Positions 1 through 64,000 of a stretch of DNA of 64,000 nt are shown one piece after another; the stretch's first letter is position 1; the number at the start of each line of letters is the position of its first letter. Under the pieces are notes generated by a model. It was not told the origin of the DNA. It saw nothing but the letters and a program-made list of their open reading frames with translations, and made no database searches. Source of the DNA: Flavobacteriales bacterium (GTDB lineage Bacteria > Bacteroidota > Bacteroidia > Flavobacteriales_C > GCA-002722245); NCBI GenBank assembly GCA_023251095.1, contig JAHEZL010000001.1, positions 1-64,000 on the forward strand, read 5' to 3'. Position numbers and translations under genes: made by a program.

Positions 1-1
1 C

Positions 2-1291
<1,290 letters not shown>

Positions 1292-1314
1292 GCGAGTAAA
1301 ATGAGGGATTTCAA

Positions 1315-2826
1315 ATGAAGTATAAAATATCATCTTCGTCATTTTTCATCCTTTCCTTGCTCCTCTTCGCTTCTTCTTTTTTGAACGCTCAGTTCGGCGA
1401 AAAAAAAGAATATGTTCAGATCAAAGGTGCCGATTATCTTGAATCTACCAAACCCGGCGAACAAAAACTGGTGGGCCACGTCCATTTGCAACAAGGCAAT
1501 GTAGTATTGGTTTGCGATAGCGCTTTCATTTATGAAAATGGCGATTTCTTCAGCTATGGCCGTGTTTACATGAACAAGAAAGATTCGGTAAAAACCTATT
1601 GCGATGTGATGAAATATTACGGTGATAAAAAACTCACCATCTTCACAGGCAACGTGCGCATGATCAGCGATAAAACGGTTATTAAAACCGATCAGTTGTA
1701 TTACGAGAACGAAAAAAACAATGCCTATTATTTAGATGGCGCCAACATCACTGCCGACAAAACAAAAATTTACAGCGAAAAAGGCTACTACAATACTTCC
1801 ACCAGAGTCATCAATTTCAAAAAGAACGTTGTTGTTAAAACTGCCGATTTCAGTATTCTTTCCGATACTTTAACTTACCACACGCCTACTCAGCGCACCA
1901 CCTTTAACGGACCAACCAACATCCTTTCCAAATCAGGAAAAATTTATTGTGAAGCCGGTTATTTTGATGAAGTAAAACAGGAATCGGTTTTCAAAAAAAA
2001 TGCAAAGATCACCGAGAAATCTCAAATCATTTATGCCGATTCTATTCACCGCAACAGCAAAACCCTGGTGACCGACGCCTATAAAAACGTAAGAGCCATC
2101 GATACTGTGGAGCATGTTACCATCTCAGGAAACCACGGAATATTTTATGAAAAATCAGGCAAAAGCGTCATGACTGAAAAAGCTTTGCTGGAGCAACTCA
2201 TCGACAATGACACTTTGTATCTCCACGCCGATACTTTAAAAGCCGTTAACGATACCATCAAAAAAGAAAAGAAAATTTACGCTTATTATGGCGTTCGTTT
2301 TTTCAGAAAAGACATGCAGGGAAGTTGCGATTCCATTACTTTTTTTCCATCCGATTCTTTGATCAGAATGTATCGTGATCCGGTGATCTGGTCGGGCGAA
2401 AGTCAGATCACCGGCGATTACATCGAGATCTTTTTGTACGACAGTAAAATCAAGGAATTGCGCGTCCGCAAAAACGGATTCATTGTTTCTAACAACGGTC
2501 CGGATACCTACGATCAGATCAAGGGAAGAGACATGGTTGGTTATTTCGACAAAGGGAAAATGAAAAAAATGAAAGTCACCGGAAATGGTCAAACCATATA
2601 CTATATCAAAGAGAACGACGGGTCATACGTTGGTGCCAACCAGGCCGATTGCAGCAATCTTATGATCACTTTTAAAGAAGGAAAAGTGGGTAAAATAAAA
2701 TTCTTTGTGAAGCCTAACGCTACCTTCCATCCTATTGAGAAAGTAGATGTTGCCAAGCTAAAACTTGAGAATTTCCGCTGGCGGGAAAAAGAAAAACCTA
2801 AGACGAAGGAAGGGTTGTTTAAGTAA
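1315..2826 (+). CDS. OstA/LptA-like LPS-transport family protein
   Basis: A 503-residue exported protein with a Sec signal peptide (residues 1-25, ending LNAQ). The rest is a run of short beta-strand repeats of the OstA/LptA type, with phrases such as LVGHVHLQQGNVVLVCDSA, TIFTGNVRMISDKTVIKTD and VTISGNHGIFYEKSG. In the known family these jelly-roll repeats bind and pass lipopolysaccharide across the periplasm. It is longer than E. coli LptA, as is usual for Bacteroidota OstA-like proteins. It sits 23 bp after purA and may be co-transcribed. The assignment to the family is by repeat pattern; which step of LPS transport it performs is inference. Confidence 0.82.
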   Translation: MKYKISSSSFFILSLLLFASSFLNAQFGEKKEYVQIKGADYLESTKPGEQKLVGHVHLQQGNVVLVCDSAFIYENGDFFSYGRVYMNKKDSVKTYCDVMKYYGDKKLTIFTGNVRMISDKTVIKTDQLYYENEKNNAYYLDGANITADKTKIYSEKGYYNTSTRVINFKKNVVVKTADFSILSDTLTYHTPTQRTTFNGPTNILSKSGKIYCEAGYFDEVKQESVFKKNAKITEKSQIIYADSIHRNSKTLVTDAYKNVRAIDTVEHVTISGNHGIFYEKSGKSVMTEKALLEQLIDNDTLYLHADTLKAVNDTIKKEKKIYAYYGVRFFRKDMQGSCDSITFFPSDSLIRMYRDPVIWSGESQITGDYIEIFLYDSKIKELRVRKNGFIVSNNGPDTYDQIKGRDMVGYFDKGKMKKMKVTGNGQTIYYIKENDGSYVGANQADCSNLMITFKEGKVGKIKFFVKPNATFHPIEKVDVAKLKLENFRWREKEKPKTKEGLFK

Positions 2827-2989
2827 ATCCCTCTTGCCTTCACACAGAATCCCTGCGCACTCTCCCTTTTTTAAAGGGAGAAGCCCATGCCTATCCATTT
2901 TCACAGCAAACTTCAGGAAATGCCCGCTAACTAACTTCCTCCTTTGGAAAAGGAGGAGTGCGTTGATGGCGCGATGGCAAGGAGGATTT
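2825..2989. repeat. Nested palindromic intergenic element, copy A
   Basis: Outer arms aaatccctcttgcc (2825-2838) and ggcaaggaggattt (2976-2989) are near-complementary. Inside, actctccc...gggag and cttcctcc...aggaggag form two further hairpins that can also pair with each other. The same arrangement with similar sequence recurs at 32285-32458. It begins at the last codons of the OstA-like gene and lies between it and a convergent gene, so it could also end transcription. Open frames across it are artefacts of the repeat. Confidence 0.75.
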
Positions 2990-3010
2990 ATTTCCTAAAT
3001 TATAACATTT

Positions 3011-4420
3011 CTACTTCCCTCTCGGCAATGAACAATATTTCACCTGAAAGGTTTTAAACAAAGGCAAAAGAAATACATACAGCACAATGCCAATGATCAT
3101 ATAAGCTTCACGAGACCATTCCTGGAAACCGTAACTGGAATAATTGAAAGAAGAATCATACGTATAGTGGTAGCGGTATAATCCCGGCATATAAATATTC
3201 ATCTCTCTGCAAAAACAAAGAATGTACATAGGAAGAAATGGCATACATAGCTGAGCCATCATCAGGCATATCACGGCAAACCAGGAATAACTTTTTTTGT
3301 AAGCCCCCCTTATTCCCCAAAACAAACAAAGAACAAAGCAGCATAAAAAGTAAGTCATCATTGATTCTTCTTCATCATAGTATTCAAATGCCAATAAGAA
3401 AACTACAACCGATATAATGCAAAAAGGAGTGAAAAACACAGGCAACAATATAAAACTCTGCCAGCGTAAAGATTTCAGTAAAAGCACAACAGTGCCGAAT
3501 ATCAATATCACAATAGAATAAGGCCACAACATATCTTCATCTAAAAAAAACAAATCATAGGTGATGACGTCTACTTCATCTTCTATTTCGTTGGAGACCA
3601 TGTATTGATTTCTGTGTGCAATTTCCGGTCCGGTGTACATATAAGTATCGTTATCATTTTTAAAAAACAAGGAACATTTTTGAGTGTGCAAGAGATAAAT
3701 GGAGTCGAGAGGTAAAAAATAAGAAGGCTCATATTTATTAGTCACGTTAATGTAAGCGCTGATTTTTCTTTTTATTGTAGCTTCCGATGAATCGCGGTAC
3801 GACTGCTCTAACTCAACAGGGCCTTTGATACCCAATATTTTTTGCTGTTTGGCACTGAAGGTGGATTCAAAAAAATCTTCTTTATATAATTTTTCCTTAA
3901 CGCATTTTCCATAATTGAGATCTTGGCTTTCCCTCGTATAATTCCCCTGTATTTGATGATCAAGAAAATAAGGATTCCCTTCATTTAAAATATTGATTTC
4001 ATTTTTCAACTCGTTCCAATCCACATGCTTGCTTTCATTGTAAGCCATTGAAAGAGGAACGGTGTATGACAAACTAAAAAGCAGAGCTAAAGAAACTGCG
4101 AGCGTAAGAAACTTAGGTATTTCCATCCACTTTTTCTCAGAACCATTTTCATTGTTCAGGTTAAAACGAACCACTATCGTTACCCAGGCGCCGATGGCCA
4201 GAATAATAGGAATAAAGGAAATTCCATAAATAGTATCTATCGTATCTTTATCCTCCGGCAAAATATTAAACAACAATACTATTGCAGCAAGCAATACATG
4301 AGTAAGCAGCACAAAATAAAACACCCAGTGTACTTTGGTTTCCCACAACAGCGGATACTTCTCCAATAAATGTTGATCAACTTTTTGCAAAGGTTTTTTC
4401 AACGATGAAATAAAACTCAT
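3011..4420 (-). CDS. Polytopic membrane protein, likely partner of the upstream ABC ATPase
   Basis: A 469-residue integral membrane protein of no recognised family. Hydrophobic stretches at about 32-52, 63-83 and 105-126 are followed by a polar, probably extracytoplasmic region of about 150 residues. Five or so further membrane segments lie between about 298 and 465. This layout of membrane block, external domain and membrane block resembles permeases of ABC exporters. The gene starts 2 bp after the stop of the ABC ATPase, so the two are probably co-translated and form one transporter. The transporter role is inferred from this context only. Confidence 0.6.
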   Translation of the reverse strand: MSFISSLKKPLQKVDQHLLEKYPLLWETKVHWVFYFVLLTHVLLAAIVLLFNILPEDKDTIDTIYGISFIPIILAIGAWVTIVVRFNLNNENGSEKKWMEIPKFLTLAVSLALLFSLSYTVPLSMAYNESKHVDWNELKNEINILNEGNPYFLDHQIQGNYTRESQDLNYGKCVKEKLYKEDFFESTFSAKQQKILGIKGPVELEQSYRDSSEATIKRKISAYINVTNKYEPSYFLPLDSIYLLHTQKCSLFFKNDNDTYMYTGPEIAHRNQYMVSNEIEDEVDVITYDLFFLDEDMLWPYSIVILIFGTVVLLLKSLRWQSFILLPVFFTPFCIISVVVFLLAFEYYDEEESMMTYFLCCFVLCLFWGIRGAYKKSYSWFAVICLMMAQLCMPFLPMYILCFCREMNIYMPGLYRYHYTYDSSFNYSSYGFQEWSREAYMIIGIVLYVFLLPLFKTFQVKYCSLPRGK

Positions 4421-4422
4421 GA

Positions 4423-5604
4423 CTAAAAATATTTTTTGGTGGAATTACTGATGTCTCTTAAATAATCAATGGAAAAATCCATTTGGGCCAAGGCCTGCAA
4501 TAGTTTTTTGGAAGTGAAATCCAGCGGACAATACAACAGATAAGTCATGCCTTTTTTATCGATGATGATGGCAGGATTGATTTGCTTTAGTTTTTCCAAA
4601 TCGCTCAATTCAAAATTTCCCGACAATTCAAAAGTATTGCATTCCCTGTCTTTTCCAATATCGGTTACTTTACCGATGTATTCCGGTTTTCCTTTTTTTA
4701 AAAAGATAATCTGATCGGAAACCATTTCAACATCATGCAATTGCTGAGAGCTTAAAATGATGGCAATCGGATTGGCTTGAGAACGGGCCAGATCCTGTAA
4801 ATCCTCCAGAAAATATTGTTTCGCATTTACATCTAAATTAGCCAGCGGTTCATCCAATACCAGCAAACGCGGGTGTTTCAACATGATTTTAGCCAGTTGA
4901 AAACGGAGGCGGTAACCTGTGGAAATTTCCGACCAGCTGTAATCTTTATATTTTTCTAATCCTAAACGGTGAATATAAAAATCAACCATTTCCTGATTTT
5001 CTTTTCCTTTAACGCCATGAATAGAAGCATAATATTTCATGTTGTGCTGCAGCGTTCCGTACCATTTCGGAATACGTTGCGGAATGTAGGAAATGTTGTT
5101 TTTTATGTTTTCCCAACCTTGGTATCGTCCGTAGCTTGCGGTGCCTGTTGTCACGGAAAGTTCGCCGGCTATCATTCTTAATAAAGTAGTTTTCCCGTTT
5201 CCGTTCTCTCCTACTATTCCGGTAATGCTTCCTTTTTTCAAAGAAAAATCGCAGCTGTCCAAACAAAAAGCATCACTTCGTGAACCATAACTTTTTGTGA
5301 TTTTTTCAGCCCTGTAAACTTCATCGTCAAAGTCGCTTAAATCATAGCGCGCCGGAGCTTCTGCCAATGAACCGAGCATCCCCGAAATCAATTGCAGCGC
5401 AGCATCCTTTTGTTGGGTAAACACCAATTCTCTGAGATTGACGGCATCGAAATGATAGTCAATACTTAAATCCAAAAAGCGTTTAATTAATCTTTCGTTG
5501 AGACCGGCAAACTGCAATTGTTTGAGTTCATCAATCCTTTGTTTAAAATTTTGCGGCGAAACATCCATTGGGGAAAAATTAGTGGCGCTATAAAAGGCAT
5601 TCAA
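4423..5604 (-). CDS. ABC transporter ATP-binding protein with N-terminal helical extension
   Basis: A 393-residue cytoplasmic ABC ATPase. The nucleotide-binding domain starts only at about residue 95. Walker A is GENGNGKT (132-139), the Q-loop glutamine is near 176, and Walker B is LLVLDEP (247-253). Two motifs are unusual. The signature reads ISTGYRLRF (227-235) instead of LSGGQ, and the H-loop position (SSQQLH, 285-290) has glutamine where histidine is expected. The first 95 residues are mainly helical and unrelated to standard ABC proteins. The gene lies 8 bp after the 1537-residue protein gene and 2 bp before the membrane protein gene, suggesting an envelope export or lipid-handling system. 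The substrate is unknown. Confidence 0.85.
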   Translation of the reverse strand: MNAFYSATNFSPMDVSPQNFKQRIDELKQLQFAGLNERLIKRFLDLSIDYHFDAVNLRELVFTQQKDAALQLISGMLGSLAEAPARYDLSDFDDEVYRAEKITKSYGSRSDAFCLDSCDFSLKKGSITGIVGENGNGKTTLLRMIAGELSVTTGTASYGRYQGWENIKNNISYIPQRIPKWYGTLQHNMKYYASIHGVKGKENQEMVDFYIHRLGLEKYKDYSWSEISTGYRLRFQLAKIMLKHPRLLVLDEPLANLDVNAKQYFLEDLQDLARSQANPIAIILSSQQLHDVEMVSDQIIFLKKGKPEYIGKVTDIGKDRECNTFELSGNFELSDLEKLKQINPAIIIDKKGMTYLLYCPLDFTSKKLLQALAQMDFSIDYLRDISNSTKKYF

Positions 5605-5612
5605 ACTCAGTA

Positions 5613-8600
5613 CTACTCTCCTACTCCTTCTTCCATCTTCATTAAAAACAGTTTCAACTTCCTGTCTGTGGAAAGCATGAAGGTATAAGGGTCTTCGTCT
5701 TTTTTACCTTTAAATTCTTTTTTATCCGGTTTAAGGGAATTGATGATGGCGTTGAAATCTTCATGAGAGGAAAGGCAGGCCATTACCCCTTTCGAATAAG
5801 TAAAGAAATACCATGTTTTGTCATCAATTTTAAGATAGATATTAATCTCCTCACCGGTTCGTTTTCTTTCAATTTGCACATAACCCGTTACATATTTATT
5901 GAGTTGTTTGTTGCCCATTGATCCGATTCCTATTCGTCCCTCAGAAATAAAACTGCTTTTTTCTTTGTTCCAGGTAAACTCCAGATCACTCAATACAAGA
6001 TTGTGTTGCAATTCATCGGGGAAGCGTTTGAAGCCACCATATAAGGATAAATCGGAAATCAACTTATCCGCTTTTTCCTTACCTACGAGATCCCGCAAAG
6101 CACGCTCATAAACCTGACGGTTATTGTTCACCGCATTCAAATTGGGATTTCCTTCAATGTTATTTATCATGTGCTTCCACATTCCGTCATCCAGAATAAA
6201 ATCCAGCGTCATGATTCCTTCCAATCGGGCTGTATCTTCAGGGGTATTCTGAACGATATTTCCTGCAAAATCCATTTTCACTTGTCCGGCTTTAAAAGCC
6301 AGCTGCATTTTACCTTCCGCTTCCGCCTTACAGGTTTCGGTATTCATGCTCACATAATTCCCCGAGAAATTCCGCTCACGTAATTTCTCTTTATTGGAGA
6401 TTTGATATTCTTTGGTTTCACTGTCGTATTTAAGGAAACCCGATGCTGAAATAAGATTATCGTCGCTGTACACTTTTTTAAACGACATGAAAGCTGGATA
6501 AACACCGGTTGAATCGTTGGTGATATTGAAACCATTAAAGAGTTTTGTTCTGTTGTCGCCAAATATTGTTACCAGTGTATCCACAGGAATCATCACGTTG
6601 GCCGGATCAATTTCACTTTTAAAAGCGATCCATGGCTTGTCCATTTTACACTCATGTTTCAGCTTGGTACCCCCTTCAAACAAAATTCCTTTTTTGTTGG
6701 CGGCAATACTGGCCTTGCCTCTGTACATAAATTGCGGACTCAGTTTAAACAACTGCTTTTCATCAATCATACCACTTGCAATAGTTTGATAGGTAGTATC
6801 CACATGAATGTTGGCAAAATGAATTTTTTGCTTTCCTTCTTCAGCATCTACATAATCGTAATCCCCCGAAGCAGCATAATCTTTTTTGGCGTAAATATCC
6901 ACGTGCGAATTCAATATGGTGTGGTATTGCGTTAAATTATTGGCAATGATTTTAGCTGAATCCAGAGATCTCATTTTAGCAGCTTTTTCTACAAAAACCT
7001 CACCATCTATAGGATAAATACGGGCATCGGCAACGTTGATGTATTTTACTTCATGGGCTTTAATAATGTAATTACGGATATCAAAATTCGCTTTCGGAGA
7101 AATGAATTTCAGGGAATCCTGTTTGGGATGAGTAGAAATAAACTCCGATCCCGAGAGATCCAAATCGTTGGCGCCCGCAGCTCCATCGGCAGTTTTTGCT
7201 TCCCCCTTACTGGTACTCAACTCCAATTCATATTTGTCCATAAACCATTTAAACTGGTCCATGTAACACACATATTGATTCACCGGAAAATCCACGAAAG
7301 ACGCACCACCATTGGCCACAAACTCCCCTTCTCTTTTATCGAAATCGATTTTTGAATTTACGTTATTCGTAGCAAAAGCAATTCCACCGTCATTGGCATC
7401 TGATTTTTCAGCCTTTAATTTAAAGTTGGAAGTATCGGCCGAAAAAATTCTGTTTCTGAAATTAAAATCTTTTGAAGACAATTCGGCACTTTCAAAATCA
7501 ACCACACCGTAACCACCTAGTTTTTGCGGACCGTAAATTAAAGTACCGTTAAGTTTAGCCTGAGAGCCGTACATCTCAAAAGCCTTATCAATTTTACTCG
7601 ACAACATTTTATCTTTATAAGGCTCAAAGTGCATTCTGTCGTTTTCTCCTTTTGCAGAAGGATATTCCACACCGTCTTTCTGCTCGCGGATTTCAAACGA
7701 CTGGGTTACTGCGTTTACTGAATCGACGAAGAAAATAAAGTCTTTTGAAAAAGTGGTGGACGTAAGATAATCCAGTTTACCATCCCCGCGAATACCACGG
7801 TTACTAACATTGATGTCCATAAAATAAGTCGCTTTGCCACCATAAACCGGCACTCCTTCCTTAGGCGCAGGATGCGTAAACCCGAAAGAATGATCATCCA
7901 TCACTTTTAATTTCTCATCGAAATCAGGAAAAATTCCACCCGAAGCAAAAGTTCCTTCAAACTCTATCCCTTCTCTGGTAAGGGTGTTGATACTATCAAG
8001 GGTAAAAGGTTGAATATGGAAATACACTTTTGATCTGTCGTAAACTGCACCCAACTCATTTCTTTTATCGAAATAAACATAGGAGTCTTTAGTACTGTTG
8101 AAGATCGGATATTGCGGAAAAGAATCTACACGCAAACCCGATTTATTGTTGGGTTTATCAATTAATATATTTCCGGTCACATGGTCGATGGTACTTTTCA
8201 CTCTTTCCATTTTCACCTGTCCGGTGGCCTCATCCAAAGATTTATGCGGTGCGAATACCCTGATGGAATCGGCATCCACAATATCAATTCTAAAATCATC
8301 GTATTTGAAATCGAAATTTTTTCCAAAACACTCCACCATCCCTGCTTTAACAGCACCTCCAAAGGTAATGTCGCGATTGGCGTGCAACATAAGTTCACCA
8401 TGTGAAGGATAAATAAACACCTTTCTGCTGGCGCTGATCACCACTTTTCCAACACCGCGCACAAGCATATCATTGTCGAGTAAATTCAGCGTGGCATTTG
8501 GTTTATCGGCTATATCCGAATGAATGGAAATATTGTCGTAATCGGCTTTTTTCGATTTGGAATAAAGGTAATGGTACAAACGGGGTTGAACAGTTATTTT

Positions 8601-10226
8601 ACCTGCTTGAACATCATAAATCAAAAATCCGGAAGTGGCTAAATTGATGAGCATGATTTGCACGTCTGAATTTTCCATGTGCACATAATCCGAAAATCCG
8701 TCGAAATAAAAAACATTGTTTTTGTTGTTGCGGGTGTCTACATATCTCTTTACAATGTACAGCGGGTGCTGCTCGCCGAGGCCTTGCAGCGCCATGAATT
8801 TTTCTTCGTCGTAGTAATTCGACGACTCCAGATGCATCTCATGCGTACTGGAACCGATGATGGCACTCATTTGAATTTCGGGCTCATCAATTTTCCAGCG
8901 CATCCACTCTACGTCGATATCCACATCGTGGTAGGAATCATAATAAGGAGAAAGCGATAAACCTTTTTTATCGCGATAAAGCGTGATTTCATTGTTTTCT
9001 TTTAAGTATTTAAACTGTAAAGTGGGATGAAAAATAGTGTCGTCTTTTAAGTAGATATAAATAGCTGCATCTCCTGTAACCATGCGATCTTCATTGATAG
9101 AGAAGTTTTCGGAGCTCACCTCCATTTTCGGTTCGCCGTTGAATTTAAAAATCAGTTTTGCACGTTCTTCGCTGGTACCCTGACCGATGAACTTAGCGCC
9201 TTTAATAAAGAATCCGCCGTCGAAATCAATGTTGGGAGAAATATTTTCGATTTTCACTCTTTTGCTGTACGATTTAAAGCGCGGATAACCGGCATTGCTC
9301 GTATCAATATCGGCCTGAAGCTTTTCTTCCAGTTTCCCTTTTAAAGCATAATCAAAATATTTCGAGTTGAAGTAAGTAACAGAGTCGGCTTCATAGTGCG
9401 ACGATTGCAAACGAATGGAATACTTATCCAGCAAGGCATACGAAAATTTTTCGGGCACACCTGCACGCACCCAGTTCACTTTACCTCCTACGCCATAAAA
9501 CCTGTTGCTGGTAGGATAAAAAACACCTTTTGTTTCATAAATAAAAGCAGTGTCGCGTTTGGCCACACAGAAAAGCGTCATCTTATCGGGGAACACCACT
9601 TTAGGCAAACTGTCGTAATCGAAGGTGAAATTTTTAGAAGTACCGGTCCATCTCGTTGGTGCGGAAACATAGATAGATCCGTATAAAAACAAGTTGTTGG
9701 AAGTGGATAAAAAGGAACCAAAACTTTTACGGTTCATTCCCATTAGTTTTTTCAAAGTACCGTTCCAGGCATCAAAGCTGTCCTCATTCTGGTCACTGAT
9801 GATTAATCCGAGGAGGGCCGTGATATAATCGCGGAAATCGGGCATGGCCTTCATTCTTTTCACGAGCATGATATCACACATATCGTAAATTTCTAAAATC
9901 TGGTAATCGCTGAATTTGCGGGTAATGTTAGAATACATAAAAGTACTCTGTATGTCTAGCGCTTTAATTCTTCTTTGAAAAGCCTCATTGGCCAGTTTAT
10001 ACATTTTAATTTCTTTCTTCGGATCCATTGGCGGCAGAGGCCATGCGGCAGAGAATTCTGCCATCAGACTTTCGGCTTCGTCGGGATTGGCGGCCATCAT
10101 AAAATCGGTCAGCTCCTGAAAAAACTTCTCGTTTTCATGGGTGAACGATTTTATTTGCGGATTTTGAGCGCTGAGAGCAACAACAGCGAAAAGCGGCAAC
10201 AAAAAAAGAAAAAGCTTTTTAGTCAT
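5613..10226 (-). CDS. Very large secreted protein of unknown function (1537 aa)
   Basis: Signal peptide at residues 1-20 (ending ALSAQ), then about 1,500 residues without a domain I recognise. After a helical N-terminal part (about 25-200), the body is rich in short beta strands with recurring hydrophobic and charged alternation and phrases like GDAAIYIYLKDDTIFHPT and GTLIYGPQKLGGYG. These recall the periplasmic OstA/AsmA style of lipid-handling beta proteins, but that likeness is only impressionistic. No T9SS tail is present, so a periplasmic or outer-membrane location is likely. It begins 8 bp after prmA and precedes the ABC ATPase and membrane protein genes by 8 bp, so one transcript is probable. 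Confidence 0.7.
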   Translation of the reverse strand: MTKKLFLFLLPLFAVVALSAQNPQIKSFTHENEKFFQELTDFMMAANPDEAESLMAEFSAAWPLPPMDPKKEIKMYKLANEAFQRRIKALDIQSTFMYSNITRKFSDYQILEIYDMCDIMLVKRMKAMPDFRDYITALLGLIISDQNEDSFDAWNGTLKKLMGMNRKSFGSFLSTSNNLFLYGSIYVSAPTRWTGTSKNFTFDYDSLPKVVFPDKMTLFCVAKRDTAFIYETKGVFYPTSNRFYGVGGKVNWVRAGVPEKFSYALLDKYSIRLQSSHYEADSVTYFNSKYFDYALKGKLEEKLQADIDTSNAGYPRFKSYSKRVKIENISPNIDFDGGFFIKGAKFIGQGTSEERAKLIFKFNGEPKMEVSSENFSINEDRMVTGDAAIYIYLKDDTIFHPTLQFKYLKENNEITLYRDKKGLSLSPYYDSYHDVDIDVEWMRWKIDEPEIQMSAIIGSSTHEMHLESSNYYDEEKFMALQGLGEQHPLYIVKRYVDTRNNKNNVFYFDGFSDYVHMENSDVQIMLINLATSGFLIYDVQAGKITVQPRLYHYLYSKSKKADYDNISIHSDIADKPNATLNLLDNDMLVRGVGKVVISASRKVFIYPSHGELMLHANRDITFGGAVKAGMVECFGKNFDFKYDDFRIDIVDADSIRVFAPHKSLDEATGQVKMERVKSTIDHVTGNILIDKPNNKSGLRVDSFPQYPIFNSTKDSYVYFDKRNELGAVYDRSKVYFHIQPFTLDSINTLTREGIEFEGTFASGGIFPDFDEKLKVMDDHSFGFTHPAPKEGVPVYGGKATYFMDINVSNRGIRGDGKLDYLTSTTFSKDFIFFVDSVNAVTQSFEIREQKDGVEYPSAKGENDRMHFEPYKDKMLSSKIDKAFEMYGSQAKLNGTLIYGPQKLGGYGVVDFESAELSSKDFNFRNRIFSADTSNFKLKAEKSDANDGGIAFATNNVNSKIDFDKREGEFVANGGASFVDFPVNQYVCYMDQFKWFMDKYELELSTSKGEAKTADGAAGANDLDLSGSEFISTHPKQDSLKFISPKANFDIRNYIIKAHEVKYINVADARIYPIDGEVFVEKAAKMRSLDSAKIIANNLTQYHTILNSHVDIYAKKDYAASGDYDYVDAEEGKQKIHFANIHVDTTYQTIASGMIDEKQLFKLSPQFMYRGKASIAANKKGILFEGGTKLKHECKMDKPWIAFKSEIDPANVMIPVDTLVTIFGDNRTKLFNGFNITNDSTGVYPAFMSFKKVYSDDNLISASGFLKYDSETKEYQISNKEKLRERNFSGNYVSMNTETCKAEAEGKMQLAFKAGQVKMDFAGNIVQNTPEDTARLEGIMTLDFILDDGMWKHMINNIEGNPNLNAVNNNRQVYERALRDLVGKEKADKLISDLSLYGGFKRFPDELQHNLVLSDLEFTWNKEKSSFISEGRIGIGSMGNKQLNKYVTGYVQIERKRTGEEINIYLKIDDKTWYFFTYSKGVMACLSSHEDFNAIINSLKPDKKEFKGKKDEDPYTFMLSTDRKLKLFLMKMEEGVGE

Positions 10227-10234
10227 AACCCGAT

Positions 10235-11068
10235 TTATTTAAAACATCTTATTAATGCGAAATTGCCGGCAGCATTTGACAATACTGTATCAAACAACAA
10301 GCCAACGGCAGCAATTTTTTCTTTCAGTACATCTACATCCTGTTCCAGAAATCCACTCATCAGCAAAACACCTCCTGAATCCAGTGCTTTGGTGTAAGCA
10401 GGTAAATCCGCCAACAAAATATTTCTGTTGATATTGGCCAGAATCACATCAAAACCTTTGTCATCAATGTTGACAGCCGAGCCTAAAATGGTGGTAATTT
10501 TTCCACAACCGTTGCGCTCCACATTTTCAATGCAGTTGGCATAAGCCCATTCATCGTTATCAATGGCGATGATATCCCGAGCGCCCAGTTTTTCAGCCAA
10601 AATAGCCAAAATCCCTGTACCGCTGCCCATATCCAAAACGCGTTTACCGGGCCAGTGGATATTTTTCATTTCCTCCATCATCAAAAGCGTAGTTTGATGG
10701 TGACCGGTACCGAAGGACATTTTAGGTTCAATGACAATTTCCACTTCAAACTTTTTGTCGATGTTGTGGAAAGGCGCACACACCAGACACCACGAACCTA
10801 TTTCAATCGGCTGGAAAGAACTTTCCCAATTGGCGTTCCAGTTGGTTTCGGGAATAACAGAAGAAGTATATGAAACAGAAACTTCGGAATATCCGGCAAA
10901 TAACTGCCGGATATATTCCTCGTTAAAATCCTTTTTTTTGATGTAGGCCTTGAAGCCTTTTTCATTTTCCTCAAAAGTATCGTAGTCCTTTTCTACCATA
11001 GCCGACATTAATATATCGCACCACGGAGCAACCGGTTTTAATTCAACTATGAGTTCAATGTATTCCAT
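10235..11068 (-). CDS. prmA: Ribosomal protein L11 methyltransferase
   Basis: SAM-dependent enzyme that trimethylates ribosomal protein L11. The 277-residue product has the family's two-domain plan: an N-terminal L11-recognition domain (about 1-100) and a Rossmann methyltransferase domain. Diagnostic motifs are PKMSFGTGHHQTT, the SAM loop VLDMGSGTGILAI, and ILANINRNIL, which corresponds to the NPPxY-like motif IV region. It lies 85 bp after tpiA, the gap being filled by a palindromic repeat, and 8 bp before the 1537-residue gene. The tpiA-prmA order is common in this phylum. Confidence 0.95.
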   Translation of the reverse strand: MEYIELIVELKPVAPWCDILMSAMVEKDYDTFEENEKGFKAYIKKKDFNEEYIRQLFAGYSEVSVSYTSSVIPETNWNANWESSFQPIEIGSWCLVCAPFHNIDKKFEVEIVIEPKMSFGTGHHQTTLLMMEEMKNIHWPGKRVLDMGSGTGILAILAEKLGARDIIAIDNDEWAYANCIENVERNGCGKITTILGSAVNIDDKGFDVILANINRNILLADLPAYTKALDSGGVLLMSGFLEQDVDVLKEKIAAVGLLFDTVLSNAAGNFALIRCFK

Positions 11069-11084
11069 AATTTTCGGGAAAAAG

Positions 11085-11146
11085 TCCCACAGATTTCACG
11101 AATTTTCACAGATTGCAATCTGTGTTGATCTGTGAAATCTGTGGGA
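11085..11146. repeat. Palindromic repeat, copy 1 (cccacagatttcac family)
   Basis: The arms tcccacagatttcac and gtgaaatctgtggga pair perfectly, with a further cacagatt/aatctgtg pairing in the loop. A near-identical element lies at 25128-25193. It fills the gap between tpiA and prmA, so it must be transcribed in the run if that run is one operon. Confidence 0.85.
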
Positions 11147-11152
11147 AAAATT

Positions 11153-11911
11153 TTAATTAAACGCAGCAATTATCGCCAGGAAGTCTTCCGCTTTCAAAGC
11201 AGCACCGCCAATCAATCCGCCGTCCACATCTTTTTTGCTAAAGATTTCTTTTGCGTTATCGGGTTTACAGCTTCCACCATATAAAATGCTGATGCTTTCG
11301 GCAACCGCTTCACCGTATTTATCCGTTAATAATTTACGCAGGTAAGCGTGAATTTCCTGTGCTTGTTCAGGAGAAGCAGTTAAACCTGTTCCAATGGCCC
11401 ATACCGGCTCATAAGCAATGACCACTTTTTTTACTTCTTCAGCAGAAAGATGAAAAAGTTCATCATTCATTTGGCGTTTAACCACCTCAAAATGTTTTCC
11501 CGATTCTCTCTCCTCTTTCACTTCACCGTTGCAATAAATAGGCGTTAATCCTTTGGCTAAAGCCGAATTTATTTTTTTAGTAATGCTTGCGCTGTTTTCA
11601 TTGAAATACTGGCGACGCTCAGAGTGACCGATAATCACGTATTCCACTCCAATTGCTTTGATCATTCCTGTAGAAATTTCTCCGGTGTAAGCACCGTTTT
11701 CTTCCTGATGACAATTTTGAGCCGATACTTTAACGGCACTTCCCGCAGCAGCTTTCACCGCTTCAGTCAACGATACATAAGGAGGAGAAACAATAACATC
11801 CACACCTTTGTGTGCAGCAGTCAATCCACTTTTAATTCCTTCAATTAAACTTAATCCTTCGGAAAGATTTTTATTCATTTTCCAGTTTCCGGCAACAATT
11901 TTTTTTCTCAT
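11153..11911 (-). CDS. tpiA: Triosephosphate isomerase
   Basis: Interconverts dihydroxyacetone phosphate and glyceraldehyde 3-phosphate in glycolysis and gluconeogenesis. The 252-residue length is standard. The catalytic lysine lies in GNWKMNKN (Lys11), the histidine in VIIGHSERR, and the glutamate with mobile loop 6 in AYEPVWAIGTG. The phosphate-binding YGGSCKPDNA is near the C-terminus. The start overlaps the stop of the upstream DoxX-like gene by 4 bp, implying translational coupling. Confidence 0.98.
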   Translation of the reverse strand: MRKKIVAGNWKMNKNLSEGLSLIEGIKSGLTAAHKGVDVIVSPPYVSLTEAVKAAAGSAVKVSAQNCHQEENGAYTGEISTGMIKAIGVEYVIIGHSERRQYFNENSASITKKINSALAKGLTPIYCNGEVKEERESGKHFEVVKRQMNDELFHLSAEEVKKVVIAYEPVWAIGTGLTASPEQAQEIHAYLRKLLTDKYGEAVAESISILYGGSCKPDNAKEIFSKKDVDGGLIGGAALKAEDFLAIIAAFN

Positions 11912-13164
11912 AACTCTTTAGCGTAATTAATATTTAGTTTTTCCATTAAATCTTCAAAATCAGGAAAGTCGTTGATGTGCCATTGTCCGAGCACAACACC
12001 GCTTTTTAATAATATCAGTCCGGGATTGGAACGAATGATCGTTTTCAACACAGTTCCATCGCTTGCATAAAAAGGATAAGCCGCCTGTAATTTATGACGC
12101 AAAGCCCCTACCTTATCAACGCCCGAAGCGGTTAAGCCATAAAAGTGCATTCCTTGTTTTTCGGCCTCTTTTGCAAAAGCATTCACTTTTACAAAATCGT
12201 CCTGAATATCACTGTCGGGAGTGAAATCAACTGCCACTTTACCTTCCATTTGAAATTCTCCGAGTTCTCCCAAATCATGCATCACAAGGAAAAAGGTATA
12301 AGTAGAATCGTTTAAAATAGTTTGCAGTAAATCTTTTCCTTCTTCATCATAAATCACAAAATCGGTGATTTTAGGTTCAATTCCAGGTTTAATCACCTTT
12401 TGATCCATGCCTACATATTTCCATGTAGCAGCATCCATAGGATATTCCTCAAAAGTTTTTTCTTCGTTGGTTTTCAAATTCTTCATTTTATAGAAGTATT
12501 TCATCACCGGATCCACTCTCAGCATTTCTTTCTTCAAATCGTTGCCAACAGCGTAAGCTCTGAAATCAATTACAGGAAGATGGCGGTAAGTATAAATCAC
12601 AAAAAGTGTAGAACACAACAGCGAAATCCCGAAAGTCATTCTATCGCCATACACCTCAAAAAGAGAGAAAATAGATTTTCTGTAGAAAAACAAAATGAGA
12701 ATAAACACAAGTAAAATCAAGTCTTTTATAAAGGATTCAAAAGGCGTTAAAGGAATAGCATCACCAAAACAGCCGCAACCCGTTACAATTTTAAACTGCC
12801 ATGAAACGAAGGTGAGAAAAGTAAAAAACAGAATCATGGCCAGCATAGAATTGGCCACCCATACCATTTTGGTTCCGGTAATGGTCATCACCCCCAAAAC
12901 AATTTCAAAAATCACGATAAACATGGCCATAGGAAGGGCGATGTCGTGCATCAGGTGAAAGGACCATACCATGAAATCCAGCAGGAAATCAGGTAACCAC
13001 GACGAGTGCATATCCAGCTTAAACTGCGCTTTATCGGCGAAAACCTCAAAATACTCCTGTAGCTTATAAGAAAATCCTACAGTGTCATTGGCCTTTATTA
13101 ATCCTGAAATAATGAATAGTCCGCCGACTAATATTCTGGAAATCCATATTAATACTTTTACCAT
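11908..13164 (-). CDS. DoxX/MauE-like membrane protein of the BT_3928 family
   Basis: A 418-residue protein. About four or five membrane segments span the first 190 residues, including the DoxX/MauE-like start RILVGGLFIISGLIKAND and a conserved GCGCFGD turn near residue 150. A soluble C-terminal half (about 200-418) resembles a thioredoxin-like or AhpC-like fold without a clear CxxC. Family members sit next to tpiA across Bacteroidota. A role in redox or thiol chemistry at the membrane is inferred from the MauE likeness. It is 10 bp downstream of the DUF1599 gene and overlaps tpiA by 4 bp. Confidence 0.82.
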   Translation of the reverse strand: MVKVLIWISRILVGGLFIISGLIKANDTVGFSYKLQEYFEVFADKAQFKLDMHSSWLPDFLLDFMVWSFHLMHDIALPMAMFIVIFEIVLGVMTITGTKMVWVANSMLAMILFFTFLTFVSWQFKIVTGCGCFGDAIPLTPFESFIKDLILLVFILILFFYRKSIFSLFEVYGDRMTFGISLLCSTLFVIYTYRHLPVIDFRAYAVGNDLKKEMLRVDPVMKYFYKMKNLKTNEEKTFEEYPMDAATWKYVGMDQKVIKPGIEPKITDFVIYDEEGKDLLQTILNDSTYTFFLVMHDLGELGEFQMEGKVAVDFTPDSDIQDDFVKVNAFAKEAEKQGMHFYGLTASGVDKVGALRHKLQAAYPFYASDGTVLKTIIRSNPGLILLKSGVVLGQWHINDFPDFEDLMEKLNINYAKEL

Positions 13165-13174
13165 CTTCTTGGCT

Positions 13175-13714
13175 TTATTCGTTTAATCTAATTAACGCAA
13201 ACACACTGTAATTGATCATGTCGAGATAATTAGCATCAATTCCTTCCGACACTATTGTATTGCCTTTATTGTCTTCAATTTGTTTCACACGCAAAATCTT
13301 CATTAAAATTAAATCGGTTAAGGAACTTACACGCATGTCTCTCCAGGCCTCGCCGTAATCGTGGTTTTTGTTGAGCATGAGATCTCTGGCTTTTTCCAAA
13401 CCTTCGCGATGCAGTTTTTCAATATCGTTGTGACTCAGCTTATCGTTCATCTCCACTCCTTTTTCCAGCTGAATCAGCGCCATAGCGCAATAGTTAATAA
13501 TACCTACGTACTCCGATGCTACGCCTTCATCCACCTTTGAAACACCTTTTTCTTCAATGGTTCTGATGCGTTGGGCTTTTATAAAAATCTGGTCGGTCAG
13601 TGAAGTTGTTCTCAAAACTCTCCATGCCGTACCGTAATCTTTCATCTTTTTTACAAAGAGATTGCAACAATCGTTAATGATTTTGTTAAACTCTTGCTCT
13701 GTATTGGCGCTCAT
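13175..13714 (-). CDS. DUF1599 protein with internal duplication
   Basis: A 179-residue cytoplasmic protein of the DUF1599 (nucleotide-modification-associated) family. Two copies of the same about 80-residue unit are visible. The first has KDYGTAWRVLRTTSLTD, then EGVASEYVGIINYCAMALI. The second has HDYGEAWRDMRVSSLTD, then EGIDANYLDMINYSVFALI. The paired invariant residues suggest that the two halves form one site. The biochemical role is not established. It heads the run leading to tpiA and is divergent from folP across only 16 bp, so at least one promoter must overlap coding sequence. Confidence 0.87.
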   Translation of the reverse strand: MSANTEQEFNKIINDCCNLFVKKMKDYGTAWRVLRTTSLTDQIFIKAQRIRTIEEKGVSKVDEGVASEYVGIINYCAMALIQLEKGVEMNDKLSHNDIEKLHREGLEKARDLMLNKNHDYGEAWRDMRVSSLTDLILMKILRVKQIEDNKGNTIVSEGIDANYLDMINYSVFALIRLNE

Positions 13715-13718
13715 TGAT

Positions 13719-13726
13719 TATTTTAG
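13719..13726 (+). promoter_or_regulatory. Putative -7 box for folP (TATTTTAG)
   Basis: Seven of eight bases match TAnnTTTG. The box ends 4 nt before the folP ATG, the same spacing as at the rlmD and VanZ-like genes, which predicts a leaderless or near-leaderless mRNA. The match is imperfect, so this is moderate evidence. Confidence 0.45.
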
Positions 13727-13730
13727 CTAA

Positions 13731-14576
13731 ATGAATATTTCTGTCGTCCAAGATACCATTTTTCACAATAAATTCAGTCTGAATTGCAGGGGAAAAATCA
13801 TCCCTTTATCAACACCTTTGGTGATGGGGATTATCAACTGCACTCCCGATTCTTTTCATGGCGACAGCAGGGCGCAAAGCATTGACGCCGCTATTCAAAT
13901 GGCACAGAAGCACTTAAGTGAAGGAGCCGCCATTTTGGATATAGGCGCCTGCTCCACCCGTCCCGGCGCCGAAGCCGTTAGTTTACAAGAAGAACTGGCG
14001 CGCATAGTTCCCGTTATTGAAGCCCTTCGCAAAAACTTTCCCGACGCACTTTTAAGTATTGATACCTTTCGCTCCGAAGTGATAGAAGCTCTTTTGCCTT
14101 TCGGGATTGATATGGTGAACGATGTGAGTGCTGCTGCCGATGAAAAAATACTGCAATTGATTTCGGGCAAAAACATTCCTTATGTATTGATGCACAATGC
14201 TGAAAAAGCAGAATACAGAAATATTACAGCTCAGGTGTATCAGTTATTTCAAAAAAAATCAGAAGAAATTAAAAGACACAAAATCAACGATGTCATCATC
14301 GATTTAGGATTTGGCTTTGCCAAAACCCTTGAACACAATTATAAATTATTGGATGCGCTGCCTTTTTTTAGCAATCTGAATCTCCCGGTGATGATAGGTG
14401 TTTCCCGAAAATCTATGATTTATAAAGTATTGAACACTACTCCCGATAAGGCCTTAAACGGTACTTCGGCCGTGCATGCCTTTGCTTTGATGAAAGGCGG
14501 AAACATACTGAGGGTGCATGATGTAAAGGAAGCGAAGGAAGTTATCGACCTGTACCTAAAAATGAAAAACAGGTGA
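13731..14576 (+). CDS. folP: Dihydropteroate synthase
   Basis: Condenses p-aminobenzoate with hydroxymethyl-dihydropterin pyrophosphate to give dihydropteroate in folate synthesis. The 281-residue TIM-barrel has the signature GIINCTPDSFHGDSR (commonly NVTPDSFSDGG, so slightly variant), the GACSTRPGA loop, LLSIDTFRSEV, VNDVSA and the C-terminal GVSRKSM lysine motif. The stop overlaps the GTG start of the next gene by 4 bp. The start is 16 bp from the divergent DUF1599 gene. Confidence 0.96.
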   Translation: MNISVVQDTIFHNKFSLNCRGKIIPLSTPLVMGIINCTPDSFHGDSRAQSIDAAIQMAQKHLSEGAAILDIGACSTRPGAEAVSLQEELARIVPVIEALRKNFPDALLSIDTFRSEVIEALLPFGIDMVNDVSAAADEKILQLISGKNIPYVLMHNAEKAEYRNITAQVYQLFQKKSEEIKRHKINDVIIDLGFGFAKTLEHNYKLLDALPFFSNLNLPVMIGVSRKSMIYKVLNTTPDKALNGTSAVHAFALMKGGNILRVHDVKEAKEVIDLYLKMKNR

Positions 14577-15019
14577 AAAAGCCCTATCAAAAACTATTTC
14601 AGCAATTAAAAAAGAAGAACCACCGCGAAGTGGATGCTCTTTTTCATGAGGCTCATGAGGAAGTTTTTGCCTGCACCGATTGTTTGGCCTGCGCCAATTG
14701 CTGCAAAACAACCGGTCCGCTTTTTACCAACAAAGACATAGAGCGCATTGCAAAGCATTTGCGTTTGTCGCCCCAAGCCTTCATTGAAAAATATTTGCGC
14801 GTCGATGAAGACAAAGACTACGTTTTACAAAAAGTACCTTGCTCCTTTCTGGATGAAAAAAACTATTGCGGAATTTACGATGTACGGCCCAAAGCCTGTA
14901 GAGAATATCCCCATACCGACAGGGTGAATCAGCAACAACTACTTGCTTTAACTGCTAAAAATGCAGTAATTTGTCCGGCTGTTGAAGACATTTTAAACAA
15001 AATTCAAAAGGCAATATAA
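14573..15019 (+). CDS. YkgJ-type cysteine-cluster metal-binding protein
   Basis: A 148-residue protein of the YkgJ/zinc- or iron-chelating family. Cysteines occur in CTDCLACANCC (about 36-46), then CSFLDEKNYCGIYDVRPKAC (about 92-111), followed by REYPH. This matches the family pattern of about eight Cys binding a metal or Fe-S centre. The substrate is unknown. The start codon is GTG and overlaps the folP stop in the sequence GTGA, so translation is probably coupled. The next gene starts 2 bp after its stop. Confidence 0.88.
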   Translation: MKKPYQKLFQQLKKKNHREVDALFHEAHEEVFACTDCLACANCCKTTGPLFTNKDIERIAKHLRLSPQAFIEKYLRVDEDKDYVLQKVPCSFLDEKNYCGIYDVRPKACREYPHTDRVNQQQLLALTAKNAVICPAVEDILNKIQKAI

Positions 15020-15021
15020 GG

Positions 15022-16524
15022 ATGTCTTATTTTTCTCCTTTCCATCTTATTTATGCTCCATCCGAAAAGGTTGATCCTTCCTCCTTTCCCAGCTACCAAA
15101 AAATAAAACAACGTGTTTTGGCCCGTTATGAATTGGGCAACAACGAAGCGCTGGAAATCGAAGGAAAGCTCATCAACAAAGGCGAAGCCATTGATTTAAT
15201 ACAAATTTTAAAAAACGAGGAAGATTGTAAATTTCATTTTGAAATTTTCAGCAATCCTATGCTGCTGGCTTTCATGGAAAAAGGGAAAGAAGATTTTTTG
15301 TTTGCGAAAAACCAAGCTTTCACCGAAGAATTTAAAAACCGTATTTCCGAAGATTTTGCCGCTCAGTTTGGTGAAGTTTTACTCAGATATATCAAAGGAA
15401 AACAGAAAATAAAAAAACTTGTTGCTCTTTCTCTATCCGACTATATCAATGACTTGGATTTTTCGGTATCCTACCAAAAAACCTATTCCTATTTAAAAAG
15501 CATCAACATTGAAATAGAAGACATTCGTGAAGACGAAGGCTCTTATGAAATAAGACGGAAGGCACTCATTTGCTCACAAAAATTCAGTCCGGAATTAAAA
15601 GAGCAACTCAACATTCTTCCCGAGTATTTTGAAGATGTTCGCGAGAGTTTTGCTACCAATCTGGTGAATGTATCCTCCTATTTAAACAACACTTCCAAAG
15701 ATTATACTCTGGCTTTTACTTACATCAAGTATGTCAATGGAATTACCTGCAGCGATGATCTTAAAAAATTAATTCGTTCAAATTACACTATTGTTGAGGG
15801 CAACACTAAATTAACCAAAACCGGTTCTTCATGGTTTAGCGGCAATGGCAGTTCGCGTTGGGGCGTGGTTGGTGTTCCGCTTTTTGTAATATTTATTTTC
15901 GCCCGTATTATTGTCTTTTCTGGCGGATGCAACAAACACGATTATAATGATTTCACCAGAAATCGTTTGGTGGTAAAAAACATATTGCAAAACATACCCG
16001 AAACCTCACTCAACTCAGTTGACGCAAACATAAGAGCAACAACCCTTGTATATAAATCTCAGGAACTAAAAGAAGACAGTATTCCTGAAAACGGCCATTT
16101 GTTTTTAAACGATGCGCTTGTGTCCGAGACTACTAAAAAAATTCATATTCGCAACAACAGCAGCTATGACGGGGTTCTCTTTTTAAGAACTTCAGAAAAC
16201 TATAAATCCTCCAGAACCAATATTTTTATCAGGAAAGGAGACTCCATTACTTTTGATTTTCCTTGTAATGAGTTCAGTAAGTTTATGGGCTATTTCGGAG
16301 AAGGATGGAATAAAGAGCACTGTGTTTTTTGTAATGAAAGCTATAATCTGCGGGTAAATCAAAATGTAAATGAAGGAAAAGTAATAGTTGTTCCTGCCAA
16401 AAGCGTTGAGGGTGGAATCTTTATAAGAAATCCTCATATGCTTCCGATCTTTAGTCCGGATACAGTTAAAGGTGGCGATGAATTGAAATTTGATATTACA
16501 GATTTGAATTTGTTTGTGATTTGA
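15022..16524 (+). CDS. Unknown single-span membrane protein
   Basis: I do not recognise this 500-residue protein. The first 280 residues are soluble and mixed charged, without a signal peptide. One clear membrane segment lies at 280-300 (GVVGVPLFVIFIFARIIVF), followed by Cys and about 195 residues that would be extracytoplasmic. It follows the YkgJ-like gene by 2 bp, so it belongs to the folP transcript, and is convergent with the Hsp70 gene. The palindromic element at 16531-16657 separates the two. Confidence 0.7.
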   Translation: MSYFSPFHLIYAPSEKVDPSSFPSYQKIKQRVLARYELGNNEALEIEGKLINKGEAIDLIQILKNEEDCKFHFEIFSNPMLLAFMEKGKEDFLFAKNQAFTEEFKNRISEDFAAQFGEVLLRYIKGKQKIKKLVALSLSDYINDLDFSVSYQKTYSYLKSINIEIEDIREDEGSYEIRRKALICSQKFSPELKEQLNILPEYFEDVRESFATNLVNVSSYLNNTSKDYTLAFTYIKYVNGITCSDDLKKLIRSNYTIVEGNTKLTKTGSSWFSGNGSSRWGVVGVPLFVIFIFARIIVFSGGCNKHDYNDFTRNRLVVKNILQNIPETSLNSVDANIRATTLVYKSQELKEDSIPENGHLFLNDALVSETTKKIHIRNNSSYDGVLFLRTSENYKSSRTNIFIRKGDSITFDFPCNEFSKFMGYFGEGWNKEHCVFCNESYNLRVNQNVNEGKVIVVPAKSVEGGIFIRNPHMLPIFSPDTVKGGDELKFDITDLNLFVI

Positions 16525-16530
16525 TACGAC

Positions 16531-16657
16531 TGGTTTTCAGAGTGTGGGATCGCGCGCGTCTCCAGACGCGTGCGGATTTAGGAAGGCATTTATAATGCCT
16601 ATTAATACAGCAATGCAATTGCTAAGATAAATCCGCACGCGTCTGGAGACGCGCGCG
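16531..16657. repeat. GC-rich palindromic element with perfect 30-bp arms
   Basis: Arms at 16551-16580 and 16628-16657 are perfectly complementary over 30 bases (cgcgcgcgtctccag... and its complement). The 47-nt loop holds two more hairpins, aggcatt/aatgcct (16583-16599) and agcaa/ttgct (about 16611-16625), giving a cruciform-like fold. The 20 bases before the left arm (16531-16550) closely match both ends of the element at 22451-22614. It lies between convergent genes and could terminate both, but its base composition is unlike the neighbouring genes. Confidence 0.88.
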
Positions 16658-16672
16658 AGGTGTGGACTACAC

Positions 16673-19174
16673 CTATATCAACCCCGTACTATTCTCAAAT
16701 CCCGATCTTCTTTCCAGATCCATACAAATAGCATCCAGCGAAGAAATCACTGCGCGCAACTCATCAATTTTTTCATTTTCAACAGCCTTCTCTCCACGTT
16801 TAATCAGCTGTTCAGCCTGTTTAGGATCTTTGTATTTTTCCTGAGGAATCCACGCGTAAATATAAAAGATGTGCTTAACAAAAGCAGGATCTTTCCATTT
16901 CACTTTGTAATGAAAATTACTATATTTTTTCTTGAGCAGTTTTACTTTGGAGTTGTTGCCCGATGCCAGTACTTCTTTCTCTTTGGCCAGCATTTCTTCC
17001 CATTGTTTTTTCTCTTGTTCGGTTCCAATTCTTTCAACAGCTTCTTCAATGGTATGTCGCCAATCTTTCAATTCATTTAATTCTTCTTCCAGTTTTTTAT
17101 TGCCCATCAATTCATCCAGTTTATAAGACGATGTTCTTTTGATGTCTTCTATCTGAAATTTTGAGTCGGTAACGTCATAAGGAGAAAGCTCCACTATTTT
17201 TTCTTTGGCCTCTGTCATCACTTCCTGAAGCTTCTGTAATTTGGCGGCTTTCGCATAGTCTTCGGTGTAACTTGCAATATTAAGTTCCACCTCAATTTTC
17301 TCCAGAAGCTCGGCAATTTCCATTTTTAGTTTATCGATATCCACCACACGTTGGGCTTCCTTAAATACATTCACAAATTCCTGGCCCGTCATGGATAAAT
17401 AAGTAAATACTTTCAACTCTCTGGATTCCGACATTTCTATGGTAATTTCCACATCGGTGCCTTTTAAAATATCACGTTCGATATTTTCACCTGAAATTCT
17501 AATCACGCCAATGGGCTTATTAGAAGCCGGACTCGTATGCTGCTTGCCTTCCAGGATATTGATCACAATAGAATCGGCACTTCCTTTTTTAATGGCCTTC
17601 CCTATTTCTTTGGTGATTCTTTTTTTGAGGGGCAACAACGCATTTTTCTCGAAAATCACTTCGAGTCGGGTTTCCTTTTCTTCCACGTCATCCACCTCCA
17701 AACAAATGTCGGCAGGCAGCGGCTGACCGAGAATCCCGAATTTCCCCTGAATGATGGAGAAAGTAGAAAAATTAGATTTTATTTTATTTCCCGAGCTATC
17801 GTTGATTTGAAAAATGAAATCATTTTTAGTGTTTGGCAGCAATTTCAAATCGCTTTCTACTTGTGGCTGTAGGGGTTGTAAACCGGTATCAAATCCACCA
17901 TCGACACGCGTAATCCGGAAAAAATAATCCGAATGCTTCAAGCCCGAAATTTTAGCCGCAAAAAATTCTTCGGGCTCCTGTGTTTGTCGCTGAAAAGCTG
18001 CTTTCACTTCCGCCGTTTCAGCACTTTGTTTATAGGAACTCTCGTCGATTACTACTTCTCTGGTGATTGTTTTGGTGCCCGAATAATAAGCGGCACCAAC
18101 TGCCACAGCCGTTGTAGGATCAACACTGTAATCGGCTTTTATAGAAGTTTGCTCCACCAGCATTTTTCTCACCAATGGAATATAGGTTGAACCTCCTATC
18201 ATTAAAACACTTTCAATTTTCGATTTGTCCAGATTGTTTTTCTCCAGCAAAGTTTGCAGCAGCTCAATGGTTTTCACCACATATTTTTCAATCACCGCAT
18301 TGAACTGATCATCACTGATTTCCATAAAGAAATCAATGGACTCGCCATTGTTATCCTCTATCTCAATTTCAACTTCCGCTATTTTTGACGACGACAACTG
18401 AATTTTAACCTGCTCAGCTTTGTACAACAATTCATAAAACAACTTGTTGTATTTTCCTTTCGAGCTTTTCAACTCCTGCTCAATACCAATGAAATCGCCC
18501 TTTTCCTTCAAAGCCGGAATAATGATTTTATCTAAAATCAAAAGATCGAAATCGGTTCCTCCTAAAAAATTATCACCCACGTGATCAATGATGGTCATTT
18601 CTCCTTCCTGCAAACGAATGAGGGCCACATCAAACGTACCACCGCCCAAATCATATACGATCCAATAGCCCGATGCTTCTTTGCCCAGCGCTGCTTTATT
18701 TACAAAAGCCAAACTTGCGGCAATGGGTTCCTGTAATAAAACCACTTCTTTGAAACCCGCTTTAAATCCGGCTTCCTTGGTAGCTCCCGATTGTACTGTA
18801 TCAAAGGACGCGGGAATGGTAATCACCACGTGTGATACTTGTTCGCCTGTGTACACAAAGTTTTTCAACTCTTTTAAAACATAGGAAGACAAATCAACGG
18901 GAGTTACAGTGTTATTAAGCGATTCAATATAATACACTTCCGAAGTCCCCATCTTGCGTTTGAAAACACTCACCACATTGGCGGGATCTTTTTCCAAAAG
19001 CTCATTGGCTTTGTCGCCCACTAAAATCCGCTCTTTCCTAAACGCAACCACCGAAGGCAAAACTTCCTTCATCCCCATTGGGTTTTTAAATACTTCCACT
19101 TCAGTGCCTTTGTAGCAGGCGATTAAAGAGTTGGTAGTGCCTAAATCTATTCCGAAATTAAATGTATCTGCCAT
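16673..19174 (-). CDS. Hsp70-family chaperone, divergent and longer than DnaK
   Basis: An 833-residue ATP-dependent chaperone homologue. The ATPase domain is intact: phosphate-1 loop IDLGTTNSL (9-17), phosphate-2 YDLGGGTFDVAL near 180, and adenosine motif MIGGSTYIPLVRKML near 330. From about residue 400 it departs from DnaK. The usual substrate-binding lid is replaced by a beta-rich part, then about 300 residues of charged helices with coiled-coil character, ending ENSTGLI. DnaK is about 640 residues, so this is a specialised paralogue. The small gene immediately upstream (2 bp) is its likely cofactor. Clients are unknown. Confidence 0.9.
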   Translation of the reverse strand: MADTFNFGIDLGTTNSLIACYKGTEVEVFKNPMGMKEVLPSVVAFRKERILVGDKANELLEKDPANVVSVFKRKMGTSEVYYIESLNNTVTPVDLSSYVLKELKNFVYTGEQVSHVVITIPASFDTVQSGATKEAGFKAGFKEVVLLQEPIAASLAFVNKAALGKEASGYWIVYDLGGGTFDVALIRLQEGEMTIIDHVGDNFLGGTDFDLLILDKIIIPALKEKGDFIGIEQELKSSKGKYNKLFYELLYKAEQVKIQLSSSKIAEVEIEIEDNNGESIDFFMEISDDQFNAVIEKYVVKTIELLQTLLEKNNLDKSKIESVLMIGGSTYIPLVRKMLVEQTSIKADYSVDPTTAVAVGAAYYSGTKTITREVVIDESSYKQSAETAEVKAAFQRQTQEPEEFFAAKISGLKHSDYFFRITRVDGGFDTGLQPLQPQVESDLKLLPNTKNDFIFQINDSSGNKIKSNFSTFSIIQGKFGILGQPLPADICLEVDDVEEKETRLEVIFEKNALLPLKKRITKEIGKAIKKGSADSIVINILEGKQHTSPASNKPIGVIRISGENIERDILKGTDVEITIEMSESRELKVFTYLSMTGQEFVNVFKEAQRVVDIDKLKMEIAELLEKIEVELNIASYTEDYAKAAKLQKLQEVMTEAKEKIVELSPYDVTDSKFQIEDIKRTSSYKLDELMGNKKLEEELNELKDWRHTIEEAVERIGTEQEKKQWEEMLAKEKEVLASGNNSKVKLLKKKYSNFHYKVKWKDPAFVKHIFYIYAWIPQEKYKDPKQAEQLIKRGEKAVENEKIDELRAVISSLDAICMDLERRSGFENSTGLI

Positions 19175-19176
19175 GC

Positions 19177-19491
19177 TTATTTTTCTTCTGCAATTACAAC
19201 TCCTTTTTGTACCAGTTTAGTATCCGATCCTGTTTTAAGATAGATGATGGGCTTCATCACTTCCGTAATTACCAGGCGATGCATTTGATCTCCAACTATT
19301 GTGGCCTGATAATCGGTTCGTCTTTCGTCGTAAGCTTGTCCCTCCGGATTTTCAACAAAAAAGCCTTCCTGCTCAAACTCCGAAAACACGTTGGCCAGAT
19401 TGCGATCTATCACTGAAAAACTATTTTTTTTCGATTTCTTTCCGATTTCAAATACCTGATTTAAAATCCTTTTGCTCAACTCCAAATCCAT
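19177..19491 (-). CDS. Small GrpE-like protein, putative partner of the Hsp70
   Basis: A 104-residue cytoplasmic protein. Its second half (FFVENPEGQAYDERRTDYQ, then VITEVMKPIIYLKT, then KLVQKGVVIAEEK) follows the pattern of the C-terminal beta-wing of GrpE: a G-x-x-(F/Y)D turn, a hydrophobic strand, and a final QKGxxI strand. It lacks GrpE's long N-terminal coiled coil. Its stop lies 2 bp before the Hsp70 gene, so the pair is co-expressed. A nucleotide-exchange role is therefore plausible but inferred from a short likeness plus context. Confidence 0.55.
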   Translation of the reverse strand: MDLELSKRILNQVFEIGKKSKKNSFSVIDRNLANVFSEFEQEGFFVENPEGQAYDERRTDYQATIVGDQMHRLVITEVMKPIIYLKTGSDTKLVQKGVVIAEEK

Positions 19492-19542
19492 ATGTTTTAT
19501 TTAGGATTCTAAAAATAGAAAAAATATCAGGATGAGTTGAAC

Positions 19543-20991
19543 TTATTTGACAGGAGGATTTTTTACTTCATATACCTTCCAGAAGTGGGTTCTTTCAACC
19601 CAATGCGTGACATTAAAATGCTTTACCCACTCGGGCAAAATGTGATAAATCATGGTGTTGTTTTTACTCACTGCTGCAGCTTCCACTTCATTGCAGGTGG
19701 CAAAAAGTGCGGTGGTATCGGCCGACAAAGGGATTTCATTTACGCTGTTAATTTTTTGCATTCGTAAATTTTCTCTTTTGTAATAATGTATTACCAGGGC
19801 TCTGTCGTAAGGATTTCTATCGGTGTAATACAACACTGCCGGTTGGGTGTAAGTATGGTAAATTTCTTTGTACATGGACACATTCGATTCTGCCGATTTA
19901 AAACTTATCAAACAAAGAAACACGCCGTTGTACACCCAAAACAAAACCGTAAAAACCCTGAAAAATTTCTTTTGCAGCAAGCCTTGCCACTTTTCATTAA
20001 TGAGCTCTCCGCCTTGTACAGCAAGCAAAGGAATGAAGCCTATCAAGGGGAAAAGAAAACGCAGTTCTTTGTGACCAATGTAAAAATGAACCGCGAGAAA
20101 AGGAAGAATGATCCATACCAGTGGATTTTTCGGACGGTAAATCACCAACAAAACAAAAGGTACAATGTACAGCAAGCTGAAGGGAGGAATTCCCTCGTTG
20201 AAAATTTTCACGAAATAAAAATACCAGGGCGATGTACCAAATCCCGACATTTTATCCTTCAAAATATTTTCTTCAAAATACTTCCAGATGCTCAACACCC
20301 ATTCATCATAAAACCAACGATCGATCAGCATTCCAACACCAAAGGCCAGTAATAGTCCTAATCCGATGACAAGAATGTCAGTGAATTTATTTTTATTGAT
20401 AAATAAGATCCACGCCAAAAATCCGGCAATTAAAAACATGTTTTGATAACGGAAAAGAAAAGAGAGTCCGAGCAGCAATCCCACAATAAAATATTGTCGC
20501 GCATTTAAATTCCCCCAGCCAATAAACAAAGCAAAAGCGATGATGAATATATGTCCCGCTAGGTTTTCCGAAGAAAAGCGCACGCTGTTGTACACCGCAA
20601 ACCACAATAAAAAAGAAAGCAAAACAAAAGTCTTTTTTAATTTTTCGCCGTTGATTTTATCTATAAAAGCTTTCAGCAATAAGTGAATGCTCAGGAAGGA
20701 TAAAGCCGCAGAAAACAAACGCAGAATAAAAGCGATGGCGAACGGACTGTCGATGGACAACCATCCGAAAAAACGATGTGTCACATAAACTATAAAAGGC
20801 TGAATGGCCGGTCGCATCTGGCTGCCGTACTCCCACGCCAGATTGGCTTTTTCGGTTAAGCCCAGTTTCAATCCGGCAAACTCCATCACCTGCGCATGTT
20901 CATCCGGGTGATAAAATCCTTGTGAAAAATAAGCCGCAACAATAAACAGTAAAGCGCTTAATAAATATATGGTTCGATACTGTTTATACAT
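19543..20991 (-). CDS. GT22-like mannosyltransferase (Alg9/PIG-B type)
   Basis: A 482-residue polytopic protein with about ten membrane segments. The first loop contains YHPDEHAQ (His28-Pro-Asp30-Glu31), the acidic motif of GT22/GT-C glycosyltransferases that use lipid-linked sugars. GHKELRFLFPL near residue 310 is the second diagnostic motif (HKExRF). Members transfer a sugar from a polyprenyl phosphate donor on the outer face of the membrane. The acceptor is unknown. It begins 1 bp after the amt stop, an unexpected operon partner. Confidence 0.85.
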   Translation of the reverse strand: MYKQYRTIYLLSALLFIVAAYFSQGFYHPDEHAQVMEFAGLKLGLTEKANLAWEYGSQMRPAIQPFIVYVTHRFFGWLSIDSPFAIAFILRLFSAALSFLSIHLLLKAFIDKINGEKLKKTFVLLSFLLWFAVYNSVRFSSENLAGHIFIIAFALFIGWGNLNARQYFIVGLLLGLSFLFRYQNMFLIAGFLAWILFINKNKFTDILVIGLGLLLAFGVGMLIDRWFYDEWVLSIWKYFEENILKDKMSGFGTSPWYFYFVKIFNEGIPPFSLLYIVPFVLLVIYRPKNPLVWIILPFLAVHFYIGHKELRFLFPLIGFIPLLAVQGGELINEKWQGLLQKKFFRVFTVLFWVYNGVFLCLISFKSAESNVSMYKEIYHTYTQPAVLYYTDRNPYDRALVIHYYKRENLRMQKINSVNEIPLSADTTALFATCNEVEAAAVSKNNTMIYHILPEWVKHFNVTHWVERTHFWKVYEVKNPPVK

Positions 20992-20992
20992 T

Positions 20993-22336
20993 TTACATTT
21001 TTCCTGTGTCGAGTGATTCGTCGTGTTGCGAGAGATCTAAGCCCATTCTTTCCGACTCTTCTGTTACCCGCAAAGGAATGATCATGTTGGTAAATTTATA
21101 CAAAACATATGCACCTCCAAAAGTGAAAGCCGAAACAATTAACAAAGCCTGCATCGATAAAAAAAAGTCTTCATAACCGCCGTAAATCAAACCTACCTTC
21201 TCTCCTTTTTCATTCTTCACTCCAGCAAAAACAGCAGTGAGAATCATCCCCATTATACCGCCCACACCGTGACAAGCAAAGACATCCAAAGTGTCGTCCA
21301 TTTTTTTCATCACCTTCCAGTTCACCAGCATGTTGGATACTGTACTGGCCGCAAAACCAAAGAACAAAGCCTGAGGAATGGTTACATAACCCGCAGCAGG
21401 CGTGATAGCCACCATACCCACCACAGCGCCTATGCATGCACCCATGGCCGAAACTTTTCGTCCGTTGATCCTGTCGAAAAATATCCACGTCAGCATCGCC
21501 ATAGCCGAAGCTGAGTTCGTTGTTGCAAAGGCTAATCCCGCGCTTTCATTGGCTGCTAAGGCCGAACCGGCATTGAAGCCAAACCATCCGAACCACAACA
21601 TTCCCGTTCCCAACAATACAAAAGGAATGTTGGTTGGCGTGTGTTCTTTGTTTTGACGTTTACCCAAAACAATGGCTCCGGCTAATGCAGCAAAACCTGC
21701 CGACATGTGTACCACCGTTCCTCCGGCGTAATCCAGTACGTGAAAAGTATTTTTTAATAGTCCTTTAGGATGCCATATCATGTGGCAAAGCGGAGTGTAA
21801 ATCAATAAACTGAACAAACACACAAATAATAAATAAGAGATAAAACGAACTCTTTCAGCAAAGGAACCTGTGATTAATGCCGGCGTGATAATGGCAAATT
21901 TCAATTGAAAAATAGCGAACAACATCAAAGGAATGGTTGGTGCTAAAGAAGTTTCTACACCCGCCCCAACATTGTTAAACATAAAGTAGGTTCCGGGATT
22001 TCCAATAATACCCATCCCTCCTACATCTTCACCAAAAGCTAAACTGAAACCAATGGTCATCCACAAAACGCTGATTACTCCCAAACAAACAAAACTTTGC
22101 AGCATCGTGGAGATTGTATTTTTAACGCCTACCATTCCGCCGTAAAAAAACGACAAGCCGGGCGTCATCAATAAAACCAAGCACGAAGAAGTTAAAATCC
22201 AGGCTACATCAGCACCAACAATAGCATCTGTATTTTGGGGTACGGCTTCTACTCCGCCAATAAACTCCCAGCTCACTGCCAGTAAGGCAACGAACACAAT
22301 TAGGGAATAGGAAATGATCCATCTTTTTTCAACCAT
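20993..22336 (-). CDS. amt: Ammonium transporter
   Basis: A 447-residue Amt/Rh channel that conducts ammonium across the inner membrane. The twin pore histidines are His210 (DYAGGTVVHMSAG, which is also the family signature) and His356 (FACHGVGG). Eleven membrane segments are expected from the hydrophobicity, after an N-terminal helix that may be a cleaved signal. No glnK/PII gene follows, unlike the common amtB-glnK pairing. Instead a mannosyltransferase gene starts after 1 bp. A promoter is visible at 22372-22402. Confidence 0.97.
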   Translation of the reverse strand: MVEKRWIISYSLIVFVALLAVSWEFIGGVEAVPQNTDAIVGADVAWILTSSCLVLLMTPGLSFFYGGMVGVKNTISTMLQSFVCLGVISVLWMTIGFSLAFGEDVGGMGIIGNPGTYFMFNNVGAGVETSLAPTIPLMLFAIFQLKFAIITPALITGSFAERVRFISYLLFVCLFSLLIYTPLCHMIWHPKGLLKNTFHVLDYAGGTVVHMSAGFAALAGAIVLGKRQNKEHTPTNIPFVLLGTGMLWFGWFGFNAGSALAANESAGLAFATTNSASAMAMLTWIFFDRINGRKVSAMGACIGAVVGMVAITPAAGYVTIPQALFFGFAASTVSNMLVNWKVMKKMDDTLDVFACHGVGGIMGMILTAVFAGVKNEKGEKVGLIYGGYEDFFLSMQALLIVSAFTFGGAYVLYKFTNMIIPLRVTEESERMGLDLSQHDESLDTGKM

Positions 22337-22371
22337 GACGACAAGGGGTATTTAGGGTTTTTATTCGTGCG

Positions 22372-22402
22372 CGAAAATACAATCTTAATGCGCTATGTCA
22401 AA
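22372..22402 (-). promoter_or_regulatory. Putative promoter of amt
   Basis: On the minus strand a TATTTTCG box (22372-22379, seven of eight bases of TAnnTTTG) lies 19 nt from an upstream TTTG element (22399-22402). The predicted transcript would have a leader of about 30 nt before the amt ATG. Confidence 0.55.
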
Positions 22403-22450
22403 GTTAGAAATGCGTTTTTTTTGAAATAGTTTTGAGATGCTGATTGAGTA

Positions 22451-22614
22451 TGGTTTTCAGGGTGTGGGGTTCCCTCTCGGAGGAGAGGGGTGTGTTGGAA
22501 AGTGCGAAAGCAGGGAGATGGATTAATTCTCTTTTTATTCCATCTCCCTCCTTCCCGCGAAAAGTCTTTCACACCCCTCTCCTCCGAGAGGGAATCCCAC
22601 ACTCTGAAATCCAT
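22451..22614. repeat. Palindromic element with 44-nt arms and nested hairpins
   Basis: Arms 22451-22494 and 22571-22614 match at 41 of 44 positions. An inner pair, gcagggagatgga and tccatctccctcc, forms a second stem, with gaaagt/cttt pairing between them. The outer 20 bases match the flank of the element at 16531-16550. Open frames read across it are artefacts of the palindrome. Confidence 0.88.
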
Positions 22615-22643
22615 TCTTGAAAAATGAAACTTCTCTTATCTTC

Positions 22644-22672
22644 TTGAATCTGTTTTTTTTAAAATACTTTTG
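22644..22672 (+). promoter_or_regulatory. Promoter of the VanZ-like gene, directly before the start codon
   Basis: A perfect TAnnTTTG box (TACTTTTG, 22665-22672) is preceded by TTG at 22644-22646 with an 18-nt spacer. The box ends 4 nt before the ATG at 22677. This places the transcript start at or next to the start codon and excludes the longer frame starting at 22617. Confidence 0.7.
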
Positions 22673-22676
22673 CCTG

Positions 22677-23312
22677 ATGTCGAAAAAAGCATTTTTATCC
22701 CTTGCTGTTATTTTACCGATGTGCATTGCAACGGCGATTTACATTCTGTTTAGAAATGCAGATTTGGTAGTATTTTCCTTACTTGAAAAAATAAATTTAC
22801 TGCCGTTGATACTGGAATGGCGAGACTTTATAAATTCATTTATTCATCCTTATTCCTGGATTGTTTTTTCATTGCCGGGAAGTTTGTGGATGCTGAGCAG
22901 CATGAATTTATTACTGCTGATCTGGAACTTTAATCTTCAAAAACAAAATGTGATTTGGATTTTTTCGCCGGTGGTATTTGCTGTAATACTAGAGATGTTT
23001 CAAGCTATTCATTGGACAGATGGAACTTTTGACTTAATGGATTTGTTGTTTTATGGTTTTGCTACGCTTCTTTTTTTAGCAGTGGCCGTTAGGTCCTTCC
23101 TTCGTCAGGATGACAAACCCGTAAAAAAAAGAAATGTGATGCATTTACAATCCTTCACTTATACTATATGCTTACTCTCTGTTGTTTACTGCTCCGACAA
23201 AATCACCGCGCCTTTATCACATACAAATCCATCCGACATAAGCACGGAGGTGCCCCACACTGCAAGCATTCATAGCCTTTCGCCAAACTATCATCCTTCC
23301 AGTACTCATTAA
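22677..23312 (+). CDS. VanZ-like membrane protein
   Basis: A 211-residue protein with about four membrane segments in the first 140 residues. The VILEMFQAIHWTDGTFDLMDLLFYGFATL block is split by the conserved glutamate, glutamine and D-x-x-D pattern seen in VanZ-family proteins (E-x-x-Q ... D-x-x-D/N). VanZ-like proteins are membrane proteins, some linked to glycopeptide resistance; the role here is unknown. The start at 22677 is chosen because a consensus promoter box overlaps the upstream frame. The C-terminal 36 residues are read opposite the 3' end of the convergent GNAT gene (110-bp overlap) and have an odd Ser/His/Pro/Thr-rich composition, as if an earlier stop was lost. Confidence 0.72.
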   Translation: MSKKAFLSLAVILPMCIATAIYILFRNADLVVFSLLEKINLLPLILEWRDFINSFIHPYSWIVFSLPGSLWMLSSMNLLLLIWNFNLQKQNVIWIFSPVVFAVILEMFQAIHWTDGTFDLMDLLFYGFATLLFLAVAVRSFLRQDDKPVKKRNVMHLQSFTYTICLLSVVYCSDKITAPLSHTNPSDISTEVPHTASIHSLSPNYHPSSTH

Positions 23313-23679
23313 ACGACTGTAATAGTTCGGCTCCGTTTTTAATAAAAAAACGCATTAATTTATCGCTGTCGGCATAGATCCACAAAGGAATGTAAATGTC
23401 GTGAGAAGAATAACGCTCAAAGAAAACATTTAAAAGCGCACTTCCTTTTCCTTCTCCCTGAACATTTTTATCTACCACCGCAAGGTTGAGCACATATGAA
23501 TTTGTTGTATCAATATTGGGATACGGACTGTTCTTTGCCTCAGAAAAAATAAGGTAGGCCGATTGATCTTCATTACTCAAAAAAACATATTCTGATTTTA
23601 GTTCCCCCTTCTCAAAATAAGCCGAGGAATAGCCTTTACCAAAATTTATATCGATTAAAGAGATTAATTTTTCCATCAT
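23203..23679 (-). CDS. GNAT-family acetyltransferase with C-terminal Cys cluster
   Basis: A 158-residue protein with the acetyl-CoA loop VQGEGKGSALL (R/Q-x-x-G-x-G/A) after a LNLAVVDKN strand, as in GNAT N-acetyltransferases. The C-terminus adds CLQCGAPPCLCRMD, four cysteines spaced like a small metal site. The start at 23679 uses ATGATGG overlapping the stop of the upstream DUF5723-type gene, giving a 4-bp coupled overlap; the longer frame is rejected. The substrate is unknown. Its 3' end overlaps the convergent VanZ-like gene by 110 bp. Confidence 0.75.
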   Translation of the reverse strand: MMEKLISLIDINFGKGYSSAYFEKGELKSEYVFLSNEDQSAYLIFSEAKNSPYPNIDTTNSYVLNLAVVDKNVQGEGKGSALLNVFFERYSSHDIYIPLWIYADSDKLMRFFIKNGAELLQSFNEYWKDDSLAKGYECLQCGAPPCLCRMDLYVIKAR

Positions 23680-25091
23680 CGGAATTGCGGACAATAAGGC
23701 GCCAGTTTTCTTTTTGGTGTGCGGTCCTCGCACTTAGGAGAAGTATGGAAAGGCATTTTCAGGAGCAGAAAAAAATCGGCAGCATAAACATCTCCGAAAA
23801 GAAAAGTGTTCAAGCGGTCGGTTCCAATGGTGATGAAGCCCATTCGCATCATCAAGCCAACTCTTAAATCCTGAAAGTTGAGCGTTGAAATGGGTATCGA
23901 CATTTCGAAAAATTTTCTTTCGTAGCGTGGTATTACAGCCAGTTGAAATTGTCGTTGCGGACCGAGTAGTAAAAAGCTTGGCAAGCCAATCATGGTACTC
24001 GCTCCGGCATAAAATCCGTAACCAACATTATAATCGATGCCGGCCGTGATAGAGGTTGGCAATCCCATTGTAAATGAATTCTGAGTAGTTGTGGTAACGG
24101 TATTGGGCGCAAACATTTGTCCGAAAAAACTTGTCACGGCATCTACTGTATTGGCGCTGGAATTGGTGTAATTCTGCCAGTTGTTTTTTCCGTTTTCGTA
24201 AGTAGTGAGCGTTGCATCTTTAGTGAATTTAATGCTTCCAAGATCAATAATGGCCGCCATCACCTTGAAACGATAAGGCATTCTGTTGCACGATTTTCGG
24301 ATATCGTTGGGACGGTAATGATTCGACCATTTGAAAAATCTTTTATACGTAATGCCAAAGTCGGCACTCATCCCTGTGCCGCAGCCAAAGCCAACTGCAC
24401 CCGCAACAGTAGCTTTAAAATCATCAATCGCCATTACATTTTTATCCACTGTGGTATAACTCCATTTATCAATTTTAGCCGCCACTCCGGTAATGCCCCA
24501 CAACATTTTTATTGAACCGCCAACGGTAATTACATCTTCATCAAAAGAGTACACAAAAGAACCGAAGGAGGGTCCGGTTTCCAACCACGACATCTGTGTT
24601 ATTCTTAAATTCTGAGCATCTACCTTCTGATTGAAATATTGAGGAAGGTTGGCAAAGCCGCTGTACAAGCCTTGCGCCACCTGATAAGGAACACCTTCCA
24701 GATCCACCATCGTACGAAAATTAGTGACCCATCCACCACTCTGCCGACCAATCACCACCGACGCTGAAGGAAGCGGCACCGTTAAATCCACAAAAAAGTT
24801 TTTATTGAAATGAGAGAGGTTTTCGCCCGGAGATTTATCGAAACCAAATTTAAATTGAAAGCGATCCGCCACCGTAAGTTTATCTCCTTCCATATAGAGA
24901 TAATTGTTTTCGAAAAACAAGGAAGCGCCCACGAGATTAATGTCGAGCCAAGTGTAAGAATCCACGATGGATGAAGGATTGTTCATCACTGTTGTGACGG
25001 GCATATAGTTGCTGTTCGACAAGCCCAGTCGGTCCTGAGAGAATAAGGAAACAGTAAAAAGGCAAAAACCAACAACTAAAATTCTTCTCAT
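23676..25091 (-). CDS. DUF5723-type outer-membrane protein
   Basis: A 471-residue exported protein with signal peptide (about 1-19, ending SLFSQ). It continues with a Bacteroidota outer-membrane barrel start: LGLSNSNYMPVTTVMNNPSS, then DINLVGASLFFENNYLY. Amphipathic strands and aromatic girdle residues continue to the end (PIPRYERKFFEMSIP-like strands). The family is described only as a conserved outer-membrane protein. It is the promoter-proximal gene of a pair with GNAT. Upstream lies the palindromic repeat 25128-25193. Confidence 0.75.
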   Translation of the reverse strand: MRRILVVGFCLFTVSLFSQDRLGLSNSNYMPVTTVMNNPSSIVDSYTWLDINLVGASLFFENNYLYMEGDKLTVADRFQFKFGFDKSPGENLSHFNKNFFVDLTVPLPSASVVIGRQSGGWVTNFRTMVDLEGVPYQVAQGLYSGFANLPQYFNQKVDAQNLRITQMSWLETGPSFGSFVYSFDEDVITVGGSIKMLWGITGVAAKIDKWSYTTVDKNVMAIDDFKATVAGAVGFGCGTGMSADFGITYKRFFKWSNHYRPNDIRKSCNRMPYRFKVMAAIIDLGSIKFTKDATLTTYENGKNNWQNYTNSSANTVDAVTSFFGQMFAPNTVTTTTQNSFTMGLPTSITAGIDYNVGYGFYAGASTMIGLPSFLLLGPQRQFQLAVIPRYERKFFEMSIPISTLNFQDLRVGLMMRMGFITIGTDRLNTFLFGDVYAADFFLLLKMPFHTSPKCEDRTPKRKLAPYCPQFR

Positions 25092-25127
25092 CCTAAGAAT
25101 TATATAGCACTCGTGTGCTGTTTATTT

Positions 25128-25193
25128 TCCCCCACAGATTTCACAGATTTTCACGGATCTAAGTTCTGTGTCGATCTGTGAAATCTGTGGGAA
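25128..25193. repeat. Palindromic repeat, copy 2 (cccacagatttcac family)
   Basis: The arms cccacagatttcacagat and atctgtgaaatctgtggg pair around an inner hairpin. Sequence and layout match 11085-11146. It lies between the FAD/Fe-S dehydrogenase and the DUF5723-type gene, both on the minus strand. Confidence 0.85.
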
Positions 25194-25196
25194 ATT

Positions 25197-28145
25197 TTAT
25201 TTCAATAAGGCCTCATACAAAATCTCTGCCGTATGTTTTGCGTCTCTTCCCGTTCCGTCGTGAATTTGATGACGACAACTTGTTCCGGGCGCAACAATAG
25301 TTACTTCCTTAGGTTGTTTGCGCACTGTTGGAAACAAAACCAACTCTCCAATTTTCATAGAAATGTCGTAGTGTTCTTTTTCATAACCGAAAGAACCCGC
25401 CATTCCACAGCATCCTGAAGGAATCATTTGCACGTTGTAATTTTTAGGCAAGGACAACATGCGTTTGGTATGTGTTAATGACGACAATGATTTTTGGTGA
25501 CAGTGACCGTGCACTTTCAAAACCAGCGCATCTGTAGTAAACTGAGCCGAAGTGATGTTTCCTTTTTGAACTTCATTGGAAATAAATTCATCGATCAGGA
25601 AAGTTCCTGAGGCAATTTTTTTAGCCGCTTCAATCTGATCGGGTCCAACTAAATCAAGGTATTCATCTCTTAAAGTTAAAATTGCAGAAGGCTCAACACC
25701 TACTATTGGCGTGTCTTTGCTCACTACATCTTTTAGCAAGCCAATATTTTTTATCGCCAGTTCTTTGGCCTGCGCCAACATTCCTTTTGATAAATAGGTT
25801 CTTCCGCTGGCTTCATGTTTTGGGATCACTACATCGTAACCCAAATGCGCGAGCAACAAAATAGTTTTCTCTCCAATGAGAACATCATTGTAATTGGTGA
25901 ACTCATCATTGAAGAAAAGAACTTTTCCTTTAGTCGCTTTTGTTTTTACACCAAAATTATTGGCTTTATTTTTTTTGTACCATTTGTCCAAAGTGTATTT
26001 GTACAACTTAGGCAGCGGACGATCCTGCGCCATGCCCATCACCCCTTTCACCATGTTAGAAAGCAAAGGTGCGCTGGTTCCGAAATTATACAACCACGGC
26101 ACAGCAGAAAACATAGCATTCGTTTTCACGCTGTCGCCTATCATGCGGGCGCGGAAAGGCACACCGTGTTCTTTGTAATACTGATAAGTAAATTCGGCTT
26201 TAAGTTTGGCAACGTCCACATTCGACGGGCATTCGGATTTACAGCCTTTACAACTCAAACACAAATCCATTACATCTTTCACCGCCTCGGAATCAAACTT
26301 GTTGATTTTTCCAGGATCGGAATATGTGATGGCTTCTCGTAAAATATTTGCTCTGGCTCTTGTGGTGTCTTTTTCGTTGCGTGTGGCCATATAACTCGGA
26401 CACATGGTACCACCCGATAACTCAGTTTTTCTGCAATCGGCAGAACCGTTACAAGCCTCGGCAGCTTTTAAGAGTCCTTCGCTGTAAGAGAAAATAGTGT
26501 TGAGTTTAGGATCAACTTGTCCGGGAGAATACCTCAGGAAAGTATTCATTGGCGGAGTATCCACAATTTTTCCAGGATTGAAAATATTATCGGGATCCCA
26601 TGCGTTTTTCACCTCTTTCAACAACTGATAATTTTTTTCTCCCAGCATGAATTTGATGAACTCACCGCGCAAACGGCCATCGCCATGCTCACCACTTAAT
26701 GAACCTTTGTATTTTTTTACCAGCGTGGCAATGTCCTGCGCCACGGTGCGGAACATTTCATTTCCTTCTTTGGTTTTTAAATTTAAAATCGGACGCAAGT
26801 GCAGCTCCCCTGAACCGGCATGAGCGTAATGCACACAGTGCAATCCGCGTGCTGCCAAAGTTTTGTTGAACTCGGCAATGTAAGCGGGCAAATCATCGGT
26901 ATCCACCGCAGTATCTTCAATTACAGGAACCGCTTTGGCATCACCGGGAATGTTAGACAATAAACCCAATCCCGCTTTTCTTAAAGTGAGTACTTTTTTA
27001 ATATCATCACCAAACAGCACCGGAAAATAATAACCCACACCGGCTGCCTGCATCTCCTTCACCATATCCGCTACTACAGCATTCACTTTATCCATGGATT
27101 CCCCATGCATTTCAATCATCAAAATTGCTTTCGGATTGCCTTGCACCCATTCGCCGTTTTTGCGTTGTTCAATGTTTTCACGAACGCAATCCACAACATA
27201 ATGATCAATTAACTCAGATTGTGACGGCTTGTATTTTAAAGCAATGATGTTGGCTTTTAAGGCATCATCAATAGAATCAAAATGTCCGCACAACATCGCT
27301 ACATCCTTTGGCAACACCGGAACACAGCCCAGTTTAATTTCGGTGATGAAACACAAAGTTCCTTCAGAACCTGCGATCAGTTTACAGAAATTGAATTTAT
27401 CCCCGTCGACTTTAAAAGGCTCGGTGTCCTTTAACATATCAATGGCATAACCTGTATTTCTGCGGGGAATGCTTGCTTTAGGAAATTCTTTTTCAATTTC
27501 TGCGCGATTTCCTTCATCGCTCAATATTGTTTTTATGTTTTGGTAAATCTGTTGTTCCAGTTTACTCACCACCCCTTTTCCTGCGCATTTATCTTCAAAC
27601 TCCTGTTTGGTGATGACTTTAAAAACCGTTTCATTGCCGTCGCTCAAAATAGCTTTTATTTCCACTAAATGTTCACGCGCACTTCCGTAAATTACCGAAC
27701 GGGCGCCGCAAGAATTATTGCCCACCATTCCACCCATCATACAACGGTTACTGGTAGAGGTTTCCGGACCGTAAAACAAACCGAAATTGGCCAGATGCAT
27801 ATTCAGCTCATCGCGAATCACACCGGTTTCAACACGTACCCAGCTTTCTTCCTTATTGACTTCCAGAATTTTTGTGAAGTTCACTGAAATATCCACCACC
27901 AATCCGCTTCCCACCACTTGTCCGGCCAGCGACGTTCCTGCCGCACGCGGAATAATGGCTATTTTTTCGTTTTTAGCAAAGGATACTATTTTTTTTATGT
28001 CGCTATACGACTTAGGAATTGCTACACCCAAAGGCATTTCACGGTAAGCTGATGCATCGGTGGCATACAACGTACGCATGGTTTCATCGAAATAAAGAGC
28101 TCCATCGAGTTCTTTGGCTAAGTTTTCCAACTTTTGATTCTTCAT
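25197..28145 (-). CDS. Fused FAD-linked oxidase and Fe-S protein (YdiJ/GlcDF-like 2-hydroxyacid dehydrogenase)
   Basis: A 982-residue fusion. Residues 1-530 form a FAD-linked oxidase domain: FAD-binding AAGTSLAGQ and MVGNNSCGARSV near the N-terminus, and SGEHGDGRLRGEF near 475. Residues 550-980 carry a ferredoxin-like and CCG-type Fe-S part, with Cys-rich CRKTELSGGTMCP, CLSCKGCKSECP and the heterodisulfide-reductase-like SGCCGMAGSFG. Known relatives oxidise D-lactate, D-2-hydroxyglutarate or glycolate and pass electrons to a carrier; the exact substrate cannot be read from sequence. A perfect -7 box lies 25 bp upstream. Confidence 0.9.
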   Translation of the reverse strand: MKNQKLENLAKELDGALYFDETMRTLYATDASAYREMPLGVAIPKSYSDIKKIVSFAKNEKIAIIPRAAGTSLAGQVVGSGLVVDISVNFTKILEVNKEESWVRVETGVIRDELNMHLANFGLFYGPETSTSNRCMMGGMVGNNSCGARSVIYGSAREHLVEIKAILSDGNETVFKVITKQEFEDKCAGKGVVSKLEQQIYQNIKTILSDEGNRAEIEKEFPKASIPRRNTGYAIDMLKDTEPFKVDGDKFNFCKLIAGSEGTLCFITEIKLGCVPVLPKDVAMLCGHFDSIDDALKANIIALKYKPSQSELIDHYVVDCVRENIEQRKNGEWVQGNPKAILMIEMHGESMDKVNAVVADMVKEMQAAGVGYYFPVLFGDDIKKVLTLRKAGLGLLSNIPGDAKAVPVIEDTAVDTDDLPAYIAEFNKTLAARGLHCVHYAHAGSGELHLRPILNLKTKEGNEMFRTVAQDIATLVKKYKGSLSGEHGDGRLRGEFIKFMLGEKNYQLLKEVKNAWDPDNIFNPGKIVDTPPMNTFLRYSPGQVDPKLNTIFSYSEGLLKAAEACNGSADCRKTELSGGTMCPSYMATRNEKDTTRARANILREAITYSDPGKINKFDSEAVKDVMDLCLSCKGCKSECPSNVDVAKLKAEFTYQYYKEHGVPFRARMIGDSVKTNAMFSAVPWLYNFGTSAPLLSNMVKGVMGMAQDRPLPKLYKYTLDKWYKKNKANNFGVKTKATKGKVLFFNDEFTNYNDVLIGEKTILLLAHLGYDVVIPKHEASGRTYLSKGMLAQAKELAIKNIGLLKDVVSKDTPIVGVEPSAILTLRDEYLDLVGPDQIEAAKKIASGTFLIDEFISNEVQKGNITSAQFTTDALVLKVHGHCHQKSLSSLTHTKRMLSLPKNYNVQMIPSGCCGMAGSFGYEKEHYDISMKIGELVLFPTVRKQPKEVTIVAPGTSCRHQIHDGTGRDAKHTAEILYEALLK

Positions 28146-28169
28146 AGTAATCTCAAAATTCTAGAGGTG

Positions 28170-28177
28170 CAAAGTTA
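28170..28177 (-). promoter_or_regulatory. -7 box for the FAD/Fe-S dehydrogenase (TAACTTTG)
   Basis: Perfect TAnnTTTG on the minus strand, ending 24 nt before the start codon at 28145. It predicts a leader of about 20 nt. No clear upstream TTG is seen at the usual distance. Confidence 0.55.
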
Positions 28178-28297
28178 GGGAAAGAGGATGTAAAAGTTGG
28201 GATTTCCAAGAGGGTTTTATTCACAAGGAAATGTTCTTTAAAAAGACTTTGTCTTTTGACTCATTAACGCCACCATAGCCGAATGCAAGAGTTGGGA

Positions 28298-29335
28298 TTA
28301 CCTTATGTAAATCAGCTTCTCTTTTTTATCAACCACTTTTCCAAAAGAGATTAAATCATAGTTGATACTTTTCATTAAGCGCATAAACTCCTCCTCCTTG
28401 TTGGCGGATACCGCAATTAACAATCCTCCGCTGGTTTGTGGATCGGCTAAAATATTTTTTTGATCTTCGGATAGAACATCAATTTTATGACCATAACTAT
28501 CCCAATTTCTGTTGGTACCTCCTGGCACTGATTTTTCTTTCAAATAATATAGCGCCTCGGGAATAAGCGGAACTTTATCAAAATAAATTTCTGCTGAAAC
28601 ATTGGCTCCTTCGCACAATTCACTGAGATGTCCTAACAATCCAAAACCAGTCACATCTGTAAGTGCCGTAACATAATCCAATCCGCCAATAATTGCACCC
28701 ACATCATTCAATTTCACCATCCAGTCTTTAGCAACGTTGGCGTCTTCACTTTTAAGAATTCCTTTTTTTTGGGCAGTAGATAAAATACCCACTCCCAAAG
28801 GTTTAGTTAAAAACAACACATCTCCCACCCTGGCGGTGCTGTTTTTTTTAAGATTTTGAACTTTAACCATACCAGTCACTGCCAAACCAAAAACAGGCTC
28901 AGGACAATCGATGCTGTGTCCGCCGGCCAATGGGATTCCGGCCAAAGAGCAAATAGCCCTACTCCCTTCAATCACTTTTGCGGCTATTTCAGGCGCCAAT
29001 TTATTGATGGGCCAACCTAAAATGGCTATGGCCATCAGGGGTTTTCCGCCCATTGCATAAACGTCACTAATGGCGTTAGCCGAAGCTATTCGTCCGAAAT
29101 CAAAAGGATCATCCACAATTGGCATGAAAAAATCGGTAGTACTTATGATGCATTCGCCATTTCCTATTTCGTAAACCGCTGCATCATCTCTGGTATCATT
29201 GCCCACTAATAAAGATGGAAAACTCAATGGAGTGGTTGCATTAGAATGCAAAATCCTGTCTAGTACCGATGGCGCTATTTTACATCCACAACCCGCACCA
29301 TGACTATACTGCGTTAATTTGATTTTATTTTCCAT
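28298..29335 (-). CDS. selD: Selenide, water dikinase (selenophosphate synthetase)
   Basis: Makes selenophosphate from selenide and ATP. The 345-residue length is typical. The N-terminal active-site loop HGAGCGCKI has catalytic Cys16 (cysteine form, not selenocysteine) and Lys19. [19 protein letters not shown] and the later [18 protein letters not shown] and [11 protein letters not shown] motifs are all present. The gene overlaps mnmH by 11 bp. No selA, selB or selC is seen, so the visible use of selenium is tRNA modification. Confidence 0.97.
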
Positions 29336-30359
29336 TTAATTCGTTTTCTTTTTCAATAATAGTTCTGCTTAGTTTTTCCACTTCAAAAGAATCTACTTCA
29401 ATTCTGTGGACAGTATTTTTTTCGCGCTTATCCAATCCGCTTAAATAAGCCTTGTCGTAATACATTAAACATATCTCGGCCACCTGAGCAAAGTCATTGT
29501 TGTGCAAAGCTTCAGTAGCCAATTTCAAATGCAATCCACCCAACCTTTTTTGAATGCGCTGAATCGCTTCTTCCAGCAATTCTTTAGGATAAGAAGCATA
29601 ATCCTGAACCAAATTAGCTATCCTTATTTTCTTATCTACTTCTAAAAAGATCAGTGGGGCTTGTTTCATTTGCAGCCAAAAATTATCAGGAATATAAATG
29701 CCTCCTAAATTTCTGCTTTCATCTTCCAGCCAGATTCTTTTGTTGGGATCCATCTTGAGTAAGATTTCACACAAATTATTTTCAAACTGCTCAGTAGAAC
29801 TTTGCGCTTTTTGTCCAATGGCGCCAAACGCCGATCCTTTATGCGAGCACAATTCTTCCAGATCAATTACCTGCTCTCCCTGCTCTTTTAAATTATGCAG
29901 TAATTTAGTTTTGCCAGATCCTGTTTTTCCACCCAGTAACATTAAATTAAACGGAGTTGAAAAAGTAGAAAGCACAAAATTCCTGTAGGCTTTATATCCC
30001 TTAACCAAGGTAGATGGTACTAAGCCCGATGTTTCTAACAACCATGCAAAACTACCGCTGCGCATTCCGCCTCTCCAGCAATGGACCAACACTTCTTTTC
30101 CTTGTATTTTACTTTTTACGTCGTGGACAAAAGTGCTTAATTTCGGACCAACAATATCCAATCCTTTTTGCACCGCCGGCTCTTTTCCCTGCTGCTTATA
30201 TATAGTGCCAACAATAGCTCTTTCGCTATTAGTAAACAAGGGAACATTAATAGCTCCCGGAATATGGCCCTGAACGAATTCTCCTTCAGAACGCACATCA
30301 ATAATGGAAGCGGTTTCCGACTTGAATAAAAATTCTTTTATTTCGTAAGACTTTGCCAT
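29325..30359 (-). CDS. mnmH: tRNA 2-selenouridine synthase
   Basis: Converts 2-thiouridine to 2-selenouridine at the tRNA wobble position using selenophosphate. An N-terminal rhodanese domain has the catalytic loop [11 protein letters not shown] with Cys94. A P-loop domain follows with [11 protein letters not shown] (141-151). The 344-residue length suits the family. It is first in a two-gene operon with selD, which supplies its substrate. A promoter is visible at 30391-30398. Confidence 0.96.
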
Positions 30360-30390
30360 TTAAAGCATTTAGTTGACTTCAGTTATTTCG

Positions 30391-30419
30391 CGAATGTACA
30401 ATGATCTTTTTAACTTCAA
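30391..30419 (-). promoter_or_regulatory. Putative promoter of mnmH-selD
   Basis: A minus-strand TACATTCG box (30391-30398, one mismatch) has TTG 18 nt upstream (30417-30419). The predicted leader is about 27 nt. A facing box TAATTTCG (30443-30450) serves the divergent DUF3817 operon. Confidence 0.5.
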
Positions 30420-30442
30420 TTTCTTTTCAAAAAAAGAATCCC

Positions 30443-30450
30443 TAATTTCG
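30443..30450 (+). promoter_or_regulatory. Putative -7 box for the DUF3817 operon (TAATTTCG)
   Basis: One mismatch to TAnnTTTG, ending 19 nt before the ATG at 30470. The upstream element is not clear. Confidence 0.4.
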
Positions 30451-30469
30451 ACAAATAACTCCCTATAAA

Positions 30470-30754
30470 ATGAACCACCTCAAAATACTCCGCGTTTTCG
30501 CAATAATGGAAGGATTCAGCACTATTGCTTTATTTGGATTCAGCATGCCCATGAAATATATTTTTGACGACACAACTACTATGCGTCCCGTGGGAATGGC
30601 TCATGGAGTACTGTTTATCGGCTATTGCATTTGGGTGATTTTAGCAGCTGTGCAAAACAAATGGAAAGGATCAAAAACAGCATGGGCGCTCGTTGCTTCC
30701 TTAATTCCTTTCGGGACTTTCATAGCCGATTACAAACTATTCAGAAACAAATAA
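30470..30754 (+). CDS. DUF3817 small membrane protein
   Basis: A 94-residue integral membrane protein with three hydrophobic segments and the family phrases LRVFAIMEGFST, RPVGMAHGVLFIGYC and ALVASLIPFGTFIADYKL. Its function is not known; members often sit beside unrelated housekeeping genes. It starts a tight run: the thioesterase follows after 1 bp, then a thioredoxin lipoprotein and a DUF983 protein. Confidence 0.85.
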   Translation: MNHLKILRVFAIMEGFSTIALFGFSMPMKYIFDDTTTMRPVGMAHGVLFIGYCIWVILAAVQNKWKGSKTAWALVASLIPFGTFIADYKLFRNK

Positions 30755-30755
30755 A

Positions 30756-31301
30756 ATGGAAAAACAATTCAAAACCATACAGGAATCTGAAGTATTACTT
30801 TCAGAACTGATGTTGCCGTCCAACTCCAATTTCAGAGGAAATGTACACGGAGGTTATGTGTTATCGCTCATGGATAAAATTGCTTTTGCCTGTGCTTCCA
30901 AACACTCCAAACAATACTGCGTAACGGCATCGGTGGATACCGTGGATTTTATGAATCCTATCGGCATTGGTGAATTGTTAACCATGAAGGCTTCCATCAA
31001 CTACGTTGGTAAAAGCTCAATGGTAGTAGGTATCCGCGTGGAAAGTGAAAACATTCGTACTGGCGAAAAAAAGCATTGCAATTCCTCCTATTTCACTATG
31101 GTGGCCAAGGATGAAAATGGCAACAGCGCCATTGTACCGGGATTGATTTTGATTACTGAAAATGAAAAAAGAAGATTTATAAAATGCGCACATCGACTGG
31201 AGGCGAAAAAAGCCAAAACCAAGCAGTTCAGTAAAACCGATTTCGATTCGGCAAAATACACCGAAGAATTCAAACAATATAACGTACAGATATTAGCTTA
31301 A
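30756..31301 (+). CDS. Acyl-CoA thioesterase (hotdog fold)
   Basis: A 181-residue cytoplasmic thioesterase of the YciA/BFIT-like class. The hotdog helix phrase is NVHGGYVLSLMDKIAFACASKH, preceded by LMLPSNSNFRG and followed by the VDTVDFMNPI strand. A second strand, VGKSSMVVGIRVESENI, and a Lys-rich C-terminal tail complete it. It hydrolyses acyl-CoA to free acid and CoA; chain preference is unknown. It lies between DUF3817 (1 bp) and a thioredoxin lipoprotein (5 bp). Confidence 0.9.
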   Translation: MEKQFKTIQESEVLLSELMLPSNSNFRGNVHGGYVLSLMDKIAFACASKHSKQYCVTASVDTVDFMNPIGIGELLTMKASINYVGKSSMVVGIRVESENIRTGEKKHCNSSYFTMVAKDENGNSAIVPGLILITENEKRRFIKCAHRLEAKKAKTKQFSKTDFDSAKYTEEFKQYNVQILA

Positions 31302-31306
31302 CAGGT

Positions 31307-31909
31307 ATGAAAAAATCAAATCTACTTCTTGTCGCTATTTCCTGCATCGCTTTATTTTCATGCGATTCAACGAAAAAAACGCAAGTAAAAACGGAAGAGA
31401 AAGTTGAAGAAAAAACAGTTCAGCTAAAACCGGTAAAAAAAGATAGCATTACCTTTCACACTATTCAAGAAGCTGAAAAACTCAACAAAAAAAATCCAAA
31501 AAAAATATTCGTAGATGTTTACACCTCATGGTGCGGCTGGTGCAAAACAATGGATGCCACTACTTTTAAGGATTCTTTAGTAATCGACTATGTGAACAAA
31601 AACTTTTATGCCGTTAAATTCAATGCAGAAGGCAACGACACTGTTAATTTCAATAATCAACGTTTTATCAATCCGGGAGCAGCCGCTCAAAAAAGAGCTA
31701 CACATCAACTAGCAATGGCCATTGGCGCTAAGGACGGACGCATTGGCTATCCTACTATTTCCTACATCGATGAGAGTAATAAAGTGGTTTATATTCAGCC
31801 CGGCTATCTTACTGCCGATCAGTTTTTACTGGTGCTGAAATACATTAAAGAAGAAGCTTACAAAACACAAACTATCGACGAATATTTTAACAATCCAAGC
31901 AATCAATAA
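31307..31909 (+). CDS. Thioredoxin-fold lipoprotein
   Basis: A 200-residue protein with a lipoprotein signal (LFSC, Cys19), so it is probably anchored in the membrane facing the periplasm. A charged linker (20-48) leads to a thioredoxin domain with YTSWCGWCKTMD (Cys76, Cys79), resembling DUF255/thioredoxin_7 proteins that act as thiol reductases. The domain is continued by GRIGYPTISYIDE, containing the cis-proline. The stop TAA overlaps the next ATG by one base. Confidence 0.88.
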   Translation: MKKSNLLLVAISCIALFSCDSTKKTQVKTEEKVEEKTVQLKPVKKDSITFHTIQEAEKLNKKNPKKIFVDVYTSWCGWCKTMDATTFKDSLVIDYVNKNFYAVKFNAEGNDTVNFNNQRFINPGAAAQKRATHQLAMAIGAKDGRIGYPTISYIDESNKVVYIQPGYLTADQFLLVLKYIKEEAYKTQTIDEYFNNPSNQ

Positions 31910-32280
31910 TGTTAACCAAAGGCAGCAAAGCATATAGTATTTTTAAAATGAAATGTCCGCGTTGTCATGATGGGGATATTTTTTTTAACGCCAATCCCTA
32001 TGTGTTTTCAAAATTCGGAAAGATGCACGACAGGTGCCCGGTTTGCGATTTGAAATATGATATGGAGCCAGGCTTCTTTTTAGGAGCTATGTACGTGAGT
32101 TACGGGATGGCCGTAGCCATTGCCTTACCAAGTGCTTTAATACTGTCCATAATTTTTGATGACCTGAAATTGTATCAGGCCATCATGATTGTTCTCGCAG
32201 AGATTGTAGTGCTGATGCCTATACTCTATTATCTGTCGAGATCTATTTGGTTGAATATTTTTGTGGCGTATAGGAAGTAA
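31909..32280 (+). CDS. DUF983 zinc-ribbon membrane protein
   Basis: A 123-residue protein with two CxxC pairs (CPRC, 16-19; CPVC, 43-46) forming a likely zinc ribbon. Two membrane segments follow (about 58-80 and 86-108). It matches the DUF983 family, whose function is unknown. Its start shares one base with the stop of the thioredoxin lipoprotein gene (TAATG), indicating coupled translation. The palindromic element 32285-32458 follows the stop. Confidence 0.88.
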   Translation: MLTKGSKAYSIFKMKCPRCHDGDIFFNANPYVFSKFGKMHDRCPVCDLKYDMEPGFFLGAMYVSYGMAVAIALPSALILSIIFDDLKLYQAIMIVLAEIVVLMPILYYLSRSIWLNIFVAYRK

Positions 32281-32284
32281 CTCC

Positions 32285-32458
32285 AAAATCCCTCTTGCCA
32301 TCACACAATAATCCCCTCCCACTCTCCCTTTTTTCAAAGGGAGAAGCCCAGCCTCATCCATTCTCAATAAAATGTTTTTCAGGAAATGGTCGCTAACTTT
32401 CTTCCTCCTTTAAAAAAGGAGGAGTGCGAAGAAATTGTGCGAGGGAAAGGAGGATTTC
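32285..32458. repeat. Nested palindromic intergenic element, copy B
   Basis: Resembles 2825-2989 in order and sequence: aaatccctcttgcc..., actctcccttttt..aaagggag, cttcctccttt...aaaggaggag, then aaggaggattt. It lies between convergent genes and could act as a two-way terminator. Confidence 0.75.
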
Positions 32459-32470
32459 GTGAATGCTTAA

Positions 32471-34357
32471 CTAATTCTTCACCACTTTCTTCACCGTCAC
32501 CATATCCTGATTTCTAATCTGCACAATGTAATTCCCTGCCGCAAAAGAAGAAATATCTATTTGCTTCACCGAGTTCCACTCTCCCATTTTTTGTCCGAGC
32601 ATATTGTGAATAGCCACTGTATAAGCACCTTCTTTCTCCACCTGAATTTGCAGTTGATCCTGCGCAGGATTCGGGAAAACATTCACTTTTAAAGCTGTGT
32701 TTTCATTAACTGCATAAGACGTTTGCACTGCACTATTGGTAGGAATTCTCAGTAAAGTCACAGATAATTTAGGAAGAGAAAGCGATATTTGATTTCCTGA
32801 AACCGTGTATTGTTTACTTTGCAAAGCATTGTTTGATTTAGAAACAAAAGTTTCTGTTGAAGCTGATAAATTCGCCAGTTGATAGCCTTCCACATTGGAT
32901 CCTGAGGGAGTAAAATTTTGAATATTCACATTGGATGTTCTCGAAGCGGACTTGTCTTTATTCACCAGCACCACTATCAAAGTATCGCCATGATTGGATA
33001 AAGAAGAATAACCCGACACCACATCATCCAACGACGAAGTGGCCTTTGTTGCGAAAGTACCGTAGTAATTACTGAAGAGATGCAGCACTTCCCATTGTCC
33101 GCGGTACCAATCCCACGGTGTAAAAAACTCCACGCCTTTATTTGCGAAAGTCCCTAAATGCGATGCATACCAGCAAGCAATAACATTGGCATCTTCCGAT
33201 CCGTTGGTGGCTATTTGTCCGTATTCACCAATGCCGAATTTCACGCCATGATTCACACCAATGTATTTATTCATCCACTGGTTGCAACGTTCAAAAAAGT
33301 ATTCTTTGGTGATAGTCCCGTCCCATCCCCACTTTCCGGTTCTTTTCACTCCATTGGCACCACTATAAACCCATGTACTGTCGAACCATATTTTATGAAT
33401 TTGTAAATTGAGATCGGGATTGCCCGATGTGCCCGGATAAAAATGAACATCCAGCACATCCAGTAATTTTAAGCCGCTGGCTGTTTGTTCTTCCCCGATG
33501 CGTTTGATAAAGTATTCTATCAAAGTATAATCCTTATTGTCGGCACCTTTAACAAGGTTGTTGTTCCAGTTGAACCAGGTCCACTCGTTGGCAAAGGCCG
33601 GACCGACAATCTTAATAAAAGGATGCTTTTTTCTAACTGCTTTCGCCACTGCAAAATACTTTTGCATGTATTGCTCGGCAGTCACGGCAGTTGCAATGTC
33701 ATCATGCGTTCCATACCAGATATCCGGCTCATTGTCCATGTTCCAGTATTGCAAACGAGTGCTATCGTATCCTAAAGTATTGAACCAATGATCTAAAATT
33801 CCTGCAGTAGAATCGGCAGGCCAGTCTTGTAAATAAAGAGAAGCATCACCAACACCGCCATTGCCGCCGTATTTAGCAGCGCCACCACCACCGGCCCAAT
33901 TGTTAGCCGGAGAATTATAACCTACATCCTGTGAATAGGCCCAGTCATTGAAATTATGCGTTTTGTTGGAAGCTACTTTACCCAACAATTGAAAAGCATA
34001 CAAGCCCTGAGTGCCCGAAGTATTGGTGAGCAAGGAGTTTGCGCTGTAATCCCAGTTATGGGTATACACATTGTTGTACCAATCGGGATGGCTGGTGAGC
34101 TTCAATCGCCAGTTGTATTTAGTACAGTTATTTCCTCCGTTTTCACGGTAAAATCTTAAACCCGCATCTTTATACATTTGCCATGTTGCACCGGATACAG
34201 GTGATGAAGGATCATCGGAAATATTGTTGTTGCGGCCGTAAAGCCATGGAGAAATAGCAGAGATGTTTTGTGTAGCATCAACGGTGATTGTGGCTGTAGT
34301 TTGCGCAAATAAAGGCGAGCAAATGCTTATTAAAATCGGAAAGAATAGTTTTTTCAT
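32471..34357 (-). CDS. GH44-like endoglucanase/xyloglucanase with T9SS tail
   Basis: A 628-residue secreted enzyme. A signal peptide (1-19) is followed by a catalytic domain with GH44 hallmarks: RENGGNNCTKYNW (71-83), the acid/base segment YWNMDNEPDIWYGTHDD (Glu210), and the nucleophile strand KFGIGEYGQ (Glu378). GH44 enzymes cut beta-1,4-glucans, including xyloglucan. A small beta domain (about 440-545) precedes a type A T9SS sorting domain (VNVFPNPAQDQL to the C-terminus). It is therefore exported across the outer membrane and surface-bound or released. A perfect -7 box lies 75 bp upstream. A CE4 deacetylase and a protease with the same tail lie beside it. Confidence 0.85.
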   Translation of the reverse strand: MKKLFFPILISICSPLFAQTTATITVDATQNISAISPWLYGRNNNISDDPSSPVSGATWQMYKDAGLRFYRENGGNNCTKYNWRLKLTSHPDWYNNVYTHNWDYSANSLLTNTSGTQGLYAFQLLGKVASNKTHNFNDWAYSQDVGYNSPANNWAGGGGAAKYGGNGGVGDASLYLQDWPADSTAGILDHWFNTLGYDSTRLQYWNMDNEPDIWYGTHDDIATAVTAEQYMQKYFAVAKAVRKKHPFIKIVGPAFANEWTWFNWNNNLVKGADNKDYTLIEYFIKRIGEEQTASGLKLLDVLDVHFYPGTSGNPDLNLQIHKIWFDSTWVYSGANGVKRTGKWGWDGTITKEYFFERCNQWMNKYIGVNHGVKFGIGEYGQIATNGSEDANVIACWYASHLGTFANKGVEFFTPWDWYRGQWEVLHLFSNYYGTFATKATSSLDDVVSGYSSLSNHGDTLIVVLVNKDKSASRTSNVNIQNFTPSGSNVEGYQLANLSASTETFVSKSNNALQSKQYTVSGNQISLSLPKLSVTLLRIPTNSAVQTSYAVNENTALKVNVFPNPAQDQLQIQVEKEGAYTVAIHNMLGQKMGEWNSVKQIDISSFAAGNYIVQIRNQDMVTVKKVVKN

Positions 34358-34431
34358 TACAAGTTATTTGGGATTAATATGGGCTATCATCCCCCCTTAT
34401 GAGGCAATATACAATTTTGAATAAAACCGAG

Positions 34432-34458
34432 CAAAGTTATTTTGCTTGTGTTTTACAA
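34432..34458 (-). promoter_or_regulatory. Promoter of the GH44 gene
   Basis: Perfect minus-strand TAACTTTG (34432-34439) with TTG/TTTG about 16-17 nt upstream (34456-34459). The leader would be about 70 nt. The GH44 gene can thus be expressed separately from the CE4 gene above it. Confidence 0.6.
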
Positions 34459-34469
34459 ATTGAAACACA

Positions 34470-35771
34470 TTAATAACTAAACTTCTTTGTATAAGTTTTT
34501 TCATCGCTCTTAATTCTCAAAAGATAAATCCCGCTACTCACTCCTGACAAATCTATTTGAAGATGATCCAATAATCCGACACTACTTTTTTTGTAGATTT
34601 CCTTTCCTGAAAGATCAAGCACGCTAACATTTGCATTTTTCATGGATGTTGAAAGCTGAATATTAATTACTGAGTTGTCTTTGTTAATGCGAATATTTTC
34701 ACTTGAAAAAAGTGCCGCGTTAATCCCTAAATCTCCTACAGTTAAAACAATATCTCCGGCATCAGGCACAGCATGAAACATTATAGAATCATTTAAAACA
34801 GTATCCACCGCCACTGAAATTCCGTTTTGAGTAACGGTGCTGTAGTTGATTCCGTTTCTGAAAATTTTCAAACTCAAAGGTTGGTTGTATACAGTGTTGT
34901 TAGAAAGCGTGTCGCTTAAACTAAAAGTCATTGTTGTGCTTGTTGTTCCAAGAAGATTCAGCGTAGCGCAATTTCTTTCTTTGTGATACTTCACCGCTTG
35001 TCCGAAAGTAGTGATCCACACTTTGTCTTTATAAGAAACCAAAGTATCCAGCTGCTGTTGCAAAGCCGTTTGTTTTACCTGATTGAACCAGGTGTCACCG
35101 TGACTGTTATTAGCATCATCAATACTGTGATATAAAATGGTGAGTAAGCCTCCTCCTGAAATAATTTGTGTGAGCTGATTTTCAAAGGTGCTGATTGAAA
35201 CACTGCCGCTCATGGTGTAAGTCATGATTTTATAATAATCATCATCAGTAGTTGCAAAATTATAAGTGTAATTAGAAGCCGATACCGAGCGGGCACCAAT
35301 ATGTCCTGTAGCTTTCAACAAAGCTCTTATCTCTAAATCTTTAGAAGTACTGCCCACTCCTTCACCGAAAGGATAAGCAAACGATACTACTTTTTGCAAG
35401 GGCACGTGCGTTTCAATAGCTGCTTTAACCTGCGTTATTTGTGTATCCAGCTGAAGGGTTGAAAGCGTAAGCAAATGCGGATGTGAATATGTGTGATTGC
35501 CTATTTCATTGCCTTTGGCCTGAGTAGAAACTACCGTTGGCCAATCGTGATTCCACGATGCTACTAAATTTGTGGTGATGAAAAAAGTAGCCGTGATGCC
35601 TCTGTTTTTTAATTCGTTGGGAACGATGGGTTGTTGTCCCGGACTCCAATCATCGAAAGTTAAAACCACCGCCGCGCTTTTGTCATCGTCCCATTTACAA
35701 ATTTCTCCGATTTGTGAGAATGCAGTAAAACCGGACAATAGCCATACGAATAGCAAAAGGTAATTTTTCAT
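34470..35771 (-). CDS. Polysaccharide deacetylase (CE4/NodB) with T9SS tail
   Basis: A 433-residue secreted enzyme. The start at 35771 gives a proper signal peptide (1-20, ending AFSQ); the frame open 33 bases further upstream lacks one. NodB motif 1 is VVLTFDDW (Asp40/Asp41) and motif 2 is GNHTYSHPH (His93, His97), the catalytic and metal ligands. An FAYPFGEGVG segment is motif 3-like. Such enzymes remove N- or O-acetyl groups from chitin, peptidoglycan or xylan. The C-terminus (about 350-433) is a T9SS type A domain ending SGIYLLRIKSDEKTYTKKFSY. It lies 49 bp after the S8 protease. Confidence 0.87.
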   Translation of the reverse strand: MKNYLLLFVWLLSGFTAFSQIGEICKWDDDKSAAVVLTFDDWSPGQQPIVPNELKNRGITATFFITTNLVASWNHDWPTVVSTQAKGNEIGNHTYSHPHLLTLSTLQLDTQITQVKAAIETHVPLQKVVSFAYPFGEGVGSTSKDLEIRALLKATGHIGARSVSASNYTYNFATTDDDYYKIMTYTMSGSVSISTFENQLTQIISGGGLLTILYHSIDDANNSHGDTWFNQVKQTALQQQLDTLVSYKDKVWITTFGQAVKYHKERNCATLNLLGTTSTTMTFSLSDTLSNNTVYNQPLSLKIFRNGINYSTVTQNGISVAVDTVLNDSIMFHAVPDAGDIVLTVGDLGINAALFSSENIRINKDNSVINIQLSTSMKNANVSVLDLSGKEIYKKSSVGLLDHLQIDLSGVSSGIYLLRIKSDEKTYTKKFSY

Positions 35772-35820
35772 AGAGAGTGTTTTAGCACTGAAAAGATAAG
35801 ACAAAAAACCAATTGTCTCT

Positions 35821-37488
35821 TTATTGATCCTTCACCACTTTGTAAATCTGACTTGATCCCTTTTGATCGGTGGCAATAAAAAAATAGAGTCCCGAAGAAA
35901 TATTTTGTAAATCTCCCAAGCCAAAAATCATGTATTGATTTTGTTCAATCGTTTGATTTTCCTCTCTCATCAACCTTCCCGCAACATCCATCAATTTGAA
36001 ATTGATCGTTTGTTTTTGTGCCGAATACATCTCCAATCCTATTTTATCCGTGAAGGGATTACTGCGCATAGAAATCAAAACATCTTTATTGAAATCGTAC
36101 ATATCGCTGCTGTCGCCATTCATAAAAATCTTCATCAAATCGGGAATACCATAACCCAACAAGGAATCGGGATGAGTATACTGACTGGCTGATTTCTCAA
36201 TTTCTTTTTTCAACTCCAGATTGGTCAGCTCAGGAAAAGCCTGCCACAAAATAGCTACAGCGCCTGCCATCAATGGTCCCGAAAAAGAAGTGCCGTTTGA
36301 AGCCCAATATCTGTTTTGATCAAAAGTAATAACAGCCCTGTATCCCTGCGCAGTAACATTAGGTTTTATATCCCCGTCGGAAGCCGGTCCGGTGGAACTG
36401 AAGGCCGCATATTTTCTATTGCCATCTACCGCTCCTATCGCCAAAACACTATCGCCATCAGCCGGAGAAATGATATAATGCCATTTGGTTTGCGCCTCAT
36501 TTCCGGCACTTGCCACCACAAAAATTCCTTTGCGTGCTGCTGTATTGGCGGCTTTCGCAACAATTGTAGTATGGCCGTCCATGTCTTTATAAGTATGACT
36601 GGTGGTAGTATCATCAAAAGTAAAATAACCCAAAGAAGAATTAATTACATCTACGCCAATGCTATCGGCTCTTTCGGCCGCCATGAGCCAGTTGTATTCT
36701 TCCAGCAAGGTTTCCGAATTGTCATCCTCTGTGATAAATAAATAGTAATTGGCGTTGGGTGCGATGCCCTTAATTTTGTTGTTGTTATTGGCCAGTACCG
36801 ATAATACCATGGCTCCGTGCTGATTTTTTTCATATACAGTACTGTCGTGATCCAAAAAATCCCAGGTGTATTTTATCAGTCCGTTGGCCCTCAATTCATC
36901 AGCAACCGTCATCTTGAAATACGGAGTCACAGAAACCGGATTGAATCCCGCATCAAAAACAGCAATATCAATGCTATCCCCTTTGTATCCGCGCTGATGC
37001 ATAAAATGTCCGCCTACCATAGCCACCTGATTGTATCCATCTCCATAATCAGCAGAAAGCAAATTCATTTCCGCAGAAAATTTATCGGCACTTTGTTCTT
37101 TTTTATTTGATTTTTTTTCTTTGGAAGTTAAAAAAACAACCGATTTTACCGTGTTTAAAATTCTTATCTGAGCAACAGCAGAAGTATCTGTCATTTTAAT
37201 CAGCACTGAATTTCTCCATTTGGATTGGTGCGTAACAGAATCAGCATAAGCGCCCATCGACTGTATATCCAACGGATTCAAAGGCAAATCCAAAACATCA
37301 ACCGGAATATTTCTTTTTGTTTTTTTCTTAATAGAACTTTCGCTCAAAAAAACCTCAGGATTTGAAACGCTGTAAGCATTGCCTTTATCCTTAAAGGAAA
37401 CTTCAAAATAATATTCAGTTTGGGAATAGCTCTTTTGAAAGAGCAATAATAAAAGAGAAAAGGAAAATAAATATTTAGTTACTTCCAT
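35821..37488 (-). CDS. Subtilisin-like S8 protease with T9SS tail
   Basis: A 555-residue secreted serine protease. The start at 37488 gives a signal peptide (1-23, ending SYSQ). An I9-like prodomain precedes the catalytic domain, which has Asp179 (IAVFDAGF), His224 (NQHGAMVLS) and Ser401 (SNGTSFSGPLMAGA), with the oxyanion Asn in ASAGNEA. The tail (about 470-555) is a T9SS sorting domain ending SSGLYFFIATDQKG and onwards. The start overlaps the 3' end of the upstream lipoprotein gene by 14 bp. It may mature or degrade surface proteins; the substrate is not known. Confidence 0.9.
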   Translation of the reverse strand: MEVTKYLFSFSLLLLLFQKSYSQTEYYFEVSFKDKGNAYSVSNPEVFLSESSIKKKTKRNIPVDVLDLPLNPLDIQSMGAYADSVTHQSKWRNSVLIKMTDTSAVAQIRILNTVKSVVFLTSKEKKSNKKEQSADKFSAEMNLLSADYGDGYNQVAMVGGHFMHQRGYKGDSIDIAVFDAGFNPVSVTPYFKMTVADELRANGLIKYTWDFLDHDSTVYEKNQHGAMVLSVLANNNNKIKGIAPNANYYLFITEDDNSETLLEEYNWLMAAERADSIGVDVINSSLGYFTFDDTTTSHTYKDMDGHTTIVAKAANTAARKGIFVVASAGNEAQTKWHYIISPADGDSVLAIGAVDGNRKYAAFSSTGPASDGDIKPNVTAQGYRAVITFDQNRYWASNGTSFSGPLMAGAVAILWQAFPELTNLELKKEIEKSASQYTHPDSLLGYGIPDLMKIFMNGDSSDMYDFNKDVLISMRSNPFTDKIGLEMYSAQKQTINFKLMDVAGRLMREENQTIEQNQYMIFGLGDLQNISSGLYFFIATDQKGSSQIYKVVKDQ

Positions 37489-38215
37489 GCGACACATAGC
37501 GCTGTTCGTAAATGTCGCCTTTTTCAATTCTTTGCATGATGGGCTTGCCCGATCCTATGTCCTGAGAAGCAACATCAATCACATATCTGTCCACCAATCC
37601 GATGTTTTTCGCATAAACTTCTTTGTAATATTTTTTGGAAATCAACAACTCATCATCAATCTCAATTACAGTAACGGTAGAATCCCATTTGTTGGTTCCA
37701 ACAGTAGCCGCTTTGTAAACATCCTTATAAGTATATTCCCATTCTTCATTGTTGTTAAAGGCATTTCCATTCCAGGAAGCACCTTCGGTCATAGGGAATT
37801 TGAGTCGGGAATAACGATAACTCTCCTCCACTCTTTCATAGCGTTGCGAAAGCTTGGTGACCGTCCACACATTGATTAAGGCCCATGGCAAAGCGTTAAC
37901 ATTTCCTGTATCCTGACGCGTATACCGATACAATTTATAAGAAGTATTTCCGGCCAGATCCACAAAAGATTCACCCATCAGTTCTTTCAGCTGAAAAGAA
38001 AAAGTATCTGATTTTTGAGTGAAATCGTCGAAGTGAATGGAGTCAACATGATAAATAATGTAATTCCCTGTAGCAACGGGAGCATAATCGTAACCGGTTT
38101 CTAAAATAGTTTGAGCATCCTTTTTACAAGAAGCGGCAAACAAAAAAACTCCGCAAAGAAGAATTAAAATTTTTCCTCTTTGAGAACCGCTCCCTGTGGA
38201 CTGAAATATTTCCAT
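37475..38215 (-). CDS. Lipoprotein of unknown function
   Basis: A 246-residue protein with a lipobox FAASC near residue 30, after a hydrophobic ILILLCGVFLF run; the rest is soluble and beta-rich. I do not recognise the family. The ATG start overlaps the upstream YwqK gene by 52 bp and gives an unusually long pre-signal segment. An alternative is an ATT start behind an AAAGAGGA ribosome-site-like sequence at about 38173. It is coupled by a 14-bp overlap to the S8 protease downstream. Confidence 0.65.
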   Translation of the reverse strand: MEIFQSTGSGSQRGKILILLCGVFLFAASCKKDAQTILETGYDYAPVATGNYIIYHVDSIHFDDFTQKSDTFSFQLKELMGESFVDLAGNTSYKLYRYTRQDTGNVNALPWALINVWTVTKLSQRYERVEESYRYSRLKFPMTEGASWNGNAFNNNEEWEYTYKDVYKAATVGTNKWDSTVTVIEIDDELLISKKYYKEVYAKNIGLVDRYVIDVASQDIGSGKPIMQRIEKGDIYEQRYVSHGSN

Positions 38216-39264
38216 GTTCCTTGTTTTTTTCCTTTGTTGTATGAGCCTTCGGTTTGTTTTGTGCCATCAGGATAATACTCCTCATAAACACCATTTAACC
38301 TGTCGTGAAGATATTCCATTTTTTTGAATAGCTTCCCATCTGAATAAGTCTGAGAAATTCCTTCACGGTTGCCTTCAACAAATACAATTATTGAATCCAG
38401 ACTTCCTTTTTCGTTAAAATATTTCCATTCGCCGTGTTTAGTTGTTTTAAGGAAATGACCTTCACGCTGAATTTTTCCTGAAGGATAATAATTGTAGTAA
38501 TTGGTGGTACGATCAAGGTTGTAAGATTCTTTGCTTCTGATCACTGTTTGCGAAGTATCCCAATACGAAATACGATCCTGAGTGGTGTATACTACTTGTC
38601 CGTTTTCATAAATCTCTTTGTTTTCCACTTCCCCTTTGTCGCTGCGGTACAACCACTCTCCGTCCATTACGCCGGCTTTGTATTTACCGATAGAGCCCGT
38701 CATGGTGTTGGTGTAATAAGTACGAAACAATCCGTCGGGTTCATTGTTTTTAAAAGCCCCGTCGCTTTTTACTTTTCCGTCTTCATAATATTCAGCCACC
38801 GCACCTTCTTTTACGCCGTTGTTCCAGGTTTCCATGGACGATACTTTTCCATTTTCGTAATAGGTTTTCCATTCGCCGTGTTTTATGCCCTGACGGTAAA
38901 ATTCCTGCGTGATCAATATGTTTTTGTCGTTGTAATAATTCCACAAACTATCTTTTTTGTGTTCAAAATATTTACCCGCAGCCATCACTTTTCCATTGGG
39001 ATAATAAAGATAAGCCGCTGCAGTTTTTCCATCGTTGAGATAATTGAGCTGAGTGGTGAGTTTTCCGTTTTCTTCGCTGAAGTATTTAAACTCTCCTACA
39101 GGAATACCGTGATTGAACTGTCCGGTGTATTTCTTTTTACCATTTTTGTGCTTCTCGGTCCATGGTCCGTTTTTTTTGCCGTTTTCATCCGGTTGATTGG
39201 TGGCGTTTTGCGCAAACAGCGCAACATTCAACAACAGAGCAGAAAAAAGAAGTAGTTTCCTCAT
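38164..39264 (-). CDS. YwqK/MORN-repeat secreted protein
   Basis: A 366-residue exported protein with signal peptide (1-18, ending ALFAQ). It then carries about a dozen MORN-like units with the pattern G-x-W-x-x-Y-x-x-N-G-x, e.g. HGEWKTYYENGKVSSMETW, DGEWLYRSDKGEVENKEIY and QGTWKYFSPQG. Proteins of this kind are listed as antitoxin YwqK-like repeats, but no toxin gene accompanies it. Here a secreted repeat scaffold is the safer call. Its 3' end overlaps the lipoprotein gene. Confidence 0.8.
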   Translation of the reverse strand: MRKLLLFSALLLNVALFAQNATNQPDENGKKNGPWTEKHKNGKKKYTGQFNHGIPVGEFKYFSEENGKLTTQLNYLNDGKTAAAYLYYPNGKVMAAGKYFEHKKDSLWNYYNDKNILITQEFYRQGIKHGEWKTYYENGKVSSMETWNNGVKEGAVAEYYEDGKVKSDGAFKNNEPDGLFRTYYTNTMTGSIGKYKAGVMDGEWLYRSDKGEVENKEIYENGQVVYTTQDRISYWDTSQTVIRSKESYNLDRTTNYYNYYPSGKIQREGHFLKTTKHGEWKYFNEKGSLDSIIVFVEGNREGISQTYSDGKLFKKMEYLHDRLNGVYEEYYPDGTKQTEGSYNKGKKQGTWKYFSPQGAVLKEEKF

Positions 39265-39355
39265 TACTATAAAATTTTGTTTTGAAGGTAGACAATTTTC
39301 AAGCCACCCGTTAAAGACCTTTCCTGAATTTTATTAACGCTGCAATGTAGAATAG

Positions 39356-40297
39356 TTACAATTCTTTTTCAATTAAATAAGAATTGCGGTTCGCAGAGTT
39401 GCGTGCCACCAGCTCTGCAAGGAAGCCTGTTAAAAAAAACATGGTTCCTAAAGTCATGGTGAGTAAACCATAATAAAAGCGTGGTCTTTCGGTCATCGGA
39501 TAATAACCCGGACTAAATAATTTGCCATATAATAAAGAGATGGCGATGCCGAAACCGATAAAAAACATGATAAAACCCAAAGTGCCGAAGAGATGCATAG
39601 GTTTTTTTCCGAATTTGGAAACAAACATAATCGACAGTAAATCGAGGAAACCATATATAAAGCGTTCAATGCCACCAAACTTGGTGTATCCGTATTTACG
39701 CGCTCTGTGCTTAACTTCTTTTTCGCCTATTTTATTGAATCCGCTCCATTTGGCAATTACAGGAATGTAACGATGCATTTCTCCATACACCTCAATACTT
39801 TTCACTACTTCTACTCTATAGGCTTTTAATCCGCAATTGAAATCGTGTAAATAAATACCGCTCATTTTGCGTGTTGCCCAGTTAAAAAGCTTGGTAGGTA
39901 AGGTTTTGGTAATAGGATCGTATCTTTTTTTCTTCCAGCCGGAAATAAGGTCGTAACCCTCTTCCACTATCATTTTGCGCATTTCGGGGATTTCTTCCGG
40001 ACTGTCTTGCAAATCAGCATCCATCGTTACCACTACTTTTCCGTTGGCGGCCTGAAAACCGGTTTGCAGCGCTGCCGACTTCCCGTAATTTCTTCTGAAT
40101 TTAATTCCCCGCACATTGCTGTCGGAAGCCACCAACTCCTCTATTACTTTCCATGAAGTATCCTTACTTCCATCGTCTACAAACAGCACTTCGTATGAAT
40201 AGTTATTGGCCGCCATTACCTTTACTATCCAGGCGTGCAGCTCTTTTAAAGATTCCTCTTCATTGAACAGAGGTATTATGACCGAAATATCTTTCAT
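39356..40297 (-). CDS. GT2 glycosyltransferase (DPM1/GtrB-like)
   Basis: A 313-residue inner-membrane enzyme. The N-terminal GT-A domain has SVIIPLFNEEES, VDDGSKD and MDADLQDSPEEIP (DxD region). Two membrane segments lie at about 232-256 and 268-290. This layout fits the family that loads a hexose onto undecaprenyl phosphate (GtrB/ArnC-like), which GT-C transferases then use. The GT22 enzyme in this window could be such a user, but that link is inference. It lies 91 bp before the YwqK gene. Confidence 0.9.
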   Translation of the reverse strand: MKDISVIIPLFNEEESLKELHAWIVKVMAANNYSYEVLFVDDGSKDTSWKVIEELVASDSNVRGIKFRRNYGKSAALQTGFQAANGKVVVTMDADLQDSPEEIPEMRKMIVEEGYDLISGWKKKRYDPITKTLPTKLFNWATRKMSGIYLHDFNCGLKAYRVEVVKSIEVYGEMHRYIPVIAKWSGFNKIGEKEVKHRARKYGYTKFGGIERFIYGFLDLLSIMFVSKFGKKPMHLFGTLGFIMFFIGFGIAISLLYGKLFSPGYYPMTERPRFYYGLLTMTLGTMFFLTGFLAELVARNSANRNSYLIEKEL

Positions 40298-40375
40298 TTA
40301 GTATATAAATCGTCAATTCCGACTTTTATTGTTTTCAAATATAGTTTTTTCTTTCTTTAAGCCGAGCAATTAATC

Positions 40376-40405
40376 TTGTCAATTTCCTATTTTTTTATAC
40401 ATTTG
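40376..40405 (+). promoter_or_regulatory. Promoter of the SRP RNA gene
   Basis: A perfect -7 box TACATTTG (40398-40405) lies 5 nt before the first paired base of the RNA, with TTG (40376-40378) 19 nt upstream. The RNA's own 5' end thus calibrates box-to-start spacing for this genome at about 4-5 nt. Confidence 0.8.
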
Positions 40406-40409
40406 CGCG

Positions 40410-40505
40410 GGGTAAGTCTTGTACGACCAGCTCCTGCTGAACTCCCCCAGGTCTGGAAGGAAGCAAGGGTAGGTGGTTGAGCGGTGCGATGCAAGTAGCT
40501 TACCC
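40410..40505 (+). ncRNA. ffs: Signal recognition particle RNA, small bacterial type
   Basis: Contains the invariant 4.5S core: gctgaactcccccaggtctg, then gaaggaagcaagggta, which forms the Ffh-binding asymmetric and symmetric loops with the GGAA tetraloop. The ends gggtaag (40410-40416) and cttaccc (40499-40505) pair, giving a single hairpin of about 96 nt. It binds Ffh and directs membrane-protein export. Confidence 0.97.
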
Positions 40506-40624
40506 TATTTTTCTTAAAGGGAATTCGTCTACACGAAGTATTAATTTAAAAACGAACATGACATGGCCTACAATATCAATAATGGATTGATGGCCCTGAA
40601 ACATGACCTTAAAAAGAAAAACGC

Positions 40625-41197
40625 ATGAAAACTCTTTTGTTCCTCTTGTCTTTCCTCACTTTTCAATCACTATGGAGTCAAAAAGCAGCCAACAATTTAG
40701 ATGAAGATGATTATGAACCTCCTTACCATATGTTTCATACAGGCGGCGGTGGATCATACAACGCCATGATTAATAAATATGGTATCAATACTAAGTTCAG
40801 CGCCAACCTTACCAAAAAAATATCTATCGGTCCCGAGTTCACTTATTATTTCGGAAATGCAAAAAGCACACGCCCCGATTATTTTTACGAAGTAAATCTT
40901 ACAGGAACACTGGTACAATTATCAAAAGTTTCCTTTTTTGCATTAACAGGCGTTACCTATCAGCAGGCGCAGGCACCAACAGCTACAACCTACTCCACTA
41001 CTTTTCAGGGCATCAATCTCGGTTTTGGAATGCAGTACAGAAAAGACCGCATGTCGATTTTCATCATGGAAAAATTAACCAGCAGCAACAGTAACTTATG
41101 GCTCACCGGTGGTGTTTGCTATTACTTCGATATAGAAGCCATCAGAAAACTGAACAACAGATATCACTTGAACAAAAGAACACGTAAAGACGACTAA
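40625..41197 (+). CDS. Small outer-membrane-type protein
   Basis: A 190-residue exported protein with signal peptide (1-19, ending SLWSQ). It shows about eight amphipathic strands with aromatic ends, such as KISIGPEFTYYFGNA and INLGFGMQYRKDRMSIF. This suggests a small beta-barrel. No family is recognised. The exonuclease gene begins 1 bp after its stop. No convincing -7 box was seen between the SRP RNA and this gene. Confidence 0.65.
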   Translation: MKTLLFLLSFLTFQSLWSQKAANNLDEDDYEPPYHMFHTGGGGSYNAMINKYGINTKFSANLTKKISIGPEFTYYFGNAKSTRPDYFYEVNLTGTLVQLSKVSFFALTGVTYQQAQAPTATTYSTTFQGINLGFGMQYRKDRMSIFIMEKLTSSNSNLWLTGGVCYYFDIEAIRKLNNRYHLNKRTRKDD

Positions 41198-41198
41198 A

Positions 41199-41792
41199 TT
41201 GACCTTTGCCAAAAACATATCCAAAGAAGAAATACAAAACCTTCCTTTATTCAGCTACAGCGGAGTAATTGAGGTTATTGACAGTAAACAGCAATTTGAA
41301 GAAGCTTTCAAAAGAATGAATGATGAAAGCATCATTGGCATCGACAGTGAAACAAAACCTACTTTTAAAAAAGGACAATACCATCACACTGCTTTAATAC
41401 AACTGGCGATTAAAGATTGCGTGTTTTTAGTAAAACCTCAAAAAACGGGTTTTCCTGATCAGCTGGTAGACTTGCTGGAAAATAAAAACATTATGAAAGT
41501 GGGAATTGCCATCGGTCAGGATTTAACCGACATGCGCAAATTCAAGCCTTTCAAGGAACAGTCCATGTTTGATCTCAATAACATTTGTACAAAGCTGGGT
41601 TTTGAAAACATTGGCGCCAAAAACCTGTCGGCCATATTTTTAGGACACCGCATCAGCAAATCACAACAAACTTCCAACTGGGAAAATGATCCTCTTACCC
41701 TTCCTCAAATGCTTTATGCTGCTACCGATGCGTGGATTTGCAGAGAGATAATGATTAAGTTGAAGGAGAATAATTATTCGATAACGAAGTAG
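41199..41792 (+). CDS. DEDD-type 3'-5' exonuclease domain protein
   Basis: A 197-residue single-domain nuclease like the catalytic part of RNase D. Exo I is IGIDSETKP (Asp and Glu about 46-48), Exo II is the GIAIGQDLTDMRKF region, and Exo III is YAATDAWICREI (Tyr-x3-Asp), so it is the DEDDy subtype. The C-terminal HRDC domain of RNase D is absent. The start is taken as TTG at 41199, immediately after the upstream stop, because the next ATG would cut into the fold. Substrate (RNA or DNA) is undecided. Confidence 0.85.
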   Translation: MTFAKNISKEEIQNLPLFSYSGVIEVIDSKQQFEEAFKRMNDESIIGIDSETKPTFKKGQYHHTALIQLAIKDCVFLVKPQKTGFPDQLVDLLENKNIMKVGIAIGQDLTDMRKFKPFKEQSMFDLNNICTKLGFENIGAKNLSAIFLGHRISKSQQTSNWENDPLTLPQMLYAATDAWICREIMIKLKENNYSITK

Positions 41793-41845
41793 TATTTCTT
41801 CTTTTAAACCTTCCGATTCATCCCCCACACTCCGTCATTGCACCC

Positions 41846-41968
41846 AGCACGTCATTGCGAAATTTTTGTACTCAAAAATGAAGCAACCTCCTTTCGGGTA
41901 AGTAAATTCAATAAAAGCATAATGAGTTTGCTTCATTTTTGAGTACAAAAATTTCGCAATGACGTGCT
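41846..41968. repeat. Perfect 41-bp inverted repeat with 41-nt spacer
   Basis: Arms 41846-41886 and 41928-41968 are exact complements, starting agcacgtcattgcgaaattt. A diverged half-copy, preceded like this one by cactccgtc, lies just after rlmD at 46444-46488. It separates convergent genes (exonuclease and SPOR protein) and would form a very stable hairpin in either transcript. Confidence 0.9.
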
Positions 41969-41987
41969 AGACGCGACTCACTCTTCC

Positions 41988-43508
41988 CTAATTTCCTCTC
42001 TTCGCTATCCAAACCTCACCATAATCCTGTTTCACCTTCTTCAGTAAAACATCAATTTTAGCGCGAGTGGGCGCGCTTCCGCAGGTGATGAGATAAAATC
42101 CGTTTTTCTTCAACAGTACTTCCGACTGATAACCATCTTCAATAATTTGTTGGTGGTATTTTTCGGCCAGCGCCTTACTTTTAAAACTTCCGGCAACAAT
42201 GATCCAGTCGGAACCGGATGTACTTCCCACTAACTCCTCACTTAAATCATCTACTGCTTTAACTTCAGGTTTCGGTTCTTCCTTCGCTTTCACTTCCACT
42301 TTTGCAGGTTCAACTTTTGCCACTTCAACTTGTGGTTCTTTTTTAATTGGCGGAACCACCACGGTATCTTTTTTAAGCGCAGCTGTTTTTGCAGGAAAAA
42401 AATCGGAGATGAAAGATAACCAGTCATCACTTTCCTTAACAATAGAAGGATCATGATAAATCATAATGGCGCCTGTATAACACGCCACCCAAACATCACC
42501 CATTTTTTCATCCAGAGTAACACCTATAGGATGTTCACCTGTTTTGGTTTGGTGCACAACGGTAAAAGATGCAGTGTTGATTTTTGAAATAGTATTGTCG
42601 AGATAATTCACCACAAAAAGATATTTCCCGTCGGAAGTGAGCGACATCGACCGCGGGGCTTTTCCTGTTTCGCAGTAAGTGACGGAATAATCGCTCAATT
42701 TTATTTTAGCCACTTTTCCTTCATCATTGACAGATACATACAAGTAATCCCCTTTCTCGTCCAAACACAAATGGCGCAGTGCTCTGCCAACATTGATGAT
42801 ATAATTGAGCTGCCAGGTTTTCATGTCGATAACCGCTACTCTGGTTTCGCCCATCAGCGCCACATAAATTTTATTTCGGGTAGGATTAATGGCAATACCA
42901 CGCGGAAAATCACCAACGCTGATTCTTTTTATCACCTTATCATCCACTGTACTTATCACATGAATATCACTGCTGCTCCAGTTAGAAACCACCAGTATTT
43001 TCAACTGATCGTTGGCCTCCACATATTTAGGAACAGAGCCCACTTCAACTACATCTTCAATTTCAAAATTCCATGTGTTTATTTTATACACATAACTATT
43101 GTCGTAATGTTTTCCGTCGCAGGCGTCACATCCCGGATGATTGTAACCCTCGCCTATCATAGCATAATTGGATACCCAGTAATATTTACCGTGATCGGAA
43201 TAAGTTCCTTCCACCGGACCGCCCCAATGCATCATGGATTTTTTAGTGGAATCAAATTTCGATAAATCCACATCATCGTGAACGGTATAAACGGTGTTGT
43301 AATTCCTGTCGAAAAAAGTAACAGTATGCTTGTACATCATGTTTTGCGCGGCAAACAAACCATCGCCGCTGTGTACAATTGATTTAGGATTTAAATTATC
43401 AGTGATGCGCTTTTTGAAAATTAAAGTATCCTGCGCATAAGAAATCAGAGTGAGTGTGAGAGCGAGACCGACCAGCACCGAACGTTTACCTGTAAACTTC
43501 AAACTCAT
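41988..43508 (-). CDS. YVTN-type beta-propeller protein with SPOR domain
   Basis: A 506-residue exported protein. The signal peptide is about 1-26 (ending LISYAQ). Propeller repeats run from about 40 to 345, with phrases such as IHVISTVDDKVIKRISVGDFPRGIA and ISKINTASFTVVHQTKTGEHPIGV. A Lys/Val/Pro linker (about 375-430) leads to a C-terminal SPOR domain (about 437-506, DWIIVAGSFKSKALAEKY) that binds denuded peptidoglycan glycan. The start at 43508 lies in ATGA shared with the cutA stop; the frame 21 bp further up is less likely. It probably sits at the cell wall; the partner is unknown. Confidence 0.82.
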   Translation of the reverse strand: MSLKFTGKRSVLVGLALTLTLISYAQDTLIFKKRITDNLNPKSIVHSGDGLFAAQNMMYKHTVTFFDRNYNTVYTVHDDVDLSKFDSTKKSMMHWGGPVEGTYSDHGKYYWVSNYAMIGEGYNHPGCDACDGKHYDNSYVYKINTWNFEIEDVVEVGSVPKYVEANDQLKILVVSNWSSSDIHVISTVDDKVIKRISVGDFPRGIAINPTRNKIYVALMGETRVAVIDMKTWQLNYIINVGRALRHLCLDEKGDYLYVSVNDEGKVAKIKLSDYSVTYCETGKAPRSMSLTSDGKYLFVVNYLDNTISKINTASFTVVHQTKTGEHPIGVTLDEKMGDVWVACYTGAIMIYHDPSIVKESDDWLSFISDFFPAKTAALKKDTVVVPPIKKEPQVEVAKVEPAKVEVKAKEEPKPEVKAVDDLSEELVGSTSGSDWIIVAGSFKSKALAEKYHQQIIEDGYQSEVLLKKNGFYLITCGSAPTRAKIDVLLKKVKQDYGEVWIAKRGN

Positions 43509-43822
43509 CGTGTTTCCGCGCTTATCCATTTTAAATAATCTTCTTCGCCTTCTTTAATAGGTAATGAAATGACGCAGGGACAGTCATAACTATGCAGCTC
43601 CAACACTTTTTGCCTGATGCTCTCAAATTTTGAACCTTGTGTTTTTGCAAACACAGCCACTTCTTTCCCGCTTTGAATTTTCCCTTCCCACCAATACATA
43701 GAAGTCATGGCCGGAAAAATATTCACACAGGCAGCCAAACGGTTTTCCACCAAAGCCTTTCCGATGGTAGAGGCTTCAACGTCAGAAGAGCATACGATAT
43801 ACACTAAAATATAATCGGTCAT
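43505..43822 (-). CDS. cutA: CutA1 divalent-cation tolerance protein
   Basis: A 105-residue trimeric ferredoxin-like-fold protein. Diagnostic segments are TIGKALVENRLAACVNIFP, SMYWWEGKIQSGKEVAVFAKT and the C-terminal VISLPIKEGEEDYLKWI. It is linked to copper and metal tolerance, though its molecular role is unsettled. It overlaps the acylphosphatase gene by 4 bp upstream and the SPOR-protein gene by 4 bp downstream. Confidence 0.95.
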   Translation of the reverse strand: MTDYILVYIVCSSDVEASTIGKALVENRLAACVNIFPAMTSMYWWEGKIQSGKEVAVFAKTQGSKFESIRQKVLELHSYDCPCVISLPIKEGEEDYLKWISAETR

Positions 43823-44094
43823 AAACGAATCACTTTAAAATCCTTATGATTTTTTATTTCTCCCTGACGGATGTCGATTTTATCCACTCTCGACATGGTT
43901 GATCCCTGATAACACTTTTCAATCATCTCATCCACCATGGCCTGCTGCCCTTCAATTTCAGCAGTAACGGTACCATCCAATTCATTTCTCACCCAACCTG
44001 TGATGCTCAATACATTGGCCGCCATCTGCACAAAATTGCGATAGCCCACGCCTTGCACACGGCCACTTACACTTATTGTTGCGTTGATGATCAT
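43819..44094 (-). CDS. acyP: Acylphosphatase
   Basis: Hydrolyses acyl phosphates. The 91-residue protein has the phosphate-binding loop GRVQGVGYRNF with Arg19 and the catalytic asparagine in GWVRNELDGTV (Asn37). The family's length and order of motifs are exact. It leads a compact run with cutA and the SPOR-domain protein, each overlapping by 4 bp, and is 36 bp after the FrnE-like gene. Confidence 0.95.
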   Translation of the reverse strand: MIINATISVSGRVQGVGYRNFVQMAANVLSITGWVRNELDGTVTAEIEGQQAMVDEMIEKCYQGSTMSRVDKIDIRQGEIKNHKDFKVIRL

Positions 44095-44130
44095 AGATTG
44101 GATTTGGAGTAAAAATAGGATAAAAGATGA

Positions 44131-44796
44131 TTAACTCAATAGCGTTTTATTGTACTCCGCAAACGACTGCTCCAAAGCCTGTAAAAACATGGCGCTTTCC
44201 TGCGCTCCCGACACTGCATACTTTCTATTGAACACAAAAAACGGAACACCGCTCACTCCTATTTCCCTGGCTTCTGTTACATCTGCCACCACATCTTTTC
44301 CATAAGCTCCATCTTCCAAAGCTTTTTTTAAATCATCGGGATTCAAACCAATTTCTTTTCCCAACTGAATCAATGTAGTATAATCATCGGTATTTTTTCC
44401 ATCGGTGAAATAAGCGTAAAACAATTTTTCTTCTGCTTCATTTTGTTTGCCATGCTGCTTTGCAAAATGTGAAAAACGATGTGCATTAAAAGAATTTGCA
44501 ACAATGGCTTTGTCAAAATTGTACGTCAAACCCACCTTCGCTGCCAATTGAGTTACCTGATCATTCAAGGCTTTTGCCTTGTCCAAACCGATGCCCTTGT
44601 GTTCCGATAAATACTGATGAATATTTTTAGTGATATCGGTTTTCATTTGCGGCGACAACTGAAAACTTTTCCATTCCACCTCAATATTGTCCTTATTTGA
44701 AAATTGCTCCAAAGCATTTTCAAACTTTCTCTTTCCTATATAACAGAAGGGACACATCACGTCGCTCCATATTTCTATTTTCATTTTATTTTTCAT
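44131..44796 (-). CDS. DsbA/FrnE-family thiol oxidoreductase
   Basis: A 221-residue cytoplasmic thioredoxin-fold protein of the FrnE/2-hydroxychromene isomerase-like group. The active site DVMCPFCYIGKRKFE has Cys15 and Cys18. The helical insertion contains AHRFSHFAKQHGKQNEAEEKLFYAYF, and GVSGVPFFVFNRKYAVSGAQ supplies the cis-proline. The start is placed at 44796 because a -7-like box TACTTTTA ends 4 nt upstream; the much longer frame to 45120 runs through a repeat element and is rejected. An alternative ATG lies 12 bases further in. Confidence 0.88.
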   Translation of the reverse strand: MKNKMKIEIWSDVMCPFCYIGKRKFENALEQFSNKDNIEVEWKSFQLSPQMKTDITKNIHQYLSEHKGIGLDKAKALNDQVTQLAAKVGLTYNFDKAIVANSFNAHRFSHFAKQHGKQNEAEEKLFYAYFTDGKNTDDYTTLIQLGKEIGLNPDDLKKALEDGAYGKDVVADVTEAREIGVSGVPFFVFNRKYAVSGAQESAMFLQALEQSFAEYNKTLLS

Positions 44797-44800
44797 TTTA

Positions 44801-44808
44801 TAAAAGTA
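44801..44808 (-). promoter_or_regulatory. Putative -7 box for the FrnE-like gene (TACTTTTA)
   Basis: Seven of eight bases of TAnnTTTG on the minus strand, ending 4 nt before the ATG at 44796. This is the same tight spacing as at rlmD and the VanZ-like gene. Confidence 0.45.
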
Positions 44809-44851
44809 TAGTTTTTCACACAATGGGCCGCTAACTTCGTGCGGAGGCCTG

Positions 44852-44983
44852 CGCCAAGATGCGGGCCAGCGATGGCGGGAGCGAAATTTTTCCGTCACCG
44901 ACGGATAAAAAATTTCGCGACGTGCGGCGGAAGCATATCTTGGCGATTGATTTTTTGTTACTTTTTCATCAAGGAAAAAGTAA
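44852..44983. repeat. Nested palindromic element between the FrnE-like gene and rlmD
   Basis: Outer pairing cgccaagatgc (44852-44862) with gcatatcttggcg (44933-44945) encloses gcgaaatttttccgtc/gacggataaaaaatttcgc (44881-44918). A third hairpin, ttactttttc/gaaaaagtaa, follows at 44958-44983. It lies between divergent genes and is GC-richer than they are. Long frames through it on both strands are artefacts. Confidence 0.8.
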
Positions 44984-45005
44984 GAAAAGAAGACGAAAAG
45001 AAATT

Positions 45006-45013
45006 TATCTTTG
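45006..45013 (+). promoter_or_regulatory. -7 box for rlmD (TATCTTTG), directly before the start codon
   Basis: Perfect TAnnTTTG ending 4 nt before the rlmD ATG at 45018. Using the SRP RNA spacing, transcription starts at or next to the A of the ATG, so the mRNA should be leaderless. Confidence 0.7.
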
Positions 45014-45017
45014 ACCC

Positions 45018-46433
45018 ATGTCAAAAAAACAACGCAACAACTACCCTCTTCTCGAAAACATCGAAATTCTCGACATTGCCGACAAAGGCAACACCTTCGC
45101 CAAACTCGATGAACTGGCACTTTTCATCAACGGCGGAGTTCCCGGAGATGTGGTAGATATTCAAGTTACCAAAAAGAAGAAGTCCTTCATGGAAGGACGA
45201 ATCGTAAAAACGCATTCACTATCTCCCTTGCGCGATACTCCTTTCTGTGATTACTTCGGCGTATGCGGCGGCTGCAAATGGCAGCACATGGCCTATCCCG
45301 AACAACTGAAATTCAAACAGCGACAAGTTACAGATCAACTCACCCGCATTGGTAAAATTGAATTGCCGCCGATGCCTCCTATTTTACGATCTCCCGAAAC
45401 AAAATACTACCGCAATAAATTGGAATATACTTTCAGTCACCAACGCTGGCTGGAAGCGAAAGACATGAACAAGGAAGATCAAGGCGAATTGCGCGGATTG
45501 GGTTTTCATGTTCCCGGACGATTCGATAAAGTTGTTGATATTCATAAGTGCTGGCTACAACCTGAACCTTCCAACGAAATCAGAAATGCCATTCGTCAGT
45601 TTGCTTTTGTTAACGATTTTTCTTTCTTCAACATACGTTCGCACGTAGGATTACTGCGCACGCTCATCCTACGCGACACAATGCAGGGCGAGCTGATGGT
45701 GATCCTCACTTTCTTTGATCACGATCAAGAAAAAATTAATGCTCTACTTGAATTTGTAAAAAACACTTTCCCGCAAATCACATCGCTGATGTACGCCATC
45801 AACCAAAAAGGCAACGACAGTATTTACGATCAAAACGTAATTTTATATTCGGGCAAAGATCATATCATTGAAGATTTTGAAGGCATTAAATTTAAAATCG
45901 GACCGAAATCTTTTTTCCAAACCAACTCCAAGCAAGCTTTGGAACTGTATAAAATCACAAGAGATTTCGCCGAAATAAAATCCACCGATATTGTTTACGA
46001 TTTATACACCGGGACTGGAACCATCGCCAACTTTGTTGCGCACCAGGCAAAAAAGGTAGTCGGCGTTGAATACGTTCCCGAAGCCATTGAAGACGCAAAA
46101 GTAAATTCACAATTCAATAATATTAGCAATACCATTTTCTTCGCCGGCGATATGAAAGATGTGCTTACTTCCGCTTTCATCGCCGAACATGGAAAACCCG
46201 ATGTTCTCATCACCGATCCTCCGCGTGCGGGAATGCACGAAGATGTGATCACTCGCATTATGGAAGCTGAACCGAAAGTTGTGGTGTATGTAAGTTGCAA
46301 CGCTGCAACACAAGCGAGAGACTTGGCTTTGATGAGTAGTAAATATAAAGTGACGAAAGTTCAGGCGGTGGATATGTTTCCGCATACGCATCACGTCGAA
46401 GTAGTAGCTAGGCTTGAGCTGTTATTGCAATAA
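45018..46433 (+). CDS. rlmD: 23S rRNA (uracil-5-)-methyltransferase RlmD-like
   Basis: A SAM-dependent methyltransferase of the RlmD/TrmA family, which makes m5U in 23S rRNA. The 471-residue protein opens with a TRAM-like domain (about 15-65). The [4Fe-4S] cysteines are CDYFGVCGGCKWQHM (about 76-85) plus a distant Cys in HKCWLQ. The SAM loop is YDLYTGTGTIANFVA, with ITDPPRAGMHEDV and the catalytic cysteine in VVYVSCNAATQARDL. The specific target base (RlmD versus a paralogue) cannot be settled from sequence. A diverged copy of its last 38 codons lies at 49613-49726. Confidence 0.9.
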   Translation: MSKKQRNNYPLLENIEILDIADKGNTFAKLDELALFINGGVPGDVVDIQVTKKKKSFMEGRIVKTHSLSPLRDTPFCDYFGVCGGCKWQHMAYPEQLKFKQRQVTDQLTRIGKIELPPMPPILRSPETKYYRNKLEYTFSHQRWLEAKDMNKEDQGELRGLGFHVPGRFDKVVDIHKCWLQPEPSNEIRNAIRQFAFVNDFSFFNIRSHVGLLRTLILRDTMQGELMVILTFFDHDQEKINALLEFVKNTFPQITSLMYAINQKGNDSIYDQNVILYSGKDHIIEDFEGIKFKIGPKSFFQTNSKQALELYKITRDFAEIKSTDIVYDLYTGTGTIANFVAHQAKKVVGVEYVPEAIEDAKVNSQFNNISNTIFFAGDMKDVLTSAFIAEHGKPDVLITDPPRAGMHEDVITRIMEAEPKVVVYVSCNAATQARDLALMSSKYKVTKVQAVDMFPHTHHVEVVARLELLLQ

Positions 46434-46443
46434 CACTCACTGC

Positions 46444-46488
46444 ACACTCCGTCCTTGCGAGAATTTTGTACTCAAAATTGAAGCAATC
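46444..46488. repeat. Half-copy of the 41846-41968 inverted repeat
   Basis: The stretch from cactccgtccttgcgagaa to aaattgaagcaatc is a single-arm, diverged version of the left arm and flank of the element at 41846-41968. It begins 10 bp after the rlmD stop. Confidence 0.6.
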
Positions 46489-46520
46489 TCATTTCTTCAG
46501 CTTAGGCTTTATCTTCACAT

Positions 46521-46656
46521 TCGCTCCGCGCTCACGGCTTCGCCGGCGCGGAATTTATTTGGGTAGAGGCTTCGCCTCGTATTACATTATTAATTAACGA
46601 AGCAAAGCTTCTTTGAAAAAAGATTCCGCGCCGGCGAAGCCGTGAGCGCGGAGCGA
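46521..46656. repeat. GC-rich palindromic element with perfect 34-bp arms
   Basis: Arms 46521-46554 and 46623-46656 are exact complements (tcgctccgcgctcacggctt...). Between them lie the smaller hairpins gaggcttcgcctc and gaagcaaagcttc. The element fills much of the 475-bp gap between rlmD and the LamG gene; the rest of that gap is AT-rich leader. Confidence 0.88.
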
Positions 46657-46809
46657 GCCCCTTACTGAGTAGGCTTTTCAATTCTTCATAAGGTTTCGAA
46701 CAGCAATGATTAAAAATCTGAAACTACGGGTGGTATCCGTTTACACTCCCTCCTACTTTATTCCGAAGATTTACAAAACAAGGTTTTCTTCTTTTTAAAA
46801 GTAAAAAAG

Positions 46810-46817
46810 TATCTTCG
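46810..46817 (+). promoter_or_regulatory. Putative -7 box for the LamG gene (TATCTTCG)
   Basis: One mismatch to TAnnTTTG. A start about 5 nt downstream would give a leader of about 85 nt, which includes a ttgcattttgcaatgcaa hairpin near its 5' end. Confidence 0.4.
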
Positions 46818-46908
46818 CACAATTGATTGCATTTTGCAATGCAAAACAACCTAAACGACTGGTTGCTTATCTGTCCCAAGGATAAACAGCCGACTTAACA
46901 GATTACGA

Positions 46909-49581
46909 ATGAAAAAATTATTATTACTCATACTCTCGGCTATTGTCGTAAATTCTTACGCACAATTTGGAAACGCCCTCGATTTTGTAGGATCAGGTTT
47001 AGGCGGTTCAAATTATATCTCCATTCCCGACAATGGAACACTTGATCTTCAAAGCACCTATACTATAGAGGCGTGGATTTATGAACGTGATGCTTCAAAC
47101 AACACTATTATTGACAAAGGGAATTACCAGTATTTATTCATGGGACATGCTAATGGAACTACAGAATTAGGATTTTACAACACTGGTGTAGGTGCATGGA
47201 AATATTCATCCGGCGCGAGTTTAACCACCAACACCTGGACGCACGTAGCAATGACATTTAACTCTGCTACCGGTGATATTAAGTTTTACAAAAACGGAAG
47301 CTATCTGAATACCGCTACAGGCGCAGCAAATGCTACACCCGACAACGGCGACGTAAACGTTGGAAGACAAAGTCCCATCGGTTGTTTATGCAATATGATG
47401 GATGGTTCCATGGACGAATTAAGAGTGTGGAACGTAGTTCGTACAGATGCTGAAATAGCTGCCGATTACAACAAAATGATTACCAATGCACATTCGCAAT
47501 GGTCGAATTTGAAATTGTACTATCGTTTTGATCAGGGTAACGCAGGTAGCGGAAATACTACCCTTCCTAATGAAGTTATTGATTATAGCGATAACGACAA
47601 CATAGGCACATTGCAAAACTTTACCAAAAGCGGAAGTACCTCCAACTGGATATCCGCATCAAACGATGAAGCGCCAATTTTAACCACAACTTTAGGAAGT
47701 CCGGGCGGAAGCGTTGCCGACGTATATGGATATATTTATTCTGCCGGAGAAACAACTGTTACCACTCGTGGTTTCTGTTACTCTACTTCAAATTATCCTA
47801 CAACGGCTGATCTTACTAAAAATGCAACAGGATCTTTCTCCACAGGAAGTTATTCTTTACAATTGACTGATTTAACAGAAGGAACACGGTACTACGTTCG
47901 CTCCTATGCTATCAACAGCAAAGGAACCAGTTATGGTGAAACCAAAAGTTTTGTTGCGAAAACTGGTTCCGGATCTGCAATTACCTTTGATGGAAACGAC
48001 TATATAACAGTACCCAACTCAACTTCTACCACACCTGGCACGGCACTTACGTTTGAAAGCTGGATTTATATTTCTTCCAATTTGATGGGTAATATTGTAA
48101 TGAAAGGAGACTATGGTTGGGGCGTAATCATTGGTGCCGACGGTTGCAGTTCAGGAAATAAATTAAACTATTGGGTAAACGGCGGATGCGGAAGTTCAAT
48201 CGCTTCTACAGGTACAATACCGCTTAATCAATGGACACACATAGCTGTTGTAGTAACAACTTCCCCTTCACAATCTTTACAGTTTTACATCAACGGAATG
48301 GATGCCGGATCTTCTACCAGTGGCTCCATTACCATTAACAACGGCAATAACAATCCGCTTTTTATAGGCACTCAAGGCTATTGCTACTGTAATTATTTTA
48401 ATGGTCAAATGGATGAAGTCAGATTATGGAATGCTGCACTAACACAAACACAAGTGCGCGATTGGATGTGTAAAAAGGTAAACTACTCACACCCCCAATA
48501 CAGCAACTTAGGGGCGTATTTCAGAGGAGACGAAGGCAGTGGATCATCTATTTACGATGATGCCAATCAAAACATTGGCACATTAGCCGGGAACTCGTTC
48601 ACTACTTCAAGCGCTCCTGTTGGAGATGACGCATCATGGTTAACAACAGTTAGCAATGGTTCTACAATTAACGTTGCAGGAGACAATGGCGACGACATTA
48701 CTGCGGAAGTGACTTCAGGTAGTGCCGAACTTATGGTTGTTTATCGGGTAGACGAAAGACCAAATGTAACTACTGCTCCCGGCACCTTACAAAATTTATC
48801 CGGCGAAAATTACTTTGGTGTTAAACTACTGGGAAGTTCAAGTGGTGTGTATAAAGTAACATACAATTACGATGGACATCCGGGAATCACCGATGAATCT
48901 CAATTGGGTTTTGCAAGCAGAGCTTCCAACGCAACGGGCAGCTGGACGGAAGAAACAGGAGCGGTACTCAATACTGGTGCTAACACAATTCTTCTCACCG
49001 GACAAACTGGAACTGAGTTCATCATGGGAAGTAAAACAGCCACTCCTCTACCGGTTGAATTGCTCGAATTCAATGCTACAGTGCTTAAAAATGAAGTTGT
49101 GCTTTCCTGGGCAACTGCTTCTGAAATCAATAACGATTATTTTTTACTACAACGTTCTAACGACGGAATTACCTGGATACAAAATGCTAGAATTACCGGA
49201 GCTATGAACTCCAATACAATTGTGTACTACTCTTCTTCCGATAAAAATCCACTACCAGGAATATCCTACTACCGTTTGGCGCAAGTGGATAATAATGGCG
49301 AAACTCACTATTCTCCAACTCTATCAGTAAATTTTGGAACTGAGGAAAAAACCAATTTAATAGTTTATCCTAATCCTAGCGAAGGAATGGTAAACCTGGT
49401 GGGAAGTATTGATCAACTACAAAATATAAAAGTTTATAATTCATTCGGACAAGAAGTCAGCGTCCAAGTGAAAGCACTCAATTCAAACGAAAATCAATTG
49501 CTAATAGATATTTCGTCGCTTCCTCAAGGCTTGTATTTCATTAGAAGCAAAACCAATTCTGCTAAGGTTCAAAAGCAGTAA
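46909..49581 (+). CDS. Double LamG-domain surface protein with T9SS tail
   Basis: An 890-residue secreted protein. Signal peptide 1-19 (ending NSYAQ). LamG/concanavalin-like domain 1 is at about 20-205 (TIEAWIYERDASNNTIIDKG, then MDGSMDELRVWNVVRTDAEI). A fibronectin-type III-like unit is at about 245-345 (TTVTTRGFCYSTSNYPTT, then LTEGTRYYVRSYAINSKGTSYGE). LamG domain 2 is at about 350-560 (FNGQMDEVRLWNAALTQTQV). A beta linker and a T9SS type A sorting domain (LIVYPNPSEGMVNL to the end) follow. It is probably a carbohydrate- or matrix-binding adhesin. It lies between rlmD and a duplicated rlmD 3' end. Confidence 0.85.
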   Translation: MKKLLLLILSAIVVNSYAQFGNALDFVGSGLGGSNYISIPDNGTLDLQSTYTIEAWIYERDASNNTIIDKGNYQYLFMGHANGTTELGFYNTGVGAWKYSSGASLTTNTWTHVAMTFNSATGDIKFYKNGSYLNTATGAANATPDNGDVNVGRQSPIGCLCNMMDGSMDELRVWNVVRTDAEIAADYNKMITNAHSQWSNLKLYYRFDQGNAGSGNTTLPNEVIDYSDNDNIGTLQNFTKSGSTSNWISASNDEAPILTTTLGSPGGSVADVYGYIYSAGETTVTTRGFCYSTSNYPTTADLTKNATGSFSTGSYSLQLTDLTEGTRYYVRSYAINSKGTSYGETKSFVAKTGSGSAITFDGNDYITVPNSTSTTPGTALTFESWIYISSNLMGNIVMKGDYGWGVIIGADGCSSGNKLNYWVNGGCGSSIASTGTIPLNQWTHIAVVVTTSPSQSLQFYINGMDAGSSTSGSITINNGNNNPLFIGTQGYCYCNYFNGQMDEVRLWNAALTQTQVRDWMCKKVNYSHPQYSNLGAYFRGDEGSGSSIYDDANQNIGTLAGNSFTTSSAPVGDDASWLTTVSNGSTINVAGDNGDDITAEVTSGSAELMVVYRVDERPNVTTAPGTLQNLSGENYFGVKLLGSSSGVYKVTYNYDGHPGITDESQLGFASRASNATGSWTEETGAVLNTGANTILLTGQTGTEFIMGSKTATPLPVELLEFNATVLKNEVVLSWATASEINNDYFLLQRSNDGITWIQNARITGAMNSNTIVYYSSSDKNPLPGISYYRLAQVDNNGETHYSPTLSVNFGTEEKTNLIVYPNPSEGMVNLVGSIDQLQNIKVYNSFGQEVSVQVKALNSNENQLLIDISSLPQGLYFIRSKTNSAKVQKQ

Positions 49582-49612
49582 TTCTTACTCATAACATAAT
49601 TGCTGCCTACCA

Positions 49613-49726
49613 AAAGACTTAGCTTTTATGAATAGTAAATATAAAGTAACAAAAGTTCAGGCGGTGGAGATGTTTCCTCATACGCATCATGTGGAGAATG
49701 TGGTGAGGATGGAATTAAATAAATAG
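49613..49726 (+). pseudogene. Duplicated 3' end of rlmD (38 codons)
   Basis: Reads KDLAFMNSKYKVTKVQAVEM, then FPHTHHVENVVRMELNK and a stop. This matches the C-terminus of RlmD (ARDLALMSSKYKVTKVQAVD, then MFPHTHHVEVVARLELLLQ). The first 78 bases aligned are about 88 percent identical, with most changes at third positions. Upstream likeness fades over gctgcctaccaaaa with a frame-breaking deletion, so there is no start and it cannot be a gene. It begins 31 bp after the LamG gene. Confidence 0.88.
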
Positions 49727-49852
49727 TGCTTTCCCCCAAAGCACTCCCCTTCATCTGTTAGTGATTTTTTTCATCCAGACATTTGCCGGACATTCATAAA
49801 AACCACTGTTTTTATGGGGTTTTACACTCTATATTTAACTCAAACCATTTAT

Positions 49853-52843
49853 ATGAGAAAACAATTGATTACTTATTTCGTTTCTTTTTTCCTTTTACTT
49901 TCCTCTTTTTTATCTGCTCAACTACCTTCCAATGTGTTGGTTGGTTATCATGAAAACTGGTACACCCTTAAATTATCACAAATCAATTCCAATTACAATG
50001 TCATCTGTTTGGCTTTTGCTTTGCCGCTAAACGCCCCATCAGTAGGCTATGACATACGTTATACCATTCCTGCAGGATATACAGGAACAGCTGCGCAAAT
50101 GAAAGCTGCTTTCATGGCCGATATTGACGCTTTGCACGCCCAAGGAAAAGTGGTGCTGTTAAGTATTGGCGGCGCTACCGGACCGGTGATGCTATCCACT
50201 ACCACTCAAAGAGATGTATTTGTTAGCTCAATCAATGCCATTTTAGCCGATTACAGCTATAAAATAGATGGAATTGATCTCGACCTCGAAACTTCTTCCA
50301 TGGCTTTCGGCTCTTCCTGGACCATCACTTCGCCAGCTGCCGGACAAACCAATATGGTGAATGCCGTGAAAAGCATCATGAGCAATTACCAAACACAAAC
50401 CGGAAAAAAATTATTAGTTGCCGCTGCACCTGAAGTGGTTTATCTTATGGGTGGCTTATCTACTTATCAGGTAAGCAACCTTAACGGAGGTGCCTTCCTT
50501 CCTATTCTCGACGGGTTGAGAAACGATATTGATTTATTGTGCATGCAATTGTACAACGCCGGAGGAAGTGGTGGCGGAGTGTATGCCTGGAACAATACTA
50601 TATATTACGACGATGGTTCGCCGGATTTTGCACTGGCGATGAATGAAACGGTGGTCAAAGGCTTTACCTGTGTATCCGGAAAAGGAACATTTACGGGTAT
50701 ACCCGCAAGTAAATTAGCATTTGGCTTCCCTGCCACTACTGCTCCATCAGCAGCCGGAACTGGCTATGTAACACCTGCCAATGTTTGCAACGCTGCAAAA
50801 TATTTCAAAGGTGAAATTGCAAAACCGTCGGGAGTAAACTATACCATGACCACCTCTTATCCTTCACTGAAGGGCTTAATGACCTGGTCGATCAATGAAG
50901 ATTCTTACCAAAGCTATCCTTTCGTTGGGGCTTATACCTGCGCCTTTTCAAGCTCGGCACCAACAGCCAACTTTAGCAGCAGCTCAAGTTCTGCTTGCAC
51001 AGCACAAAGCATCACTTTCTCCAATACTTCTACAGGCTCTCCTACTTCTTATTCCTGGAACTTTGGCGCAGATGCCTCCATTGCAACAGCAAGCACAGTG
51101 GGTCCGCACTCCATTGCTTACAGCACAACAGGAACAAAAACCATCACACTAACCGCGACCAACGCCAGCGGATCAAATACCATCAGCAAAACCGTAAACA
51201 TTACAGCCGGCAGCGGCAATGCAGGTGCCATTACAGGAAATGCTGCTGTTTGTCAAAATTCCTCACAAAGCTATAGCATCAGCACAGTGACGAATGCTAC
51301 CAATTATACCTGGAGCGTTCCTGCGGGATCAACCATCACTTCGGGACAAGGAACTAACGCTATCTCTGTAACCATAGGTGCTACAGCAGGCAACATTTCG
51401 GTAACGCCGTCCAACGGATGCAGCAGCGGAACAGCTGCAACAAAAGCCATCACCATTAGTCCGGCCCCATCAGCAGCCGGAAGCATCACAGGATCAGGTT
51501 CTGTATGCGCAGGTGCCATCAACGTCAGCTACACTATTGCAGCAGTGACTAATGCTACAGCATATACATGGGCGGTACCAAGCGGAGCAACAATTACAGG
51601 CGGACAAGGAACTACCTCCATCACCGTTACTTTTGGATCAAGCGCGGGAAATATTAGTGTTACACCCAGCAACAGCTGTGGCAATGGTACTGCCGCCACT
51701 AAAGCAATTGCTATAAATAACACTCTTGGTACTACGGGCAGTATTTCAGGAAGTACAACAGTTTGCAGCGGTCAATCAGGACTGACTTATTCTATCGCAG
51801 CAGTATCGGGCGCCAGTACTTACACCTGGACTGTCCCAAGCGGAACAAGCATCACTTCCGGCCAGGGCACTACTGCTATCACCATCACTATGGGGTCAAC
51901 AGCAGGAAACATCACCGTTACCCCAAGCAACAGCTGCAGCAGCGGAACAACTTCTTCTATCACTTTAAACAACACCGGTGCTACCCTGCCACTGAATGAA
52001 GGTTTTGAAACCAGCGTTCCTCCTGCCTCGTGGAGTTTGAGTAATGCCGATGCTTCCAACACCTGGACCAGCTCCACTGCTTATGCATCAGGAAGCAAAT
52101 CTGCAAAAATGACTTTCTACGGATATGCTAACTCAGGCGCGCGCGATGAATTGAAAACAATGCCGCTTAATTTTAGCGGATTATCTGGTGCTATCCTCAC
52201 GTTTAAACATGCGTATGCCTGGTTAAACAAAAATGGGACTATTAGCGATAGATACGACTCTTTGGCGATTTCAGTATCTACCGACTGCGGCAACTCATGG
52301 ACACAAATCTGGAAAAAAGGAGGCAGTCAATTGTCAACACTGACTTCTGGCGCAGGACAATCTAAAGCATTCACGCCAACAGCTTCGCAATGGGTAAGCA
52401 ATTCCATCAGCTTAAGCGCTTATGCCGGACAAGGCAGTGTGTTGGTGAAGTTCATTGCCTGCAACAGAAATGGCAACAACCTTTATATCGACAACATCAA
52501 CATCAGCGGAACAATGGCTCCAGCTCCGGCAGCCATAGCTATTGAAACGGATCAACTCACCACAGGAATCAACGAAGTGAACAATGAAAATACTTTGAAG
52601 GTTTTCCCTAATCCTTTCCGAAGTGGTGATCAACTGTACTTCACCACAGAACTTGCAATAGATGCTTCTATCACTCTGGTGGACATGATGGGCAAAGAGA
52701 TCCATACTTTCTCACAAAAAGCTGTTTTCGCAAAAGGCCAGCATGTTTTTGAATATCCTTCCAATCTGCCCGCAGGAATTTATTTTGTAAAGCTGACAAT
52801 GGATAATGAAGTGAAAAGTATTCAGTGTATTAAATTGGAGTGA
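49853..52843 (+). CDS. GH18 chitinase with PKD and repeat domains and T9SS tail
   Basis: A 996-residue secreted enzyme. The start at 49853 gives the signal peptide (1-23, ending FLSAQ). The GH18 barrel runs to about 365, with KVVLLSIGGATG and the catalytic DGIDLDLE (Glu146). A PKD domain follows (about 380-460, SYSWNFGADASIATA), then three related units of about 85 residues (ITGSGSVCAGAINVSYTIAA, then GNISVTPSNSCGNGTAATK). A jelly-roll-like module is at about 715-880 and a T9SS sorting domain at the end (LKVFPNPFRSGDQLYF and onwards). Together with the CE4 deacetylase it points to chitin use. A weak GACATTTG box lies about 75 bp upstream. Confidence 0.9.
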   Translation: MRKQLITYFVSFFLLLSSFLSAQLPSNVLVGYHENWYTLKLSQINSNYNVICLAFALPLNAPSVGYDIRYTIPAGYTGTAAQMKAAFMADIDALHAQGKVVLLSIGGATGPVMLSTTTQRDVFVSSINAILADYSYKIDGIDLDLETSSMAFGSSWTITSPAAGQTNMVNAVKSIMSNYQTQTGKKLLVAAAPEVVYLMGGLSTYQVSNLNGGAFLPILDGLRNDIDLLCMQLYNAGGSGGGVYAWNNTIYYDDGSPDFALAMNETVVKGFTCVSGKGTFTGIPASKLAFGFPATTAPSAAGTGYVTPANVCNAAKYFKGEIAKPSGVNYTMTTSYPSLKGLMTWSINEDSYQSYPFVGAYTCAFSSSAPTANFSSSSSSACTAQSITFSNTSTGSPTSYSWNFGADASIATASTVGPHSIAYSTTGTKTITLTATNASGSNTISKTVNITAGSGNAGAITGNAAVCQNSSQSYSISTVTNATNYTWSVPAGSTITSGQGTNAISVTIGATAGNISVTPSNGCSSGTAATKAITISPAPSAAGSITGSGSVCAGAINVSYTIAAVTNATAYTWAVPSGATITGGQGTTSITVTFGSSAGNISVTPSNSCGNGTAATKAIAINNTLGTTGSISGSTTVCSGQSGLTYSIAAVSGASTYTWTVPSGTSITSGQGTTAITITMGSTAGNITVTPSNSCSSGTTSSITLNNTGATLPLNEGFETSVPPASWSLSNADASNTWTSSTAYASGSKSAKMTFYGYANSGARDELKTMPLNFSGLSGAILTFKHAYAWLNKNGTISDRYDSLAISVSTDCGNSWTQIWKKGGSQLSTLTSGAGQSKAFTPTASQWVSNSISLSAYAGQGSVLVKFIACNRNGNNLYIDNINISGTMAPAPAAIAIETDQLTTGINEVNNENTLKVFPNPFRSGDQLYFTTELAIDASITLVDMMGKEIHTFSQKAVFAKGQHVFEYPSNLPAGIYFVKLTMDNEVKSIQCIKLE

Positions 52844-52880
52844 TTGGGAAAGTGACAGTAACATTTATGGTTACTGGTTA

Positions 52881-52930
52881 GAATTAAAAAGGGACAGCGA
52901 CTACTAAATGGTCGCTGTCCCTTTTAATTC
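52881..52930. terminator. REP-like hairpin, probable two-way terminator after the GH18 gene
   Basis: The stem gggacagcgac (52891-52901) pairs with gtcgctgtccc (52911-52921), extended by aattaaaa/ttttaatt. The T run on each strand fits intrinsic termination for the convergent GH18 and 53245 genes. The gggacag core recurs in the hairpins at 60113 and 61849. Confidence 0.7.
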
Positions 52931-52958
52931 CCCTCTGTTTTTTCTGCCACGCCTCTCC

Positions 52959-53120
52959 AAGTTTAGCGCAGCGAACTTGGAGATTTTACGAATGAACTTA
53001 GAAGCTTTCAGCTTCTTTCCTCGAAGAGGAACAATAAAAAATATTTTTTTCTTGCAGAAAAAGGAAGTTGAAAACTTCCACGTAAACCCGTAGTTTCGCA
53101 AAGTTCGCTGCGCTAAACTT
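52959..53120. repeat. Paired hairpins with complementary 20-bp arms
   Basis: aagtttagcgcagcgaactt (52959-52978) is the exact complement of 53101-53120. Each copy is also self-complementary at its ends (ccaagtt/aacttgg; cgcaaagtt/aactttgcg), so the RNA could fold as two separate hairpins or one long stem. Three smaller hairpins lie between. Confidence 0.8.
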
Positions 53121-53244
53121 TGCGAAGCGAAGAACCGCTTCGGTTCATTATTTATACCATTGAACGCAGCCGTAACGCAATCTTGAGGGGTTGAAATTGG
53201 GAAAGTGATCAGAGTAGATTTGATGTGGTGGATTTGTTGGGGTT

Positions 53245-53772
53245 TTAATTTTCGATAAGCCATTTTTGCTCCCATTCAATGAAATAGTTGGTAATTACTT
53301 CATCAATGTTGTTTTTATCAGCTCCGTCCCAATACCATTGCATATCACCATGACGTAAATCTTCTTTTGCGAAATACAGCATATAAAAATCTTGCAAATA
53401 CGATGGATGATCAAATTCATTATAGATATTCATAAGAATGCCTAATACTGAAAAAGCATCTTGTTCGTAAGTAACCAATACTCTTTCAATCAAATAATAA
53501 ATGTAATTTTTAATGACTTGTTCTTGATTAGAGTAATCCATATTTAATTCGGCAAACACCTTCTCCGTCAATTCTTTCATCTCGAACTGATTGAAAGGCT
53601 TTCTTTCCCCTGCAAGGATTATCAGATTCTCTGTATTAAATCCAGCTAAAATCATTTCATAAGCCCAAGTAGACCATTGTTCGTCAACGCTACGATTGAG
53701 AACTTTATAAGCTAATATTTCCGCTGTGGATTTTATTGGTTTCATCTTCTTCAACTGAATTCTGTTATCCAT
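53245..53772 (-). CDS. Unknown cytoplasmic protein
   Basis: I do not recognise this 175-residue protein. It is helical and acidic, with no signal or membrane segment. It is rich in Tyr, Trp and Phe in phrases such as LQDFYMLYFAKEDLRHGDMQWYWDG and ITNYFIEWEQKW (split here for length), reminiscent of small proteins of toxin-immunity neighbourhoods, but no toxin is seen. Its ATG shares one base with the upstream stop (TAATG), so it is translationally coupled to the acyl-carrier-like gene. Confidence 0.6.
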   Translation of the reverse strand: MDNRIQLKKMKPIKSTAEILAYKVLNRSVDEQWSTWAYEMILAGFNTENLIILAGERKPFNQFEMKELTEKVFAELNMDYSNQEQVIKNYIYYLIERVLVTYEQDAFSVLGILMNIYNEFDHPSYLQDFYMLYFAKEDLRHGDMQWYWDGADKNNIDEVITNYFIEWEQKWLIEN

Positions 53773-54443
53773 TAATAAAGACTTGCTTCTCTCGTTAGAT
53801 TCGCCTTCTCTATCCCTAACTTATCGCTAAACAGATCAATTAGCACTTTTTCAATCTCTTTCCTATTGTAGGTTTTGGGATTTCTTCTTGATTTCAAATA
53901 ATTCTCTCTTGTCATTTTCTCAGCAACTTCACCAACGGTTTTCACCTCAAACTCTTTCCCTGTTTTTTTAGCGATCCAAAATCCAACAATTGAAAACGCA
54001 AGTCCGAATAGTCCAAATGGCAAACCAACAAACAGAACGATCAAGGACACTAATAATATTGCTGCAAGAAATCCAGTCACAACAGATGGAGGTCGTAATA
54101 TGGCAAGCTTAAACCCTAAATTCTCTTCCAGCTTTTCCACTACCGAAAGCCTGTTATTTCTTGGTAATATATCTTCAAGCAAGGTATTTACCGTTATTTT
54201 ATTTCGATCAACTTTGAGGGTTTCAATTAAAGCCTTGCGAAGCTTGTAAAATGCCTGTTGCGTAGTACAGCCCTCTGTACTTTCCTGTGAAAATTTATTG
54301 GAAATGTGATCACAAAGTTCTCCAAAGGTTTTAACGTGTTGCATCTCGTTACCTTCAAATCTAAATTCAAACGAATCTTCAACTTTAAGAAGTAACTCCT
54401 CAATATCTTCGGAGTCAATATTATGTAAATGCAATTCTGTCAT
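53772..54443 (-). CDS. Membrane protein with acyl-carrier-like segments
   Basis: A 223-residue protein. The N-terminus, IDSEDIEELLLKVEDSFEF then VKTFGELCDHI, resembles helices II to IV of an acyl carrier protein, with DS at the usual DSL site. The middle ALIETLKVDRNKI then LEDILPRNNRLSVVEKLEEN is another such piece. The C-terminus, EIEKVLIDLFSDKLGIEKAN then LTREASLY, resembles helix I and stops just where DLGxDSL would follow. Two membrane spans lie at about 120-160. The start at 54443 is chosen because a perfect -7 box overlaps the longer frame. No holo-ACP function is shown. Confidence 0.55.
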   Translation of the reverse strand: MTELHLHNIDSEDIEELLLKVEDSFEFRFEGNEMQHVKTFGELCDHISNKFSQESTEGCTTQQAFYKLRKALIETLKVDRNKITVNTLLEDILPRNNRLSVVEKLEENLGFKLAILRPPSVVTGFLAAILLVSLIVLFVGLPFGLFGLAFSIVGFWIAKKTGKEFEVKTVGEVAEKMTRENYLKSRRNPKTYNRKEIEKVLIDLFSDKLGIEKANLTREASLY

Positions 54444-54449
54444 CTCTTT

Positions 54450-54480
54450 CAAAAATAACAATCGAAGCCAATAATCCCAA
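54450..54480 (-). promoter_or_regulatory. Promoter of the acyl-carrier-like/53245 gene pair
   Basis: Perfect minus-strand TATTTTTG (54450-54457) with TTG 20 nt upstream (54478-54480). The box ends 6 nt before the ATG at 54443, predicting almost no leader and fixing the start. Confidence 0.65.
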
Positions 54481-54561
54481 TAGTCTTGCGCTCCGATTTA
54501 TTTTATTGATATTATGTCCATCCAAAAAATATGGACGAACGATTTTTTCTCTTCTTAATTT

Positions 54562-55713
54562 TCACATCTCCGATTCTAAAAACTGCATTAAATTTATTAC
54601 TTCAAACTTCTCATTCAATTTGAATTTTTCATTTTCTTTTGTGACAACAATATTTTTCGATGCTTTGATATCCTCACATGCTGAGAAATTTCCTTTTGAG
54701 ATTTTGAAATCGGCTCCCAGTTTTATTTCAATGGCAAGAAGAGATTTAGCCCCTTTTTCAATAATAAAATCTATTTCAGCACCATCCTGACTCCTATAAA
54801 ATGAATAAGAATAATCGTTGCCGAATTTGGCAATGATTTGTTCGATTACAAATCCTTCCCACGAAGCACCTAATTTGGGATGCGATAGCAAATCATTTTT
54901 TGATTTAATATTTAGAAAATGATGTAAAATACCGCTGTCTCTTATATACACTTTGGGTGATTTCACCAATCGTTTTTTTAAATTTCCCGAATAGGCCGGA
55001 AGCAATCGAATTAAAAATGCCTTTTCTAAAAATTCAACATACGATTGCACAGTGGGTACCGATACGTCTAAGCTTTTTGCTAATTCCGTATAATGAATAA
55101 TGTTGCCGTGATAATGTGCCAACATGCTCCATAACTTTTGTGCTTTACTTACATTTCCTTTGAATCCCAATTGCACCAAATCGCTCTCCATATAAGTTCT
55201 CACGAAACCATTCATCCACACGTTATAAAATTCTTCATCTTTTTCTAAAAAAGCTTCGGGGAATCCACCTTTCAGCCATAGCTTATCTATTTGTTTGGTT
55301 TCTAGTAGTGAGATCGGACCCAATTCACAATAAATTATTCTTCCTGCCAATGATTCAGAGCTGTCTCTAATTAAATCGGGAGCGGCGGAACCCAGCAATA
55401 AAAATCGGGCTCCTTTTCTTTTTTTATCTATTAAAGCTCTAATCAGCGGGAATAATTGAGGCATTCGCTGTACTTCGTCGATTACCACTAAGCTGTCTTC
55501 ATGCTGACTTAAAAAGTATTGCGCATTTTGCAATTTATCTAAATCGGAGTTTAGTTCTAAATCGAGGTAAATTACCGAATGCTTCTTTTTAATTTTTTTG
55601 ATGATTTCTTTGGATAGGGTTGTTTTGCCCACTTGTCTTGGGCCCACTATCGCTACACAAGGAAAACGGTCGATATACCGTATTAGTTTTTCTGTTGAAA
55701 ATCTTGAAATCAT
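54562..55713 (-). CDS. AAA ATPase with DUF4143 domain
   Basis: A 383-residue protein of the AAA_14/DUF4143 family. Walker A is VGPRQVGKTTLSKE (about 24-37) and Walker B is LVVIDEVQRMP (about 74-84). Sensor-like LLLGSAAPDLIR and the GRIIYCELGPISLLE segment follow. The C-terminal DUF4143 half has SVPTVQSYVEFLEKAFLIR then SPKVYIRDSGILHHFL, and ends with a PD-(D/E)xK-like EIDFIIEKGAKSLLAIEIKLG strand pair. Many members occur in variable genome regions; the function is unsettled. A perfect -7 box lies 26 bp upstream. Confidence 0.9.
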   Translation of the reverse strand: MISRFSTEKLIRYIDRFPCVAIVGPRQVGKTTLSKEIIKKIKKKHSVIYLDLELNSDLDKLQNAQYFLSQHEDSLVVIDEVQRMPQLFPLIRALIDKKRKGARFLLLGSAAPDLIRDSSESLAGRIIYCELGPISLLETKQIDKLWLKGGFPEAFLEKDEEFYNVWMNGFVRTYMESDLVQLGFKGNVSKAQKLWSMLAHYHGNIIHYTELAKSLDVSVPTVQSYVEFLEKAFLIRLLPAYSGNLKKRLVKSPKVYIRDSGILHHFLNIKSKNDLLSHPKLGASWEGFVIEQIIAKFGNDYSYSFYRSQDGAEIDFIIEKGAKSLLAIEIKLGADFKISKGNFSACEDIKASKNIVVTKENEKFKLNEKFEVINLMQFLESEM

Positions 55714-55739
55714 ATCGTTAAAGGTAATTATTAACCCTG

Positions 55740-55747
55740 CAAATATA
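55740..55747 (-). promoter_or_regulatory. -7 box for the AAA/DUF4143 gene (TATATTTG)
   Basis: Perfect TAnnTTTG on the minus strand, ending 26 nt before the start codon; leader of about 22 nt predicted. Confidence 0.55.
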
Positions 55748-55879
55748 AAACAATATTTTAAATATACAGGGATAAATTCACATTGCTTACATGTTTTTTA
55801 TTCTCTCCTCTATTCCCTCCATCAATTGTTTTTCCTAGCTTAGCACCGCAACATCTGTCAATCACCATAACCAACCACT

Positions 55880-56449
55880 ATGCCCCAATACCGCAAACCC
55901 CTCGACGTTTACCAAGGCTACAACTTTAAAAAAGACAAACAAACGCCCATTGGTTTTATCACAAAAATGAAACTTATGGGAATCGATCTTGCAGTTGATC
56001 AAACCTGCAAAGATCCAATGAATCCTACTGCGGATATTAAAGCGCTTGCAGTATTGAGCGATGTTTTATGGCAAACCGGAGTGACCGATGCTGTGTATTT
56101 ATCGGGCCAGGTTTCAACGACCAACAAACAAAGCATAATGACCAGCATTTATAGTGTACAAAGCAATATTGAAGTGATTTTCAGTTTCAAGGTGTACGAG
56201 TACGATGTAGCGGCCAGGAAATATTTTCTCGCCTTCCATAGTGGCGACGTCAGCATGAAAGGTGTTCTTGAGAAACGTGGTGAGGAGTTAAATCTCTCGG
56301 TAGCGGATGACGCTTCCACCGAAGTACAGTCGCCCGAAAACTATGCTTTTCAAATCGGCATTAAACCACAAGCGACGGAACAAAAATTGTATGTAGCTGT
56401 CGGCGATCAAAAACAAATCACAAAGGCCTGGGGCCTCAAACAATCATAA
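55880..56449 (+). CDS. Unknown soluble protein
   Basis: A 189-residue protein without signal peptide or membrane segment and of no family I recognise. It is beta-rich in the middle (VYLSGQVSTTNKQSIMTS, then VIFSFKVYEYDVAARKYFLAF) and starts with a Lys/Tyr-rich stretch. It is followed after 3 bp by tag, so the two are probably transcribed together. Whether it is tied to DNA repair is open. Confidence 0.65.
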   Translation: MPQYRKPLDVYQGYNFKKDKQTPIGFITKMKLMGIDLAVDQTCKDPMNPTADIKALAVLSDVLWQTGVTDAVYLSGQVSTTNKQSIMTSIYSVQSNIEVIFSFKVYEYDVAARKYFLAFHSGDVSMKGVLEKRGEELNLSVADDASTEVQSPENYAFQIGIKPQATEQKLYVAVGDQKQITKAWGLKQS

Positions 56450-56452
56450 AAT

Positions 56453-57001
56453 ATGTCCTACTGTACTGCAATAGACTCCATGCCGGAAAACAGAAAAATC
56501 CTGCATAAATCCTATCACGATAAGTTATATGGTTTTCCTATCCACGACGACAATGAATTATTTTGCCGTCTTGTTTTAGAAATTAATCAGGCAGGATTAA
56601 GCTGGGAAACCATTTTGAAGAAAGAACTTACTTTTAGAAAAGCTTACCATAATTTCAATATCAAAAAAGTAGCTTCTTATGGTGATGCCGATAGAGAACG
56701 ATTGCTTAACGATGCGGGAATCATCCGCAATAAATTGAAGGTAAACGCTGCTATAGAAAATGCAAAAACCATTTTGCTGCTGCAAAAAGAATATGGTTCA
56801 TTTGAAAAATGGCTGGAGCATCATCATCCTAAAACCCAACCCGAATGGGTTAAGTTATTCAAGAAAACCTTTCGGTTTACCGGTGGTGAAATAGTTAATG
56901 AGTTTTTGATGAGCATAGGTTATTTGCCGGGCGCCCATTCAAGCGATTGCAATACATACAAGGAAATAGTAAAGGCAAAACCAATGTGGTTGAAGAGGTA
57001 A
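56453..57001 (+). CDS. tag: DNA-3-methyladenine glycosylase I
   Basis: Removes 3-methyladenine from alkylated DNA. The 182-residue protein follows the Tag pattern. The zinc-snap ligands are Cys4, His22 (KSYHDKLYG), His162 and Cys166 (GAHSSDC). The DNA-binding and base-pocket part is LVLEINQAGLSWETILKK, and the HhH-like region is GIIRNKLKVNAAIENA. The usual tryptophan after Cys4 is replaced (CTAI), a modest departure. A 92-percent-identical copy of its last 72 bases lies at 60161-60232. Confidence 0.9.
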   Translation: MSYCTAIDSMPENRKILHKSYHDKLYGFPIHDDNELFCRLVLEINQAGLSWETILKKELTFRKAYHNFNIKKVASYGDADRERLLNDAGIIRNKLKVNAAIENAKTILLLQKEYGSFEKWLEHHHPKTQPEWVKLFKKTFRFTGGEIVNEFLMSIGYLPGAHSSDCNTYKEIVKAKPMWLKR

Positions 57002-57008
57002 TACGGTA

Positions 57009-57143
57009 ATTTCAGATTTAGCGAAGCGTAATCTGAAATCCTTTTTTCAGGCATTTGCAATGCCGTTGTGCATTCACTAATTAAAATATACAAATGCGAT
57101 TGAAAATCGCTTTAACTTTTGCTTCAAATTAAAAATTTGAAGC
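57009..57143. repeat. Row of four hairpins after tag
   Basis: Successive stems are atttcagatt/aatctgaaat (57009-57039), ggcat/atgcc (57050-57064), gcgatt/aatcgc (57096-57110) and gcttcaaatt/aatttgaagc (57121-57143). They lie between the convergent tag and lectin genes. Confidence 0.7.
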
Positions 57144-57216
57144 TACCGCACCCCGCTTAGACTTCTTAAAACCAAAACTACTTTACTACGTTCGTTTGCC
57201 TGCGGTTAATCAACAG

Positions 57217-59871
57217 TTATCTTAGCAACGTCACCCTTCCAACTTCCTGTTTTTTATTTCCTCCACTTTTCCAGGTGCTCCAGTTTTTGTAGCTTATTTT
57301 CCAAACATACACATCAATCTGGGCATCGCGAAGGTTATTGTCTTTTTTCCCATTCCATCCCTCATCCATGTTATAAGAATGATAAATTTCTTCACCCCAT
57401 CGATCGAAAATACTGATTTCAAAATCATAAATATTTTCGCCTTTCATATAAAAGAGGTCGTTTGTTCCGTCGCTGTTCGGACTAAAGGCATTCGGACTGA
57501 ATATAGTAGAAACACATTCTTCGTAGATGTTTAGAGTGTCGCTGTTTTTGCAAGCGAATTCACTGATTAACTCCACAATATATGTTCCTTCCTTTTTAAC
57601 AGTGATGACTTGTCCGCTTTGCCCGTCGCTCCATTGATAATCCTTTGCAGTGGGTCCAGCATCAAGAGATAAGCCGTCGGCCAGCAGTAAAAAACATACC
57701 GTACTGTCTTTGAGTCGCAATACTTTTGGTGCATCATGAAGTGCAAATGTTGCTGAATCAGCACCTTTGCATCCCTTGTCATCTGTGACATTCAGAGTAT
57801 AAACACCAGCTACAGAAACCGTAATTTCGGGATTGTTGCTGGAGAAAGAAGCGGGTCCATTCCAGAGATAAGCAGCATAGGTTCCGCCATTTAAAACTGC
57901 TGTTTCTCCCTGACATTTATCGGCATTGCCTATCAATGGAGAGGGTAATTCCTTGACGCTTACAGCAATACTTCCATCTCCTTCGCAACCTGAAGGATTT
58001 ATAAGATGAACATGGTAAGTACCTGCATTAGTCACGCTAACAGGATTGGTGTTGTTGCTGTATGCATTCGGACCGTTCCAAGCGTAAGTGGTTCCCGGCA
58101 CAAAATAATTTGCGCTGAGCAATACCGAATCTCCCTTGCAAATGGAAACATCCGGTCCGAGGTCAACTGCAATACTGGAGTTTATTGTTAATATTCCTGT
58201 CGCCGAAGCTTTACAACCATTGGCATCTGTAACCACACAAGTGTAATTGCCGGGAGTATTTCCTGTTGTGGTTTCCGAGGTTCCTGTTCCATTTTCGCTC
58301 CATAAATAAGCGGTATAAATTCCTGCATCAAAAGTAACAGCAGGATCACCCGCACAAATAGTTTTGTTAGCAATAGTTGGAGTTGGTAAAGTATTCACCG
58401 TTAACACAGCAGTAGTTGAAGCTTTACAGCCATTGGCATCGCTTACCTGAACAGTATAATTTCCTGCCTTTGTACCAGAAGTAGTTCGGGTTGTTCCTGT
58501 TCCATTTTCACTCCATAAATAAGAAGTATAAATTCCCGCATCAAAAATAGCAGCAGGATCACCGGCGCAAATAGTTTTGCCGGCAAGGCTTGGAGTTGGT
58601 AAAGCATTCACCGTTAAAACGCCCGTAGCCGAAGCTTTACAGCCTTTTGCATCGGTTACCTGACAAGTATAATTTCCTGCAGTAATTCCTGATGTTGTTT
58701 GAGCAGTACCTGTTCCATTCGCACTCCACAAATAAGAAGCATAAATTCCCGCATCAAAAGTAGCAGCGGGATCACCGAGACAAATAGCTTTGTTAGCAAC
58801 GCTTGGAGTTGGTAAAGGATTTTCATTTACAGTAACATCGGTTTTACTTTCGCATTCCTGAACTCCCTGCAACTGAGTGACAACCACCTCATAAGTGCCA
58901 GGAGTACTCACAGAAGTGGATGACGTTGTTGCTCCATTCGACCAAGAATACTTTGAATAAGTGCCGCTTGTAACTTGCAAAGAGGTAGACGAGCCTGCGC
59001 AAAAATCACTACCTGTAGCTGCAACGGTAAAAGGAACGCAGCAAGCCCCCATTGAGCATTGCCATGGTATAGTAGTGCCATGTTCAGCTACCCACTGTTC
59101 ATTGGAAGCATTTGCTGTTGCCCCTGTAAATCCCCAGTATACCATATTGGAACCGAAAATACTGCGGTCGATACTTATGGAAAATTTCAATACTCCGTCT
59201 TCATACATCTTTAAGGTATTGGGTGCTATCCACTCAATACGGGGGTGATAATATTGATTTCCATAGGGAATACACGATTCTAAATCGGCATTATGAATAA
59301 TGGCCTGAGGTCCCCATAAAATATCGGCGGGAGAAGTGAGTTCACCAACGAAACCATTGCGCAATACAGTAACGTGATCATCTGCCAAATCATTTATTCC
59401 ATAAGCAGCATCGTTAAAATCGTCGAATTCAATGGCAATTGAATTTTTTATTTTTTCAGAAGCATTGCCTCCATAGCCCATGAATCCGCCACCACCACCC
59501 AAAGTGCTTAATCCCCTCGGATCATTTTGTAAAACAAAGGTCATTCCGTCGCCACCCCACTCTCCGCTCTGACATCCAAAAAAGAAATCAATGTCGACAT
59601 AAAAGTCTTTATCCAGATCGATTTTATTGGTACCCCAGGCCGCACTCGATTGCCATGGATTGGTGGGCGAGTCGCCAATATCCTGCGTTAATTGAATGGC
59701 TTTGTTGGCGAGGTTAACCGTTTGTCCGGTAATAGCATTATTAGATGTTATAGTGATAGGCAGTGTAAATAAATTAGTTTGTGCCTGTGCAGGACCATGC
59801 AATAATATCACATAGGCTAAGCTTAATTTATAAATGAATAAAAGTCTTTTATCATTTCTGAAAAAAGTCAT
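57217..59871 (-). CDS. L-type lectin surface protein with tandem repeats and T9SS type B tail
   Basis: An 884-residue secreted protein. The start at 59871 gives signal peptide 1-31 (ending GPAQAQ). An L-type (legume-like) lectin domain spans about 32-275, with DFYVDIDFFFGC, GGDGMTFVLQNDPRG, IAIEFDDFND and VYWGFTGATA. A series of Ig/SprB-like units of about 71 residues follows, three of them nearly alike (see 58190-58828). The end is a type B T9SS domain: SPNAFSPNSDGTNDLFY, EISIFDRWGEEIY, then DVYVWKISYKN. It is probably an adhesin. It sits between tag and a duplicated tag 3' end, on the opposite strand. Confidence 0.87.
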   Translation of the reverse strand: MTFFRNDKRLLFIYKLSLAYVILLHGPAQAQTNLFTLPITITSNNAITGQTVNLANKAIQLTQDIGDSPTNPWQSSAAWGTNKIDLDKDFYVDIDFFFGCQSGEWGGDGMTFVLQNDPRGLSTLGGGGGFMGYGGNASEKIKNSIAIEFDDFNDAAYGINDLADDHVTVLRNGFVGELTSPADILWGPQAIIHNADLESCIPYGNQYYHPRIEWIAPNTLKMYEDGVLKFSISIDRSIFGSNMVYWGFTGATANASNEQWVAEHGTTIPWQCSMGACCVPFTVAATGSDFCAGSSTSLQVTSGTYSKYSWSNGATTSSTSVSTPGTYEVVVTQLQGVQECESKTDVTVNENPLPTPSVANKAICLGDPAATFDAGIYASYLWSANGTGTAQTTSGITAGNYTCQVTDAKGCKASATGVLTVNALPTPSLAGKTICAGDPAAIFDAGIYTSYLWSENGTGTTRTTSGTKAGNYTVQVSDANGCKASTTAVLTVNTLPTPTIANKTICAGDPAVTFDAGIYTAYLWSENGTGTSETTTGNTPGNYTCVVTDANGCKASATGILTINSSIAVDLGPDVSICKGDSVLLSANYFVPGTTYAWNGPNAYSNNTNPVSVTNAGTYHVHLINPSGCEGDGSIAVSVKELPSPLIGNADKCQGETAVLNGGTYAAYLWNGPASFSSNNPEITVSVAGVYTLNVTDDKGCKGADSATFALHDAPKVLRLKDSTVCFLLLADGLSLDAGPTAKDYQWSDGQSGQVITVKKEGTYIVELISEFACKNSDTLNIYEECVSTIFSPNAFSPNSDGTNDLFYMKGENIYDFEISIFDRWGEEIYHSYNMDEGWNGKKDNNLRDAQIDVYVWKISYKNWSTWKSGGNKKQEVGRVTLLR
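58190..58828. repeat. Three 213-bp tandem repeats inside the lectin gene
   Basis: The landmark gaagctttaca recurs at 58205, 58418 and 58631, a constant step of 213 bp or 71 codons. Each unit encodes FDAGIY...YLWS.NGTGT...GNYT..V.DA.GCKAS. Neighbouring units on both sides are more diverged. The high likeness suggests recent expansion or gene conversion, and copy number may vary between strains. Confidence 0.85.
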
Positions 59872-60112
59872 TTTACAAAGGTTAGTGGTCGACATACAAA
59901 GCAATTTATTGGTAAAACAAACAAATAGCAAGTAATGTTACAACATAAATATCTGATTATCAATTATTTACAAACTATTCATTTTGCGCTTGAAGCGCAA
60001 AACAGCTTGCCTCTTATCATTGATTACCAGCGATTTAATTTTTATTAAGGAGGATATTTTTGCACTTAAAATGCAATCTGAAGGGAAAAGAATAAGAAGA
60101 ATAAGGACAGAG

Positions 60113-60157
60113 AATAAGGGACAGTCGTATATTTTTTATTTACGTCTGTCCCTTATT
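60113..60157. repeat. REP-like hairpin A (gggacagtcgta)
   Basis: aataagggacag (60113-60124) pairs with ctgtcccttatt (60146-60157), extended by cgta/tacg. The near-identical hairpin B is at 61849-61884. The tag fragment begins 3 bases after its last base. In the 633-bp gap 59872-60504 this hairpin and two gene fragments are the only features seen. Confidence 0.82.
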
Positions 60158-60160
60158 TTA

Positions 60161-60232
60161 GGCGCCCACTCAAGCGATTGCAAAACATACAAGGAAATAG
60201 TAAAGGTAAAACCAATGTGGCTGAAGGCGTAA
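60161..60232 (+). pseudogene. Duplicated 3' end of tag (23 codons)
   Basis: Encodes GAHSSDCKTYKEIVKVKPMW then LKA and a stop, versus GAHSSDCNTYKEIVKAKPMW then LKR in the intact gene. DNA identity is 66 of 72 bases. The likeness starts abruptly at ggcgccc, just after the hairpin, and contains the zinc-ligand pair His and Cys. An open frame runs into it from upstream (59984), but its first part is hairpin sequence, so it is not a gene. Confidence 0.92.
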
Positions 60233-60279
60233 AAGAGCCCGTAATTGATTTCAAAACTCCTGTAGTTATATGGTTTAAG

Positions 60280-60432
60280 TCAGGTCTTAATTAATTTTTT
60301 GGTAAACATTCCTTCACTTGTTACAATAACAGCGAAATATATTCCATCAGGAAGATTTGAAATTGAAAATTCAGTAGTCAAATGTTCTTGAATTAATTCT
60401 CCGGCAGTATTGTAAATCTTAATGCAACAGGC
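60280..60432 (-). pseudogene. Remnant of a T9SS-tailed protein (last 50 codons)
   Basis: The minus strand reads IKIYNTAGELIQEH, then FSISNLPDGIYFAVIV, then MFTKKLIKT and a stop. This is the second half of a type A T9SS sorting domain (conserved G-x-Y strand and K-K end). A stop codon lies directly upstream in frame and there is no start or signal peptide, so it is the stump of a lost secreted protein. Confidence 0.8.
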
Positions 60433-60504
60433 CTATATTTTTATTGCGTCTATCTCCTATTTTCTATCTTTATAAGCGGGCACTGTCCCTATATAACAAC
60501 AACT

Positions 60505-61074
60505 ATGACTGCAACACTTCGTCAAATAATAAAAGAAAGCATTTCCATTTCTGAAGAGGATCTGGATTTTATGACTTCTCTTTTTGAACCTTTAATATTG
60601 AAAAAAGAAACTTATTTTTTGGAGATTGGCAAATGGTGCAATCACGTAGCATTTATAAAGTCGGGAATGATGAGAATATTCTACACCAACGACAAAGGAG
60701 ATGATACTACTTGTCATTTTGCATTGCCTAATGAGTTTGTTACTTCTTTGTCGAGTTTTACAAGCCAAACACCTTCTACCGAAAACATACAGGCCATATT
60801 GCCAACGGAACTGCTTTTGATCAGCAAACAAAATTTAGAGCTTCTATATCAAAAGATCCCCGTAGCACAAGAATTTAGCAGGAAAGTAATAGAAAATTCA
60901 GCCATGATAATGGAAAAGCGTTTTTCTCTCTTTTTAAATAATTCGGCTGAAGAACGTTATCAACACCTACTGAAAAACCACCCTGTTTTAATTCAAACAG
61001 TACCACTAAATTATCTTGCTTCATACCTTGGTATTTCGCCACAGCATTTAAGCCGACTGCGAAAAAATATTTAA
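60505..61074 (+). CDS. Crp/Fnr-family regulator
   Basis: A 189-residue transcription factor. The N-terminal cyclic-nucleotide-binding-like domain (about 20-110) contains IKSGMMRIFYTNDKGDDTT and the FALPNEFVTSLSSF turn. A helical dimer region is followed by a short helix-turn-helix at the C-terminus (LNYLASYLGISPQHLSRLRK). It lacks Fnr cysteines and the exact cAMP-contact residues, as is usual for this Bacteroidota subgroup. The outer-membrane-type gene 61161 lies 86 bp downstream and is a natural candidate target. Both sit between hairpins A and B. Confidence 0.9.
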   Translation: MTATLRQIIKESISISEEDLDFMTSLFEPLILKKETYFLEIGKWCNHVAFIKSGMMRIFYTNDKGDDTTCHFALPNEFVTSLSSFTSQTPSTENIQAILPTELLLISKQNLELLYQKIPVAQEFSRKVIENSAMIMEKRFSLFLNNSAEERYQHLLKNHPVLIQTVPLNYLASYLGISPQHLSRLRKNI

Positions 61075-61160
61075 ACAAAGGCATTTCTTAACAAATGTTC
61101 AGTGCAATTGAATTTTACTGAACGAGCTTTACACCATTGTTAACTTAAAACTTTGGTACA

Positions 61161-61835
61161 ATGCAAAAAAATAGCAAAGCATTTCTCGTAGCAGTAACAA
61201 TTTTGTTGCTGGCGCAAACTTCTTTTGGACAAACAACAAAAGACAAAAAAGACTTTTTATACTCCAATCGCTTTAGTGTATTAGCAGGTTTAATTCAACC
61301 AATAGCATTAAAAGGTGGTAATGTTGAAGTTGACTATTTTACAAAAAAAATGAGTTTTGATTATTCTCACGGTTTTTCGTTAGATATGTCAGGAGCAACG
61401 CTAACAGGCGATGCAAAAACTCAACTCTTAGCCTATCATTTACCTCATTCAATAGGATTTGGAATTGGTTATCGTATTACTTCATTTCTGGACCTGCGAA
61501 TAGAACCAAAAATCCATATGTGGGAAGTGTATTATGACGGAGAAACTCTAAACACGGCCAATTTAATAAAGAGCTACAATACCTATACTCTTGGGCTCGG
61601 TTTATATTATCGCTATATGCCTTTTCAAAAAAAGGACAATTGGTTACAAGGCATTACTACAAGTACAAGCATACGTTGGTGGCCAAATATTGCTAGTACT
61701 CTAACAGAAAATAGTTTTACTTACTACAACAAGCTGACCTATAAAAATGAAACGCTACAAGCCGCAAACATTGGCATTGCAGGTTCGCAGTTTATATTTA
61801 ACGTGAGCGTTGGTTATACCTTTGGTGGAAAATAA
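61161..61835 (+). CDS. Outer-membrane beta-barrel-type protein
   Basis: A 224-residue exported protein with signal peptide 1-24 (ending TSFGQ) and about eight amphipathic strands. Phrases include HSIGFGIGYRITSFLDLRIEP and LGLGLYYRYMPF, with the final strand ending SVGYTFGGK, typical of a small barrel. The family is not recognised. A -7-like AAACTTTG box ends 5 nt before the ATG, suggesting its own near-leaderless transcript. It is downstream of the Crp/Fnr gene. Confidence 0.7.
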   Translation: MQKNSKAFLVAVTILLLAQTSFGQTTKDKKDFLYSNRFSVLAGLIQPIALKGGNVEVDYFTKKMSFDYSHGFSLDMSGATLTGDAKTQLLAYHLPHSIGFGIGYRITSFLDLRIEPKIHMWEVYYDGETLNTANLIKSYNTYTLGLGLYYRYMPFQKKDNWLQGITTSTSIRWWPNIASTLTENSFTYYNKLTYKNETLQAANIGIAGSQFIFNVSVGYTFGGK

Positions 61836-61848
61836 TTGGATGAGGATA

Positions 61849-61884
61849 AGGGACGGACGTATATTTTTATTTACGTCTGTCCCT
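61849..61884. repeat. REP-like hairpin B
   Basis: agggacggacgta pairs with tacgtctgtccct with one G-T pair. Loop and right arm almost repeat hairpin A (60113-60157). It is 14 bp after the stop of the outer-membrane-type gene and may terminate it. Confidence 0.82.
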
Positions 61885-61905
61885 GTTTTTCTGTTGGGAT
61901 TTTAA

Positions 61906-62178
61906 TGGAATCAGTCCAAAAACCAGAACTCATATAAGTGGCATCCGGTAGATGATGAAAAATTAATTGAAAACTTTAACCTCGGATTAAAGAATCTCGA
62001 CGAGATTTTTACTCAAATCAATAAGGTGATTGTAATGGAAAATGACAGCAATACCAATTCATTATTATTATCGCTGGTTATAGAAAACGGCAAGTTGGTG
62101 CAATACAAAAGAACGCCAAAATGCTTTGATAAAACACTAACACCTAAGTTATTGAAGTTGATTGATCAGAACCAATAG
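61906..62178 (+). pseudogene. Orphan C-terminal coding fragment
   Basis: An open frame of 90 codons after an upstream stop and without a usable start: NSYKWHPVDDEKLIENFNLG, then NKVIVMENDSNTNSLLLSLV, then PKCFDKTLTPKLLKLIDQNQ. The first ATG is at 62035, too late for the whole fold. Composition is protein-like, so it looks like the end of a lost gene. It starts 22 bp after hairpin B. The family is unknown. Together with hairpin B it accounts for most of the 370-bp gap 61836-62205. Confidence 0.5.
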
Positions 62179-62205
62179 TGTCTGTTCCTGTTTTTTTCTG
62201 CAATT

Positions 62206-63657
62206 TCATTTTCTCTTTAAACTTCGTCCTCTCGGCTCATCAGCTTCACGCAACACAATTTCGGAATGAAGGAACATTGCAGCTTCGGCTGAATCATTCA
62301 CTTTTGAAGCACTGCGTTCTAACATTTCCGATTCAAAGTCAGTTAAGACACTTTTTCTTAGTCCGATTTCTCTCCATTTAGAAAATGGTCTGCATCCTGA
62401 AAAGATTCCACGAGCCAGTGCCAACCCATCCAGTAGCGCTTGATTCGCTCCTTGTCCTTTAAACGGACTCATGGGATGAGCTGCATCTCCTATCAAAGTA
62501 GCCGGACCAATTTTCTGTAACAATTCCGGCTTTAGTAATTCGCGGTCATACACGGGATAGCCCGAAATTTTATCAGTTTTGGTAGCCGATAAAATTTGAG
62601 GAATGGGATCGTGCCACTGTGCTCTGCGACAAGCCTCGTCCTTGAGTGCCTGAGGTCCCTGAGCACTCAAATCTTTAGCTTCTTTTTCTGTCATGGGGAA
62701 GCTAAATTGCCACATCACCGAATCTAATGAATAGGGCATTATGTAGATTCGTTCATGGCCATTAGCGGTTTGAAATACCGTGGCTGAGTCGAGCAAAGAA
62801 CGATCAACACCTTCAAGAGCACTCAAAGGACAAATACCCAATATCACAATACAACCAAGGAAACGCAAAGGAGAAATGTCTTCACCAATTAGCAAAGAGC
62901 GCACAGTACTTCTGATACCATCGGCTCCAACCACCAAATCAGCTTTTACACTCTTCATCGCTCCATCAACCTGAAAGTTTAGTTCAACACCGGCTCCATC
63001 ACCTTCCTTAATATTCAACAACTGATGTCCCCACTGCACCGCATCATTTCCGCCTATTTGTTCCAACAAAGCTAAGCGCAAAGATTGCCGTGCGATATGC
63101 ATGTTCGTACGTTTCGGAGGCGTATTCTCATTTGAAGCCATCCATTTTCTCATCCCCCATTCACCAATCACTTTTCCTTCTGTGGTATGAACCACATGTC
63201 GTGTTGAAATTATAGCTTCCTCTAAAGAGAAAATACCCAAGCCCTCAATCGCTTTTCTACCCTGTTGCACCGTGAGTGCATAACCCTGAGATCGTACATC
63301 AAAACCATTGTCACGTTCATAAACAGTAAAAGGAATTCCGCGATGCAAACAAGCCACAGCCAGAGCCAATCCGCCTATACCACCACCAATAATGGCAACA
63401 TGAGGGTAATTTTCTTTATCGGCTATGGGATGACTAGCAGAAGCGACTAAGCCTGATCCGCCACAATGCGTGCATGAAGACAGATGACCCTTTGGACGAA
63501 GCGGAGCTGGTCCTTCGCCCTTCATTTTCTCAAATTGCTCTATTGCTGCATGATATTGGAGTCGCACTTTTTTACGGATCTTACCGCTTTTTTGGCCGCG
63601 TCCTTTGCATTCCAAACAGATAGTCCAGCTAGCCTCTTTATTTTCCACCTTTTTCAT
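62206..63657 (-). CDS. FAD-dependent monooxygenase with DnaJ-like zinc finger
   Basis: A 483-residue protein. Residues 10-75 hold two CxxCxGxG repeats, CLECKGRG and CTHCGGSG, the zinc-binding pattern of DnaJ. Residues 85-460 are a class A flavin monooxygenase: dinucleotide fold VAIIGGGIGGLALAVA, VVGADGIRSTVRSLL (DG motif) and IGDAAHPMSPFKGQGANQAL (GD motif). Family members hydroxylate aromatic or quinone-like substrates with NAD(P)H; the substrate here is unknown. A -7-like TACTTCTG box ends 4 nt before the ATG. The gene stands alone in the gap-rich right end. Confidence 0.87.
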   Translation of the reverse strand: MKKVENKEASWTICLECKGRGQKSGKIRKKVRLQYHAAIEQFEKMKGEGPAPLRPKGHLSSCTHCGGSGLVASASHPIADKENYPHVAIIGGGIGGLALAVACLHRGIPFTVYERDNGFDVRSQGYALTVQQGRKAIEGLGIFSLEEAIISTRHVVHTTEGKVIGEWGMRKWMASNENTPPKRTNMHIARQSLRLALLEQIGGNDAVQWGHQLLNIKEGDGAGVELNFQVDGAMKSVKADLVVGADGIRSTVRSLLIGEDISPLRFLGCIVILGICPLSALEGVDRSLLDSATVFQTANGHERIYIMPYSLDSVMWQFSFPMTEKEAKDLSAQGPQALKDEACRRAQWHDPIPQILSATKTDKISGYPVYDRELLKPELLQKIGPATLIGDAAHPMSPFKGQGANQALLDGLALARGIFSGCRPFSKWREIGLRKSVLTDFESEMLERSASKVNDSAEAAMFLHSEIVLREADEPRGRSLKRK

Positions 63658-64000
63658 TTACCAGAAGTACCAAGGTAATAATAGTCCGATAAAATATCCC
63701 ATAACGGCTGCTTTGTATAGGTAAGTTAATAAAACTAATTATATTCGCTTAGACTGTCGTGAACACAGAAGATTACTAATCTTAATTCAATGTCTCCCGG
63801 CAATATAAAGCCTTCCAAAACCCGCTGTAGCGTTTAACAATACAACAATTACTTAAAAATGAAAACACAGGAAATAAAATCATCAGAAAATAAATAAATT
63901 GTTGCTGCTCCTGTTTTTTCGGAACTTAAATCATCAAAAAACTTATTGCACCTAATACCCTCTTGCCCCTTCCAGAGTAAGTCTTTTCCTTTTCAACACT
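63658..64000. other. Right-end non-coding stretch
   Basis: 343 bp without a convincing gene. The only candidate is a 12-codon frame starting ATG at 63859 (MKTQEIKSSENK) whose phase stays open after one TAA (63895-63897) to the window edge. No hairpin or consensus promoter stands out apart from the box next to the monooxygenase start. Confidence 0.4.

Follow-up and report, generated by a model that had tools for sequence, protein, structure and literature searches.

Hairpins most likely formed by TIRtron ends, one of them beside a copy of the tag gene tail, in a Flavobacteriales genome

Introduction

TIRtrons and TIRYT transposases were described in 2013 (Di Nocera et al., PMC3733652). In the available sections of that account, TIRtron repeats share the sequence GGGGWSAS and are found alone, in dimers and in clusters, and the available part of PMC6006769 places TIRYT in subclass 2.1 of TnpA-Y1. 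The family reported here is like TIRtrons in having a Y1/HUH gene between terminal inverted repeats, and GGGGWSAS is seen as GGGGACAG in elements of the sister species G003 and G004. It differs in that the two hairpins of main concern, A and B, have GGGACAG or GGGACGG, without the fourth G, and in that the genome studied here holds repeats only, as close-paired hairpins with variable inner stems. Some of the repeats also adjoin cut genes, which are not mentioned in the available sections of PMC3733652.

REPs and REPINs with their RAYTs (the GTAG family) are comparable as short extragenic palindromes that are mobilized, now or formerly, by Y1 transposases and lie mostly behind genes. In contrast, there is no GTAG foot here, a single arm forms no hairpin (by eye) and there are six copies, not hundreds. 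Large tandem duplications reportedly arise via recombination at REPs, a finding attributed to Shyamala et al. in 1990. REP join-points of tandem duplications resemble the present locus in having a palindromic repeat at a novel chromosomal junction; however, the junction here carries a 72 bp scrap, and no matching repeat was seen at the donor break. REP-type repeats are treated as accepted rearrangement hot spots in the available part of PMC11708052. MITEs and PATEs, the internal-deletion derivatives of IS200/IS605-type elements, likewise keep their ends and lose the transposase, as seen in a 61 bp element of G004 (see below), whereas the ends here, being long inverted repeats, can fold into one hairpin. 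In this work, a small family of hairpins from a single Bacteroidia genus is assigned to a transposon kind that is described but little studied.

Hairpins and gene fragments in the window

The window, i.e. the whole 64,000 nucleotide stretch of DNA that was analysed, contains the following features.

52891..52921, no strand: third paired hairpin in the window, of the other subfamily (GGGACAGCGAC) (fold, covariance model)
56453..57001, + strand: tag, 3-methyladenine DNA glycosylase gene, the intact donor (Pfam Adenine_glyco 4.8e-40)
56930..57001, + strand: donor segment, the final 72 bp of tag including the stop codon (direct repeat D3; local-alignment limits)
60113..60157, no strand: hairpin A, most likely paired terminal inverted repeats, core GGGACAG...CTGTCCC at 60118-60152 (single-stranded DNA fold; covariance model 64.4 bits, being one of its 12 training rows)
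60161..60232, + strand: copy of the tag tail, a 5'-truncated pseudogene scrap (repeat search, local alignment)
60286..60432, - strand: tail of a T9SS sorting-domain gene, all upstream parts missing (Por_Secre_tail 2.4e-07, profile positions 24-74 of 75)
60437..60463, + strand: degenerate right-arm-like copy of the hairpin family (74 % match, repeat family D7)
60505..61074, + strand: regulator gene between hairpin remnants, which we take to be Crp/Fnr-like (ORF)
61161..61835, + strand: putative outer-membrane protein gene, partner of the regulator (ORF; named by eye)
61850..61883, no strand: hairpin B, most likely the second case of paired terminal inverted repeats (fold -12.3 kcal/mol, z -6.5; covariance model 54.7 bits, also a training row)
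61906..62178, + strand: tail of a zeta-toxin-like NTPase gene, 5'-truncated, homology from about 61942 (frame with stop; relatives' alignment)

A reading made from the sequence alone had noted that a tag tail starts three bases past a hairpin, with homology that begins abruptly and is 92 % over 72 bp, and repeat search, folding and alignment bore this out. Folded as single-stranded DNA, hairpin A reaches -14.1 kcal/mol (z -7.7), which none of 200 shuffles equalled, and the three bases between its foot and the copy are 60158-60160. The copy is intergenic, runs in the sense of tag through to the stop codon and forms a direct repeat with the donor segment (66/72 identical). Local alignment of the two tag-tail copies stops at exactly 56930-57001 and 60161-60232, and when their 300 bp flanks were aligned locally and compared with shuffles no homology was found on either side (upstream, score 18, shuffle mean 19.6, 250/300 shuffles as good; downstream, score 20, shuffle mean 19.8, 157/300 as good). 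At the stop-codon limit there is no hairpin of the family of A alongside either copy.

The best relative of tag is in G003 (86 % identical). Over the 72 bp, the G003 gene matches tag at 50 positions, as against 47 for the copy. Five codons differ between tag and the copy; when G003 is taken as outgroup, one of them appears to have changed in tag and most of the rest in the copy, numbers too few for a test. A foreign source of the scrap was rejected among the relatives compared because the copy is closer to this genome's own tag (66/72) than to that of the best relative (47/72). As a separate observation, tag is 80 % identical to the gene in G029, a member of another family, yet 66-69 % identical to those of three other species of the same genus. 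Because this similarity does not track kinship, the comparison hints at horizontal transfer of tag.

A distance of 1.7 kb separates hairpins A and B, and they are not independent cases. No intrinsic terminator was found at either by the terminator scan. Hairpin A was rejected as a terminator on this result and on the ORF list, which has no forward gene ending just before it; for hairpin B, which is 14 bp past the stop codon of the putative outer-membrane protein gene, a terminator role is possible. The degenerate copy at 60437..60463 gave no stable hairpin on folding, and the T9SS tail that adjoins it was left out of the count of cut genes given below. Residues 13-88 of the zeta-like tail correspond to 131-203 of 207 in one relative and to 131-201 of 202 in another (35-36 % identity). 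A relative matches Zeta_toxin (2.8e-08), and the tail runs straight into right-arm-like sequence, as the transposase genes do.

The gene pair at 60505-61835 is syntenic in G003:C110, where it has no hairpins and other neighbours. Upstream, the region of a T9SS gene matches G004:C39 to about 60083 and diverges thereafter. The neighbourhood has therefore undergone rearrangement, in at least one lineage, on each side of the hairpins.

Distribution and covariation of the hairpin family

Four places in this genome carry the pattern GGGACAG-N8..38-CTGTCCC, whereas its reversed control has no match here, and a search of 99 other genomes found the pattern in 8. Two of these belong to the same genus, G003 (two matches) and G004 (three matches), and have similar AT-rich loops. 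The remaining six genomes are from other families and have one match each; four of them had control matches equal to or above this number, and the matches in all six are probably due to chance.

A covariance model was built from 12 hairpins and used to search 11 genomes, seven of which had a match, with the training rows matching by construction. In this genome it recovered six paired places (C14:52886, 60113 and 61845; C5:65645 and 70360; C34:105087), the only new one being C5:65645. A seventh place, C34:109260, has a single arm. Three of the six paired places are within 9 kb, in the window. In the aligned stems, 25 cells were altered on both sides compared with 11.8 in shuffles (0/500), and slid controls gave 0-4. 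Because the search pattern fixed the outer seven pairs in most rows, it is the inner pairs whose covariation carries information.

The same hairpin is found at what is apparently the same site in G003:C20:6485 and G004:C103:5841, with both arms changed, and these appear to be old, vertically kept copies. When one exact form of the hairpin was used to scan a species collection, which may omit this genome and its near kin, a single stretch was returned and its neighbours are seemingly whole. A literature match to 'gggacag' was discarded, as it is a PCR primer in the available text of PMC4853749.

Transposase genes and complete elements

A search of this genome with Pfam Y1_Tnp brought up an IS200-type TnpA in C4, part of a second one and, where contig C10 ends, a transposase of REP type. 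It found no intact transposase of the kind expected for hairpins A and B, and there is no GGGACA or TGTCCC within 1.2 kb of the C10 gene. The sequence-only reading had proposed looking for a RAYT elsewhere in the genome; the C10 gene is of REP type, but a transposase gene with ends of the A and B type was found only in sister species.

A complete element is present in G003:C118. It consists of a left end, GGGGACAGACGTA, the gene and a right end, TACGTCTGTCCCC, in inverted order, and the right side after the gene reads ...TACGTCTGTCCCCC. The transposase has 221 codons from the likely ATG and includes HVH as its HUH motif and YVELNP as its Y---NP motif. Its sole Pfam match was Y1_Tnp (6e-17); a further C-terminal HTH domain is characteristic of subclass 2.1. 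Against the NCBIfam model for REP-associated tyrosine transposases, NF047646, it scored 69.3 bits (3e-19) and the C10 protein 68.7 bits, both under the curated equivalog cut-off of 80 bits.

Further elements were found in G004 and G001. A similar transposase gene in G004:C78 has the right end directly after its stop codon. A second transposase type, in G004:C31, has ATGGTCGCTGTC behind it, which is the arm sequence of the other hairpin subfamily, the one represented at 52891, and a third type, in G001:C95, is accompanied by CCGTCTGTCCC. Also in G004:C31 is a 61 bp element made up of 45 bp of the left end (39/45 identical to that in G003) and the right end, and it is an internal deletion derivative of a transposase element. 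Since Y1 genes in sister species have the same ends and the 61 bp derivative is an internal deletion, hairpins A and B are most likely the paired terminal inverted repeats of a TIRtron/TIRYT element that has lost its transposase gene. The suggestion of a REP-like hairpin thus holds insofar as the family is tied to a tyrosine transposase of REP-associated type, and the hunch on the transposase class was correct. The family is one already described, and the hairpin is not a GTAG REP but most likely a dimer of terminal inverted repeats. Identity as a GTAG REP was rejected on the flanks of the 12 aligned hairpins, which show no unpaired GTAG (or GTGG) 5' foot.

Two arrays were also observed. In G004:C78 (L023 326-590) about five right-end units, AAAAATATACGTCTGTCCCCTATTT, are in tandem by one paired element, and in G004:C49 (L035 1500-1680) several truncated CTGTCCCCTATTT pieces are interspersed with CTATTT units. 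The C10 transposase gene (L010 2560-3155) has frame changes at the contig end and adjoins GCGAAGCG and GTAGAAGCTTTCAGCTTC hairpins. An exact second occurrence of the GTAGAAGCTTTCAGCTTC palindrome is in the window at 53001-53015 (region 52955-53130), and this palindrome may be the REP of the C10 transposase gene.

Cut genes beside family ends

Both flanks were read at 21 places drawn from five genomes (G000, G001, G003, G004 and G005), the G004:C78 and G004:C49 arrays among them. Cut genes were called from open frames, with a family search for suspects. Cut genes adjoin family ends at 5 of the 21 places, a count from a reading that was not blind and has no matched control behind it. These are hairpin A with the tag tail, hairpin B with the zeta-toxin-like NTPase tail, the left hairpin of G003:C116 with the tail of a T9SS protein, the left end of the complete G003:C118 element with umuC from model position 193 of 422, and, as a weak case, G004:C68 with a DUF3078-like head (E 0.027; GH114 is better at 0.003, and both are under the cut-off). 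In four cases what is left is a 3' tail, reading away from the element, and in one a 5' head. No cut gene was recognized at the other 16 places.

On the right side of the G003:C118 element a 296-codon frame runs open from the element and reaches its first M at index 118; it may be a cut gene, but it gave no family match and was not counted. A 75 aa ORF at L095 was rejected as a gene tail, since the frames of its relatives are 72-75 aa and it is thus whole. For the T9SS tail in G003, no donor above 38 % identity besides the tail itself was found among the matches listed. Among the cut genes a donor can be seen for tag alone, which leaves one case in which capture rather than truncation is shown.

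In this genome, the four other paired hairpins are between apparently whole genes, and the single arm at C34:109260 is likewise without a cut gene. The idea that the hairpins mark recombination or transposition endpoints thus gains from the ends that adjoin cut genes at hairpin B, G003:C116, G003:C118 and, weakly, G004:C68, and loses from the four of six paired hairpins here that lie amid apparently whole genes. Hairpins standing only beside intact genes, the finding that had been named as telling against this idea, are seen in this genome outside the window but not in the sister species. The proposed check for truncated neighbours covered the 21 places in five genomes, and with cut genes at 5 of them an enrichment of fragments beside the hairpins is unproven. 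A literature search for RAYT with 'gene fragments' gave nothing relevant among the matches listed. The junctions with tag, the zeta-like gene, umuC and the T9SS gene are concrete candidate cases in which such ends may have caused rearrangement.

Origin of the junction between hairpin A and the tag tail

On balance, and with modest confidence, we favour hairpin A being a non-autonomous remnant of TIRtron kind and the tag scrap being a product of illegitimate joining at a transposon-end palindrome. Loss of the transposase gene would have brought together two terminal inverted repeats of a Y1/HUH element as hairpin A. A DNA break, or a fork that stalled, at the palindrome's foot would have been joined to the inside of a tag copy, for example by way of a tandem-duplication join-point or template switching, and the remainder of the tag copy would have been lost or never copied. 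Action of a transposase on tag would be unnecessary. We infer both the origin of hairpin A by gene loss and the mechanism of joining. The support for this as the best explanation is that the foot of the hairpin is one limit of the copy and that its flanks show no homology, together with the sister elements, the recurrence beside cut genes, the covariation and the accepted role of REP-type repeats as rearrangement hot spots. Against it are the 16 of 21 places where no cut gene was recognized, the non-independence of A and B, the lack of a matched control, and the stop-codon limit of the scrap, where neither copy has a hairpin of the family.

The join may perhaps have been guided by TTATTT, which is common to the hairpin foot (60153-60158) and the interior of tag (56920-56925), two and four bases, respectively, from the start of the repeat. 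This is suggestive only; matches of six AT bases are frequent where DNA is AT-rich.

Coincidence is unlikely. A decaying second copy of tag or of its end would then lie beside a hairpin that was inserted by ordinary transposition or that had merely persisted in the same intergenic space. The elements live in intergenic DNA, which is less than one-tenth of the window and leaves little room to share, and most of the hairpins have no adjoining fragment. However, when a 72 bp fragment was placed at random in the intergenic space of the window, with ORFs of ≥90 aa masked, only 27 of 4189 placements (0.6 %; post hoc, as the test was done after the tag case had been seen) brought an end to ≤8 bp from any of the three paired hairpins, and cut genes recur beside such ends in sister species.

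It is also improbable, in our view, that a Y1 transposase captures gene tails by starting at a right end and sometimes stopping at a fortuitous upstream site, with 5'-truncated DNA, among it the 3' tails of neighbouring genes, then being moved and added behind an existing right end. This would fit the four of five cut genes that are 3' tails reading away from the element, and the way in which the zeta-like tail ends. Right-end pieces and transposase tails are also found behind right ends in G004:C78, G004:C49 and G001:C79. In the last of these, which is outside the 21 places, one transposase lacks its 5' part and the tail of another stands behind a right end. On the other side, a donor is visible for tag only, the relatives of the zeta-like tail being only 36 % identical, and the tag donor has no right end of the hairpin family behind it. 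This genome has no intact transposase of the kind, and the excess of tails over heads rests on n=5. The broader proposal, that one-ended Y1 movement from the right end builds arrays of transposon ends and gene tails as a bacterial counterpart of 5'-truncated retrotransposition with transduction, we regard as quite doubtful. If the transposase does make the joins, Y1 gene-tail capture would be a further route to gene scraps and fusions in bacteria.

Least probable, and in our judgement very unlikely, is an integration scar, with 57002-60160 (a T9SS gene and hairpin A) entering tag at its 3' end as a site-specific element or as a circle through single crossover, as the 72 bp direct repeats that include the stop codon do surround one T9SS gene whose upstream neighbour differs in G004 (TfoX-like by eye), but no integrase is among the ORFs listed between the repeats, the changes polarized with G003 are more in the copy than in tag (few sites), and the repeat ends sharply at the hairpin.

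Other repeats

Several further repeats were seen in the window. Repeat D8, CGTCATTGCGA...TTTTGTACTCAAAA...GAAGCAA, is intergenic and occurs at 41850-41895 and 46450-46495, and at about 1545-1590 of L001; by eye, it also adjoins the hairpin at C5:70365. Two intergenic repeat pairs, D4/D6/D11 (2848-2962 and 32310-32428) and D9/D12 (11086-11148 and 25131-25194), are 83-97 % alike.
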